A stretch of 64,000 nt of DNA from Ascidia mentula (lineage: Eukaryota > Chordata > Ascidiacea > Phlebobranchia > Ascidiidae), in assembly GCA_947561715.1 (NCBI GenBank), contig OX387201.1, forward strand, positions 21,714,001 to 21,778,000, given 5' to 3'. A program made the translations under genes and the position numbers. Under the pieces are notes generated by a model that was not told the origin of the DNA, searched no databases, and saw nothing but the letters and a program-made list of their open reading frames with translations. Shown piece by piece: positions 1 through 64,000 of this stretch (its first letter is position 1; the number at the start of each line of letters is the position of its first letter).

Positions 1-240
1 ATTGTTGTAAAAAAATTTTGGTTCCAACCTAAATTCGTTTAAACATACCTTTACTCACTTCCCGTCAATGTATGTGACCTAAATCCGGCAATGTTGTCTG
101 ACGTTAAAGTTTCGGGACCACCGGTCTATCGCTAAACCCTGAAACCGGCCAAGGTGGCTAATGTTATATATGAGGACACCTGAAAGTATACAATTACTCA
201 CAATTTACTTGGAATCTCGTTTCTAAACCGAAATTTTTTT

Positions 241-925
241 CAACAATTAATGGAAATAAATTTCGAGACTGATTATCACTACGCTTTTTTCCAAAAAATA
301 AATATATTTATTCAGCAAGTCGTGCAGTGAAGAAGGGCGAGCAACACAAAACACACGTTTGTAAAGCGGTAACTGCGACGCAGTATAAAGGCAATGGCAC
401 GCTTCAATGCACAGGCGAACACTACAGTTCGGTCGCCACAGGACCCCCCTCCAAGGGCGGGCAAGTGTCACGCTGAATTACGTTGCGGTGGTCGTACATG
501 GCGCCGTGGTCAGCCTCTCGTTGGGGGTACGGCAACTGGAACTGGTACCGAAATGTCGACGTGAGCCGGCTTAAGGCGGTCGATCGAAATCGTTTGTGAG
601 CGACCTCCCATGTCCAAAGTGAATGTTTTGTTCGACGCTTGTAGGACCTTGAACGGGCCATCGTATGGCCTGGAGGTCTATGAACATCATAGCGAGCAAA
701 TGCATATGGGTTAGTCATAAAACAGGCACAGACGCCCGATGGTTATTGTGGCGTGACACTAGCTGCGGCAAAATTCGTTGCAGGGTATCTCGTAATGACG
801 GCGATGGACTCAATGTCATAGACAAGAAAATCTCTAGGAACTGGTGTCGTACACCAGCTCTGCAGAAGAGACTTGCAGGGTAATACACGAACATCAAGTA
901 ACACCAGGTGACGGTTGCCACAATA
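241..925 (-). mobile_element. Ty3/Gypsy retrotransposon fossil (end of integrase plus LTR-like end)
   Basis: Read on the minus strand, about 500-920 holds the C-terminal tail of a Gypsy integrase (short motifs GPFKVL and DRLKP are visible). It runs into an LTR-like stretch with a TATA-like box and an AATAAA signal on the minus strand near 307-312. A purine-rich tract stands where a polypurine tract is expected. The piece is broken and old, with several lesions, and only the 3' part of the element is present. It belongs to the same broad family as the fragments near 14.3 kb and 20.0 kb. Confidence 0.75.
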
Positions 926-1345
926 TTGCCGGTTTGTGAAACCAGTGTGAAGTATTTTCTATGTAATGGTGGGAAACAAAAAAAGAACGAATTTTGTAAA
1001 CAAAATTTCTCAGCTAACTATCAGACACCAGGAGGGGGTAGAGAGTTCAACGTAAAGTTAGTACCACGATAACCCGTTGGGCTACGAAAGTAATTACAAG
1101 TCTTTAAGACATTTTAAATACATCCACATGGAATGACTTAATTAAAAAATTAACAATGTGGGTGCGGAAGCAAAGGGTCAAGGGGTGAAAGGTCGAGACA
1201 AAACTGCAACGGATTTGGAATTCGTTTACAGCGACTAAACCGTACGGAAAATAGATTTTAAATTTATGCTGATCAATCACCAATCATTGCTCTATTTTTT
1301 TCCACACTATCAATGCATTAGCATATTTAAATAGAAAGATATGAG
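926..1345. other. No gene seen between the Gypsy fossil and the satellite
   Basis: AT-rich single-copy-looking sequence. I see no coding frame, RNA gene or repeat unit here. Confidence 0.5.
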
Positions 1346-4310
1346 TGACGCTTGTTTGATGCTATGGTGGCTGTAAGGTTCGACGAAATTAACTAAGAGT
1401 TGCCCGCCTGCAACATAAACATTTTTAAATTAAGCGACTTGAAATTTTACACATAAATACTAGATGCCAGTACAAAATGAGCAGTGAATACCAAATTGGC
1501 GTATGTCCTTTAGTTTTTTATTCGTGAACGAAAACGCATGTTTAAAACTATGGTGGCTAAGGTTCGGCGGAATTAACTAATTTTGACAGTTACCCGCCTG
1601 CAATTTAAACATTTTTTAATCCAGGCGACTTGAAACTTTACACACAAATACTAGATGCTTGTATATAACGAGCAGTGAAAACCCAATTGGCGTATGTCCT
1701 TTTGTTTTTTATTGCTACGCGAAAATGCATGTTTGAATCTATGGTGGCTAAGGTTGGCAGGAATTAATTGCATTAGACACTTGTGAGCCTGCGATTTGAA
1801 CAATTTCATATGAAGCGACTTGAAATTTTGCACACAAATACTAGATGCAACTACAAAACGAGCAGTGAACATCAAATTCGTGTATTTCCTTTAGTTTCTT
1901 ATTGCTGCGCGAAAACGCATGTTTGAATCTATGGTGCTAAGGTTGGACGGAATTAACTAATTTCAAGAGTTACCCGCCTGTGATTTGAACATTTTTATTT
2001 CAAGCGACTTGAAACTTTGCACACAAATACTAGATGCCACTATAAAACGAGCAGTGAAAACCAAATTGTCGTATGTCGTTTAGTTTTTTATTGCTGCGCG
2101 AAAACGCATGTTTGAATCTATGGTGGGTGAGGTTCGGCGGAATTCAATAATTTTGAGAGTTGCCTGTCTGCAATTTAAATATTTTTTTATCAAGCGACTT
2201 GAAACTTTGCACACAAATACTAGATGCTTGTATATAACGAGCAGTGAAAACCCAATTGGCGTATGTCCTTTTGTTTTTTATTGCTACGCGAAAATGCATG
2301 TTTGAATCTATGGTGGCTAAGGTTGGCAGGAATTAATTGCATTAGACACTTGTGAGCCTGCGATTTGAACAATTTCATATGAAGCGACTTGAAATTTTGC
2401 ACACAAATATTAGATGCCAGTCCAAAACGAGCAGTGAAAACCAAATTGGCGTATTTCCTTTAGTTTCTTATTGCTGCGCGAAAACGCATGTTTGAATCTA
2501 TGGTGGCTAAGGTTGGACGGAATTAACTAATTTCAAGAGTTACCCGCCTGTGATTTGAACATTTTTATTTCAAGCGACTTGAAACTTTGCACACAAATAC
2601 TAGATGCCACTATAAAACGAGCAGTGAAAACCAAATTGTCGTATGTCGTTTAGTTTTTTATTGCTGCGCGAAAACGCATGTTTGAATCTATGGTGGCTTA
2701 GGTTCGGCGGAATTAACTAATTTTGTGAGTTGTCCTCCTGTGATTTAAACATTTTTTATATCAAGCGACTTGAAAGTTTGCACACAAATACTAGATGCCA
2801 CTACAAAACGAGCAGTGAAAACCAAATTGGCCTACGTCGTTTAGTTTTTTATTGCTGCGCGAAAACGCATGTGTGAATCTATGGTGGCTAAGGTTGGCCG
2901 GAATTAACTAATTTTGAGAGTTGTCCGCCTGGAATTTAAAAATTTTTTGTATCAAGCGACTTGAAACTTTACACACAATACTAGATGCCACTATAAAATG
3001 ACCAGTGAAAACCCAATTGGCCTATATCCTTTAGTTTTTTATTGCTACGCGAAAACGCATGTTTGAATCTATGGTGGCTTGGGATGGCTGGTATTAATTG
3101 AATTAGACACTTGTGAGCCTGCGATTTGAACAATTTTCTATCAAGCGACTTGAAATTTTGCACACAAATACTAGATGCCACTATAAAACGAGCAGTGAAA
3201 ACCAAATTGGCGTATGTCCTTTAGTTTTTTATTGCTACGAGAAAACGCATGTTTGAATCTATGGTGGCTTGGGTTGGCTGGTATTAATTGAATTAGACAC
3301 CTGTGAGTCTGCGATTTGAACAATTTTATATCAAACGACTTGAAATTTTGCACACAAATACTAGATGCCACTATAAAACGAGCGGTGAAAACCAAATTGT
3401 CGTATGTCGTTTAGTTTTTTATTGCTACGAGAAAACGCATGTTTGAATCTATGGTGGCTTGGGTTCGGCGGAATTAACTAATTTTGAGAGTTGTCCGCCT
3501 GTGATTTAAACATTTTTTGTATCAAGCGACTTGAAAGTTTGCACACAAATACTAGAAGCCACTACAAAACGAGCAATGAAAACCAAATTGACGTATGTCC
3601 TTTAGTTTTTTATTGCTACGCTATAACGCATGTTTGAATCTATGGTGCCTAAGGTTGGCCGGAATTAACTAAATTCGACAGTTACCCGCCTGTGATTTAG
3701 ACAATTTTATATCAAGCGACTTGAAATTTCGCACACAAATACTAGATGCCACTACAAAACGAGCAGTGAACACCAAATTGACCTATATCCTTTAGTTTTT
3801 TATTACTACGCGAAAACGTATGTTTGAACCTATGGTGCCTAAGGTTGGCCGGAATTAACTAAATTCGACAGTTACCCGCCTGTGATTTAGACAATTTTAT
3901 ATCAAGCGACTTGAAATTTCGCACACAAATACTAGATGCCACTACAAAACGAGCAGTGAAAACCAAATTGACCTATATCCTTTAGTTTTTTATTACTACG
4001 CGAAAACGTATGTTTGAACCTATGGTGGCTAAGGTTGGCCGGAATTAATTGAATTAGACACTTGTGAGCCTGCGATTTGAACAATTTCATATGAAGCGAC
4101 TTGAAATTTTGCACACAATTACTAGATGCCACTATAAAACGAGCTGTGAAAACCAAATTGACCGATGTCCTGTAGTGTTTTTATTGCTGCGCGAAAACGC
4201 ATGTTTGAAACTATGGTGGCTAAGGTTGGGCGGAATAAACTAATTTTGAGAGTTGTCCGCCTGCGATTTGAACAATTTAAAATCAAGCGACTTGAAATTT
4301 TGATGCCACT
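1346..4310. repeat. 190-bp tandem satellite, about 15-16 units
   Basis: The marker word TAGATGC recurs at about 1461, 1652, 1842, 2031, 2221, 2411, 2601, 2792, 2982, 3172, 3362, (3553 altered), 3743, 3933 and 4123, so the unit is 190 bp (189-191). Each unit also carries AAAACGCATGTTTGAA and GCGACTTGAAA. The stretch 1651-1875 is almost repeated at 2220-2444, three units later, which suggests block duplication of a 570-bp trimer. The 74-codon minus-strand frames seen once per unit share the repeat period and are not taken as genes. Confidence 0.95.
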
Positions 4311-4879
4311 ATGCACAACATAGTGAGTAACGGAGCAAAGGCATTTGTAAACGAATTTTGTTTCCTGGTATGGCAACATAGTGAGTAACAGACCAAAGTC
4401 ATTTGTAAACGAATTTTGTTTCGAAAACAAATTTTGTTTCCCGGTATGGACAACATAGTGAGTAACAGACCAAAGGCATTTGTAAACGAATTTTGTTTCG
4501 AAAACAAATTTTGTTTCCCACTATATGCAACATAGTGAGTAACGGACTAAAGGCATTTGTAAACGAATTTTGTTTCGAAAACAAATTTTGTTTCCCGGTT
4601 TGGACAACATAGTGAGTAATAGACCAAAGGCATTTGTAAACGAATTTTGTTTCGAAAACAAATTTTGTTTCCCGGTATGGACAACATGGTGAGTAACAGA
4701 CCAAAGGCATTTGTAAACGAATTCTGTTCCGAAAAAAAATTTTGTTTCCTGGTACGTACAACATGGAAAGTAACGGACCAAAGGCATTTGTAAACGAATT
4801 TTGTTCCGAAAAAAAATTTTGTTTCCTGGTATGGACAACATAGTGAGTAACAGACCAAAGGCATTTGTAAACGAATTTT

Positions 4880-6920
4880 GTTCCGAAAAAAAATTTTGTT
4901 TCCCGCTATGCGCAACATAGTGAGTAACGGATCAAAGGCATTTGTAAACGAATTTTGTTTCGAAAACAAATTTTGTTTCCCACTATAGGCAACATAGTGA
5001 GTAACAGACCAAAGTCATTTGTAAACGAATTTTGTTTCGAAAACAAATTTTGTTTCCCACTATGGGCATCATAGTGAGTAACGGATCAAAGTCATTTGTA
5101 AACGAATTTTGTTTCGAAAACAAATTTTGTTTCCCACTATGGGCAACATAGTGAGTAACAGACCAAAGTCATTTGTAAACGAATTTTGTTTCGAAAACAA
5201 ATTTCGTTTCCCACTATGGGCAACATAGTGAGTAACAGACCAAAGTCATTTGTAAACGAATTTTGTTTCGAAAACAAATTTCGTTTCCCACTATGGGCAA
5301 CATAGTGAGTAACAGACCAAAGTCATTTGTAAACGAATTTTGTTTCGAAAACAAATTTTGTTTCCCACTATGGGCAACATAGTGAGTAACAGACCAAAGT
5401 CATTTGTAAACGAATTTTGTTTCGAAAACAAATTTTGTTTCCCACTATGGACAACATAGTGAGTAACAGACCAAAGTCATTTGTAAACGAATTTTGTTTC
5501 GAAAACAAATTTTGTTTCCCACTATGGGCAACATAGTGAGTAACAGACCAAAGTGATTTGAAAACGAATTTTGTTTCGAAAACAAATTTTGTTTCCCACT
5601 ATGGGCAACATAGTGAGTAACGGATCAAAGTCATTTGTAAACGAATTTTGTTTCGAAAACGAATTTTGTTTCCTGGTATGGACAACATAGTGAGTAACAG
5701 ACCAAAGGCATTTGTAAACGAATTCTGTTCCGAAAAAAAATTTTGTTTCCTGGTACGTACAACATGGAAAGTAACGGACCAAAGGCATTTGTAAACGAAT
5801 TTTGTTTCGAAAACAAATTTTGTTTCCCACTATGGACAACATAGTGAGTAACAGACCAAAGGCATTTGTAAACGAATTTTGTTTCGAAAACAAATTTTGT
5901 TTCCCGCTATGCGCAACATAGTGAGTAACGGATCAAAGGCATTTGTAAACGAATTTTGTTTCGAAAACAAATTTTGTTTCCCACTATAGGCAACATAGTG
6001 AGTAACAGACCAAAGTCATTTGTAAACGAATTTTGTTTCGAAAACAAATTTTGTTTCCCACTATGGGCATCATAGTGAGTAACGGATCAAAGTCATTTGT
6101 AAACGAATTTTGTTTCGAAAACAAATTTTGTTTCCCACTATGGGCAACATAGTGAGTAACAGACCAAAGTCATTTGTAAACGAATTTTGTTTCGAAAACA
6201 AATTTCGTTTCCCACTATGGGCAACATAGTGAGTAACAGACCAAAGTCATTTGTAAACGAATTTTGTTTCGAAAACAAATTTCGTTTCCCACTATGGGCA
6301 ACATAGTGAGTAACAGACCAAAGTCATTTGTAAACGAATTTTGTTTCGAAAACAAATTTTGTTTCCCACTATGGGCAACATAGTGAGTAACAGACCAAAG
6401 TCATTTGTAAACGAATTTTGTTTCGAAAACAAATTTTGTTTCCCACTATGGACAACATAGTGAGTAACAGACCAAAGTCATTTGTAAACGAATTTTGTTT
6501 CGAAAACAAATTTTGTTTCCCACTATGGGCAACATAGTGAGTAACAGACCAAAGTGATTTGAAAACGAATTTTGTTTCGAAAACAAATTTTGTTTCCCAC
6601 TATGGGCAACATAGTGAGTAACGGATCAAAGTCATTTGTAAACGAATTTTGTTTCGAAAACGAATTTTGTTTCCTGGTATGGACAACATAGTGAGTAACA
6701 GACCAAAGGCATTTGTAAACGAATTCTGTTCCGAAAAAAAATTTTGTTTCCTGGTACGTACAACATGGAAAGTAACGGACCAAAGGCATTTGTAAACGAA
6801 TTTTGTTTCGAAAACAAATTTTGTTTCCCACTATGGACAACATAGTGAGTAACAGACCAAAGGCATTTGTAAACGAATTTTGTTTCGAAAACAAATTTTG
6901 TTTCCCGCTATGCACAACAT
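4880..6920. repeat. 13-unit (1001-bp) higher-order duplication inside the 77-bp array
   Basis: Variant units recur with an offset of 1001 bp (13 x 77). The marker CACTATAGGCAACATAG near 4980 returns near 5981, and the frames at 5522-5893 and 6523-6915 carry the same series of variants. This means one block of about 13 units was copied once as a whole. Confidence 0.85.
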
Positions 6921-7549
6921 AGTGAGTAGCGGATCAAAGTGATTTGCAAACGAATTTTGTTTCGAATACAAATTTTGTTTCCCACTATGGGCAACATAGT
7001 GAGTAACGGATCAAAGGCATTTGTAAACAAATTTTGTTTCGAAAACAAATTTTGTTTCCCGCTATGCACAACATAGTGAGTAGCGGATCAAAGTGATTTG
7101 TAAACGAATTTTGTTTCGAAAACAAATTTTGTTTCCCACTATGGAGAACATAGTGAGTAACGGATCAAAGTGATTTGTAAACGAATTTTGTTTCGAAAAC
7201 AAATTTTGTTTCCCACTATGGACAACATAGTGAGTAACGGATCAAAGTGATTTGTAAACGAATTTTGTTTCGAAAACAAATTTTGTTTCCCGCTATGGGC
7301 AACATAGTGAGTAACGGATCAAAGTGATTTGTGAACGAATTTTGTTTCGAAAACAAATTTTGTTTCCCACTATGGGCAACATAGTGAGTAACGATCAAAG
7401 TGATTTGCAAACGAATTTTGTTTCGAAAACAAATTTTGTTTCCCGCTATTCACAACATAGTGAGTAACGGATCAAAGTGATTTGCAAACGAATGTTGTTT
7501 CGAAAACAAATTTTGTTTCCCGCTATGCACAACATAGTGATTAAAAGAT

Positions 7550-9860
7550 CAAATGCATTTGTAAACGAATTTTGTGTCGAAAATAAATTTTGTTTCCTGG
7601 TACGTACAACATAGAAAGTAACGGACTAAAGGCATTTGTAAACGAATTTTGTTTCGAAAACAAATTTTGTTTCCCGGTATGGACAACATAGTAAGTAACG
7701 ATTCAAATGCCTTTGTAAACGAATTTTGTTTCGATAACAAATTTTGTTTCCCGGTGTGGACAACATGGAGAGTAACGATTCAAATGCCTTTGTAAACGAA
7801 TTTTGTGTCGAAAATAAATTTTGTTTCCTGGTACGTACAACATAGAAAGTAACGGACTAAAGGCATTTGTAAACGAATTTTGTTTCGAAAACAAATTTTG
7901 TTTCCCGGTATGGACAACATAGTAAGTAACGATTCAAATGCCTTTGTAAACGAATTTTGTTTCGATAACAAATTTTGTTTCCCGGTGTGGACAACATGGA
8001 GAGTAACGATTCAAATGCCTTTGTAAACGAATTTTGTGTCGAAAATAAATTTTGTTTCCTGGTACGTACAACATAGAAAGTAACGGACTAAAGGCATTTG
8101 TAAACGAATTTTGTTTCGAAAACAAATTTTGTTTCCCGGTATGGACAACATAGTAAGTAACGATTCAAATGCCTTTGTAAACGAATTTTGTTTCGAAAAT
8201 AAATTTTGTTTCGTGGTACGTACAACATAGAAAGTAACGGACTAAAGGCATTTGTAAACGAATTTTGTTTCGAAAACAAATTTTGTTTCCCGGTATGGAC
8301 AACATGGAGAGTAACGATTCAAATGCCTTTGTAAACGAATTTTGTTTCGAAAATAAATTTTGTTTCCTGGTACGTACAACATAGAAAGTAACGGACTAAA
8401 GGCATTTGTAAACGAATTTTGTTTCGAAAACAAATTTTGTTTCCCGGTATGGACAACATAGTAAGTAACGATTCAAATGCCTTTGTAAACGAATTTTGTT
8501 TCGATAACAAATTTTGTTTCCCGGTGTGGACAACATGGAGAGTAACGATTCAAATGCCTTTGTAAACGAATTTTGTGTCGAAAATAAATTTTGTTTCCTG
8601 GTACGTACAACATAGAAAGTAACGGACTAAAGGCATTTGTAAACGAATTTTGTTTCGAAAACAAATTTTGTTTCCCGGTATGGACAACATAGTAAGTAAC
8701 GATTCAAATGCCTTTGTAAACGAATTTTGTTTCGATAACAAATTTTGTTTCCCGGTGTGGACAACATGGAGAGTAACGATTCAAATGCCTTTGTAAACGA
8801 ATTTTGTGTCGAAAATAAATTTTGTTTCCTGGTACGTACAACATAGAAAGTAACGGACTAAAGGCATTTGTAAACGAATTTTGTTTCGAAAACAAATTTT
8901 GTTTCCCGGTATGGACAACATAGTAAGTAACGATTCAAATGCCTTTGTAAACGAATTTTGTTTCGATAACAAATTTTGTTTCCCGGTGTGGACAACATGG
9001 AGAGTAACGGACTAAAGGCATTTGTAAACGAATTTTGTTTCGAAAACAAATTTTGTTTCCCGGTATGGACAACATAGTAAGTAACGATTCAAATGCCTTT
9101 GTAAACGAATTTTGTTTCGATAACAAATTTTGTTTCCCGGTGTGGACAACATGGAGAGTAACGATTCAAATGCCTTTGTAGACGAATTTTGTTTCGAAAA
9201 TAAATTTTGTTTCCTGGTACGTACAACATAGAAAGTAAAGGACTAAAGGCATTTGTAAACGAATTTTGTTTCGAAAACAAATTTTGTTTCCCGGTATGGA
9301 CAACATTGGAGGTAACGGATCAAAGGCATTTGTGAACGAATTTTGTTTCGAAAATAAATTTTGTTTCCTGGTACGTACAACATGGAAAGTAACGGACTAA
9401 AGGCATTTGTAAACGAATTTTGTTTCGAAAACAAATTTTGTTTCCCGGTATGGACAACATAGTAAGTAACGATTCAAATGCCTTTGTAAACGAATTTTGT
9501 TTCGATAACAAATTTTGTTTCCCGGTGTGGACAACATGGAGAGTAACGATTCAAATGCCTTTGTAAACGAATTTTGTGTCGAAAATAAATTTTGTTTCCT
9601 GGTACGTACAACATAGAAAGTAACGGACTAAAGGCATTTGTAAACGAATTTTGTTTCGAAAACAAATTTTGTTTCCCGGTATGGACAACATAGTAAGTAA
9701 CGATTCAAATGCCTTTGTAAACGAATTTTGTTTCGATAACAAATTTTGTTTCCCGGTGTGGACAACATGGAGAGTAACGATTCAAATGCCTTTGTAGACG
9801 AATTTTGTTTCGAAAATAAATTTTGTTTCCTGGTACGTACAACATAGAAAGTAAAGGACT
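7550..9860. repeat. 3-unit (231-bp) higher-order repeat inside the 77-bp array
   Basis: Three unit types rotate in fixed order. They end in TGGTACGTACAACATAGAAA, CGGTATGGACAACATAGTAA and CGGTGTGGACAACATGGAGA. Identical blocks start at 231-bp steps (for example 7549 and 7780; 8319, 8550 and 8781; 9320 and 9551). Near-identity of the trimers suggests this half of the array expanded more recently than the left half. Confidence 0.88.
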
Positions 9861-10220
9861 AAAGGCATTTGTAAACGAATTTTGTTTCGAAAACAAATTT
9901 TGTTTCCCGGTATGGACAACATTGGAGGTAACGGATCAAAGGCATTTGTGAACGAATTTTGTTTCGAAAATAAATTTTGTTTCCTGGTACGTACAACATG
10001 GAAAGTAACGGACTAAAGGCATTTGTAAACGAATTTTGTTTCGAAAACAAATTTTGTTTCCCGGTATGAACAACATGGTGAGTAACGGATCAAAGGCATT
10101 TGTAAACGAATTTTATTTCGAAAACAAATTTTGTTTCCCGGCGTGGACGACGTGGAGAGTAACGATTCAAAGGCATTTGTAAACGAATTTTGTTTGGAAT
10201 ACAAATTTTGTTTCCCGTTA

Positions 10221-10560
10221 CAAATTTTGTTTTCACAGTTTCATTTTTGTTACTTCAATATTTAAGCATTTCAAAACGGACTTTGATTTGTTAACAAAAT
10301 TTGTTGACAAAAATATGTTTTTGAATACTGACGTCATTATATTGAATACCAGTTCTTTGTTTCCATCAAGCGGTATTTACTTTTTGAAATAAAGTTTTTC
10401 CAAAAAATTTGTTTCGAATTTCGTGTTTAACCATAACCACCTTTTCTCAAATTCGTTTTGAACTCTGTTTCGAATTTTGCTTTTGGAAACACAATTGATT
10501 ATTTCAAAACAAAATTTGTTTCGGGAAAACGAAATCCGAAACTAATTTTTTTTTCTGATG
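10221..10560. repeat. Decayed edge of the 77-bp array
   Basis: Short words of the unit (CAAATTTTGTTT, TTTGTTTCGAATTT, ACAAAATTTGTTTCGG) persist here without a regular 77-bp step. This may be the degenerate margin of the array or the sequence from which the unit arose. Confidence 0.5.
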
Positions 10561-10774
10561 GAAAAATGTATAGGCCACCATATCCAACGCCTTTTCTGAA
10601 TGAGAGACATCATTAAAGATTCTGTTTGGGTTGCTGTGGTTGTGTTGATGGTATGAGGTCGCCGATCAATTCCTCACACGGCTCATTTTACACCCGCGCT
10701 GCCGAAATAATTCCTTAACATTATCAGGCCTTTTCCGCGTTTTTCACGTGCTGTAATAACCATGACTGTTTCAG

Positions 10775-12705
10775 AAATCAAGTACAAGAATGAAGATGAA
10801 GAGCAAAAGAGAAAGAGTGCTTGGGAAACAAATTTAAACAAAATTAAAAATCACAATTTGAGATGTAAACAAGGAGAGGTTACTTACCGCATTGGTCTAT
10901 CAGCATTTAGTGATAAGGTTTGCGAAATAACGTTCAGTTACGTAAGAGTTTTTTTAATTTTTTTGGTTATTAATTTGTGGAAATAATCATTTTCGGCTAA
11001 ATTTAAAATTTAACAAAAGTAGTAAAATCAACAAAAGTCTGTAATATGTATACCAAAAAATAACAGAATCCTGAAGATCTTCCTTGGATCAATGGTGCTA
11101 ACGTCGAAACAAGTGATGAGTCTGATAATGAAGATGATGATGACGATGATGATAGTGGGGATGATGATAGTGAAGATGATGATGATGCTTGTGGTGGTGC
11201 TACTTATAAAATGCTTCACGGAGGTAAAATCAACACTGGAGAATTCACATATCTTTAATTTATTTATCCGCAAGGTACCGGTGACAGAGACTGGAGAGAT
11301 GAGGGGTGTGTCACTGACATTAAAGACCAAAAAGATTTGCCAGTTTGCTGGATATTTGCCGCTGTAAGTGCCTGGTTGAACCCATATGTGTTTTGTCATT
11401 GTTTTGTCACAAGTAACTTTTAGGTTGGTGCAGTGGAATCTCATAACAAAATTAAGAATGGAGAATTAATCAAACTATCAGAACAACAACTTGTTGATTG
11501 TATGAAAAATGGTGACTGTAGTGGAAAATCGAGACACGCATTTAAACATATCAAAAAATATGGCACAAGAAGCTCTCAACAGTACCCGTATAATGGAAAA
11601 GTTTGTATATTGTGTTGCCGATATTACGTATTACCTTTGTGGTGTGATTATACTCATATGTACCAATTTAGAGAGAGGATTGCAAACAGGAAGCAACAAA
11701 AGTTGTGTGCAAAATTACTGATTGGATAAAAATTAACAATGAAAATGAGCTGATGACAATCGTGAGAGAACAAGGACCTGTTGCGGTTTGTCTCACCATA
11801 TCGGACTTCTTTTCATTTTCTCAAGTTACGGATTTTGATGGTAACTGAACATATTAACTTTAGGATGGAAATATCAATTTAACTTTCATTCAGAAATATA
11901 TTTTGATCCGGACTGGAAATCTGTACCCCCAATAATAGAAGATCCCAACCAATTTAGGCATTATGTTTTGGTGGTTGGAATCGGGACTGATGAAGATAAA
12001 GAGGTCGTGAAAGATTACTGGATTATCAAAAACAGGTTAAAAGATTTGCAAACTTTTGTGTTTCTTTATATTTGTTTGAAAATTGATAAAACAATTGAAT
12101 GAAATACTGGGCAAGCACACTCATTTATAGGGAAGTAAATTGCATTTAAAATACCACGCACACAAACAAGAAACACGCAGAATGGACTGCGGCACATTCC
12201 ACGAATCACGTGGCTGTGGCATGCAAGGGCACTGTTGCTGCTGTGTATATGTAATGAGGCGTGACCACAACACAAACAATGGGTACACGAAACTATTTGA
12301 GTAATATTACTCAACCAACTAAATGCAAAACACATTGTTTGAATGAACATTAAAGTCTTCTTAACCTTTGCACATTTATTGTTATTTCATCTATTCTGGT
12401 TGTTTATTACTACCATGTGTTTTGCACAGTCTGTCGTAAGTGCTGTGTTAAACGCAATACTTACATAACTATTTGTTGTCTGTAGGACTAACATGCAACT
12501 TAAGTTGATCAAAAAAATTAAATATAAATTGATATTTTGCAGTTGGGGAAAATACACCAATGGTGAAAATTCCGGTTTCCTGAAGATTGCAAGGAATGAA
12601 AACCATTGCAACATTACTGCTTATGCATATTATCCTGTAGTGAAACATAGTCTACAAGCTTTTCAGCTTCGAAATATGGATTATTGTAAATATTTCATCG
12701 AATGA
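10775..12705 (+). CDS. Papain/cathepsin-like cysteine protease module A (I29 prodomain + peptidase C1), 5' end not found
   Basis: Seven exons fit GT-AG and phase: 10775-10917, 11067-11223, 11275-11363, 11424-11600, 11690-11840, 11894-12035 and 12543 onward. Exon 1 is an I29 (ERFNIN-type) prodomain ending AFSDK. Exon 2 is a very acidic Asp/Glu linker (about residues 60-90). The mature domain has DQKDLPVCW (oxyanion Gln and catalytic Cys), LSEQQLVDC, FRHYVLVVG (catalytic His) and, across the last intron, KNSWG (catalytic Asn), so the triad is complete. The last exon can read to a stop at 12703-12705, or splice after Tyr-Pro-Val at 12639 as module B does. Exon 1 begins in phase 1, so at least one upstream exon is required. 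None is visible between the satellite and 10775. It is either left of the satellite, making the array intronic, or lost. Confidence 0.8.
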
Positions 12706-13921
12706 GGATCGTGGAATTCCTACCCAAATATTGTCGACATTTTGCATCTTGCTTTATACGATCCAAATTCTCATTAAAATGATGTGCTGCTTCTATGTTG
12801 CAAGTATAATGTGTTAAAAAGATTGAAAATCCAAATGTATTATACTAAAAATTTTTTTTAGTAATGTACTATGTCTGTCGAACTATATTTAACTGATTGT
12901 TTGTGATAACAGATTGTTGCGCATGACATGTAAGAATGAACCATTAATCTGTGCGGCGTCTTTGCAAAACTTAACACAACAATTAATAGGGCTTTTGGTG
13001 GCAGGTTACTATAAAATGTACTTTGTACGTAACTACGTAAAATGGCATTCAAGATAATAAGAACATTGTTCACACAAACAGCCGGATTACGTCATTAACA
13101 TTCGGAACCCTCTTCCAACCTGTAATAAAGGCCCTTAGGAAAGTGTTTTAGCATCTCAATTCACAATGTGCAAAAACGGTCTTTAAAATCAATCGACTGA
13201 CGATTTGCAATTTGATATTAATTCCCACTCGATATGTGTGTTCTCACGCGATTTTATTGTTCAGTTAAAACTGTTTGCTTCGGTTGCCTTAGAAATGTTA
13301 GATTTCTTGTGTGAAAAAAACATTAATTTGTGTTTGAGTAACTGTCTGTCCTTTGTTAAATGTTTACTGAGAGCAAGTCTTTGGTCGTTTCTTTTTTTCA
13401 GAACTCTAAATGGCCTCCCCTCTCTCCAGTTTATATAATGGATGATTTCTCGTGCAACGTAGTCTACTCTACGTCTAATCTAGCCTTTTCTTCTTAAGGC
13501 TTACTTTGCTTTCACATCGCTTCGAGTTTTGGTTCTGTATTACTCATGTGCGTTGCAAGCGTATATAATTCATCAGCTGACTAACTCTTATGTAATAAAT
13601 AGTGGCGTGGTTTTACATCAGGTTTTCAATTAAAGTCAGGTTAGGGAACACAACAATTAGAACTCATGTGCGTTTTTTTTCTCGGTTTCTTACCAATTAG
13701 GCACATTAGTTGAGTGACAGGCACTTCTAAACGCAAGTAATATTATTCTGTGTTGAACAAAATATGTCACTGTTGTAATCTAATGTAGGCACTGTGAATA
13801 ATAAAAACCATGGAAATCTCACAATTCAGCCATGGTTGGGTACATTCAAGGACTGAACTTGAAAAGCGAAAGGTTTTAAGTATTTGTTTGATAGAAAACA
13901 AGATAGGGAGTGAGGGGAGTG
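12706..13921. other. No gene seen between module A and the orphan exon
   Basis: AT-rich DNA with scattered short frames that show no family motif. A complete protease module may have been lost here, since a lone last exon survives at its right end. Confidence 0.5.
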
Positions 13922-14060
13922 CTGGGGAGTGAAAAATGGAGAAGTTGAAAAAGGTGGAAATGCGGGTTACAAGAAAGTAGCCAAGAATCGTGGAAACAAT
14001 TGCAACATTGCTGGGGACGCCCTGTATCCCAGGATGCAGGATTTTAGAGTGACAGCTTAA
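13922..14060 (+). pseudogene. Orphan last exon of a fifth cathepsin-like module
   Basis: The frame reads WGVKNGE..., NAGYKKVAKNRGNNCNIAG and ALYP, then a stop at 14058-14060. This matches the final exon of modules B-D (NAGYKKIAK..NNCNIAG..YPV). The base before TGG and the acceptor that would complete Ser-Trp-Gly are missing, and none of the other six exons is present nearby. It is the relic of a deleted module. Confidence 0.8.
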
Positions 14061-14269
14061 TCGTAAATACAGTGATACTCAAATTAAAAATACGGTAGTA
14101 TAGGTGCTGGGTCAATGTATATTTGATTGATTAAATGTCGATTAACGATCTGGTTTGATTTAAGTAGAACAAAGAAAAAAGCAAATCACAAAAACGTATA
14201 AGTGTAAGGGAGGTGGCACAACCCAAGGCAGCTCGTCATTTTGGATTAGCTAACCTAGCCATCAGGCTG

Positions 14270-14505
14270 CCCGGTGAAGTTTAATTATTTTTTCCACAAT
14301 TCAGATGTGAACTGCGGGCCTCTGTCAGACGATATCTCTGTTGGGATCCCGAAGCGGGCAATCCAATGAAATATAAATGCTCTTGCGCAAGTGGCGGTTT
14401 GTCGCAATTTTCTTTTCGGCTCTCACTTAATCGCTTTAGTGGTGAGGTACATGTTTTAGGGCATATTTCCTCCTTTCCAGTTTTGTGAGATATTACGCAC
14501 TCCAT
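14270..14505 (-). mobile_element. Ty3/Gypsy integrase-core fossil
   Basis: On the minus strand the integrase core signature WIARFGIPTEISSDRG is readable. That motif (GIP..I.SDRG..F) is typical of Gypsy integrases. Only a short broken fragment remains, inserted just upstream of module B. It is old. Confidence 0.8.
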
Positions 14506-14531
14506 ATTTTTATTGGTAGTGCGATCAGGAA

Positions 14532-16050
14532 TTATGAATGATGAATGGATTGGATTTTACGACTTCGTCACAAAATGGTATGTTGGGACAATCCTATGAC
14601 ACGATCACCAAAGTCAGAAGAAGAGAAGATCATCCCCCGTGCAAAGATTGGCGCAGTGAAAGATGCGTGACGTCAGTGAAGAATCAAAGAGAATTACCCT
14701 CATGTTGGATATTTAGCGCAGTAAGTTTTTTTTTCCGAAACGTTTGTAAATATATAGCAGTCATTTGCAATTAATATCAGTCACAACTTGCAGTTTATTT
14801 CCTTAGAAATGAGGGTAAGATTTTCACAAAAGGTTTCTTTACCCCAGATCATGACATATTACATGGGATAAATAATATTTTTTGATGCAAATCTTCGCAG
14901 ACAAAGTCACGAAAAAATATTGTGATGACTATCAACTGCTTTTATATTAAAATGATCCTCCTATCTGCGTGTCGAGGGCTCCCTAACAACCTTGATCATT
15001 GTTTAGTCACTCTCGAACTACGATGCGTATAAAGCGAAAAATTTTTCCAGATTTACACCAGACTTACATCAAGTATTTTGCGTGGAAAATTAGAAAAGTG
15101 TTGAGTCGCAAAACAAAATTAGGAATGGCAACCTGATAAAGCTTTCGGAAGAGCAATTGATTGCTGACCTTTCGAAAGGATATCAACAAGGAGATTTAGA
15201 ATGGGCTTTTCAATACATAAAAATTAAAGGATTACACAGAGACGAAGAATACCTCAATATTGCTGAGGTAAACTGTCAATATTTTATGATTTGTTGTTAT
15301 TCTAGCATTTGTACATTTGAACAGCAAAATGAAACTGTGAGAAAATCCACCGCAGAAAACACTGCAGTCACAATTAGTGAGTGGGAATCGATTCCTTATG
15401 GAAACGAGAAAGAATTGGAAACAGTTGTTTCACAAGTTGGTCCGGTTGCTGCAAGTTTGTTGGTTTCTGACAAGTTTAAATATCTAAATCACAGAAACCA
15501 CGATGGTAACGCTTTATTAATTGTGGTAAATTTTCCACTGTAACATAACTTGCAACTCAGATATTTTCTATGACTCTGGTGAATACGACGAAGCAAATGA
15601 AAACTCTCTGGCGCACGCAGTGTTGGTTGTTGGATATGGAAGAGATTCTTCCAAACAAGAAGGAGAAGACAAGTACTGGATTGTTAAAGAAAGGTATGAA
15701 CAGTTTGCAAATGGAGGACGAAGCTTAATTGAAGTAAGCCGAGAAATCACGAGCGTTAATTCTCCGTCAACACAAAAAAGAATAACAATGAAACAATGCA
15801 AAATTAAACTTGGATGAAAGACGAAATTCTGAATCATAACTGACGTAACATAGTGTTGCTTAGATTTGATGATGAAACACTTAGTAACTATGTGCATTTG
15901 ACTCGTGCTTTATTGATTAGAACTGAAGTTTTATTTACGTTTTCTAGTTGGGGAACCGATGATAAAAATGATCCGACTTCTGGCTACAAGAAAATTGCAA
16001 AAAATCGAGGGAATAATTGCTTCATTGCTGGAAGAGCCATGTATCCTGTG
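14532..16050 (+). CDS. Cathepsin-like module B, catalytic Asn replaced by Glu, no prodomain found
   Basis: Exons fit as about 14532-14720, 15094-15267, 15325-15505, 15561-15693 and 15948-16050, all in consistent phase. Visible motifs are NQRELPSCW (oxyanion Gln, catalytic Cys), LSEEQLI, LAHAVLVVGYG (catalytic His) and, across the intron after 15693, KESWG where the family has KNSWG. The active-site Asn is therefore Glu. The LVDC cysteine has become LIAD, and the VVC cysteine of the sister modules is missing. No I29 exon is visible upstream; a Gypsy fossil occupies that place. The last exon ends Tyr-Pro-Val followed by GTAAGC and splices in frame (phase 0) to 16170, the first exon of module C. 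I infer a non-peptidase or weakened domain inside a larger protein. Confidence 0.75.
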
Positions 16051-16169
16051 GTAAGCCAACACTGTCTCTACAATGTTGTCTCAAACGAAATATTTGCATC
16101 GCTTCCAGGATTAAATTTTGCTTGTCTACTGAATATTTTATATTATTTAGAATAATAATCTTAAAACAG

Positions 16170-18141
16170 GTGTGCGAAATCCCGTCAGATAAAGTTTTGG
16201 TGAAAGAAGTCGCAGTTTCCCATTTAGATTTCGCGGTTGAAGAAGAACGTTACATGTCTTGGCAGGAATGGAAAAATAAATACAGTGAGTTTGCATGTGT
16301 GTTGTTATGCTACAACGTGGATGTCAGTATATATTTCTGTTCTGCTCCATAGAAGCTGTCAAAAATATTAAAACCTTTCTAGCTTTTTAACTAAAAGTTA
16401 TTTTAAATATCTTTTTACCTCGAGTAGAAAACTGCAGTAAAGCAAATTTCCTACATAGACAAAAATTATGAAAATGATCAAGAAGAGCGAAAAAGGAAGG
16501 AGATTTGGAAGAAGAATTTAGAAGAGATTAAAGATCACAATCGAAGATATCACAACGGGGAGTTCACCTACCGAAATTACTTGAATCAGTTCAGTGATCA
16601 GGTGAAACCCCTTTTACATGGGAATTTACGACAAATTTTTATAAAACTTTTATTACTTTGAAGGAACTTGAAGAGCTTCAATGGATGAGTGGAGTCGATT
16701 TAAACTTAAACGACGAAACGCGAGAAGGTTTAATACCGGATGACGATGATGAAGGCTTGGTTGGGGCATCTGGATTTTTCGAGCTTGATTGGCGGGAAAT
16801 GGGATGCGTTACCGAAGTACAGAATCAAATGAGGTTGCCATCATGCTGGATCTTTAGCGCAGTAAAAATAAGTGATCTACTTTCCCCATACTTTCTTGCG
16901 TTGCTTTAAATTTGTATCGTAGGTGGCCGCCATTGAATACCACAACCAACTTCTGAACGGAACGTTGATCAAAATGTCAGAACAACAAATTGTTGATTGC
17001 CAACGAAGGGGAAACCGCAAAGGGAGACTTGATTGGGCGTTCAATTTCGTCAGACAACACGGCATTATGAGAGCTGAGCAATACCCATATGTTGGAAGGG
17101 TAAATTTTAGAAACGTATAATATACAACACACAACAGCAACAGCAACAAATCTAGTTGGCTACGAATGCCACCTTTTTTCCTATGTCACATATAAGTATA
17201 AATGAATATTAGATTAAAATATCACAAATTAAGGCAAACATGTGCTTAACGTTTTGAAAAAACACTGTTTATTCTTTCTTTCCAAGCTATTTAGTTTCCA
17301 CATGTTTATCTGAGTTTGGAAAGGAATTTTTGTAAATGAACTCTTGTAAATGAAAAAACCCAAACAATCTACCATCTAATCAACAGAGGCAACCTTGTCA
17401 AATGGTCGCAAACGAAGTTGTGTGCAAAACTAGAGGATGGCTGTCAGTAGCAGAGAATGATGAAAGCGATCTTGAGCGAATTGTGAGGGATGAGGGACCT
17501 GTTGCCGTTTGTCTGAAGGTTTCTGATTTGAAAAAGTTTAAAAGACAAACCAACTACCAAGGTAATTAACAACATGTAATGTGTAAACCACATAGTTGGG
17601 TTCGATTTGTTTGAACAATTGGTCGAGAATACGCACAGCTAAGCAAATTAGGTTCTAATAATTCAGGTACAAAAGCTGAAAATGACACCATCCATCTCCA
17701 GTTCTGTTTAAAAGAGAATTTCCGGATAAACTGATTCGATATAAACAGGTTTTGCTATCAAATTTTGCTTCTTTCAGATATATTTTATGATCCCAATTGG
17801 AGAGAAGTCAATAACAATCCAACAAATCCAAATCACTTAATACACGCTGTGTTGGTTGTTGGATACGGAGAGGACTCAAGCAAACCAAAAGGTCAAAGGA
17901 AGTACTGGATCATCAAAAACAGGTATTAAAAATATGACATAAAAGTATGATTGTATTATTTTAAGCTTTCTGACTAAAACTAGTAAACATATACCTTTAA
18001 TACCAATACTATCTTCTCATATTCTTTATGTTGTGAAGTTGGGGAATGGAAGGAGAAGAAGGCGAAAATGCCGGTTACAAAAAAATAGCCAAGTATCGTG
18101 ACAACAATTGTAACATTGCTGGGAATGCTATGTATCCTGTG
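16170..18141 (+). CDS. Cathepsin-like module C, most complete copy (linker + I29 + acidic linker + peptidase C1)
   Basis: Exons 16170-16284 (linker, ends WQEWKNKY), 16459-16601 (I29 with ERFNIN pattern, ends NQFSDQ), 16664-16861, 16923-17099, 17387-17561, 17778-17922 and 18039-18141 all fit in phase. The third exon holds a short acidic run (DDDDE) and then NQMRLPSCW with catalytic Cys. LIHAVLVVGYG gives the His, and KNSWG (split across the last intron) gives the Asn. No signal peptide or start codon precedes 16170. Instead the linker exon begins in phase 0 exactly where the last exon of module B ends, so B and C look like one transcript. The end may be a phase-0 splice after 18141, as in B, or read-through to a stop at 18226-18228. 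Confidence 0.8.
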
Positions 18142-18374
18142 GTGATGGGTAGGTTCCTTCCAATTTGTTTATGTAACACGAACTGGAGGTCAAGTAAAAC
18201 CTGTAATCCCCCATCTGTTTGGCAGTAATGTTTCATGCAATGGCAGGATCGCCCCACTGTGCAGTTCCTTACTTGGCGATCACAACTATCGTATCGAGAT
18301 CATTAGGTTTACAGGCTTCGCAGTAGAGATTCCCTACGTATATGTGAAGGTTGCCTGGCAAGTTGTGCGCTTGC

Positions 18375-18580
18375 GCACCAGTGTTTGGCCACAATATTAC
18401 TTGGTAAAGCGTTGGACCTGGTTAGTCCAGGGTCGTGAGTTTAAACCACAGCGGAAGCTTGATTTTTTAAATGCTGGTGCAAATTGTTGGGAAAATTGAC
18501 TGAACCTGCTAGACTGCAATGTCTGGGCTGCGAAGCCGGAAAACACAATGGCCCACATGTTTGGTGTAATCATTTTCATC
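18375..18580 (+). repeat. tRNA-derived SINE
   Basis: A tRNA-like head carries an A-box-like TTGGTAAAGCGTTGG and a B-box-like GTGAGTTTAAACC. A body follows with GACTGCAATGTCTGGGCTG. The body resembles that of the element at 42270-42440 (AGCTGCAATGCCTTGGCTAAG), so both belong to one family. It lies between modules C and D. Confidence 0.65.
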
Positions 18581-19925
18581 CACGGATAAATATATATTTT
18601 TTACCATCTAGGAGGATTTTCTCATCCTATCGTGGATTAAATGACGAACTGATTATATTCCAAATCAAAACAAGTTTGGCCGCGGCGAAAAATCACAATT
18701 TTATGTTTGTTATCATATCAATATCATTTACGCTAATTTCAATTTTAACATTCGTTGAATGTGTAATGTATGGAAACCGTTTCTATAAATTATGTTAAAA
18801 TGTTTCTGATTTTATGTTACATAAATTGTACATAGTGCGACAAAGAATTATATCTCGTAATTTGTAAAATTAGTGTGTTTTCTCTAATATTCATGTGTAT
18901 TCATGTGGAATGTGAGTAATAGTTGAATAAACCAATGTACAATTCTACATTTGAATGCTGATAGAGGCTGGAAGCAAAATGTAAATCAGTGCAGGGCCTT
19001 TATCGTGTCCAGAACTAAGAACTGCTTACATTTGTGATGCGTACAGATAAAAATCATCAGTGTTTTTAAAAGAGTAATTGGTGTTTGACGCTTTGATGGG
19101 AGGCATTAATACAAAATAATATGGAATAATCACCATCAAGGTTGCTGTATCGAGTCTGATCTGTCTAGGACCGGTCGCAACAATTCCTGAATATTTAGGG
19201 ATTGTTTCATCTCTTACTGACGCAACCCAATTCTAAACACATCACAAATTAATGGATTGTAAAAAGTAATAAAATGGCATTGCTAATCAAATTTTCAAAC
19301 CGTCCTTTTGTCTCTTACATCTGCTTCGTTTTCCTACAAATTCGCTGTTTTGCGCCATAGGTGACTTCACGTCCGAGCGCTTCAAATTTCTCATTTGCAT
19401 TATCTCCTGTCAAAGGGAAAACCTTAGGCAAGCATATCAGAAAACATGTCGCTTTCATACTTGCATCAACAGGATTTAATTTTCGCGAAAATTTTCTTGT
19501 AGGATCCTGCTAGTTGGTGGCAAACTCTCTTGCTTGTGACCACGTGTAAGACCAGTGACGACCAGCAGATAACTTTCATTCGATAAAAACCGCTCGAATA
19601 TCGCTCGAAAAATTATTTATGAATCTGGCCGCTGGATGTCGAGAAAGAGTCAAAAATTCTCGCAGCGAAAAAAATGCGGCGGTTAAGCGCCCGATCCATG
19701 TACAACAATCACCCGCACAAAAATGATTCCACTGGTTGAAAAGCACTGAACTAGTGCATTGTCATATTCAATGCATTTTTGTAATAGGTTTGGCAACATA
19801 AATCCTCATTGATTTTTATTTGGAAACTTTTCAAATTCTTTTATACTTTGTATGTTGCACGGCTTGACTAACCAAACCAGTTATAAGGTCTAAACAATAT
19901 TCACAAACACACATGGTTACGTTAT
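18581..19925. other. No gene seen (module C-D gap, left part)
   Basis: AT-rich DNA without recognisable exons. If C and D belong to one transcript this is intronic. Confidence 0.45.
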
Positions 19926-20690
19926 TTCGGCCGAAAAAATCAAACTTGTTTGATCGCGTCGGATGGCCAATCGACATCGCATCTGTGGGCAACTGTTAAT
20001 AATGTTATTCGTCTAAAGTCAAACTATACACAGCGGCTTTCCGCCCTCAGGCAAATGGACTTGTGGAAAGTTTCAACAGAACTCTGCAAATTGGATAGGT
20101 GAGATGCCACGGGTGTTGCTGGGGATCATGGCCAACCCGAAAGGTAATCTTCAATCCTCCAGCGCTGGGCTGGTATATGGCGAACCGATCGCTGTACCGG
20201 GTGATTGCATTCCGCACACCACCACCGCAGTTGAACCCTCGCAATTTCTAAAAAAGCTTCGCAGTTCCGTTTCTCGTGTTCTACCTGTACCAATGTCCCG
20301 CCATCGAACTTATCGTACTTTTGTTTCTGATTTGCTTTTTACTTGCGAGTATGTGTTTGTTCGGAAAGATGGAGACCGTCCTCCTTTAAATTCACCATAT
20401 CAGGGACCTTTTCATGTTGTAACGCGCAACGACAAATATTTTGTGTTAGATATTTCTGGAACTCGGCAAACAGTGAAGTTTAAATGACCTTTATAAGGTT
20501 CATCTTATTGCGTCACTCAGACAACGTGTTTCAAATTATGTGACATTAGCCGCAAGGTGGCACATTACAGTCAGTAGACTTCATTGTCCCGCAGTGTGTT
20601 GTGTGGGTCAGGTGATACTTGGGAGATTTGGGATTTCCGGTGCCCCAGGTAAATCTTAAGCACAGATAACAAGGGTAAGTGGCCATTTTT
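19926..20690 (+). mobile_element. Ty3/Gypsy fossil, integrase C-terminal region
   Basis: The readable frame at about 20104-20487 has VLLGIMANPK, SAGLVYGEP and YQGPFHVV, the order seen at the end of Gypsy integrases (PxVLLG, YG.P, GPF.V). It is broken with several lesions and lacks the rest of the element. The state of decay suggests an old insertion. Confidence 0.8.
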
Positions 20691-22143
20691 ACACTCTTCT
20701 AAACTAAGCATTGCATACAAACGCAAAGCTACACAAACTACAGCTAGAAAGATACAACACAACTTTCCTCTTGAATTTTTGTCGCCTCATCCGCTTGTGC
20801 GTTGGTTGTTAACACCCAGGTTAAAAGAATCGCATCAACTGAATGGAATGACGCGAAGTGGTTGTAATTCGAGATCAACTGCTCCCATCAAACAAACTCA
20901 CTTAACACAAGTTGAGCCTTTGTTAATTTTGTTGAGGAGATTTTTGTCGTCACTGCGGTATAAAATTGTACATGAAGTTATTCGGTACTAGTACCAAATA
21001 ATCAGGCCCAAATATATTGAAAACAAAAACTAAACAACTACGTTTCTGCAAAGTATAAAAGTTCACAAATCCCGGGCGATGACATGAAAGATGCATTCTG
21101 CGCGAAACATACAAAATTTGTACAACCCCGGGTTATTGTGACAAAACCAATGCGTTTTCCACATTAGAGCCGTCATAACATAAATTACTGCGATGTCGAT
21201 ACTTTTTGAGCAGTGCATACTGCAGAAAAAATCAATGTTTTACATTAATAAGTATTTTAGGGGCTTTAACCTCAATTGAGTTTGTCAACCATTTTACAAA
21301 CCCTAGTAAGATACACTGCAATGCGTATCGCTTTATAAATTAGCTCTCTTTATATCCCTTGTATTAAATATGTAAAAATATCAGGTATTTAACTCTTAAA
21401 ACGAAAGTCATCAGCGGTTTTTCGTACACTTGAAATCCTCTGTGTTTCCTACATTCTACAGAAATTATTTTCACGAAAGGCAAATATTCCAGATGTTGTT
21501 TGAGGTCAACTTCGTCCGACAGAAGTACAATGGCGTTCCTTTCTCGAACACAAATAAATGAAGTAGCGATTCTGTCGTCACAAGCGTGTTTTTGCAATTT
21601 TGCGCAATCCGTCGCGAGGACACTTTCCGTTGTTGTTGACTTGAAAGGTGACTCTTAGGATTGAACGAAACTTGCTACCGTGAAGTTTACATCAAAACGC
21701 ATCTATTTGGTTTGGCGACGTCACCATGTAACGCTATTGTGAATGGAATTATTTCAACGAGTTGTGTATTGGACGATACAAATAAAGGTTTCGTAGTCAA
21801 TATTGGGATTTAGTGAAACGGTCGTTCGTTGAGCCGAACACGAGAAGTTTATTGGAATTTTGCAGGAAAATCGTGATAATTTATCCAAATCTTGTTGGGA
21901 TAGACTTGGCCAAGCATTTTGAAACTGAATAAACAGGCGCAAGTTGCGGCGTTGTATTGTTTTAAACGTTGTGGAAGATCGAGTTTCTTCACCGCATTAA
22001 TTGTTTAAGACAAACTGTTGATTTTTAATTGCTCTATGGATAATCTGATTATTGGGACCAACTTTGCAAAATATCGTTTAAATTATTTTGAAAAACTCTA
22101 GTATTTAAATAGTCGTTTAAACTGAATCGTTTCTGCTATTCAG
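20691..22143. other. No gene seen (module C-D gap, right part)
   Basis: No exon with protease motifs, RNA gene or clear repeat is visible in this stretch. Confidence 0.45.
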
Positions 22144-24104
22144 CATAAATTGATTCCTGTATCACCAGAGCAAAGCTTTGCAATGACAGTCCTATTTGAC
22201 GATTGGATGAAGAAATACGGTGAGACGTTTTTGTGTAAGGGCATATTTTACAAAACGGTGTTAACCGTGTGTTTGTGGTTTACAGGGAAAAAGTACAGTG
22301 ATGAGGAAGAAATGGAAAGGAGGCAAAATATCTTTGAAAAAAACATGAAAAGAATCGAAGAACACAACAAACGGGTTACAAAGCTGGAGAATATTCCTGC
22401 CGGGTATCGCTGAGTCAATTCAGTGACAAGGTAACGTTTAAACTTTGTGCTGGGTTTAAATGAAACGAAAACATTATAGGCCTACATACCTGCAAAAACT
22501 TTTTGTACAGTGACGAAGAACTTTCCAAGATGAGCGGAGTGCCAAACAAAGTTCAATTCGCAATTAAATGAACATAAACCAGTCCTTACATGAACATAAA
22601 CCAGTCTTTGTAAAGTTTCTTAATCTACCGTTTGTGCCGCTTACAATCGAGTAAATACGGTATATGAGTTTTTGTTAATAGTGATATAGTAGAAAGTTAA
22701 ATTATTACTGTATATGGGTTTGGTTAGTAGTTTTGTAGTCGTGTGTTACATTTGAAAAATGTATTTTTTGGTCATTTTTATTTTTGGATGTCTCTAAAAT
22801 ATATTTGGTATTTTATACTGTCAATCTTTTATTTTTTATTTTACACTCTCAATCTTTTTTCTGGTATTTTACACTGTCAAAAATACAAAACTGGATAAAT
22901 TTTTTCGTAGATAAATAGGGGCTATTGTAAATGTAACCAAAGCTATGCGTAGAGGTCCTTTCCCCAGAGCTTCTGTGTTTCACGATAATCTGGGCAATGA
23001 AGGGGATCCAGCATATCACCAGCTAAACACACAAAGTGACCAGAGTTACGACATAAAAAACTGGCGCACGGAAGGATGCGCAACTTCAGTTCAAGACCAA
23101 GGAGATTTGCCAGTTTGTTCGATATTTAGCGCAGTACTGATTTGTGATACCAGTTTATATTTCTATTTGTTAAATATTTATACATGCAGGTGGCAGCCGT
23201 TGAATCACATAATAAGATAAAGAACGGAGAATTGGTCAAACTATCTGAACAACAATTAGTTGATTGCATGAACACAGGTTCTATGGCTACTTACCCAGAA
23301 GATGCATTCCGTTACATACAGGAACACGGCATCACAAGCAATGAGCAATATCCATATGCAGGAAGGGTAAGAAAGTGTCATGCTGTTACGATTTGAATCC
23401 AACATTTTCTGTAAAACCAACTCCTGAAAATGAAACAGAACTTGTATTGCATCAATATTAACATAAAGAGTCATGTAAATCGGAAGGAAAAGAAGTTGTC
23501 TGTACAGTCGAAGATTGTATTAAAATTACCCCAGGAACCGAAAGCAAACTGGAAGAAGTTGTGAACGACGTTGGACCAGTGGTTGTCACTTTAAAAATAA
23601 GAAACGTATTTGGATTTCTGCACCATACTAATTACGAAGGTACCAGAATGTTTTGTTGTGACAAAAAATGATTTGAAGTTTTTTAACAGATATATTTTGT
23701 AATCGAAACGACGAGGGTGAAAGTAACTTTCTATACCACGCTGTGTTGGTGGTGGGTCACGGAATAGATCCAAACAAACCCCAAGGTCAAGACGAATACT
23801 GGATCATTAAAAACAGGTAAACGAGTATATTGATTTATGCGTCGTGAAAGATGGTAAAAAAATTGGAAACTTAAAATCTAGTTATGATGGCAATTTCTTG
23901 ACACATTGTCGCGACCTTCAAAACCTCCATCACGCAAAGCTCTCTGAACGACAAAAAACCTTCATTCAGTATTCCTTTTGCAGTTGGGGAGTGGACGATG
24001 GAGAAGGTGAAAATGCAGGTAACAAGAAAATTGCCAAGAATCATAGTAATAACTGCAACATTGCCGGAAATGCGGTTTATCCCGTTGTTGTCAATGGCAA
24101 CTAA
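22144..24104 (+). CDS. Cathepsin-like module D, terminal module, prodomain disturbed
   Basis: Linker exon 22144-22219 (ends DDWMKKY) and I29 exon 22286-22430 are followed by a short exon near 22511-22550. The mature domain is in 22943-23133, 23190-23366, 23471-23639, 23690-23816 and 23984-24104, all in phase. The triad is complete: DQGDLPVCS (the usual Trp after Cys is Ser), LYHAVLVVG and KNSWG across the last intron. The I29 exon is 145 nt where sisters have 143. Its frame meets TGA at 22411-22413 while the conserved SQFSDK lies in another frame, and the next short exon is also out of phase. The prodomain is thus decayed, or the assembly has an indel. The protein ends YPVVVNGN-stop and AATAAA follows at 24370, so this is the last module of the row. 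Confidence 0.75.
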
Positions 24105-24369
24105 CTACTAATTGCAGCAAAAAATTATACTGTAAGGTGACTGCATAACGAAAGTTACGAGCAGTTATGCAAATGTTGTTTGTTGCCTATTTCGATATCA
24201 CAAATATAGATTGCCTTTGTATTATGTTCAGCATGGTCTTTCACGCTTGATTACAATTAATATTGTACTTGTTTTCTATGTCAACCAACTTTCTTTCTAG
24301 TGCGATTTCCGAACTTTAAAGGCAATGCATTTCTGCGTACAAGTATTTTTAAATCGTGTTGCTTACCGC

Positions 24370-24375
24370 AATAAA
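24370..24375 (+). promoter_or_regulatory. Poly(A) signal of module D
   Basis: AATAAA 266 bases after the stop codon of module D, the only such signal close downstream. Confidence 0.55.
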
Positions 24376-24420
24376 TCCAACTTATGTCCCTGAAGATGGG
24401 ATTTCAAAACGTCAAATTAA

Positions 24421-24495
24421 TTATGTAAGCTGCGTACAGATGGCCACTGTTTCGACTTATAAGGTCTCATTAAGACAGCGTCTAATAAATGTTTA
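24421..24495. repeat. Fragment of the palindromic element family
   Basis: GTACAGATGGCCACTGTTTC matches the arm of the long-inverted-repeat element at 33080-33321. Confidence 0.6.
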
Positions 24496-25418
24496 TTGAT
24501 CTTTATATGTGTGATCTTGGGAAAATTGACATACAATCCTTTGATCCAGGATTACCTTTTTGGATAAAATGGCTGTTTGGTTTGTTGGGATTTATTCACT
24601 TGCGGTTGCTTGCACAGAAAAACAACAACGACAGCTTTTTACATTAGGATTCAAACCTATTTATCCTGGCCACAAATCTCCATCAGAGTTCGTCTCTGAT
24701 GTCCACAATCAGATATGTTTCCTGGTCACGAGCAACGTAATAAGTGTTTACAGGCACATTGAAGCTTTGTATTAGAGCGATTTAAATAAAAGAATGAAAA
24801 GGGCAAAATCCCTATCAGATTTCCTTCTTGTCCGGTGCTGCTGATAGTTGTCGTACGTTGATCTTAACTGCTCGTTTATTTGGAGCTGCAGCTGAAACAA
24901 CCTTTTATCGAGCCATGTTTCAATTTATTGTAACTTCTGCTGTGGTGTAGTCACGCAAATTGCTTTGAAGTTTCTAACAAAAAAAGGTTCTTTTCGAACG
25001 TTGACTTAATCAATATTCAGGTTTATTCACACGCAATTTTGTTTTTGAGGTGTGTTGCGTTTCAAAAATATATAATTAGAAAATTAAGTTAAACATTTCA
25101 TAGCTGACGTTTCATTTCCATCAACGTTTGATCGGTAACTGTGTAACAACTGTAAAGGTGTATAACTTGTTTGCTTTCTAAATTGGATTCAATGTTTAAC
25201 ATTAATTAAAACATGATGAATATTGTTTGCTTTTTAGGAAAAAATCTGTTCCCAGGAAATCGTGGAATGAACTTTGTTGGACGAACTATTACTAATATAC
25301 GAAAGTTCAGAATGAAAAATGATTAGGATTTTGAAAAACTAAGGACACATATTCAAAACAGTTCCTAGAAATGCACATTTGTCGTTTTGAAGGCCTTGGT
25401 TAAGGCACAAATCATAGT

Positions 25419-25676
25419 ATGGGTCAAAGTGGAAGACGTGTAACAACTGATACAGAGGAAATTCACGCAACTTCATTCACCCATCCACGTTTAGTTCAGT
25501 CTTTCCTGGCGTTGCCAGTTGATGAAACCGAACACTTGCTTACGTTGGATCCCTTTGTTGTTTCAACTGAACTGGAAAGATCGAATGACTTCACAAAGGG
25601 TCGACTGCGTAACCGGTTTAGAAAGTTTCTGATGTCACGGTTCAGAAAACTGAATCCTTGTAACGGTGAAATCTAG
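25419..25676 (+). CDS. Candidate single-exon small protein (85 aa), unknown
   Basis: Not recognised. The ATG has A at -3 and G at +4, a good start context. The product begins MGQSGRR and has a hydrophobic middle (LVQSFLALPV). It ends in a strongly basic stretch (GRLRNRFRKFLMSRFRK), so it could bind nucleic acid or membrane. AATAAA follows at 25772-25777, 96 bases after the stop, which fits a short transcript. There is no second copy in the window for a conservation test. It could be a chance frame. Confidence 0.25.
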   Translation: MGQSGRRVTTDTEEIHATSFTHPRLVQSFLALPVDETEHLLTLDPFVVSTELERSNDFTKGRLRNRFRKFLMSRFRKLNPCNGEI

Positions 25677-26199
25677 TTATGAATAACTGCATGTCAGTCA
25701 ACAACGGATCTGTTAAAATGAAATCCAAAAGGAACGGACAACACTAATACGTATAGTTATTGTTTTCCGAAAATAAATGACGGTGCTGATGCGGAGCGTC
25801 TACCACAAAATGTTAAAAAAACTGCCGAGGTCACCTTTTATTGCAGCCAGGGAAATCCCCATTTGGTCGAGTGCCAAACAAAGTCACGTGTTTGCTTGCA
25901 ATGAAAAATGATGACTGACAAAGTTGCTGTCAAGATTATTTGTAACAAATTGTGGTGCTATTTGGTTTGCTGACGTTAGCAGGTTTTTTATTTAGGTTGA
26001 ATATGTTGCAGCTTGTTGGTTTACAACTGAAGGTTATTTAGGTCGGTTTGTCAAAATGACAATTGCTCATTCTTCTCAATCAGGGTTTCGTTTCCTTTTT
26101 TTATGTTTGACTAATTTCTGTTTCATGAGGTGAATAACAACAACTTGTACATTTCCAATTATCTTTGTTATATTTCTTTCTGTAGGATTTAATTTTTGA

Positions 26200-26232
26200 A
26201 ATACTTTTGTTCTGCTTACTTATTTACATTAG
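26200..26232 (+). promoter_or_regulatory. Candidate spliced-leader acceptor at the aldehyde-oxidase start
   Basis: A pyrimidine-rich run ends in TTACATTAG immediately before the ATG at 26233, and that TAG is also an in-frame stop. Tunicates are known to trans-splice a short leader next to start codons. An ordinary 5'-UTR intron would look the same. Confidence 0.35.
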
Positions 26233-29200
26233 ATGGGTTTACCTGGTACAATGGTGACTACCTCAATATCATTACATGTAAATGGACAATTCTATACAGG
26301 TTTGTTGATTGTCATGCATTTTGCTGCAAGGACTTACATACATACATGAGCATTCCAAAATGTTTAACTTTGGCTACATGTTTTTGTTTAAAAGTTTGTT
26401 TAGTACTTGTATAGAAATGCACACATGTTTGTAAAAAGAATATGCAAAAATTATAAACCTGTTTGTTTACTTCAGTTGATGATGTGGATCCAATGATGAG
26501 CCTGAACTCATGGCTCCGATCACAACCAGGACTCACTGGAACAAAAGTGATGTGTCATGAGGGAGGATGTGGATGTTGCGTGATTGCCATGGAGAAAACT
26601 CCTGGAAAGATAGAAGCTGTAAACTCGGTGAATGTTGAAAGCTGTTTGATTAGTCTGTGGTGCATGTCTTAATTAAAGATGTTTTGCAAGGAGCTTTCTT
26701 TTTGGATATATAATATAAATAATCAATATAACAACATGTTTTTTATAGTGAGCTGCAGACTAGTTGACCAGATAGCTCTCGACTTATGGAGCCCTGTCTG
26801 CATCTCATTATAAAAAGATTATTGACTGTTTTGCTTATACATGATAACATTATGGGATAACATTTATAAGTTCATCTGTCTAAAATTTTTGTTTCTGCAT
26901 AGTTAATAGATTTTCATATCATGGTATGTTGTCCAAGCCTATTGTAATCATGCAGAAATACACATGAAATAATTTTACTGTGTTTGGCATAAAAAAGGCA
27001 TATTTAAAAATAACTTATGTATTGGCAAATGTATTTAGTGCCTCAGCCTGCTTGCTTCAGTGGACGGGTGCAGAGTAACAACTGTGGAAGGACTTGGGTC
27101 ACGAAGAGATGGTTACAATACAATACAAACTCGTGTATCTGAGTTTGATGGTTCACAGTGTGGTTATTGCACTCCTGGCTTCGTCATGAATATGTACAGG
27201 TTCGCTTATAAATTAGAATACACAGAAACTTTGTGGTTTTTTTTTTTTCAAAACATTTAATTGTAAAAAAATTAACTTTGCTAGAATCAAACAAAATAGT
27301 TTTTTTCAAACAAAAAGTGAAATAGACATAATGTAAGTATTTATGTTGATAAAGTAATTTATTGGAACAGAAATGAAAAAAATTTGTTGCAGCACACTGT
27401 TTAAAAATTTAATGCAATAAAACCCTGTATGATAAATTTACATTTTCTTTGACAGAAGGAAATGGAAATGATGTTTGCTTACCTTCGAAATCATAGTTTA
27501 GTCATATAAAAATGTGTTTTAGGTTAAACTTTGTAAATGTTCATGTGTGGTTCTCATAATCATTAAAGTAACTCTCATGTTTTTTTAGCCTTTTATTAAA
27601 AGATCCAACTCCAACCGAGCAGAAAGTTGAAGATAGTTTTGATGGAAACATTTGTCGCTGTACAGGATATCGTCCCATACTTGATGCAATGAAATCTTTT
27701 GCAACAGATGCTGACCCAAAACTGCTGGAAAAATGTTCAGACATTGAGGTACAACATGCATGAAGTTGTTCAATTCGTTAAAAAGGTAACTCTTTTTTTC
27801 AAACTTGTCACAGCTACTTAGTTTCTGTATTTTATTTGTGCATAAAATTACAATGTAAAAAAACTTTTATTTGGGCCATTTTAACGATAAAGTTTGTTTT
27901 TTCTTTCAGGATCTCCACAAGGACTTTTGTCATTTGAAATGCAACAGAGTAAAGTTGGTGCAACAAAAAGCAACCAGGCTTGAATTATTCAATGGTGGAA
28001 CTTCATGGATCCGACCAACTTCGTTTAATGATTTAGTTGCAGTTCTCAAATCCCAACCGTCTGCTCAAATAGTTTGTGGAAACACTGCTTCTGGTAACCA
28101 TTTCAATAAGTACTGCTCAATTTAATTTACTGCAACACTACTACTAATATTCCTTTAAATTTGTTTATCTAATCACAGGATAATTTTTTTGATTAAATCT
28201 GCTAATAGAGGAAACCAATAATAATATAATTTGTTTAACTGGTTGTGTTCAATGTAGACAACAAAAAAAATCCATTTTACATTACATGTTAATTTGTAAA
28301 ATAAGAAAATACACATGTTGAAAAAAATATTGTTACAGTTTGTATATTATAACATGTTGTACCTTTCAGGTGTGTACAGACGGTCAGCGCAACCTTCTGC
28401 CTTGGTCGATGTTTCAAGAATTCCTGAACTAACCTATGTGAAAATAATAAACGGTGTTCTAAGTTGTGGAGCCAGCGTGATTCTCAATCAGTTGATTGGA
28501 ACTTTGCTTTCAACAACATCCAAACTTTTCAATGCAGTTGCAAATCATTTGAAGAAAGTTGCAAGTTTGCCAGTTAGAAATGTGAGTTATTCCTATCTAA
28601 ACTTTCAAATTACCAAAAAACAGTTTGAAAAATTTACCCTTGAGAATTTCTATACAACCACAAATCACCATCATAAAACAATATTTTGTAAGTTACAGGT
28701 TTTTAAGAAAGTGTAGTGGTGTAATTTATACAGAAAGTGTGTGCTTGGTACACTTATAAGTTTTTTATTTTTAAGCTTGCATCATGGGCAGGAAATATTA
28801 TGATAAAGTTTGCACACAACGAGTTTCCATCAGATGTGTTCACTCTACTTGAAGCAGCAGGAGCAACAATTGAGCTTTATGATGTCACAAGTGATGTTGT
28901 GTCAAAATGTTCACCAGCAGAATTGTTAAACTTGGACATGGACCATCAGGTTGATTGAAGTCTTATATGACTTGAAGAAAATATGGATAGCTTAACGTTT
29001 TGCCTTTATAACATACAACTGTAAATTGCAGTAGTTTGTGTTGACCCTAAACTGCAATAGTTGGCCCTGCATTTTTTATTCTGTTTGAACCATAATTTTG
29101 TTTAAACATAAATAGCAATTTACTCATATTGTGAGCAAACAGAAAAGGAATATATTTAGGAACTGCAGTTAGTGGTGAGAATACCACTGGACTAGCTGCT

Positions 29201-32200
29201 TAACTAAGTACCACAAAGTGGAAATCTCTGGCCATGTAAAAAAGCTAGTCCAGTGCCACAATCGCCAGCTGCACTGATAAGACCTTGTAGGTTGAAACAG
29301 TTTGCTCACCTGTCTGCAGCTCTCAATGATTATTATGACTCTTTTGCATCATAAGAATATTTTCGTGTTAAATTTCAGATCATCAAGTCCTTTACATTGA
29401 ATGAAAACTCAAGTGTTGAGAAGTTTTTCTCCCATAAAACTATGCCACGTTCCCAGGTAAAATGTCATGGAGTGATTTTAGGGATATCTGGTGTAAATGA
29501 TGACTTGTAGTTTAATGTTCAGCATAGAAGTAACCAAGCAAATACTTTTGAGTAAACATGTTGTAAACTGTGTTGCTGTTAAACACATACTTGAAACCAA
29601 CTGCGTATGTTTGTGAAACCTTTCAACAGAATGCTCATGCGTACGTTAATGTCGCATTCAAAGTCCAAATATCAAAGGATTCTAAGGCAATCGCAAGCAA
29701 ACCTAACCTGGTGTACGGAGGTGTAAGTTCAAACTTTATTCATGCGACAAAAACTGAAGATTTTCTCAATGGAAAACAAATCAACAACAATTCAACACTT
29801 TCAGGTAGGAAATTTGGCATCACGAAAGAGACGAGAGAGTCGTTAACTTCCAAACGTGATTTTATCCCTCAGCGAAAACGTGTAGGTTTTGTGTTCCTTG
29901 CGTAGCCCTGTCTGGCGGCGCTTGGGCGATTTCAATGACATCACGCTAGTGACGGCATTGTGTAACAACACGTGAAGTTCCTCTTGTACTCTCCGCCGAA
30001 ATTTAAAATCTCGGCACACACCTGATGAGAAAGACGTTATTTTTAGCTTTGAGTCGTGAACAAAGAGTTGTTTTGTTGCCGTCGTTCCGTTTGAACCCCT
30101 GAGATAGCTTCGGTCGCGTGGCGTTTTGGCTTTGAAACTCCGTCTCGCAGTGCCTTCGTGTTTTGCTTGAAATATGATTCCTACGTTATTGCGTTTTTCC
30201 GGTTCAGCAGAGAACAAAATTGTTGCGTAAATTCAAAACGCTTCGGTCGTCGTTTCCAAGCTAGTAATTTGTATATTTGTCTTCCAGTAGTCTTAAAATG
30301 CAATATTACATAATTGCAACTTGAAGCACGATTAAGTGACTGCAGAATGATATTTTTATTCGGTGCAAAAGTGAACGTTTTCGCAAGTTTGCACAAAAAC
30401 TTTGCATGTCAGCAGTAAAGGGAGGTTGAAGCGACGAGAAATCCCTTCCTCTTTTGTTTGAATTGACGAAGGCGACTCACGCTTGACTGAGCATGTCTGG
30501 TTCACGCATCGTTGCTCTTGCCATTGACTTCGACGCTTTTTTCTGTTCGTGATCGCGGTTTTGCTGAAACTTTGGGTCTAAGTGTTCATTCATTTGTGGT
30601 AAATAGGAAACGAATGAAATTAGTTACTGAATGTTTGTTTAAGTGTTCTGGATAAATGTGTACTTAACTGAAACCAACCACATTTATTTTGGCATTAGTT
30701 TTTGATAGTTTCTGTTTCCCCAACCCCCAAACATTTGGTATGTTGTCGCCTTCACTACCATTATCTTTTTCAATAACCTCATATCTCAACGGATTGTTTC
30801 AGCCAGTTGTGCTTAGCTACCGATGATGTCACCTTTGTTGGGCGAAAAACTACTGAGCGAAGTATGAACCATCTTAACACTGCTTTGAATAGCCTGAATT
30901 ATAGAGTATGATTTGGATTAGTGTTCGGACCATCGACAAAAATGCATGTACCAACTGTTTGTGGTTCTGAATATTTATTGTATTTGTGATTCATGCGATC
31001 CTTCACTCAGTGTCCGGGACCGGGTCATACCCAAGCCCAGTGAAGCGTTTATCTCACAACCATAGTAAAGCACTTCATTGTTCTTGACTGTGATTCACAT
31101 TATATTGTGGGTAGACCTGCTGTGTGCAGGTGGATAGAGTGAAAACTGATCTAATACAAAACTTTACTTATTAAACGTTCCTTCAGTTTGCAATATTACG
31201 CATTAGGATCAACCCAGTAGCGCAATGACGTAATGATAAAGCTAATTACAACCAATCAGTGTCGCAAAATACAAACATTCAAACCAAAATTGTTTAATTC
31301 TCTCCAGAGTGGAAGACATATCGCTGGTATAACTTGTGTGAGGCCATACTTTCGAATTTCATGCTTTATATTCTAGAGGCGTTACATATACTGTCCGATG
31401 AGGTACATCCTGTGCAGTTTAATGAAGCTGACGCAAGTGTTGAGTACAAACACGGTCTTGTCTTGGCTCTTTTCTACAAAGTATGTTGTATTTGACACAA
31501 AATTTATCATGTTAGTTTCCAGCAGTGTAACGTGAAAAACTGTTTTAAGGACATTGTGTGAGCTGTGTGAAGCACATTTTCAGTTTATTTTTAACGTTTT
31601 GTTGCCAAATAAGAAGAGACTTACGTTGGAATATGAAAACGCTTTTGAAGACAAATCTTAAATTCTAACAAATCTCAGGCATTAATCAGCTGTGTTTAAA
31701 AGAGTTGTAATTTTTAAAATACTTTTATTCCAGTGCTACTTGTCAATATGTGATCCAAGCATTCTGGGACCGAGAATTCAAAGTGCCATAACCCCCTTAA
31801 CACGACCAGTTTCCAAGGCAACGCATTCCTATACAAACGACCCTTCGACTTTTCCAGTGTCACAAAACATTCCAAAACTTGCAGCTAAACTACAGGTGCA
31901 TTTAATTGTATGATCACTTGTTTTGCATAATGGATTTCATGCAACAATGAAAAAAATAGTTGTTATCATGTAGTCATATGCCCATATTTGGTCATGACAT
32001 TGGTAACCACTGATGTTTTTTACAAGGCATCGGGTGAGGCAGTTTATATCAGCGATAATCCAATATCCAAAGATGAACTTCACTGTGGGTTTGTTGTATC
32101 AACTGTTGCTAATGCCGACATCGATGAAATATACGATTCCATGGCTCAACTTATGCCAGGATTTGTTCAAATCATCAAAGGTGAAATAATCAATAAAAAG

Positions 32201-35200
32201 TTACCTCTACTCAAGAAAGGTTGTACTTGAACACTTGAAGTTGCATTATATCTCTGTTCAGCATCCGATCTTCCGACTGAAGTGAAAAACACCTACTTGT
32301 TTCCATTCGATCCAACCCGGCCGATCCTTGCTTCAGATCATGTTGATTTTGTCGGGCAACCTGTAGCGATTGTTGTCGCAGGTAAGATCTTAATACACAA
32401 TGTTGTTTGTAAGCAGAGGTTGTTAGGGTTTGGCAGATTTACAAACCTACTGCTTAAAGTTTAAAATTGTACTTTGTAATATTATTTGTAATCACACTTT
32501 TGCAGAAACTGCATCACAAGTTTACGCGATCACAAACTCGGTGACTGTAACTTACAAGAATGAACAGAATGTATTGATTACAACTGAGGATGCGATTGAA
32601 GCCGGGTCTTTTTACAATAATCCATATTCTGATTTTTCCATTGGAAATCCTGATCAAGCAATGGCTGCTGCCAAACATAAGGTGAAACCTAACAAAATAA
32701 GTTTTAAAATGGTATGAAAATCTAAACCAGTTTGTAAAGCTGGAATTATTCATTGAGAGCTGAAGACAGGTGTTTCGACCTGAAACGTCTCACCAGTGCA
32801 CCCGCTGATTGTGGCACTGTGTTGTTGGAAGTATAAAGTGCATGTGACACGGAAAAATCAAACATGTTAATAATTAAACTAAGAGATGTTCATAACTTCA
32901 AAACATTTTTGGCGAAAAAAGTAGCTTGATACGACGACTGGTTTATGAGATACAGCTGATCAAAGTCGCACTTTTGCCGCTGCGAACGAAATCGTGCGAA
33001 AGCGAGATATTGTTGCGTAACGGTCGTGTGAGTGCTGGCAGCAAGCCTTATGCGTAGGAATGGAAAACATTGTAAAACTGCTATAACAACAAGAACACCC
33101 TGTCGGATTAACTGTTTTATTATTACACAACTAAGTAAGACCTTTTAGGTCGAAACAGTGGCCATCTGTCTGCAGCTTATACACAATTGTAAAACTGGTT
33201 TAAACGGATTTTGATGTTAATTTGAGCTGCAGACAGATGGCCGCTGTTCGACCTATTATGTCTTATTTAGTTGTGTAATAGTAAAACAGTTACTCGGACA
33301 AGGTGTTCTTGTTGTTATAGCATTTATGATCGCTAACGTGATACATGAACTTTTAAAAACACGACAGAGGCGAACCGTCTGTTTAGCATTGTCGTTTTGT
33401 CGACTCACAGCAAAATATAGAAGTAGGTTAATTGAATTTTGACCGCCGAGAAAGGCCGACCAAATTAGCTGATTATGCAACAAAGTTATTCTGTCATTAT
33501 ACCACTTTTTGCCTGGCAGATCAGTAACGTTGTTGGCGAGTTCTCGTCATAAATGATTTATTTAATTCGCCACAATCAACCACTAATGTATTTTTCGCAA
33601 TATAGTTACTTTCGCAATATAGTAACTAAAAATATTGGAATCATCAAATTAAAATCAACACAAAGGTGAGGTTAAAGTTATGACATCACACCCAAAATGA
33701 CGTCATGTAATGTCATTGAGCAAAGAAACGCACCATTCCCGTCTTATCGAAGTACAGAGTAATACCGTTTCTGCTGTACCCTGTTGGCTTCTGATAATTA
33801 GGGACAATAATCCTTTCGTTTGTGACGTCACAGTGACATATTTTTGTGTGATGTAAAACCCTGTCCTGACCTTTGAGGTAACGTAATCTGTTGATTCTCC
33901 TATGTTTGAAACTATTCGATATCTGCAATATAAGGCGCCTTCTCCTATCTAAACAATGCATTTTTTCGACGCGAGCGCCTTATGTGATGTCATTTTCGCC
34001 ACAGCGCAAAAGGTTTACGATTTTTGGTCGCCGCTACTTTTCGTGCAGTTTTCTACATTTTTTAGTTGACGTAGAACCGAAAAACTTTAGATATATGTTT
34101 GTTGTAGATGTACCTTTAGTTTTACGCTAAGTTGCCATGCCCGTGGACTTTAATCAGTTTCTAAAAAATCCAACCTTCAAAGCAAGTAAGTGTTTCTACA
34201 AACGCAGGTTTCTGGTGAAATCATTTTGGGAAACCAATATCACTTCTATATGGAAACCCAGATAGCAAGAGTAGAACCAACAGAAGAAGGGGGATTTAAG
34301 GTCAATTGCGCAACTCAAACACAACAATGGGTTCAAAATGCTGTTGCCTATGCTTTCAACACAACTGCCAACAAGCAAGTTAAAATTATAGAATTCTTTA
34401 AAGTGCAATTAACGGTTATGATTTTTTAATTTTTAAGGAAATTTTAAATGTAATTTTAAAGAACTGTTCTTCTGACCGAAATTTGGTGTTTATGTACATG
34501 ATGTATTGTTGCCACATAAAAGTGTCGCCTGATGGTAGACGAATCGTCGGTTGTAAAAAAAATCTCATAACTTTATGCCAGATAAACAGTTCTTTAACCA
34601 TTTAGAGCTGTTTACACAATGAACCAAAATAAAGTTTGTCAAGTCTTGAGAGGAAAACGTGATCTAATCCAGTTGGTAATGATTAAAGGGTACAGAGTTA
34701 AATTGCTTATTTAGAGAACTGATCCAGAGAACGGATATCAATAATGGTTGCAAACTCAACTAAAGGGGTTTTAGTTTAATATTGTTGTTCCATTGTCTAG
34801 AATTGAGGTAAACACCAAGAGAATCGGTGGCGCTTATGGCGGAAAGTCTACTAGCTCTCTACTGACATCTTGTGCTGCAGCTCTTGCTTCTTACAGCACA
34901 CAGCGGCCAGTTTGTTTCCACGCTGATTTACAAACTTGTATGACTACGTATGGAACACGGACCCCATACACACTCAAGTACACACTCGGTAGGTGATTGT
35001 TTAAGTCATACTCAAATACCCACTCAAGCACTAATTACAAACCAGATAAGTGCATTTGTGTGTGCAACATAAATTATTTGACAAGTTACACTACAATGCA
35101 TTCAAACGTTTACTGCAGAAAAACTAACAACGCAGATCTAGAAATATTACATAATGGCAACATTGTGTCGTTGAAAACTGTTCACAAAATCTTCATAACT

Positions 35201-38200
35201 TCGCGTATTTGTTTGTTTACTTTTCTGAATCTCAACATTTCTCATCTTTTCTATATGGTGATGAAAGTTAGGAAATGCTTGGCCATCATTAAACTGCGTA
35301 AAATCGTCCAGGGTTCGACGAGCAAGGGATTGTTGATGCAATGGATTTCACGATATATGCTAACAGTGGTTGCTCTTCATTTGAGGCCGAACTTAACGAC
35401 CCACTTGTTATCCCCATGTTTGGAGACAGTGGTGAGTTTCGTGATTCAACATTTCTTCAATTGGTGCAAATTGTGTTACAAATATCTGAACCAAGTAATG
35501 GTGGTACGAAGCATTAACTTTAAGCAATCTTGCTGGTCATTATAAGCTCGAATTATACTGTGTACATTATACGGGACACTTTTCTATTTCCAGCCTTCTA
35601 TTGTCCAAACAGGAAGTACAAAAGTTATGTTTGTAAAACTAACACCCCCTCGTCCACTTGGTGTCGCTCTCCCTGTAAGTTTTGTTTACTGTTCAATTTA
35701 ATCATTTTTAAACATTCTAAACATTATTTTTTTCCATTGGCCATCCACATGCATTCGTGGGACTGGTTAGATTGGATTTGCAAAGATAATAATTGAAACA
35801 GAAGCGAGACTGAAACCTAAAAGTTTAGTGCGGCCTCGCGATCAAATATTCTTTCAGTTGTTTCACAGCAAACATGGAACTAGGCCATTTGTTATTTTAC
35901 AGCGAGTCTTAAACTAACGGCATTTGCTGATCAAGTACTGGAGCACATTGCAAAATACCTCGGTATGGATCCAATCAGTGTGAAACGGGCAAATCTTTAC
36001 AAGCAAGGACAGTCTGACCTTGGTGGAAAAACATTGGAATATTGCAAAATTCGAGAAATTTATGACAGTAAGTAGGAATGAAGGTTTACAAAACACCGAT
36101 GTGAAAGTTTTTGAACACCTTGCATTAAAATTAAGTGCAATTTTTATTTTTTCATCTTGAGCGTTTAAAATAGAACAATAGAATGTCCCAAAATTTGTTC
36201 TCTCGAAATATATTTTTTAGATTTGCTTCAGTCAGCAAAGGTCACGGAAACCCAGAAGGAAATTAAAATATTCAACAATGCAAATATGTGGAAAAAGAAA
36301 GGACTAGCCGTCTCTCCAATTAAGTTCAAGTAATCTTGCTTAAGCATAACTGACACAACACAGCACAATTTCTGGTATCTCGCAGTGAAATTTTAATTTG
36401 TTAGAAACAAGTAATTTTTAATTGTTTGACATCGTAATACAAACAACTTGAAATTATATACAGAAGAGCCATGTGGCATTTTTGTCAAAGGCGAATTTCT
36501 GACCACGTACCTGGTTTGAACCAAATTACAATGAACCAATATTATTTGTTTGCAGAATTGATTACAGCCTCACGAAATACACAGTCCTCGTATCAATTTG
36601 TGCTGGTGATGGCACTGTTATTGTGTCACACGGTGGAATCGAAAGCGGGCAAGGAATAAATACGAAGGTATTTTTATAAAAGATGGTTTCAGAAAACTGT
36701 TGTCATGATTCCTGTAAAGTCTCTGTGTTAATTTTTGTGCCAATGGTTGGCAATTTACATTGCGAGCTCTACCGAAGACATAGTTGCCAAAAATAATCAC
36801 TCTTCTCACTTTACTGCAGGTTGCCCAAGCTGCTGCTTATCAGCTCAAAATCCCACTTGACTTGGTCATGGTCCAACGCACAAGCACCATAACGTCATCC
36901 AATAGTCAATCCACCGAAGCCAGCATAACAAGTGAAAGCAATTGCAAAGTTGGTCCAACACAACTATACAAAAAATATCAGATATGTTTTATGTAAATTG
37001 CAAAATTTATCTAACCGTAACCATAAAATGTGACTATGTTGTTAAGCGATGCTGAAATCACAAAAAAATAATCGGACTTTTGCACTTTTTGACAATACAG
37101 GTTTGTGTGAATAATTCATTTTTTAGGGTGTCATGGAATGTTGCAAGATACTGAATGAACGAATCGATCCCATTAGAAGTGGAATGCCACCTGGCACATC
37201 CTGGAAAGATCTCATCGCTAAATGCTTCTTGAAAAATGTTGACCTTGCAGCTTCTTACATGTGAGCAAAAACTTTGACTAAAGAAAACTTTTCTGGCCTC
37301 AATGTAGCATCAGTAAGCTGTGACAGAAACTTTGCAAATCACATAATTTTGTAAAATAAAATATCCTGTGATAATTTCAATGTTCTTTATTTTTGTGGAA
37401 TGTCACAGAATTCATCGATTTTTTCTTTCAAATAAACAAATTGACGTAGCTTTGTGAACGCAAAAATTGCATATTGCAACTAGATTAGAAACTAGAAAAG
37501 ACTCTTTTAGCATGTATTGTGTATGAATGTACAGGTGGATTCCACCTTCAACAGGACAGTACAACTCGTACGGTGTAACTGTGTCACAAGTTGAACTTGA
37601 CGTTTTAACTGGAGAATATCAAACCAATAAAGTTGACACAGTGTTTGACTGTGGGATAAGGTGGGGTACCACGATGTGATTCTACTTACATAACACTGGT
37701 TGTATTTTATACTGGTAGACAATAGGAACACAACAAGTTCCCTGTTTACAAAACTTAATATGAACTATGGTATACGAATGGTTGCATTGCATGTCTGCAA
37801 TTTCCTTATTACTTAATGTTCTCTACATGATAGCTATGGTTGCTATTGGAGTGTGGTGATCCTGCTTTTACTCATTAAAATTCTTCTGTTTAGTTGCCCA
37901 AAGTTCGGCGCGTAAATCTGCGCTTTTCGAAAAATACGCCTTCATTCCATATCACAGCCAGCCGATTTTTATTGTCCTTTTTGAACAGGAATTATGAAAT
38001 AAAGTCGTTAATTTAACTTCCAGTATCAGCCCTGGAATAGACATCGGTCAGGTTGAAGGAGCGTTTGTGATGGGGCTCGGGTTCTGGTTGACAGAAAATT
38101 TCGTCGTTGAAAAATCAACAGGAAAAGTTTTAACTGATGGAACCTGGGAATACAAACCACCTTCATCCAAGGTTGGGTTTTTGCTTCTATTGTCATGACC

Positions 38201-38871
38201 TTTTGTGAAATTTATTGATAAGTCCATTGCCTTTCTAAACCAAGAAAATAGTGGTAACAACTGGAATAAACATGGAAGAAAATAAATTTTTATGAAGGAA
38301 AAATTCAGTTCTGTGGTATATGCAGGACATTCCCGTTGAGTGGAATATTGAGTTGCTGAAAAATGCCCCGAACCCAACTGGAATATTAAGAAGCAAGGCA
38401 TCAGGGGAACCCCCGATGTGTATGGCAATATCAGTGCTAAATGCACTCAAGCGTGCAGTAGAGGCATCCAAGCATGATCGTTCATTGACTGATTTCTTTC
38501 AAATGCGTGAGTAGCTTTTGTCCAATTACCCTAAAGTCAATATTGTTTTTCAAACGTTTTATTGCAACAAAACTATGATTTTTATGTATATTGATTCCTT
38601 TTGATGAGTTTCTGTTGACCGATTCCGGGAATCACTTCCTATTCCCGCCAAGGACTGCAACGATTTGCATCTTTTGTTGTTGGCCACATTTATAAAAACA
38701 TACCTTTCCATAAATGTGGCTTTTCATGAGTTTTGTAATAAGCAGGAACATTCCCAAAATAAGTTGTATTTAAAATATTTTGTTTCTATTTCTGCAGCAA
38801 CTCCATCGACCGTGGAACAAATCTTTCTGTGTGAGAAGATCGACCCTCTCAAGGAGTTTACATTAACTTAA
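26233..38871 (+). CDS. Aldehyde oxidase-like molybdo-flavoenzyme (xanthine oxidase family), complete
   Basis: Twenty-seven exons join in frame to 1,280 codons, close to the family's usual 1,330. Exon starts: 26233, 26476, 27039, 27589, 27910, 28370, 28776, 29379, 29630, 31377, 31734, 32027, 32262, 32506, 34208, 34775, 35312, 35594, 35903, 36221, 36556, 36820, 37127, 37535, 38024, 38326 and 38798. Domains in order: 2Fe-2S ([24 protein letters not shown]), FAD ([14 protein letters not shown]), then molybdenum domains ([47 protein letters not shown] with the catalytic Glu near residue 1224). Substrate pocket: the xanthine-dehydrogenase Glu of QEHFY is Tyr (NQYHFYMET), and the TAFRGFG Arg region reads STWCRSP. 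The usual FFxGYRKT segment of the NAD-using enzyme reads FFSHKTMP. These point to an aldehyde oxidase using oxygen. It would act in the cytosol. The start is the ATG after an in-frame TAG. Confidence 0.95.
29204..29345 (-). repeat. Interspersed element, family also at 45.4, 58.0 and 59.5 kb
   Basis: Reads AGTACCACAAAGTGG ... CAGCTGCACTGATAAGACC ... CTGTCTGCAGCT, the reverse complement of the element at 59483-59643. It lies in an intron of the oxidase gene. Confidence 0.7.
29805..31376. other. Large intron 9 of the oxidase gene
   Basis: The part from about 29830 to 30170 is more GC- and CpG-rich than its surroundings and holds overlapping frames on both strands without family motifs. It may be an unrecognised inserted element. 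No oxidase exon is missing here, since exons 9 and 10 join in frame. Confidence 0.5.
32752..32830 (+). repeat. Fragment of the interspersed element family
   Basis: GAGCTGAAGACAGGTG ... TTTCGACCTGAAACGTCTCA ... GTGGCACTGTG matches the left half of the element at 59483-59643. Confidence 0.6.
33080..33321. mobile_element. Non-autonomous palindromic element (MITE-like) with about 98-bp inverted arms
   Basis: The left end GCTATAACAACAAGAACACC is mirrored at the right end by GGTGTTCTTGTTGTTATAGC. The arms stay alignable to the inner CATCTGTCTGCAGCT, leaving a spacer of about 45 bp. It has no coding capacity. It sits in intron 14 of the oxidase gene. Fragments of the same arm occur at 24421-24495, 44440-44500 and 52850-52900. 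Confidence 0.85.
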
Positions 38872-39897
38872 CCTTGCTGCCATGTTTTTCCATAAAAGTT
38901 CATCTGACGCACTTAGAATCTACATTTGTGTTACCTTGACAAAACGCACCAAATGACAGAAGTAATATCTTGTGTACATAAGTAGGGCGTCGATTTTTTA
39001 TTGCGTGTCGAACATCTTGAGAAAAATTGTCGTGCGTATCGAATAGCAAAAGTGTCGTATCTGGTAACTAACGCATGAGAACGACCATATTTCAATTACA
39101 GGATTCTTGTACTTGCATAAGTTTAGAATACAGGTTGAAATAACGACAAAACAATTAAAAACTTTGCAAGTTGTAGACTGCTATGTCTCTTTTAAAGTGC
39201 GATTGAACCAAAAATGGTACTTGTTTCGTAACAATGCAACTTGTTTGGAACGGCACCAAATAACAGAGGCAACATCTTGTGTACATAAGTATGAGATTGC
39301 GAAACTCATTACAATTACCGGCATAACTCTGTGCTCCTGCTACGTCATAAGAGCCACAACAACTCGTCGCCATCCACAAAGTTATTTTTTAAGTAATATC
39401 CTTACAACACTATTTGGCAAAAGAATCACCTCCACAAATATATACAAACTATATACAACTCTCTGAAACTGAAAATACGACTTTAATAATGGACTTTTTT
39501 GAAGCACATCGCCATATCTTCTTCCAGGAATTTGTTTGTGTGCTGCTTTAAAATATTTGGTCCTGCCTCAAAAAAATAAAGAGTGGATTGTTGTCTTCAG
39601 ATAGGTAGTTTGCAAAAATTAGTGCGCACGTCATTATGGTTACGTCATTGTGCCTTTTGCTTGTGTCCATTGATGTTTCGTTTGTCGAGTGAATAACATT
39701 AAAGATAATGTGTTTGTGAGGTTGGTTTGTGTTCAGTGCCAACGCAGCTAACTTGAAACTATCCCCATACAAAACAACAATTCTACACATACAGAGAGAT
39801 ATATGGTTGTATTATAAAGCAGAATATAGAAGGTGGGTTATACACGGGAAACAATTTTGCTTTGTACAGCCGTAAGTTGCAATAGACAACTATGTAC
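38872..39897. other. Convergent intergenic region
   Basis: Lies between the 3' ends of the oxidase gene (+) and the CUB-ZP gene (-). AATAAA on the plus strand at 39575-39580 and TTTATT near 38996 could serve the two genes. No coding exon is seen. Confidence 0.5.
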
Positions 39898-42800
39898 TCA
39901 GTAATCACGTCCAGTTTCCTTGTTGAAACGACGTCTCAAGAACCAAGCAACCAACCCCAGCACAATAACAAGCAGAAGGACGATGAATCCAACTGCTATG
40001 TAAACACCTTTCATATCCTGGAAACCATCAGATTTCAATGCTTCTTTTACCTCTGCAAATATACGGGTAAATTAATAAAGCGACGATACGTGTAGAAAGA
40101 GGTCTATTTGTTTTGATCACAAATATTTACATGTGAATGAAATACATTAAATGTCGCCAATTTGCGTTTTGTTACGCATTAAAAAAGCAGCGTGATTCAG
40201 CTTTTAAGTAAGTAAAGTCAAGTTCTCACCAATGCAAGTTTTTTCGTCATTCCCGAGATGGCTGCCTTTAAAACAGAAACATTGGACAAATCCAAGTTCA
40301 TCGTTACAGAAATCTGAACATCCACCATTTTCCTACATAAGCTATAGTTTTAAGGCCGTGATTTATTAATGATGGTTGACAAGAAATATCCCAAACAATG
40401 TAAAAGTATTAAATTTTTCGCTAAATGTCTTGCTTTCAACAGAATTATTATAGTAAACGTTTCGTTGTACTACTTTTATTCATGCACAGAAAATACATGG
40501 GTTTCCAAATGTCTTTTCTAGGTTTTCTTCGATACGGGACGGTTTGAAGTCAATGTAAAATGTATCACAAAGTTTCCCTCACCTTTCCACACAAATCCGG
40601 AGCTGAAACGTAGAATGGTCCAACCGTTAAAATCTCTTCTATATCCGCATCCACTGATCGACGTTCACGTCTTTGTGAGCAATTCTGTGAAGGCATTTAA
40701 ACACGCTTGTGTCTTTACATTAACTGGTCTCAACATAAAATTTGGTTCAAAATGTTTTATTTTTTGTATCTTCTGCTTGGCCAACGTTGCAATATTTTTT
40801 TTCCAACCAAACGAAGCATGCAATATGATTGTGGATAAAAAAAACCTCACTGGTTGTTGGCAATTGCCGTTGGTATTATCGCATAATTGCACGTAACAGT
40901 GAGCGTACAGTGATTGCTCGTTCACAGACACGTTGTTCCACACGAATGAGCGAAACTTAAATGATCCGAATGTCCTTTGGTAGTTTCTCAAAATTACGAT
41001 TGAATCTTCTGACTCCAACTCGTGGACGACTTTGCAACTGCGATTGCAAGAATATTCTGTAAACTTGGGAATGGCAGAAATATTCAAAAGATGTTTGCTA
41101 AAATTTTAAGCGAAATAAAAGAAATTTTATCATAAAGTTTTTTTCAATATTTTGGAAAGAACTTTTTGTGGAACACTGAAATTAAGTGAGAAAAAAATAG
41201 AAAAGTTTTTTGCTTTCTTTAATCACGTGCATTTCAATAAAGCTGGTAGGACTAAAATAACAGGGATTAAATTTAACAATTCTTTGTTTGCATTAAATTA
41301 GTCGTTTTTTACCTTTCTGTGATGAGTTCATATTTCAAACCTCCTTCATCAGAACCCAAGTTGCTGACCCAGCACGATTTTAACTGACAAACAGAGTTTC
41401 ATTAAAACATTGCGTAACTAGAAAAGGAATCTTTGGAAATTTACCTGAAAGTTTTATTTCAAATGTTTTAAAAGCAACATAAGTTTGTAAATAACCTCCA
41501 TACTTATCATACCCAAGATAGTGGTAATTTATATGAATCCTGCGTTTGATGCTTACCAATACAATGAACTTTTCACTTGCGGCCGAATCAACCTTAGCGT
41601 AAACGAAGTTTGGAACTTGGACGATTGAATTTGATCTGAGTGGATTTTTCATTTGCTCGTCACTAAACAACTCAAATCTAATAGTAATATTCCCGACACT
41701 ACGATGTGAAGTCAGATAACTTTCTTTCCTGTTAAGTTTCAACAAACGCATAAATGCCACCAAACTAAAAAAGTAAACATATTACAATGCGTACAGTTTA
41801 GTGGATATTGCTCCAGAAGCAGTTTTGATATCTCTGTTTAACATTCCTGGAATAAAGCACGATATTTGCCAGAATGGATTGTAAGATGTCCGTCTCACAA
41901 CTTGAGTGGTAAATTTGTAATGGCGAACTTGGTACATGATGCTTACGTTGTTTTGGGATTTCTGAAAAAAAATTTGGAGGTAGAGTTTTTTATTCAACTA
42001 ATTGGAGCCTAGCTAGTGAAAACAGTGCGCAACCTACACCTCTCTGCAGAACCAATTAAAGACAATTTAGTTGTTTCAAATACACTTGTTACATTTTTTT
42101 AAATGGTAGTGACATTGTTTGCCTCAGCAAAGAGTAAAATACTAAGATGCGACTTAAGTAAACAAGTTGCTTTCTTTCGTGGGTCGGTCTTTAGAAAACG
42201 TGGTCAGGGGTTATGCGGAGTTCGTTAACTTCGCACGTTATGCGCGTAAATACTATGCAAAACGACTGAGCTGCCGTAGCTCAATAGGTAGAGCGGTAAG
42301 CCTAGTATGCCCAAGGTCGTTAGTTCAAACCTTACCGGGAGCTTGAATTTTCAGAGCTCGCCACGATGGTTATGAAAAAAATTGGGTGAACGAGGTAAGC
42401 TGCAATGCCTTGGCTAAGAAACCGTAAGCGAGACCACTATAGGTATTTGTTCATTCCAAAATATGAACCTGGAGGCATTGGTCCACAAGGACAGGCCTGT
42501 TTTGAGGATAAAATCGCAACACAGTTTAAGTCATTCACTTGTGATATAACTAAGAGTGCAAGTTTGGACAAAGGTGACGTCATATTTACGTGTATTGTGA
42601 ACGCAATCGCAGACCGTAGTGCTACTTTCTGAATTAAACCCGTCACAGTTGGATTTTCGATGTAGGTTTAAGTGAGATTTTCAATATAGGCGATATTATA
42701 TCAGGATCATAATCAATGTTTACTCAGGCAATATATTTCTTCCCCCTTACCTCCAGAGTTGAAGGACACGCGTCCAGTTCAAATTGGAAAACAGGATTTC

Positions 42801-45075
42801 CAGTCGTAGCTTTACAACTTCCAGGGAGAGAATCAAGACTTGTCATTGTACGATTCGAAATATACAAAATATCTTCTCCACTTGCTTCCAATGCTCTTAA
42901 CCCATGGGAACTGACACTGGAATAAAAGTTGTCAAAATTATCGCCTGACCCTTGGTATTTTTAATGTCGAGGGAAAATAAACAAAGTCACCTAGCTATTT
43001 AATCTCCCAACAATTTGTTTTATTTGCTGGATTTAAATTTTATTTTCAGAATTAATCAACCTTCACATCCTTACTTTAATTTGATTGAATTTGTGTTACA
43101 TTCCATTTCATCATACAGCTTGCAACCTGAATGTAACAAATGAAATCTATTGGACCCACAAACAATTATTAATAAATCTAAATAACAAAATCAACATGGT
43201 TCAAATTATTCAACCAGAAAAAAACGTTTCTATGATCACATTTACAACCTGTCGATCTGATGTTGATTGATGGATGAGGAGTTTTGGTGTTGAAGACGAA
43301 TATTTGAATATTAATTCTTCGGGCTTGAAGTTTTATGTTATGATTCCCGCCAATAATTACCCCGGGATGTGAAGGATCATCGGATAAAATCTGTGCAACA
43401 AAAAACTGTTCCAACTCGCGCAATGTGCTTTTACCAAAAGGACAAGCTTTGTGAAAACCCAGAAATCCTGTTCCATCATACGAAGACAGAATTTACATCG
43501 CCACTGAATACAGTGGGAAAATAACAAAAATACAAAATGTAACTTACGTACAGTCCGTCAGCGTAACCATCTGTATTATTAAACCTGGAAGAAGCTGAAG
43601 CAGATATTGTGAAATTACATCTCAATTGGGCTTGTCACAGTATAATTACAAGCTAGGAATTGTAACAAATTCCCATCGCTCGAAGTTGGAAGAACAAGAG
43701 TTGTTGGAAGATCGTCCACGTTCAACTCCGAATCACAAGATTGTTCGTTAACTAAAGAACATTTTGTGATTTACATACGTGCACGAATTCACGCACATTG
43801 AACGTTTCTATATAAGCAAAATTGCCCATATATGTATATGAGCAAAGTCACCTATGTATATATATATACAATATTTACACAAAATCTGTATCACTAATCC
43901 TACTTTTTTTTAGCAAATAAGCATGTGTGATCGATCTAATTAAACACTCAAAACGCAGTACAAAATGTAAAACTGTAAGTATTAAATTTATTAAGGTCGT
44001 CATATGTTCTGTGTTGAATTTGTGGCTCCAACTAAGCTAACGTCCATTTATCTTAATTTTATCCTTTTTAAGTCCAGGTGTAGCGCGTTACGGTTAACAG
44101 GTGTGTTCAACATCTACACGCAGAGTTGTTATGAGCACGGATTTTAAAGGGTATTGTGCTAATGCTTGAAGCAAGTCCGACTAGACTTAAAGAGAAAAAG
44201 TATACCTGTCACAACGGATTTACGTTGATTCTACCTTTAATAAATCCAAAATAGGGTTCTAAACTTGAAGAAATGCCTCGCAACGTGGGACAACTGAAAT
44301 ACATGGAACCTGTATCTGATTTCACAATTCCTGTTGTACTTCCATCACCAGTAAACGTTCCTAACAAGGCACCGTTTGTGTTGTTTCCTTCGTAAACCTA
44401 CAATCAAACATAAAACACAGTTAAGAAAAACGATAGATATTCTATACCTTTTAGGTCGGCACAGTGGCCATATGTCTGCAGCTTATACACAATATTCTAT
44501 TCCGTTTGAACTCGTTTTAACTAAACACCAAATATGCAATAAACTAATTATCACAATTTTATCATCAATATCGTGTGTGACTGCGTAACCTACTTGAGCT
44601 GATGCCTATTTTATGTAAATACAACACTGTCATTGTGACACGTTTATAAGTTGTTTTGATTACATCAGATCCTTATGATAAAATGCAAAATTGACTTTAA
44701 AGTTTCCCTGATAGCCGTGCAAACAAGTGAATATTTTCACCAAACAAATGTTGTCGCCAAGTGAATATTTCCACAAATTCATCGCAGCAACTCCGCCACT
44801 GCCTGTAGTAAACGCTCGTCCATAACCTGTACACGAGGATCTGATCGGAATAGAACCAGTTTTGTGTCCACTATAAGCTGACAGACCACAATATGTCGAC
44901 CCTCCACCTACACAAACATGGAGAGTAACATATTTGCGAACAATCAATCCACACTTACTTAGCTTGTTAACAAATAAGTTTAGCTATGCTATGTTATTCC
45001 TGCATATGCTTAACTAAACCCCTTCATACCTGTTACTAATTCCAGGCAGATACAGAAGAGAAAAACTACTTCCAT
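39898..45075 (-). CDS. CUB-ZP-EGF transmembrane protein (678 aa), complete
   Basis: Sixteen minus-strand exons join in phase to 678 residues. In transcript order: 45030-45075, 44696-44907, 44235-44397, 43619-43751, 43548-43584, 43435-43503, 43249-43390, 43075-43126, 42751-42916, 41795-41961, 41557-41728, 41313-41383, 40851-41097, 40583-40684, 40230-40332 and 39898-40052. Residues 1-16 are a signal peptide (MEVVFLFCICLELVTG) and about 18-140 a CUB domain (STYCG..., KVYEGNN). About 141-267 is an unassigned Cys-bearing segment. Residues 268-560 are a ZP domain (LKSCWVSNL, FRSFVWNN, CYVQLCDN). RRERR at 564-568 is a furin-like site in the place where ZP proteins are cut. About 594-628 is an EGF-like domain (GGCSDFCND, CFCFKG). 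A helix at about 643-666 anchors it, with a short basic tail. ZP proteins polymerise into extracellular filaments, so a coat, egg or gut-lumen role is likely. A partial copy lies at 56833-57627. Confidence 0.9.
42270..42440 (+). repeat. tRNA-derived SINE in an intron of the CUB-ZP gene
   Basis: The head 42270-42342 folds partly like a tRNA: acceptor arms GCTGCCG/CGGGAGC with one mismatch, D-stem GCTC/GAGC, and T-arm GTTAG/CTTAC around TTCAAAC. The anticodon stem does not pair well and a body follows, so it is a SINE and not a tRNA gene. It is the same family as 18375-18580. Confidence 0.7.
44440..44500. repeat. Palindromic-element fragment present only in the left duplicate
   Basis: ACCTTTTAGGTCGGCACAGTGG ... 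TGTCTGCAGCTTATACACAA-like sequence matches the arm at 33130-33185. It is absent at the equivalent place near 57030 in the right copy, so it was gained or lost after duplication. Confidence 0.65.
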
Positions 45076-48000
45076 TTAAAAGATATTTTCTAGTATTATA
45101 AAATTCTGTGGATGACAAAATAAATCCTAATAATAATAAAAGGCTTTTTCGGCAACACTATTATGTCAAGTCTGTAACGAACGAAACGTAGATGGAAATA
45201 AACAATATTTTCACAAGAGCTTTTTTGTATTATAATCATGCATGCTAACATTAGTAATGAAATAAATTTTAACCATAGACAACAAAGGACTGCCTGTGAT
45301 GGTTGTTTACGTCATGACGTTACCAGCAACGTGAGGATTTGGTGACCATACAGACTTGTCTCAACGTCATGTTATATTTTTACAATTTTATGTTTGGAAA
45401 CATGCTGTTTGAGAAGGGCTGTAGAAGGTCGCCCAGTGCCACATAAGTTTATATGCAAAAAAAACCATAACAATCTTTGAGAGCTGCTGACAGGGTGGAC
45501 ACACTGTTTTGGACCGTCATTAATACAGCTGTTGACTGTGGCACTGGGCGACCTTTTACACTAGCAGGCACATAGATTTCCACTTTGTGGTGCCTTTCCG
45601 TCACCGTCAATCCGTTGGGTACCAAACTGGGTACCAAAAAACAGAGGCGAACCACCTTACAGGTCGAAACAATTTATACTCCCTGTCTACAGCTTAAACA
45701 AACAAATAAGGTTTAACAAGTTTCATTTTTCAGACCATATAATTACAACAAGTATAATCAGGCTGTTTACCTACTAAGTTTTTTTTATATCCACCTGATA
45801 AATAATGATGCAGGTAAATTATAAAGCACTTAACCCTTTGAGATTTTCACAGGTTATCCAGACGTGCAGAGTTAAATAACTAATTCCTGTTTAAATTTCG
45901 TCGCCAGCAAATGGTGTAAGAGCTAGCATGGCACATGTACGTCATCTTCTTAATTATTTTTGTCTGATTGCTCTTCCCGTCACGTTTCTTGGCGCTTCTG
46001 TTACCACTCCGGAAATTCAATTTGAAAGTTTGTCCTGAATAAATTTTCACATACTTTTTCATTTCTGCTTCCTCATAGTTATTTGTTATAACGCAAATTT
46101 CTGCCGAGCTTTTACGATAAAACCTTTAAAGTTAAAATACTGAAAGGAGTAAAAACGTCATCAAATCCATAAATGCACGACAACTGGCACCGGAAGTCAC
46201 GTAGCAAACGTGCTCCAATGCACCATGAGCAAGATTACTGGCAGAGGAAATACTCGGGAAAGTGAATTGGACGTGACGTCAACATTTTGGAATCTCTTTA
46301 AACGCCAATGAAATTTTGAAGCCTGTTTGCGGAATAATTTAATCAACGCTAAACTACTGCTGTGCACTTTATCGCAAGTAAATAAAGCAAGATCTTGTTT
46401 TGTTTGCTATCGATTTAATCATAAATCTTATCTTCTTTTCCGTGAGTAACAAATAAAATTTGACATACAAATTCTTGTTCAAATACAACAGCTTTGTACG
46501 CATACGCAACCGTACATAAAACTGTGAGTCTCCACCTTTGCTACTTGCTTGACGTCACACATGATTTACTAACTTCTCGCTTTCAACTCAATTTAACTCT
46601 GCGCGATCAAAACAATTGATTGCAAAGCGAAACCGACCGCTGTTACGTCCCAGATTCTTTCTTTGATGTAACATTTTTTTACTCATAATCGCATCTTGTT
46701 CACCCACAGGCCTACATGCCTGCAGTTCCCGACGTCCATTTCCCTTCCACTTTTTTCTGTTATTTCATTCAGTTGCTTCTGTTTGTTCGTGTGCTTACTC
46801 GGGGGTTTAACCCCATGCAGATTATTCATACTTTTATTATTTCTTAGTTATTGCTTGAAAACCGACTATTTTTATACTTTTTATTTAATTTTTTATTTCT
46901 TTTTAAGTGAGGTACTTAACTTTTTCCTATCTGTTTTCACTTTTTGTCAGTTGGAGAAATTGATGATGCCTTTTTAGTCGAAATATATTTTTCTCATTAA
47001 AAAATCCATCTGAGGTGTCCACAGATCGCTTTGTGAAATATAATACATAATTATATCGATACGGTGTGCGATCGACAGCCTGTCAGGGGCCTTTTCTTTT
47101 TAAATTGATGCAGTTTTTATTCATTAATCGCATCCTGCGCACTCATTTAATATCTCTCTTTAGGGGTGAAGGCCGTATCTCTGTATTTCTGTGAAAAAGA
47201 GTTTCTCTGTCGGGAAATGCCCTTCTCGAACTAACTTTGTGTAACAATGCAATGGGTCATGCATGGGCGTTGTGTTGGAATGAGCGCAAATGAACAGGCT
47301 GTTGGCAGGGCGATTTTGATCGTGTTTGGGGCAGTTTTACTATGGTTTCCAGGGTTATTAGTCAGGCAGTAAATTGGCACAGGGTGCTGTTGAACAAGTA
47401 ACTGAAAAACTACCAACATATTGAGATGGATTTTGTGGAAAAATGAATCACAGAAAGTATGCTCAATTTGTAATTTTCTGTTAGTTCCGGCCCTTGTCTA
47501 GGAATTCTGGTAAAAATTATATTCGAGATAACTACTTTAACCGCTCCCCCAGGGGCATTTTGCCCCCTTGTTGGCCATCATTTTGGCAAAAAAAGCAAAA
47601 AAAGTGTAGGTTTATTTTGTGAAAATGAATCACAGGAAGTACCCTCCATTTGCAACAAAGTAAAGCCACCAACCCTCCTCTACACAATTCATTAAGAATT
47701 ACATGTCTTATAACTGTTTATAGCTCCCCCAGGGCAGTTTGGCGGTGAGCCTTTGCATAACCCCCCAATGTGTTGTCTTAATGCAGCTGCAATCCATTTT
47801 TCTCTGTTAAGCATAACCCTGTTTACATGGCCAAGTCGACTTGTCGACTCGTGACCGGGTCACGTGATTTTCAAATTCGACGCGCGAAAACGACGAATTT
47901 ACATGCGGCTTTTAAGTCAGCTTAAGTTAAGCTGTCTCGGGCTGACAGGCTGTAAATTCAGACTCTGTACTAAATAAATTATCAATATTACGCAAATGCT

Positions 48001-49556
48001 TGCTGCAAATTGGTCCTTGATTATAATGTGAGTTTACTTTGCCAGATATAATAGATGATTTTACTACAAAGCCTGCTGCAACCCATACTTTTTTTAATTT
48101 CTGACTAAACTAAAAGGCTGCATTTTCCTGGAATGTGTTCACAACAACACCATGGTAAGAGTATTCAAGTGAAAATTTCATGTTTAGTAGTATTAATTAT
48201 CTCTGTCCTTCTTCACAGGATCCTTTTCAGAAGTTGTCTAATCCCGTAATCCCATGTACAATTGAGTGTCAGAAAAGACTGAATGGAATGTTTCATACCA
48301 GCCCAATGTTAATTAATTTGAAACAAATATACAGAAGATGTGATAGTTACATAACATAAACTTGTGTCATGGCATTCTTGTCATATTTTTTTTTATTTTG
48401 ACAAACAGGAAAGGTTTACATAAGCCTGCTTTTGTATTTTATGGTTGATTGTTGTTCACATAATCCTTGCATAAATAAGATGCAGTAGCCTAAATATGAA
48501 TAAACAACCAGTTTGCATTGATTGTTATATTATAGCACATCCAGCAGCAAATGAAAACAGTTAACACAAGTGCATTCTTCTTTCAAACAAGTGTCAGCAT
48601 TCCTGCAATGTATTTGTTTCCTTCAGGTCTCCAAAATGCAACTTAGGTCCTCAACACGAATGCTGCTTGTTTGTATCTTGATGCTTGTACAATTCATTTA
48701 ACACTTGCGCAGTATTTATCAAAATTAACTCGAGTAAGCACATCCTTCTCGCCCCTGCAGCATAGAGCATACTCACGTAGTTGTACTAGAACTAGTTTAT
48801 TACTTTCAAGGTTTATTGTAAACAGCAAACCCTCAACGCACAACCTCATAAACAACTTACCTAATCCTAACTTCTTCGAGGCACTTGTCGCAACTGGGTT
48901 TAAGCTGATTTAATCGCTTAAGCTGTCCCGTAAACCACTCTTCGCGTTAGATCGAAGGCCGAGACGGCTTAAGACGCTTGCCTTTTTCTCTTCGCCGAAA
49001 ACGAGAGAGTCGGATCGGCGAGTCAGCTTCGAAGCCGTCTTAAACCGTCATTCCCCCTTCATGACTCGTCAGACCCAGAAATTGTTTTTGGCAAACAAGA
49101 GAAACTGTCACCACGTGCATGAAGGCGAATGACCTCTGAAGCACAATTTTTGAAGATTTAATTGTGAGATACGACCTTAACAAAGTTGGTACAATTTGAA
49201 TATTTGCTTTTATCTATAAAGTCAATAGTATTGCATATTTTAACATTCTTGTTTCCAAGTTTGTTCAGGCAATTTTAAATCCAGCAATAATATTAATAGA
49301 TAAGTGCGTTAGCTTATGTTTTCAACGTGCTTTAAAGCTGTATTTTACAAACAAGGCATGAATCAACAGGAGATAATACTGTGGGGACGAGGCATCCTGC
49401 TTAATTGTCCCTCAGTGTTCGTATCCTGCGAGGAAATGAGGCTAGAGTTATATTTGTATTCACGTACTATAGGTTAAACAGTTCTATAAGTATCAGCAGA
49501 AACAATTTCAAGTTATTTCAGGTTGCGTTACGTTTGGTTACTGAAGAATATTTATA
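45076..49556. other. Divergent intergenic region between the CUB-ZP and dead-protease genes
   Basis: No convincing coding exon. Frames at 46696-46977 and 48671-48913 have no family motif. The latter, compared with its duplicate at 61298-61540, shows mostly amino-acid-changing differences, which argues against coding. A GC-richer part near 47830-47940 and 48900-49070 may be ends of an unrecognised element. Confidence 0.5.
45440..45700. repeat. Composite interspersed element copy
   Basis: Starts TATGCAAAAAAAACCATAA, carries GAGCTGCTGACAGGGTGG, GCACATAGATTTCCACTTTG and GGGTACCAAACTGGGTACC, and closes with CCCTGTCTACAGCTT, an inverted match to its own left part. The right duplicate has a related but differently arranged version at 58000-58225. 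Confidence 0.7.
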
Positions 49557-52500
49557 ATGAAGTGTGTTTTGGTTGTGGTTATACTCTTTGGTATTTTGGA
49601 ATGCGCCAGAGCCCAAGGTATTTTTTTCTGTTACATGTATTGTCTGGATGTTATTGTTTTAAATAAAGTCCTTGAAGATTTGTATATATTTCAATCATGA
49701 GTATTATCACCAGGGTACGCAAATATTAGCCCAAATGTATATAATTTTACCGGGTATCGTATCAAAACATAACTTCCTCTAATTCATGTGATTCACTAAT
49801 TACAATTGCATTTAATACAGATACATGCGAATGGTGCTTCAGAGAGGCGTGTGGAGTACCAAGCGCGGGAAGCCCTAACGAAACATGCTTGGGTTGCATC
49901 AGATCGGCATGCGGTATTGTGTTTAACAATAGGGCAGGATATACAGGCCTACGTAATACAGTGATTCCCAACATTACTGTATTCACGTACCGTTGGATAT
50001 CTCCTACAACTTACATAACAATGTCGGCAATACGTAGCGGCATATTTTCGCTGCTGGTAGCCCATTATCGTGTCCTCTTTTGGTACTCGTCGCCTGTATT
50101 GGCAATACGTTGCTGTTGGACGAGTTGGTGCCAAAGAATATACAGCTATATGTTACCTTGCGGTTGACGTAAACTGCTCGCGTACCACCTGGAATGCTGT
50201 TGTCGTAATGTGTTTCATTGGGATGTTGTGCTCACCTAATTATTAACCCCATGTGATAGAACAACAACAATATAAGAAATGTAAACTTGCGTTTTGCGTT
50301 GGACCAGTATTGTATTTTCAATAGTTTCATTTCAATGTATCAGAGACTGAGTTTGCGTTACGATATATATACGTGGTATGATTACCATTACGCCATTGTA
50401 AGGAAAACAATGCAATGCGCGGTATATATATGTGGTATGACACTTAATAACAATTATACGGTAGTCCTATATTTAAGAGCGTCATTTTTATGTATCAGAG
50501 ACGGAGTTTTCTTTACGAAACTTGGCGTCGAGAGGAGTTGACTGCATAAAATCGAGTTGGATGAACGAAAGCTTGTGTTCCTCTTCTTGTCCCAATTTCA
50601 CTGCTCAACACGAACAACGATTAATGGACTTCAAATCCTGCTTGAGTCCCTGTGTTGGTAAGTGCACAGCATTTGGTAAATAGTCACCAGAGTGCGATGT
50701 ACAAAAACCTCCAAAGTTTCCCGTTGGACGTGTTCGGTGTCAAGTTACGTGCATTATTCTGCGCAGTCGCTCTTCAAACTTTGTTGAAAGTTTACTATAT
50801 TACTATATTATAATTTGCTTTCACGTTAACACTTTTCTTGAAATCATGCTTTTATAAGTACACGTTGAAACATAGCTTTCCGTAAATGTGGTCAACAACA
50901 AAACAACAACAACAGGAATTCTATAAAATAGACTATGCTGTGGAGAACGGGGTTGCTCAATGCCGTCCGGAGATTCCGCACGACTTCGCCGACCCGCCAC
51001 AGCAGTGCGTAGCTGATGAGGTTACTGACGAATGCGGAAGCTGCTATAGACACGATATGTGCTTTACTGCTGATGAACTGGAGTCGAGCTGCCGTGCACA
51101 TTTAATCGCTACATGTCCACAAGGTAGGCTTAGTCACATAGAGCAACCAGTTTAACCATTTTAGTTTCCGGGCGTTTATTGCACACGGGCCTAGGAAGAC
51201 CATCACCACGAAATCTTAGGAGAATAGAGTTTGTGACCTGTGAAAATAGTTTCGAGAACTTGAGTTGATCTTATATTATTTATTCTAACAACTGAAATAC
51301 TAATATTTTTTCAATGGCATCGTATGGTTCTGTCTTATTCAGATTTAGCAAACCTCGGGTATTTCGGATTCCCGTAATACGGATAGAAACTGTATACCAT
51401 TATATTGTCGCTATTATAAAAAAAATCATAACGGATGAGTGCACAAACGCAGTAAAAGACGAAATTCCTGTTGCTGCCAGGCATATATTGCCATTTAAAA
51501 ATGTAGGCCTACTGCTCTTCTGACAAAGATACAGTACGTATATTTTTGCCAGAAGAACAGTACATTTTTAAAATGCAGTAAAAGACTAATCCGAATACCT
51601 TTTATCAGTAATCAAACCGAATGCAAATGTTAAATGACGTCATTCATTTTAATAATGGCTGTGAAAAACGTCGCACACGTCACTTCATTACGGTTTTAAT
51701 TTCGCTACAGCGAAATAATTTCACTAAATTTTCTTTGTAATTCGGCTGCCTCAACAGTTAACCTCGTGAAAGGCACATTGCTTGTAAGATTTGCTGTCAA
51801 TATTCGGATTCAGTCCGGCACGTCGGTAATATTGAAGCTGATCGACTGCTGCTCTTTAAATTCACATAACATTCTGATAAAAATCACATTCTAGGATCAC
51901 AATTTTTTATGATGTCTTGTGTTCATTTCCCAGGTTTCAATTCCACATGTATGACTCAGGCCTGGCAAGATGGTGGTTCAACATGCCCACCTATAAACCC
52001 TACCATTATGACCCGTCTGACCGAATGCGGAATCTGTCTTGGCGGATGTGCCGGTACAAAACCTGACTGCGTTCTTACATTTCATAACATTTTACCCGAC
52101 TGATACACATCCTATAACATCACAATATTTGCTGCCTGTTTTAGACATGTCCGCTTGTTTAAAAACTTGCAAAGATCAGCGACCTCCTTTTCCCGGCGAC
52201 GTCCCGTGTGCTCTTTGTCGTGCCTTGTGCGCAGGTCAGTTCATGTACACCTGCACCTATCTCACGGCTTTTCATCGCCACTAACTATCAGTATAACTGT
52301 ACGTTAAGTGCAGTTTGTGCAATTCCAGTCCACAGGAGGCTCAAATTTTGTGCAGCCTACTGTTATTGAAACATAAATAAATTTGCGGTTATGATATATG
52401 TAGTATATAAACGACATACAACTTAATGGTGTGACTGTGTTGCAGGTACCGCAGATTCGACAGCTTGCGTCACACAAAATTGTGATTGTGCCCGGTGTGA

Positions 52501-54749
52501 TGAATGTGTAGCCAGTTGCAAGTCACAGCACGGTATGTAAACGTACTTGAATTTATCATTCGCTACAATTCTGCTGTAGTTTGTTTTTCTCGTATATATA
52601 TTCCACTTGAAACAAAACTTATTGCTTTGTTTAAGGAACGAAGTTTTTTAGTCTTTTGGATCCATGCACTTGCTTAGAACGAGCCACTCCTTTACCGACA
52701 ACGATTTCACCCAGAATCTCGGGTAACTTATAATGTTTTGAAATTGCAGTTTCCAGTTGTACTAACGAATATATTTTATATTCTGGTCTAAATGAAATTC
52801 TGTTCTAACAAATTCCCGTCCAAAACCAATATTTTATTTGGATTAATGTTTCACGGCCACTGTTTCGACATATCAGTCTTTATCAATGCATCTTTGTTCT
52901 TGGCACCCAAGTCGCGAAGCAAAGTCAAACTTTGCAGTCATTAGCTGGGTAACTAGAGACAAACCGCCGTTGATAAATCTTGTTGGAACGCACTGCGGCC
53001 AAGCAACTGCATGAAAATATAGAGCCGAATTATTTCTTGCTTAGGTGTCGAAGAAACGTGCAAAGGAGATTATCCGTTTATGGCTTACCTGTACTATTTG
53101 CCTCATGGTGTGCACGAGTTTATTTATGGGGGATGTCTGATTTCTGACGAATGGGTGATCACGAGTGGCGTAGGGTAATTTTATTGCTTCTGTCGTTTAC
53201 TTTAAACACGTTTATCACCATGATATTTTGTTTCCTGTTTGTATTCACTGACTTTCTTAAAACGAAATATCACGAACTAGCATAGGAAGAGACACGACTG
53301 GAGTTGTTTTGGGAGATCATAATCAATCAAATGTTTCCGGAACAGAACAGTTCTTCAACGTATCAGAAGTGATGACTCATCCGAACTATAATTCTTCAAC
53401 TCTCAACTTCAAACCCGTACTTCTCAGAGTGAGTATAATTTTTAAAGCTGAAGATACTAAAGTTAAAACAGAATGCCCTGCATGTCTCCCAGTTATAACC
53501 AGCGACAGGGAATATTAAAGCGCCTATTTATGGAATTTAAAGAAATGTTTGTAATTACTGCTGTGCTTTTGTGTTTTTTTGGCCAGAAAAATTAATTTGT
53601 TGCCAAAGAACTTCCACAAATTGAGAGTTCACTGGTTACATTTTCGAACGTGGAGTCAACCGTCACACCTATTTATTATTCAACTACAAACAGTTTGCTT
53701 TCGAAAGAACTTTGATCTTGCAATAAATGAGGATCATTTTACAAAATTGAATTTGTGCAAAGCACAAAACTTTACGAAATGTAATCAATAGAAAGTGCAT
53801 TACTTGGGGTTGCGTGAACTGTTTATTTGACAGCTGTCCAGAAAAGCTACGTTCAACCAATTTGTGATGCCAGTCAATTTGGTGGCAGATGGAACAAGAA
53901 CAGACGATGACAGCAATTCCTTTGCCGGGACTACTTGCTACATAGCGGGCTGGGGATTTAGAAGTTTGTATATACAGCTTTCCGTATAAACTTACACACA
54001 TGCATGAGTCCTATTTCTTCGACATAACAAACTACAAAATGATATTTTATCTCCTTAGTTTAGGATTATTTTAAATAAATATTAAAAATGAGCATCTTAT
54101 TATGTGATAAAACTATACAACAAAGGTATTTGAGAAAAATAATTTTGTTGCAGCCTTGAACGACCGAACTTCCAACGTATTGCTCCAATATGCCTCTGAC
54201 ATCCTTCCGATCACAAATTGTTCTTCGTTAACTGCATCGTGGGGACGTTTGCGCGTGTCTGCCGGAGACCCAAAGTTTTGTGCTGAAGGCATTGCTGGGG
54301 AAGGCCCTACCGATGTTAGTATTTATAATACGCATTAAAATGAAAACATGTCGAGGGGAAAAACTAGTGTTGTACGAAATTGCCAACTCGGGTAACGAAA
54401 CTGGTGGCAACCAACTTTTAAAGATAATAAGCTTCACTTACATGGCGTCAACAACTTTGCCAGCAGCAAGAAGTAAAATTTGTGTGCAGTTTCAAATAAA
54501 ATCGTTTATTTTGAAGGTCGATGATGGAAGCGGTCTTGTTTGCCGCCATCCAAATCAAGGAAATCAGCTCTTCCTTCATGGGGTTTTGGCATACAGAAAC
54601 GATGATTGTGATAGCTTGAATGTTTACGACAAGGTATTCCAAGTCCCAAGTTTGAGTCGACATCTTAACCTTTGATAATTTACTAAAAAAAATTATTTGC
54701 ACAGATAGCCGACGTGCGTGCGTGGATTGACTCAGTCATTTCCGCTTAA
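49557..54749 (+). CDS. Secreted cysteine-rich protein with catalytically dead chymotrypsin-fold domain (498 aa), complete
   Basis: Thirteen exons join in phase: 49557-49617, 49821-49913, 50535-50657, 50932-51123, 51934-52053, 52145-52234, 52446-52532, 53045-53174, 53281-53428, 53834-53963, 54154-54314, 54517-54633 and 54705-54749. Residues 1-20 are a signal peptide (MKCVLVVVILFGILECARAQ). Residues 21-255 come from six exons, all starting and ending in phase 1, each rich in Cys (CEWCFREAC, CGSCYRHDMC, CGICLGGC, CALCRALC, CDCARCDEC); I recognise no named domain. Residues 256-498 follow trypsin/chymotrypsin (YGGCLISDEWVIT, VVLGDHN, CYIAGWG, GLVC, final helix IADVRAWIDSVI). The His position (AAHC) reads SGVG, the Asp position (NDIALL) reads FKPVLL, and GDSGGP reads VDDGSG, so all three catalytic residues are gone. 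A binding or decoy role, as in serine protease homologues, is likely. Confidence 0.9.
49930..50118. mobile_element. About 190-bp insertion found only in the left duplicate
   Basis: Left copy: GTGTTTAACAATAGGG then about 190 bp then ACGAGTTGGTGCCAAAG. Right copy near 62550: GTGTTTAACATAGGACGCG then TTGGTGCCAAAG. The ends carry roughly inverted words (ACAGGCCTACGTAATACAG; CCTGTATTGGCAATACG), as in a small non-autonomous element. It lies in intron 2. Confidence 0.6.
52850..52900. repeat. Fragment of the palindromic element family
   Basis: CACGGCCACTGTTTCGACAT matches the arm of the element at 33080-33321. It lies in an intron of the dead-protease gene. Confidence 0.5.
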
Positions 54750-54811
54750 CATCAAAACAGGACGAAACGCCACATTTGTCAGCTTATAAAAGGAAACATA
54801 TACTCAGAGTT

Positions 54812-54817
54812 AATAAA
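54812..54817 (+). promoter_or_regulatory. Poly(A) signal of the dead-protease gene
   Basis: AATAAA 63 bases after the stop codon at 54747-54749. Confidence 0.75.
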
Positions 54818-55379
54818 CAACACACATGTCTAACGTTTGTCGTTTGCTTTATGGGTTAAAACAATATTAATACCTGTTTAGGTTGTCGTTTTGTGACGCA
54901 TCGGTCAGGCACGAACGAACTAAATGTAGTAAGATAAATATATCGCATGCAAACAAAATAAACTGATACCCAGATCGCTTGGGTGGTAGAGGATAAAACG
55001 CTTCCAAACGCTGCATCGAGTGGGCCAATGGTGCCTTTGTTCTTGTGCATTTTTTTTCATAACATTGACATTCGATATATGTCCGGAAAATCTGCTCTAC
55101 GTCCTAGAGCCTACTGTGCTAGTTGTACCTTTCGGCGACTTTCGAGAGGGTCTTCACGATTCCTAGATGCCCAACTCTGAACGCGTCATCGTGCAGTACA
55201 ACCATTACCCATTGTCCTTAACTTGGAGGGAGAACTACTTATAAGTACAATCTAAATCCCCAAATCAGTTTCCATGTGTAAAATCTTTCCTTAGTCTAGG
55301 GAAGAGCGATCGCTAATGTGGAATTAAAGTGGCGTGACGCATCTTCCTATATATTGAATGTTGTTTTATTGGTCTGTCG

Positions 55380-55530
55380 CAACCCAGCTAACACACAATG
55401 TATTTTCGACGTTCACAACGTTGTCGAAAGGTCGCAAACACGTGTCACACTCATATTTTATCGAAGTAAACGTCGAAAATCAGTTGGACAGTCAACGTTG
55501 CTTTCCAAAAAAAAAGGATTTTTCACGTTG
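55380..55530. repeat. AACGTT/ACGTCG-rich dyad repeat patch
   Basis: Opens with CAACCCAGCTAACACACAAT and carries CGACGTTCACAACGTTG, AAACGTCG and CAACGTTG, short self-complementary words spaced along 150 bp. The look is that of a small transposon relic or dyad minisatellite. Confidence 0.4.
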
Positions 55531-56463
55531 TTGATACGTAAAATGCTACTGAGATTAATCTTGTACCAGGTACTGCATGACATCATAGCACTGTTTGTTC
55601 ATCGTATGCATGTTCTCACTTTTATTTCGGGACCAAACATCACAGAGTTGTTAGTCATGTATTAAATTGTCTATGATATCTGTATACACCACAGTGGAGA
55701 AGATGACGCGCAACGTTTTGCTTGTGGCTCACGTCCATGTTAACGTCACCGGAATAGATTGTTCCACAAATAATATAAAAATTCCGACGGAAGCCTAAAT
55801 TGTGGCTGAACAACTAAAGGTATATAATGATAACTTAACGATTCACATTCCTTCGTAGAAATTGTCGAAATATCAAACCGTTAATGCATGGACAATTATC
55901 TGGCTTTAATATTAACAAAATACAAAAAGCATGATAATTACAAAGCCACAAACGGTTAGCATGGAAAGTTGCACGAATGCAGCAACGAAATTTCGAGGCG
56001 CGAGTCAGACAAAATGACGTAAGAATCTGCATTAAAGCCTGGGGCAGAATGTTAAAATTTGAAGTTTTTTAACACAAAGCTGGTGACGTATCACACGCTT
56101 AAATCAATAATCCACAACCCCAGTGTGCCCCCGGATCCGATCAGTTAAGCATTTATTACTGGGATGTAAATATTAAACATGGATTTTTCTTCCTTTGATA
56201 TTAGTTTTATGTACACTTGATAATATTGAATTTACCCAATTTTTTATTTACGTAATAATGAATTGCGCTCTTAAATTACAACATTTTTTATAATTTGTTT
56301 TTCAATTTTGCGATGCATAAATCTCATATAACTTGAGTAACATTTAATTGGGAAATCCTATTTGTTCAGTACATTTGACATAAAGTCGCACTTGGGTTCT
56401 TTTGTTGTTCCCCAACCTGACTTTGGTTGAAAACCTGATGCAGAGAATTACACTAAATACATC

Positions 56464-56469
56464 TTTATT
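56464..56469 (-). promoter_or_regulatory. Poly(A) signal candidate for the CUB-only gene
   Basis: AATAAA on the minus strand, 364 bases past the stop codon of the CUB-only gene and outside the duplicated block. Confidence 0.45.
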
Positions 56470-56832
56470 ACTTCATCAAAACTACATTCATATCAAGTTA
56501 GTCAAATAATTAGACACACGCATTATCAACTACACTTTCGGTATACAAGTACAGAGTTAACACACAAAGCGAAGACTATTAGGTTAAGTTGTAGAGGCTA
56601 AGACTGATAAAAGCACACTTTATATACTAGAGAGAGGCGTGACGGTGTAGGGGTTCTGAAAAAAGTATTGTTCACAGCAAGCATTTAACAGAAGACATTC
56701 AGATACTGGAAAACCGGGTTAAACTTTACACAGGAAAACTGGCGCCATGGAGACGACCAACAAACAATGACCAGCAAATTACACGACAACAATATTACGT
56801 GTAAACAATATGCCAAGGGAAACTAGATCCAT

Positions 56833-57627
56833 CTATTTAATAAATCCAAAATAGGGTTCTAAACTTGAAGAAATGCCTCTCAACGTGGGACAACTCAAAT
56901 ACATGGAACCTGTATCTGATTTCACAATTCCTGTTGTACTTCCATCACCTGTAAACGTTCCCAACAAGGCACCGTTTGTGTTGTTTCCTTCGTAAACCTA
57001 CAATCAAACATAAAACACAGTTACTTAAGAAAAACAGTGTATTATATTCCGTTTAAACTAGTTCTAACTAAACGCTAAATATCCAATAAACTAATTATCA
57101 CAATTTTATCTTCAATATCGTGTGTGACTGCGTAACCTACGTGAGCTGATGCCTATTTTATGTAAATACAACACTGTCATTGTGACACGTTTATAAGTTG
57201 TTTTGATTACATCAGATCCTTATGATAAAATGCAAAATTGACTTTAAAGTTTCCCTGATAGCCGTGCAAACGAGTGAATATTTTCACCGAACAAATGTTG
57301 TCGCCAAGTGAATATTTCCACAAATTCATCGCAGCAACTCCGCCAGTGCCTGTAGTAAACGCTCGTCCATAACTTGTACACGAGGATCTGATCGGAATAG
57401 AACCAGTTCGGTGTCCACTATAAGCTGATGGACCACAATATGTCGACCCTCCACCTACACAAGTATGGAGAGCAACATTTTTGCGAACAAATATAACAAA
57501 CCACACTTACTTAGCTTGTTAACAAATAAGTTTAGCTATGCTATGTTATCCCTACATATGCTTAACTAAACCCCTTCATACCTGTTACTAATTCCAGGCA
57601 GATACAGAAGAGAAAAACAACTTCCAT
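56833..57627 (-). CDS. CUB-only secreted protein (140 aa), truncated duplicate of the CUB-ZP gene
   Basis: Exons 57582-57627, 57243-57454 and 56833-56997 match the first three exons of the gene at 39898-45075 in length and phase (46, 212 and then 162 nt plus the stop). The product keeps the signal peptide (MEVVFLFCICLELVTG) and the whole CUB domain (STYCG..., KVYEGNN, EPYFGFIK). Homology ends at 56836 and the next codon is TAG (56833-56835 on the plus strand). The breakpoint therefore removes the splice donor and closes the frame at once, giving a tidy soluble CUB protein without ZP, EGF or membrane anchor. It shares the duplicated promoter region with the second dead-protease copy. It may be expressed or may be a decaying leftover; the frame is intact. 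Confidence 0.8.
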
Positions 57628-57999
57628 TTAAAAGATATTTTCTAGTATTATAAAATTCTGTGGATTAATACAAAATAAATCCTAATAATAATAAAAGGCT
57701 TTTTGGCAACACTATTATGTCAAGTCTGTAACGAACGAAACGTAGATGGAAATAAACAATATAGTTTTTGTATTCTAGTCATGCATGCTAACATCAGCAA
57801 TGAAATAAATTTTAACCATAGACAACAAAGGACTGCCTGTGATGGTTGTTTACGTCATGACGCTAACAGCAACGTGAGGATTTGGTGACCATACAGACTT
57901 GTCTCAACGTCATGTTTTGTTTTATTTTTACTATTTCATGTTTGGAAACATGCTGTTTGAGAAGGGCTGTGTGGCTGGGCACGCCAAGCAGTAACGAAA

Positions 58000-58225
58000 A
58001 AAAAGTGTATGTACAAAAAAAGCCATAACAGTAATTGAGACCTGCAGACAGGGTGTACGCCCGTAAGCTATCATTCTTCTATACTAGCAGGCACATAGAC
58101 TTCCACTTTGTGGTGCCTTTCGGTCAACGTCGACCCGTTGGGTACCAAACTGGGTACCAAAAAACAGAGGCGAACCACCTTACAGGTCGAAACAGTTTAT
58201 ACACCCTGTCTGCAGCTCTCAACAA
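58000..58225. repeat. Composite interspersed element copy, right duplicate
   Basis: TATGTACAAAAAAAGCCATA, CCTGCAGACAGGGTG, CTTCCACTTTGTGGTGCC and GGTCGAAACAGTTTATACACC place it in the family of 45440-45700, but the inner part differs from the left duplicate. Confidence 0.7.
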
Positions 58226-59482
58226 ACTAATAAGGTTTAACAAGTTTCATTATTCAGACTATATACAGCAAGTATAACCAGGCTGTTTACCTGTTAAGTT
58301 TTTTATATCCACCTGATAAATAATGATGCAGATAAATTTTTAAGCACTTAACCCTTTGAGATTTTAACAGCTTATCCAGACGTGCAGAGTTAAATAACTA
58401 ATTCCTGTTCAAATTTCGTCGCCAGCAAATGGTGTAAGAGCTAGCATGGCACATGTACGTCATCTTCTTAATTTTTTTGTCTGATTGCTCTTCCCGTCAC
58501 GTTTCATGGCGCTTCTGTTACCACTCCTGAAATTCAATTTGAAAGTTTGTCCTGAATAAATTTTTGCATACTTTTTCATTTCTGCTTCCTCATAATTAAT
58601 TGATTTACTTTTACCAAAAGCAAATTTCTGCCGAGCTTTTACGATAAAACCTTTAAAGTTAAAATACTGAAAGGAGTAAAAACGTCATCAAATCCATAAA
58701 TGCACGACAACTGGCACCGGAAGTCACGTAGCAAACGTGCTCCAATGCACCATGAGTAAGATTACAGGCAAAGGAAATACTCGGGAAAGTGAATTGGACG
58801 TGACGTCAACATTTTGGAATCTCTTTAAACGCCAATGAAATTTTGAAGCCTGTTTGCGGAATAATTTAATCAACGCTAAACTACTGCTGTGCACTTTATC
58901 GCAAGTAAATAAATCAAGATCTTGTTTTGTTTGCTATCGGTTTAATCATAAATGTTATCTTCTTTTCCGTGAGTAACAAATGAAATTTGACATATTAATA
59001 CAACAGCTCTGTGCGCATACACAACCGTACATAAAACTGTGACTCTCCACCTTTGCTACTTGCTTGACGTCACACATGATTTACTAACTTCTCGCTTTCA
59101 ACTCATTTTTACGCTGCGCGATCAAAACAAGTGATTGCAAAGCGAAACCGACCGCTGTTGCATCCCAGATTCTTTCTTTGATGTAACATTTTTTACTCAT
59201 GATCGCATCTTGTTCGCCCACAGGCCTATCATGCCCGCAGTTCGCAACGTCCATTCCCATCCACTTTTTTCTGTTATTTCATTCAGTTGCTTCTGTTTGT
59301 TCGTGTGCATACTCGGTGTCAGCGCCAGTGGTTTTGATAGTACAGGAGCACAGACGGGTTTAACCTCATGTAGTTTATTCATACTCTTATTATTTCTTAG
59401 TTATTGCTTGAAAACCGAATATTTTTATACTTTTTGTTTAATTTTTTATTTATTTTAAACTTCCGAAAACTTTTTTAAGTTA

Positions 59483-59643
59483 TGTGCAAAAAAAGCCATA
59501 ATATTGCAAAGCTGCAGACAGGGTGTGTACACGCACTGTTTCGACCTGTAAGGTCTCATCAGTGCAGCTGTTGAGTGGCACTGTGCTAGCTTTCACACTA
59601 GCAGGCACACTAGTCTCCACTTTGTGGTACCTTTCGGTCAACG
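59483..59643 (+). mobile_element. 161-bp interspersed element inserted only in the right duplicate, flanked by a 12-bp direct repeat
   Basis: TTTTTTAAGTTA occurs at 59471-59482 and at 59644-59655, on either side of TGTGCAAAAAAAGCCATAAT ... CTTTCGGTCAACG. The left duplicate has one related site (CTTTTTAAGTGAGG near 46900) and no element. The 12-bp repeat looks like a target-site duplication. Confidence 0.75.
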
Positions 59644-62182
59644 TTTTTTAAGTTAGGTACTTAACTTTTTCCTTTCTGTTTTCACTTTTGTCAGTTGGAG
59701 AAACTGTTGATGTCTTTTCAGTCGAAATATATTTTTCTCATTAAAAAATCCATCTGAGCTGTCCGCAGATCGCTTTGTGAAATATAATGCATAATTATAT
59801 CGATACGGTGTGCGATCGACAGCCTGTCAGGGGCCTTTTCTTTTTAAATTGATGCAGTTTTTATTCATTAATCGCATCCTGCGCACTCATTTAATATCTC
59901 TCTTTAGGGGTAAGGGCCGTATCTCTGTATTTCTGTGGAAAAGAGTTTCTCTGTCGGGAAATGCCCTTCTCGAACTAACTGTGTGTAACAATGCAATGGG
60001 TCATGCATGGGCGCTGTGTTTGAATGAGCGCAAATGAACAGGCTGTTGGCAGGGCGATTTTGATCGTGTTTGGGGCAGTTTTACTATGGTTTCCAGGGTT
60101 ATTAGTCAGGCAGTAAATTGGCACAGGGTGCTGTTGAACAAGTAACTGAAAAACTACCAACATATTGAGATGGATTTTGTGGAAAAATGAATCACAGAAA
60201 GTATGCTCAATTTGTGATTTTCTGTTAGTCCCGTAAAAAAGTGTAGGTTTATTTTGTGAAAATGAATCACAGGAAGTACCCTCCATTTGCAACAAAGTAA
60301 AGCCACCAACCCTCCTCTACACAATTCATTAAGAATTACATGTCTTATAAATGTTTATAGCTCCCCCAGGGCAGTTTGGCGGTGAACCTTTGCATAACCC
60401 CCCAATGTGTTGTCTTAATGCAGCTGCAATCCATTTTTCTCTGTTAAGCATAACCCTGTTTACATGGCCAAGTCGACTTGACCGGGTCACGTGATTTTCA
60501 AATTCGACGCGCGAAAACGACGAATTTACATGCGGCTTTTAAGTCAGCTTAAGTTAAGCTGTCTCGGGCTGACAGGCTGTAAATTCAGACTCTGTACTAA
60601 ATAAATTATCAATATTACGCAAATGCTTGCTGCAAATTGGTCCTTGATTATAATGTGAGTTTACTTTGCCAGATATAATAGATGATTTTACTACAAAGCC
60701 TGCTGCAACCCATACTTTTTTTAATTTCTGACTAAACTAAAAGGCTGCATTTTCCTGGAATGTGTTCACAACAACACCATGGTAAGAGTATTCAAGTGAA
60801 AATTTCATGTTTAGTAGTATTAATTATCTCTGTCCTTCTTCACAGGATCCTTTTCAGAAGTTGTCTAATCCCGTAATCCCATGTACAATTGAGTGTCAGA
60901 AAAGACTGAATGGAATGTTTCATACCAGCCCAATGTTAATTAATTTGAAACAAATATACAGAAGATGTGATAGTTACATAACATAAACTTGTGTCATGGC
61001 ATTCTTGTCATATTTTTTTTTATTTTGACAAACAGGAAAGGTTTACATAAGCCTGCTTTTGTATTTTATGGTTGATTGTTGTTCACATAATCCTTGCATA
61101 AATAAGATGCAGTAGCCTAAATATGAATAAACAACCAGTTTGCATTGATTGTTATATTATAGCACATCCAGCAGCAAATGAAAACAGTTAACACAAGTGC
61201 ATTCTTCTTTCAAACAAGTGTCAGTATTCCTGCAATGCATTTGTTTCCTTCAGGTCTCCAAAATGCAACTTAGGTCCTCAACACGAATGCTGCTTGTTTG
61301 TATCTTGATGCTTGTACAATTCATTTAACACTTGCGCAGTATTTATCAAAATTAACTCAAGTAAGCACATCCTTCTCGCCCCTGCAGCATAGAGCATACT
61401 CACGTAGTTGTACTAGAACTAGTTTATTACTTTTAAGGTTTATTGTAAACAGCAAACCCTCAACGCACAACCTCATAAACAAATTACCTAATCCTAACTT
61501 CTTCGCGGCACTTGTCGCAACTGGGTTTAAGCTGACTTAATCGCTTAAGCTGTCCCGTAAACCACTCTCCGCGTTAGACCCAAGGCCGAGACGGCTTAAG
61601 ACGCTTGCCTTTTTCTCTTCGCCGAAAACGAGAGAGTCGGATCGGCGAGTCAGCTTCGAAGCCGTCTTAAACCGTCATTCCCCCTTCATGACTCGTCAGA
61701 CCCAGAAATTGTTTTTGGCAAACAAGAGAAACTGTCACCACGTGCATGAAGGCGAATGACCTCTGAAGCACAATTTTTGAAGATTTAATTGTGAGATACG
61801 GCCTTAACAAAGTTGGTACAGTTTGAATATTTGCTTTTGTCTATAAAGTCAATAGTATTGCATATTTTAACATTCTTGTTTCCAAGTTTGTTCAGGCAAT
61901 TTTAAATCCAGCAATAATATTAATAGATAAGTGCGTTAGCTTATGTTTTCAACGTGCTTAAACCTGTATTTTACAAACAAGGCATGAATCAACAGGAGAT
62001 AATACTGTGGGGACGAGGCATCCTGCTTAATTGTCCCTCAGTGTTCGTATCCTGCGAGGAAATGAGGCTAGAGTTATATTTGTATTCACGTACTATAGGT
62101 TAAACAGTTCTATAGGTATCAGCAGAAACAATTCCAAGTTATTTCAGGTTGCGTTACGTTTGGTTACTGAAGAGTATTTATA

Positions 62183-64000
62183 ATGAAGTGTGTTTTGGTT
62201 GTGGTTATACTCTTTGGTATTTTGGAATGCGCCAGAGCCCAAGGTATTTTTTTCTGTTACATGTATTGTCTGGATGTTATTGTTTTAAATAAAGTCCTTG
62301 AAGATTTGTAAATATTTAAATTATTGGTATTATTACCAGGGTACGCAAATATTAGCCCAAATGTATATATTTTTAACGGGTATCGTATCAAAACATAACT
62401 TCCTCTAATTCGTGTGATCCACTAATTACAATTGCATTTAAAACAGATACATGCGAATGGTGCTTCAGAGAGGCGTGTGGAGAACCAAGCGCGGGCAGCC
62501 CTAACGAAACATGCTTGGGTTGCATCAGATCGGCATGCGGTATTGTGTTTAACATAGGACGCGTTGGTGCCAAAGAATATACAGCTATATGTTACCTTGC
62601 GGTTGACGTAAACTGCTCGCGTACCACCTGGAATGCTGTTGTCGTAATGTGTATGATCGGCATGTTGTGCTCACCTAATTATCAACCCCATGTGATAGAA
62701 CAACAACAATAAGAAATGTAAACTTGCGTTTCACGTTAGACCAGTTTTGTATTTTCAATAGTTTTATTTCAATGTATCAGAGACTGAGTTTGCGTTACGA
62801 TATATATACGTGGTATGATTACCATTACGCCATTGTAAGGAAAACAATGCAATGCGCGGTATATATATGTGGTATGACACTTAATAACAATTATACGGTA
62901 GTCCTATATTTAAGAGCGTCATGTTAATGTATCAGAGACGGAGTTTTCTTTACGAAACTTGGCGTCGAGAGGAGTTGACTGCATAAAAACGAGTTGGATG
63001 AACGAAAGCTTGTGTTCCTCTTCTTGTCCCAATTTCACTGCTCAACACGAACAACGATTAATGAACTTCAAATCCTGCTTGAGTCCCTGTGTTGGTAAGT
63101 GCACAGCATTTGGTAAATAGTCACCAGAGTGCGATGTACAAAAACCTCCACAGTTTCCCGTTGGACGTGTTCGATGTCAAGTTACGTGCATTATTCTGCG
63201 CAGTCGCTGTTTAAACTTTGTTGAAATAGTTTACTATATTACTATATTATAATTTGCTTTCACGTTAACACTTTTCTTGAAATCATGCTTTTATAAGTAC
63301 ACGTTAATCGCAATATTTGCTCTTGTAAACATTGCAAGACCAAAACTATGTTTGAAACATAGCTTTCCGTAAATGTGGTCAACAACAAAACAACAACAAC
63401 AACAGGAATTTTATAAAATAGACTATGCTGTGGAGAACGGGGTTGCTCAATGCCGTCCGGAGATTCCGCACGACTTCGCCGATCCCCCACAGCAGTGCGT
63501 AGCTGATGAGGTTACTGAAGAATGCGGAAGCTGCTATCGACACGATATGTGCTTTACTGCTGATGAACTGGAGTCGAGCTGCCGTGCACATTTAATCGCT
63601 ACATGTCCACAAGGTAGGCTTAGTCACATAGAGCAACCAGTTTAACCATTTTAGTTTCCGGGCGTTTATTGCACACGGGCCTAGGAAGACCATCACCACC
63701 AAATCTTAGGAGAATAGAGTTTGTGACCTGTGAAAATAGTTTCGAGAACTTGAGTTGATCTTATATTATTTATTCTAACAACTGAAATACTAATATTTTT
63801 TCAATGGCATCGTATGGTTCTGTCTTATTTAGATTTAGCAAACCTCGGGTATTTCGGATTCCCGTAATACGGACAGAAACTGTATACCATTAGGCGAAAT
63901 ATTGTCGCTATTATAAAAAAAATCATAACGGATGAGTGCACAAACGCAGTAAAAGACGAAATTCCTGTTGCTGACGAAAGGCATATATTGCCATTTAAAA
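62183..64000 (+). CDS. Second copy of the dead-protease gene, first four exons, truncated by the window end
   Basis: Exons 62183-62243, 62447-62539, 62972-63094 and 63422-63613 have the same lengths and phases (61, 93, 123 and 192 nt) as those of the gene at 49557. The signal peptide is identical. Differences are few: CGVPS to CGEPS in exon 2, LMDFK to LMNFK in exon 3, and TDECG to TEECG in exon 4. All cysteines are kept. Whether the protease-like half exists cannot be seen. Confidence 0.88.

Follow-up and report, generated by a model that had tools for sequence, protein, structure and literature searches.

Do two neighbouring cathepsin-like modules of the sea squirt Ascidia mentula encode one chained protease, or are they two genes that happen to abut? 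The modules, here called B and C, are cathepsin-L-like genes within a greatly expanded family, and they lie in a window of 64,000 nt (contig OX387201.1, positions 21,714,001 to 21,778,000), the whole stretch of DNA that was analysed. An earlier sequence-only reading had proposed that B and C are spliced into one reading frame and that every module of the row could be chained in this way. As judged from gene models, some cathepsin-like protease genes of this genome appear to encode chains of two or three protease units per protein, which would be an unusual architecture for the cathepsin enzyme family. We give a probability of about 0.62 to the reading that B-C belongs, with two modules, to a dispersed family of chained, cis-spliced cathepsin-L-like genes, the product probably being an intracellular polyprotein.

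Modules B and C and their junction

The features of the B-C gene model are as follows.

14529..14720, + strand: module B exon e3, linker and active-site Cys in PSCWIFSA; homologous to e3 of other chain modules
15094..15267, + strand: module B exon e4
15325..15505, + strand: module B exon e5
15561..15693, + strand: module B exon e6, catalytic His kept, Glu at the catalytic Asn position (IVKE-SWG)
15948..16050, + strand: module B exon e7, with a phase-0 end after YPV
16051..16169, + strand: proposed phase-0 intron between the modules, 119 nt, GTAAGC...AAACAG, with a good donor and a weak acceptor
16170..16284, + strand: module C exon e1, or link exon, 38 codons plus one base, opening I29, with an in-frame ATG at 16254
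16459..16601, + strand: module C exon e2, remainder of the I29 propeptide
16664..16861, + strand: module C exon e3, acidic linker and active-site Cys
16923..17099, + strand: module C exon e4
17387..17561, + strand: module C exon e5
17778..17922, + strand: module C exon e6, His and Asn intact
18039..18228, + strand: module C exon e7, YPV followed by 28 further residues and TAA; the GTGATG behind YPV reads as a Val codon and makes a poor donor

When e3 of B to e7 of C are spliced (12 exons, 11 GT-AG introns), one open frame of 638 residues and a stop results. The junction itself is as the sequence-only reading had described it: the last exon of B ends in AMYPV at 16050 in phase 0 and is followed by GTAAGC, the exon at 16170-16284 runs from phase 0 to phase 1, and the I29 exon of C begins at 16459 in phase 1. 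The same reading had found no start codon in 16170-16284, which was wrong; the ATG at 16254, which precedes the first I29 Trp by two codons, is in frame and is the first after the acceptor. Without a splice at 16050, the frame of B would run on to a stop at 16153-16155, leaving 14 nt between that stop and the exon at 16170. By chance alone, 28 open codons in phase 0 follow 263 of 1154 AGs, and the B-C geometry taken alone exceeds chance only moderately. The splice model used here is small (31 acceptors and 48 donors, chosen by exon homology, not RNA), its acceptor part considers intron letters only, and chain loci were excluded from training. The B-C acceptor has 6 pyrimidines in 14 positions, stands at the 53rd percentile of random AGs and falls below all 31 training acceptors; two of eight link acceptors at other loci (M15 II-III and M19 II-III) do so too, which means that the model judges roughly. 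Because this acceptor is weak and an in-frame ATG is present at 16254, an operon or separate genes are possible for B-C, and the fused B-C mRNA is a prediction from the exon structure.

Module B matches the papain-family C1 domain (Pfam PF00112, 2.2e-37), whereas the Pfam search gave no I29 match for it, the nearest I29 upstream being the own exon of module A. The description of each module as a prodomain-protease unit with an acidic linker accordingly fails for B, which lacks its own I29 exon and carries an in-frame TGA (14535-14537) just before tandem ATGs at 14538 and 14541 in e3. The start of B had been placed at 14532, and this was rejected, as that DNA is homologous to an e3 exon in another frame. 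B keeps the catalytic Cys and His and has Glu in place of Asn; Asp or Glu occupies this place in all eight non-terminal modules read. Module C matches both PF00112 (4.6e-45) and I29 (3.7e-14), and its alignment to human procathepsin L shows Cys, His, and Asn all present. The first Cys of the CGSC motif, conserved and with a disulphide role, is absent from module C, where LPSC stands in its place.

Link exons and chain loci across the genome

A pattern search of the genome at ≤3 mismatches recovered nine link exons, against 0 for the reversed-pattern control, and the link-exon family clearly exceeds chance. Each of the nine is located 56-82 bp beyond a match to e7, the last exon of a B-type module, and is in turn followed by an I29 match. 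The e1 exon of C is unlike these nine and was missed by the search. Eight of the nine links, at six loci besides B-C, were read in detail, with the ninth (C52:8765973) left out. Their link introns are 52-78 nt long and in phase 0 (8/8), and the exons carry the motif (G/D)CG(P/Q)TWE(A/T)WK. In none of the eight does a Met precede the Trp pair or the first ATG downstream of the acceptor fall in frame; in three, an in-frame Met follows the Trp pair. Mean pairwise identity is 85% in the link exon versus 44% and 40% in the flanking introns. Counted against the consensus, not on a tree, the exon shows 11 synonymous changes on 7.5 sites and 11 nonsynonymous changes on 31.5 sites (p 0.001). The idea of joining in one frame through phase-0 introns thus has support from the B-C sequence and, much more strongly, from the eight link junctions at six other loci; its extension to every module is not supported.

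Donors after the YPx point separate the two kinds of module ends: the eight chain ends score 4.4-8.9, whereas 23 standalone ends, which come from one 250-kb array and include many close copies of each other, reach at most 3.8. Module B ends in a chain-type donor, unlike all 23. In a second donor model, the chain donor M15 I-II (GTAATG) scores only 1.35, near the 0.85 of the standalone module A. GTA stands at the exact place in 10/10 chain ends read, and three standalone ends have it too, as GTATAA.

The longest example, M15 (C69:15948300-15954100), gives a spliced three-module frame of 904 residues and a stop, first exons not counted, in which Pfam finds C1 in four stretches and I29 in two. 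At C52:16.837 Mb, a single unspliced open frame contains the end of a C1 domain, an I29, and the next Cys site. No I29 match was found directly upstream of the first modules at the other chain loci. Several damaged chain copies also occur, with a stop in e4 (L044), loss of the link donor (L049), or loss of the link exon (L042), and some matches contain stops. Among the eight chain modules, the C1 exons have dN/dS values of 0.11-0.51 in 27 of 28 pairs and 0.68 in the other, and I29 has values of 0.06-0.43 in the 25 of 28 pairs that were computable; these values, mostly 0.1-0.4, are signs of purifying selection. The chain modules and B of the window form one clade, with B inside at 100/100; two copies share the same module order, M15_II grouping with M19_II at 100/97.

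The genome also has ordinary cathepsin L genes that encode a signal peptide and whose first exon, judged by eye, is comparable. Those at C52:13.268-13.278 Mb do not resemble chains of the B-C type, and neither, by eye, do the cathepsin B-like genes at C1:19.575-19.583 Mb. No signal-peptide-like stretch was seen by eye after the ATG in the 13 e1 exons compared, that of C included. Some of the ATG-bearing e1 exons in the array have a TATA-like box nearby, also noted by eye.

Alternative readings of the locus

An operon, which we consider unlikely, would place B and C as separate proteins on one pre-mRNA: B would end at its own stop (YPVV...LE-stop at 16153) and be polyadenylated just before 16170, and the exon of C at 16170 would receive a spliced leader and be translated from 16254 (MSWQEW...). 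The position and frame of this ATG and the stop of B shortly before the exon fit such an arrangement, as does a poly(A)-signal hexamer, ATTAAA, seen by eye inside the B-C intron; the part of PMC2760879 used here places about 20% of Ciona genes in operons, directly abutting and often mis-annotated as fusions. However, the relatives' link exons make poor start sites, with neither a Met before the Trp pair nor a first ATG in frame, and AATAAA/ATTAAA is absent from all link introns checked (6 of 8). The GTA at the exact place in every chain end read also argues against an operon, notwithstanding the three GTATAA cases. In addition, several paralogues have, by eye, an acidic EEE stretch after the start Met, and in C this stretch precedes ATG 16254.

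Somewhat less likely still, B and C may be independent neighbours: C would have its own promoter and start, B would be a truncated gene, either decaying or separate, and the matching phases would be a coincidence. Most paralogues in the array look standalone, and 10 of the 12 e1 exons other than that of C have an ATG shortly before the first Trp; B itself has no I29 and carries a TGA before its ATG, and the B-C acceptor is weak. Against this, B has an intact frame and dN/dS values of 0.25-0.38 when compared with seven further chain modules, and in the chain family the first module as a rule shows no detectable I29; the dN/dS values and the lack of I29 at other first modules disfavour B as a fresh pseudogene. 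The chain-type donor of B and the mere 119 bp between its last coding exon and the first exon of C likewise speak against independence.

The widest proposal, a single polypeptide with at least four modules (A-B-C-D), involves the neighbouring features below.

10780..12639, + strand: module A exons e2-e7, standalone neighbour outside the chain; e1 with its own ATG at about -199, beyond the window
13923..14030, + strand: orphan relic of another module's last exon (e7)
22144..24104, + strand: module D, neighbour outside the chain; frameshifted I29 exon; ends YPVVVNGN-stop

The GT after Tyr-Pro-Val had been taken for a splice donor in every module. It is present in A and C, but it belongs to a Val codon, with donor scores of 1.1 and 0.2, below the lowest chain donor (4.4). 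After YPx, 19 of the 23 standalone ends continue with Val or Gly-Val and one more with Gly and a stop; a stop comes within 12 residues in 17. The idea of each module as a chainable unit is not supported, since all 23 standalone ends score below all eight chain donors. The phase-0 exon of D at 22144 does exist and has a good acceptor, but the I29 exon of D is frameshifted between 22374 and 22380. Although the modules are tandem on the same strand and e1 of D could accept a phase-0 splice, we reject the A-B-C-D chain as highly improbable on the poor donors of A and C, the ATG exon of A, the frameshift of D, and a transposon-like stretch seen by eye between C and D.

Proposed architecture and comparison with known systems

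In the preferred reading, a two-module chain, cis-splicing would join the last exon of the upstream C1 domain (Tyr-Pro-Val, phase 0) to a short exon that opens the next I29 propeptide, giving C1(B)-I29-C1(C), and C1-I29-C1-I29-C1 in three-module copies. The modules would derive from ordinary cathepsin L genes; in the expanded family the first exon may have shed its signal-peptide portion, and in the chains its start codon as well, so that this exon would now open at a 3' splice site. The product would be leaderless and probably intracellular, with the central I29 keeping module C latent. Module C, in which Cys, His, and Asn are present, is the likely main protease and may free itself by cutting the acidic I29-C1 linker, whereas module B, with Glu for Asn and no propeptide of its own, may be a weak or a substrate- or inhibitor-binding module. 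More tentatively, and with somewhat less than even odds, this chordate lineage may have evolved leaderless cathepsin polyproteins (C1-I29-C1 or C1-I29-C1-I29-C1) in which the first domain has no propeptide and an altered catalytic Asn, the inter-domain propeptide may fold or inhibit both of its neighbours, chain-type modules are one clade in non-terminal places at link loci, and chains were copied as units to several chromosomes.

If the chains are real, they suggest a simple route to a protease polyprotein, the loss of a start codon in an exon beside a neighbour with a phase-0 end, and they would allow a test of whether a propeptide serves the preceding domain as well as the following one. 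Among the titles and abstract openings that open-access text searches listed, subscription journals being outside this scope, none concerned chained cathepsins.

Cathepsin L (C1A and I29; PDB 7w33, 1cs8) is the closest comparison: its alignment with module C (E 4.8e-47) begins at the I29 Trp and extends to the C-terminal YPVV/YPTV, and cathepsin L itself ends at the Tyr-Pro-x point (YPTV). Unlike cathepsin L, the chains have more than one C1 domain per reading frame, an acidic linker, and LPSC for CGSC; no signal peptide is visible in the expanded family, and module B lacks I29 and carries Glu where the catalytic Asn would be. As gene models that depend on the assumed splicing, the open frames with several protease domains reach 638 aa in B-C and 904 aa in M15.

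Polyserases are serine proteases of clan SA, secreted or membrane-bound, with a fold unrelated to that of cathepsins. Tandem protease domains in one chain have already been described for them: the portion of PMC1435904 drawn on here presents human polyserases 1-3 as proteins with two or three tandem serine-protease domains, some without catalytic residues, and in both respects the predicted Ascidia chains would be alike. In contrast to polyserases, the chains are papain-fold, apparently leaderless, and have inhibitory propeptides between domains.

Ciona operons, in the sections of PMC2760879 consulted, consist of same-strand genes abutting within 100 bp, are resolved by spliced-leader trans-splicing, and are often mis-modelled as fused genes; the eight links read measure 52-78 nt, and in B-C the exon of C lies 119 nt from the last codon of B and 14 nt from the stop of its read-on frame. 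However, a downstream operon gene needs its own start codon, which all eight link exons lack before the Trp pair. The chain loci offer a test of true fusion versus operon in a group of animals where both may occur.

Reading frame across modules B and C

The window spans C69:21714001-21778000. In the COX1 gene of this assembly, conserved Gly positions are restored, judged by eye, only when AGR is translated as Gly, which is the ascidian mitochondrial code. Modules A to D are tandem, same-strand units of a cathepsin L-like family with a typical seven-exon plan, in which I29 is the inhibitory propeptide domain and C1 the papain-fold protease domain.

Exons of a typical family member
e1: start of I29, with a phase-1 end
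e2: remainder of I29
e3: linker, often acidic, and active-site Cys
e4, e5: exons between e3 and e6
e6: His and first part of the Asn motif
e7: SWG...YPV

When spliced, B and C give a single frame of 638 residues from 12 exons and 11 GT-AG introns. The exon between them (16170-16284) has a phase-0 start and a phase-1 end, in agreement with the sequence-only reading; it was also said to have no start codon, but an in-frame ATG lies at 16254. A Pfam domain search finds a C1 domain without I29 in B, and I29 plus C1 in C. Between C and D, window 20040-20640 resembles by eye a retrotransposon integrase.

The GT after Tyr-Pro-Val may be either a donor or a Val codon. Among the 24 last exons of the array, a 250-kb stretch of cathepsin modules with its own coordinates, 23 are not B; Val or Gly-Val codons follow the Tyr-Pro-Val-type end in 19 of these, and a stop follows within 12 residues in 17 (longest tail, ~50). 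A first donor model, based on 77 family sites chosen by exon homology, scored eight chain-type ends (B included) at 4.4 to 8.9 and the 23 other ends, many of which are close copies of one another, at -15.1 to 3.8. The GT of B is of the chain type; A (1.1) and C (0.2) score below the chain ends, and D scores -4.6. A second model, trained on array modules only, placed ten chain ends at 1.35 to 9.99, A at 0.85, C at -0.64, and D at -3.67; its weakest chain end (GTAATG) is close to A.

Link exons and chains at dispersed loci

In a genome search with B, its closest relatives are dispersed loci, at which an I29 exon starts 28 to 235 bp past the last C1 exon (807 bp at C52:8.766 Mb alone). The link exon, a short exon joining e7 of one module to the I29 of the next, was found at nine genomic sites by a DNA pattern allowing ≤3 mismatches, and the reversed pattern matched no site in the genome. 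All nine sit 56 to 82 bp past an e7 match, and an I29 match follows every one (9/9). In the eight that were read, from six loci (all but C52:8765973), the link intron is of phase 0 and 52 to 78 nt long, no Met precedes the Trp pair, and the first ATG after the acceptor lies in another frame. An in-frame Met occurs downstream of the Trp pair in three of them, and one link exon (L049) has lost its donor. At C69:15948300-15954100 (M15), three modules form a spliced frame of 904 residues with a single terminal stop, 18 exons, and 17 introns, all GT-AG apart from the GC-AG intron after e2 of module III; the frame opens inside module I, its first exons lying outside the sequence read. Taken as a whole, the chain family very probably encodes modules in one frame.

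Two other chain copies have local peculiarities. At C52:16836500-16837700 (L042, 16.837 Mb), the link exon is lost, and the C1 end, I29, acidic stretch, and next Cys site make up one unbroken open frame. At C69:19109101-19110999 (L047), the ~1.8 kb e3-e4 intron of a chain module holds what by eye is a retrotransposon-like insert.

Among eight chain modules, dN/dS of the C1 exons is 0.11 to 0.51 in 27 of 28 pairs (L044-L042, 0.68), with window B at 0.25 to 0.38 against the others; for the following I29 exon it is 0.06 to 0.43 in the 25 of 28 pairs with computable dS, three pairs involving C being saturated. Against their consensus, the eight link exons carry 11 synonymous and 11 nonsynonymous changes (binomial P = 0.001, a rough guide only because the copies are related). 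Mean identity is 85% in the link exon, 44% and 40% in its flanking introns, and 67% at the e7 end, where one aligned row is truncated. A tree was built from 29 modules together with two ordinary cathepsins (L042, L043, and L044 left out). In it, window B and four other chain modules form one clade (support 100/100), the second modules of two loci pair up (100/97), and C and M15_III, both terminal, group with the standalone A and D types (99/98), a placement less sure because of their long branches. This grouping of second modules with each other and of terminal modules with standalone types indicates a first-second-terminal order common to two copies, as far as the portions read go.

Fusion or operon

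Neighboring genes of Ciona operons adjoin each other with no DNA in between, and gene models often join them by mistake (PMC2760879). Such an arrangement is possible for B and C, as ATG 16254 is usable as a start, the frame read on from B ends 14 nt ahead of 16170, and the splice acceptor of that exon ranks poorly, at the 53rd percentile of random AGs, in a model that also puts two of eight link acceptors under all training sites. Weighing against it are the chain-type donor of B, its position inside the chain clade, the acidic EEE stretch upstream of ATG 16254, and the phase match between B and C, for which the chance level is set by 28 open phase-0 codons following 263 of 1,154 random AGs. 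On balance, these sequence features favor fusion of B and C, with a probability of roughly 0.6. At the link loci, the operon reading is disfavored because the downstream unit would have no good start.

First modules, expanded family, and catalytic residues

A first chain-type module with e3 is present at nine loci (C69 at 15.948, 19.066, 19.113, and 19.127 Mb; C52 at 8.764 and 16.827 Mb; C71 at 8.695 Mb; C73 at 5.457 Mb; and the window). No I29 match lies within 5 kb upstream on the same strand at eight of them, in contrast to the I29 match behind all nine link exons; in the window, the nearest match upstream of B is that of module A, 3.6 kb away, with all C1 exons of A between. The I29 search scored 73/73 candidates; the chain-module search scored 150/216 and may have overlooked a strongly diverged exon. 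The genome-wide pattern (≤3 mismatches) gave no link exon at the C69 19.127 Mb locus. In window B, an in-frame TGA is followed by two ATGs, and the ATG of a WMNGL motif, present in module II exons, may be the start of B.

Cathepsin-like exons are very numerous in the genome: the 195.8-Mb assembly holds 61 I29 exon matches (73/73 candidates scored) and at least 131 C1 exon matches, a lower bound since 150/236 candidates were scored. Excluding C's own, 10 of 12 e1 exons have an ATG shortly upstream of the first Trp, and no signal peptide is seen by eye in these 10; the remaining two (array 128403 and 129648) have no ATG and apparently need an upstream exon. Because the corresponding exon of ordinary cathepsin L genes in the same genome does carry a signal peptide by eye, the expanded family looks leaderless.

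Several variants were seen within this family. Module A has an e1 that carries an ATG and sits just beyond the window at about -199 (C69:21713802), ~11 kb 5' of its e2. In another exon of module A (window 11070-11225), as in upstream paralogues, an Asp/Glu run of variable length separates I29 from C1. Five similar modules (C69:21823098, 21854655, 21896375, 21907139, and 21913795; array 109098, 140655, 182375, 193139, and 199795) have a PCGWIFAA active site, in which Gly-Trp replaces the Cys-Trp of the catalytic motif, and the nucleophile would be lost or moved by one. Two module pairs in opposite orientation (contig C1:15089597-15099191 and C69:21321802-21331399), with equal scores and the same 8,837 bp spacing, point to a recent ~10 kb duplication between chromosomes 1 and 5 or to an assembly duplicate. 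Finally, the 23 I29 matches at C69:19.88-21.33 Mb, with similar scores (several equal) and mostly tens of kb apart, read as a recently amplified subfamily.

The alignment of C with human procathepsin L runs to the latter's last residues, and Cys, His, and Asn are all present in C. The eight non-terminal modules read all carry Asp or Glu instead of the catalytic Asn; terminal M15_III likewise has Asp at this position, along with SHG for SWG. These substitutions suggest that chains combine probably weakened domains with, in the window, one apparently complete domain. The likely product would be a leaderless polyprotein, kept latent, in which the central I29 would control C; its activity, cleavage, and location are putative. 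A text search of the open-access literature, judged on titles and the starts of abstracts, gave no report of several C1 domains in one chain, although such a report may exist outside what was searched; the related literature it returned deals, at that level, with cathepsins B, H, C, and X/Z and with cathepsin C.
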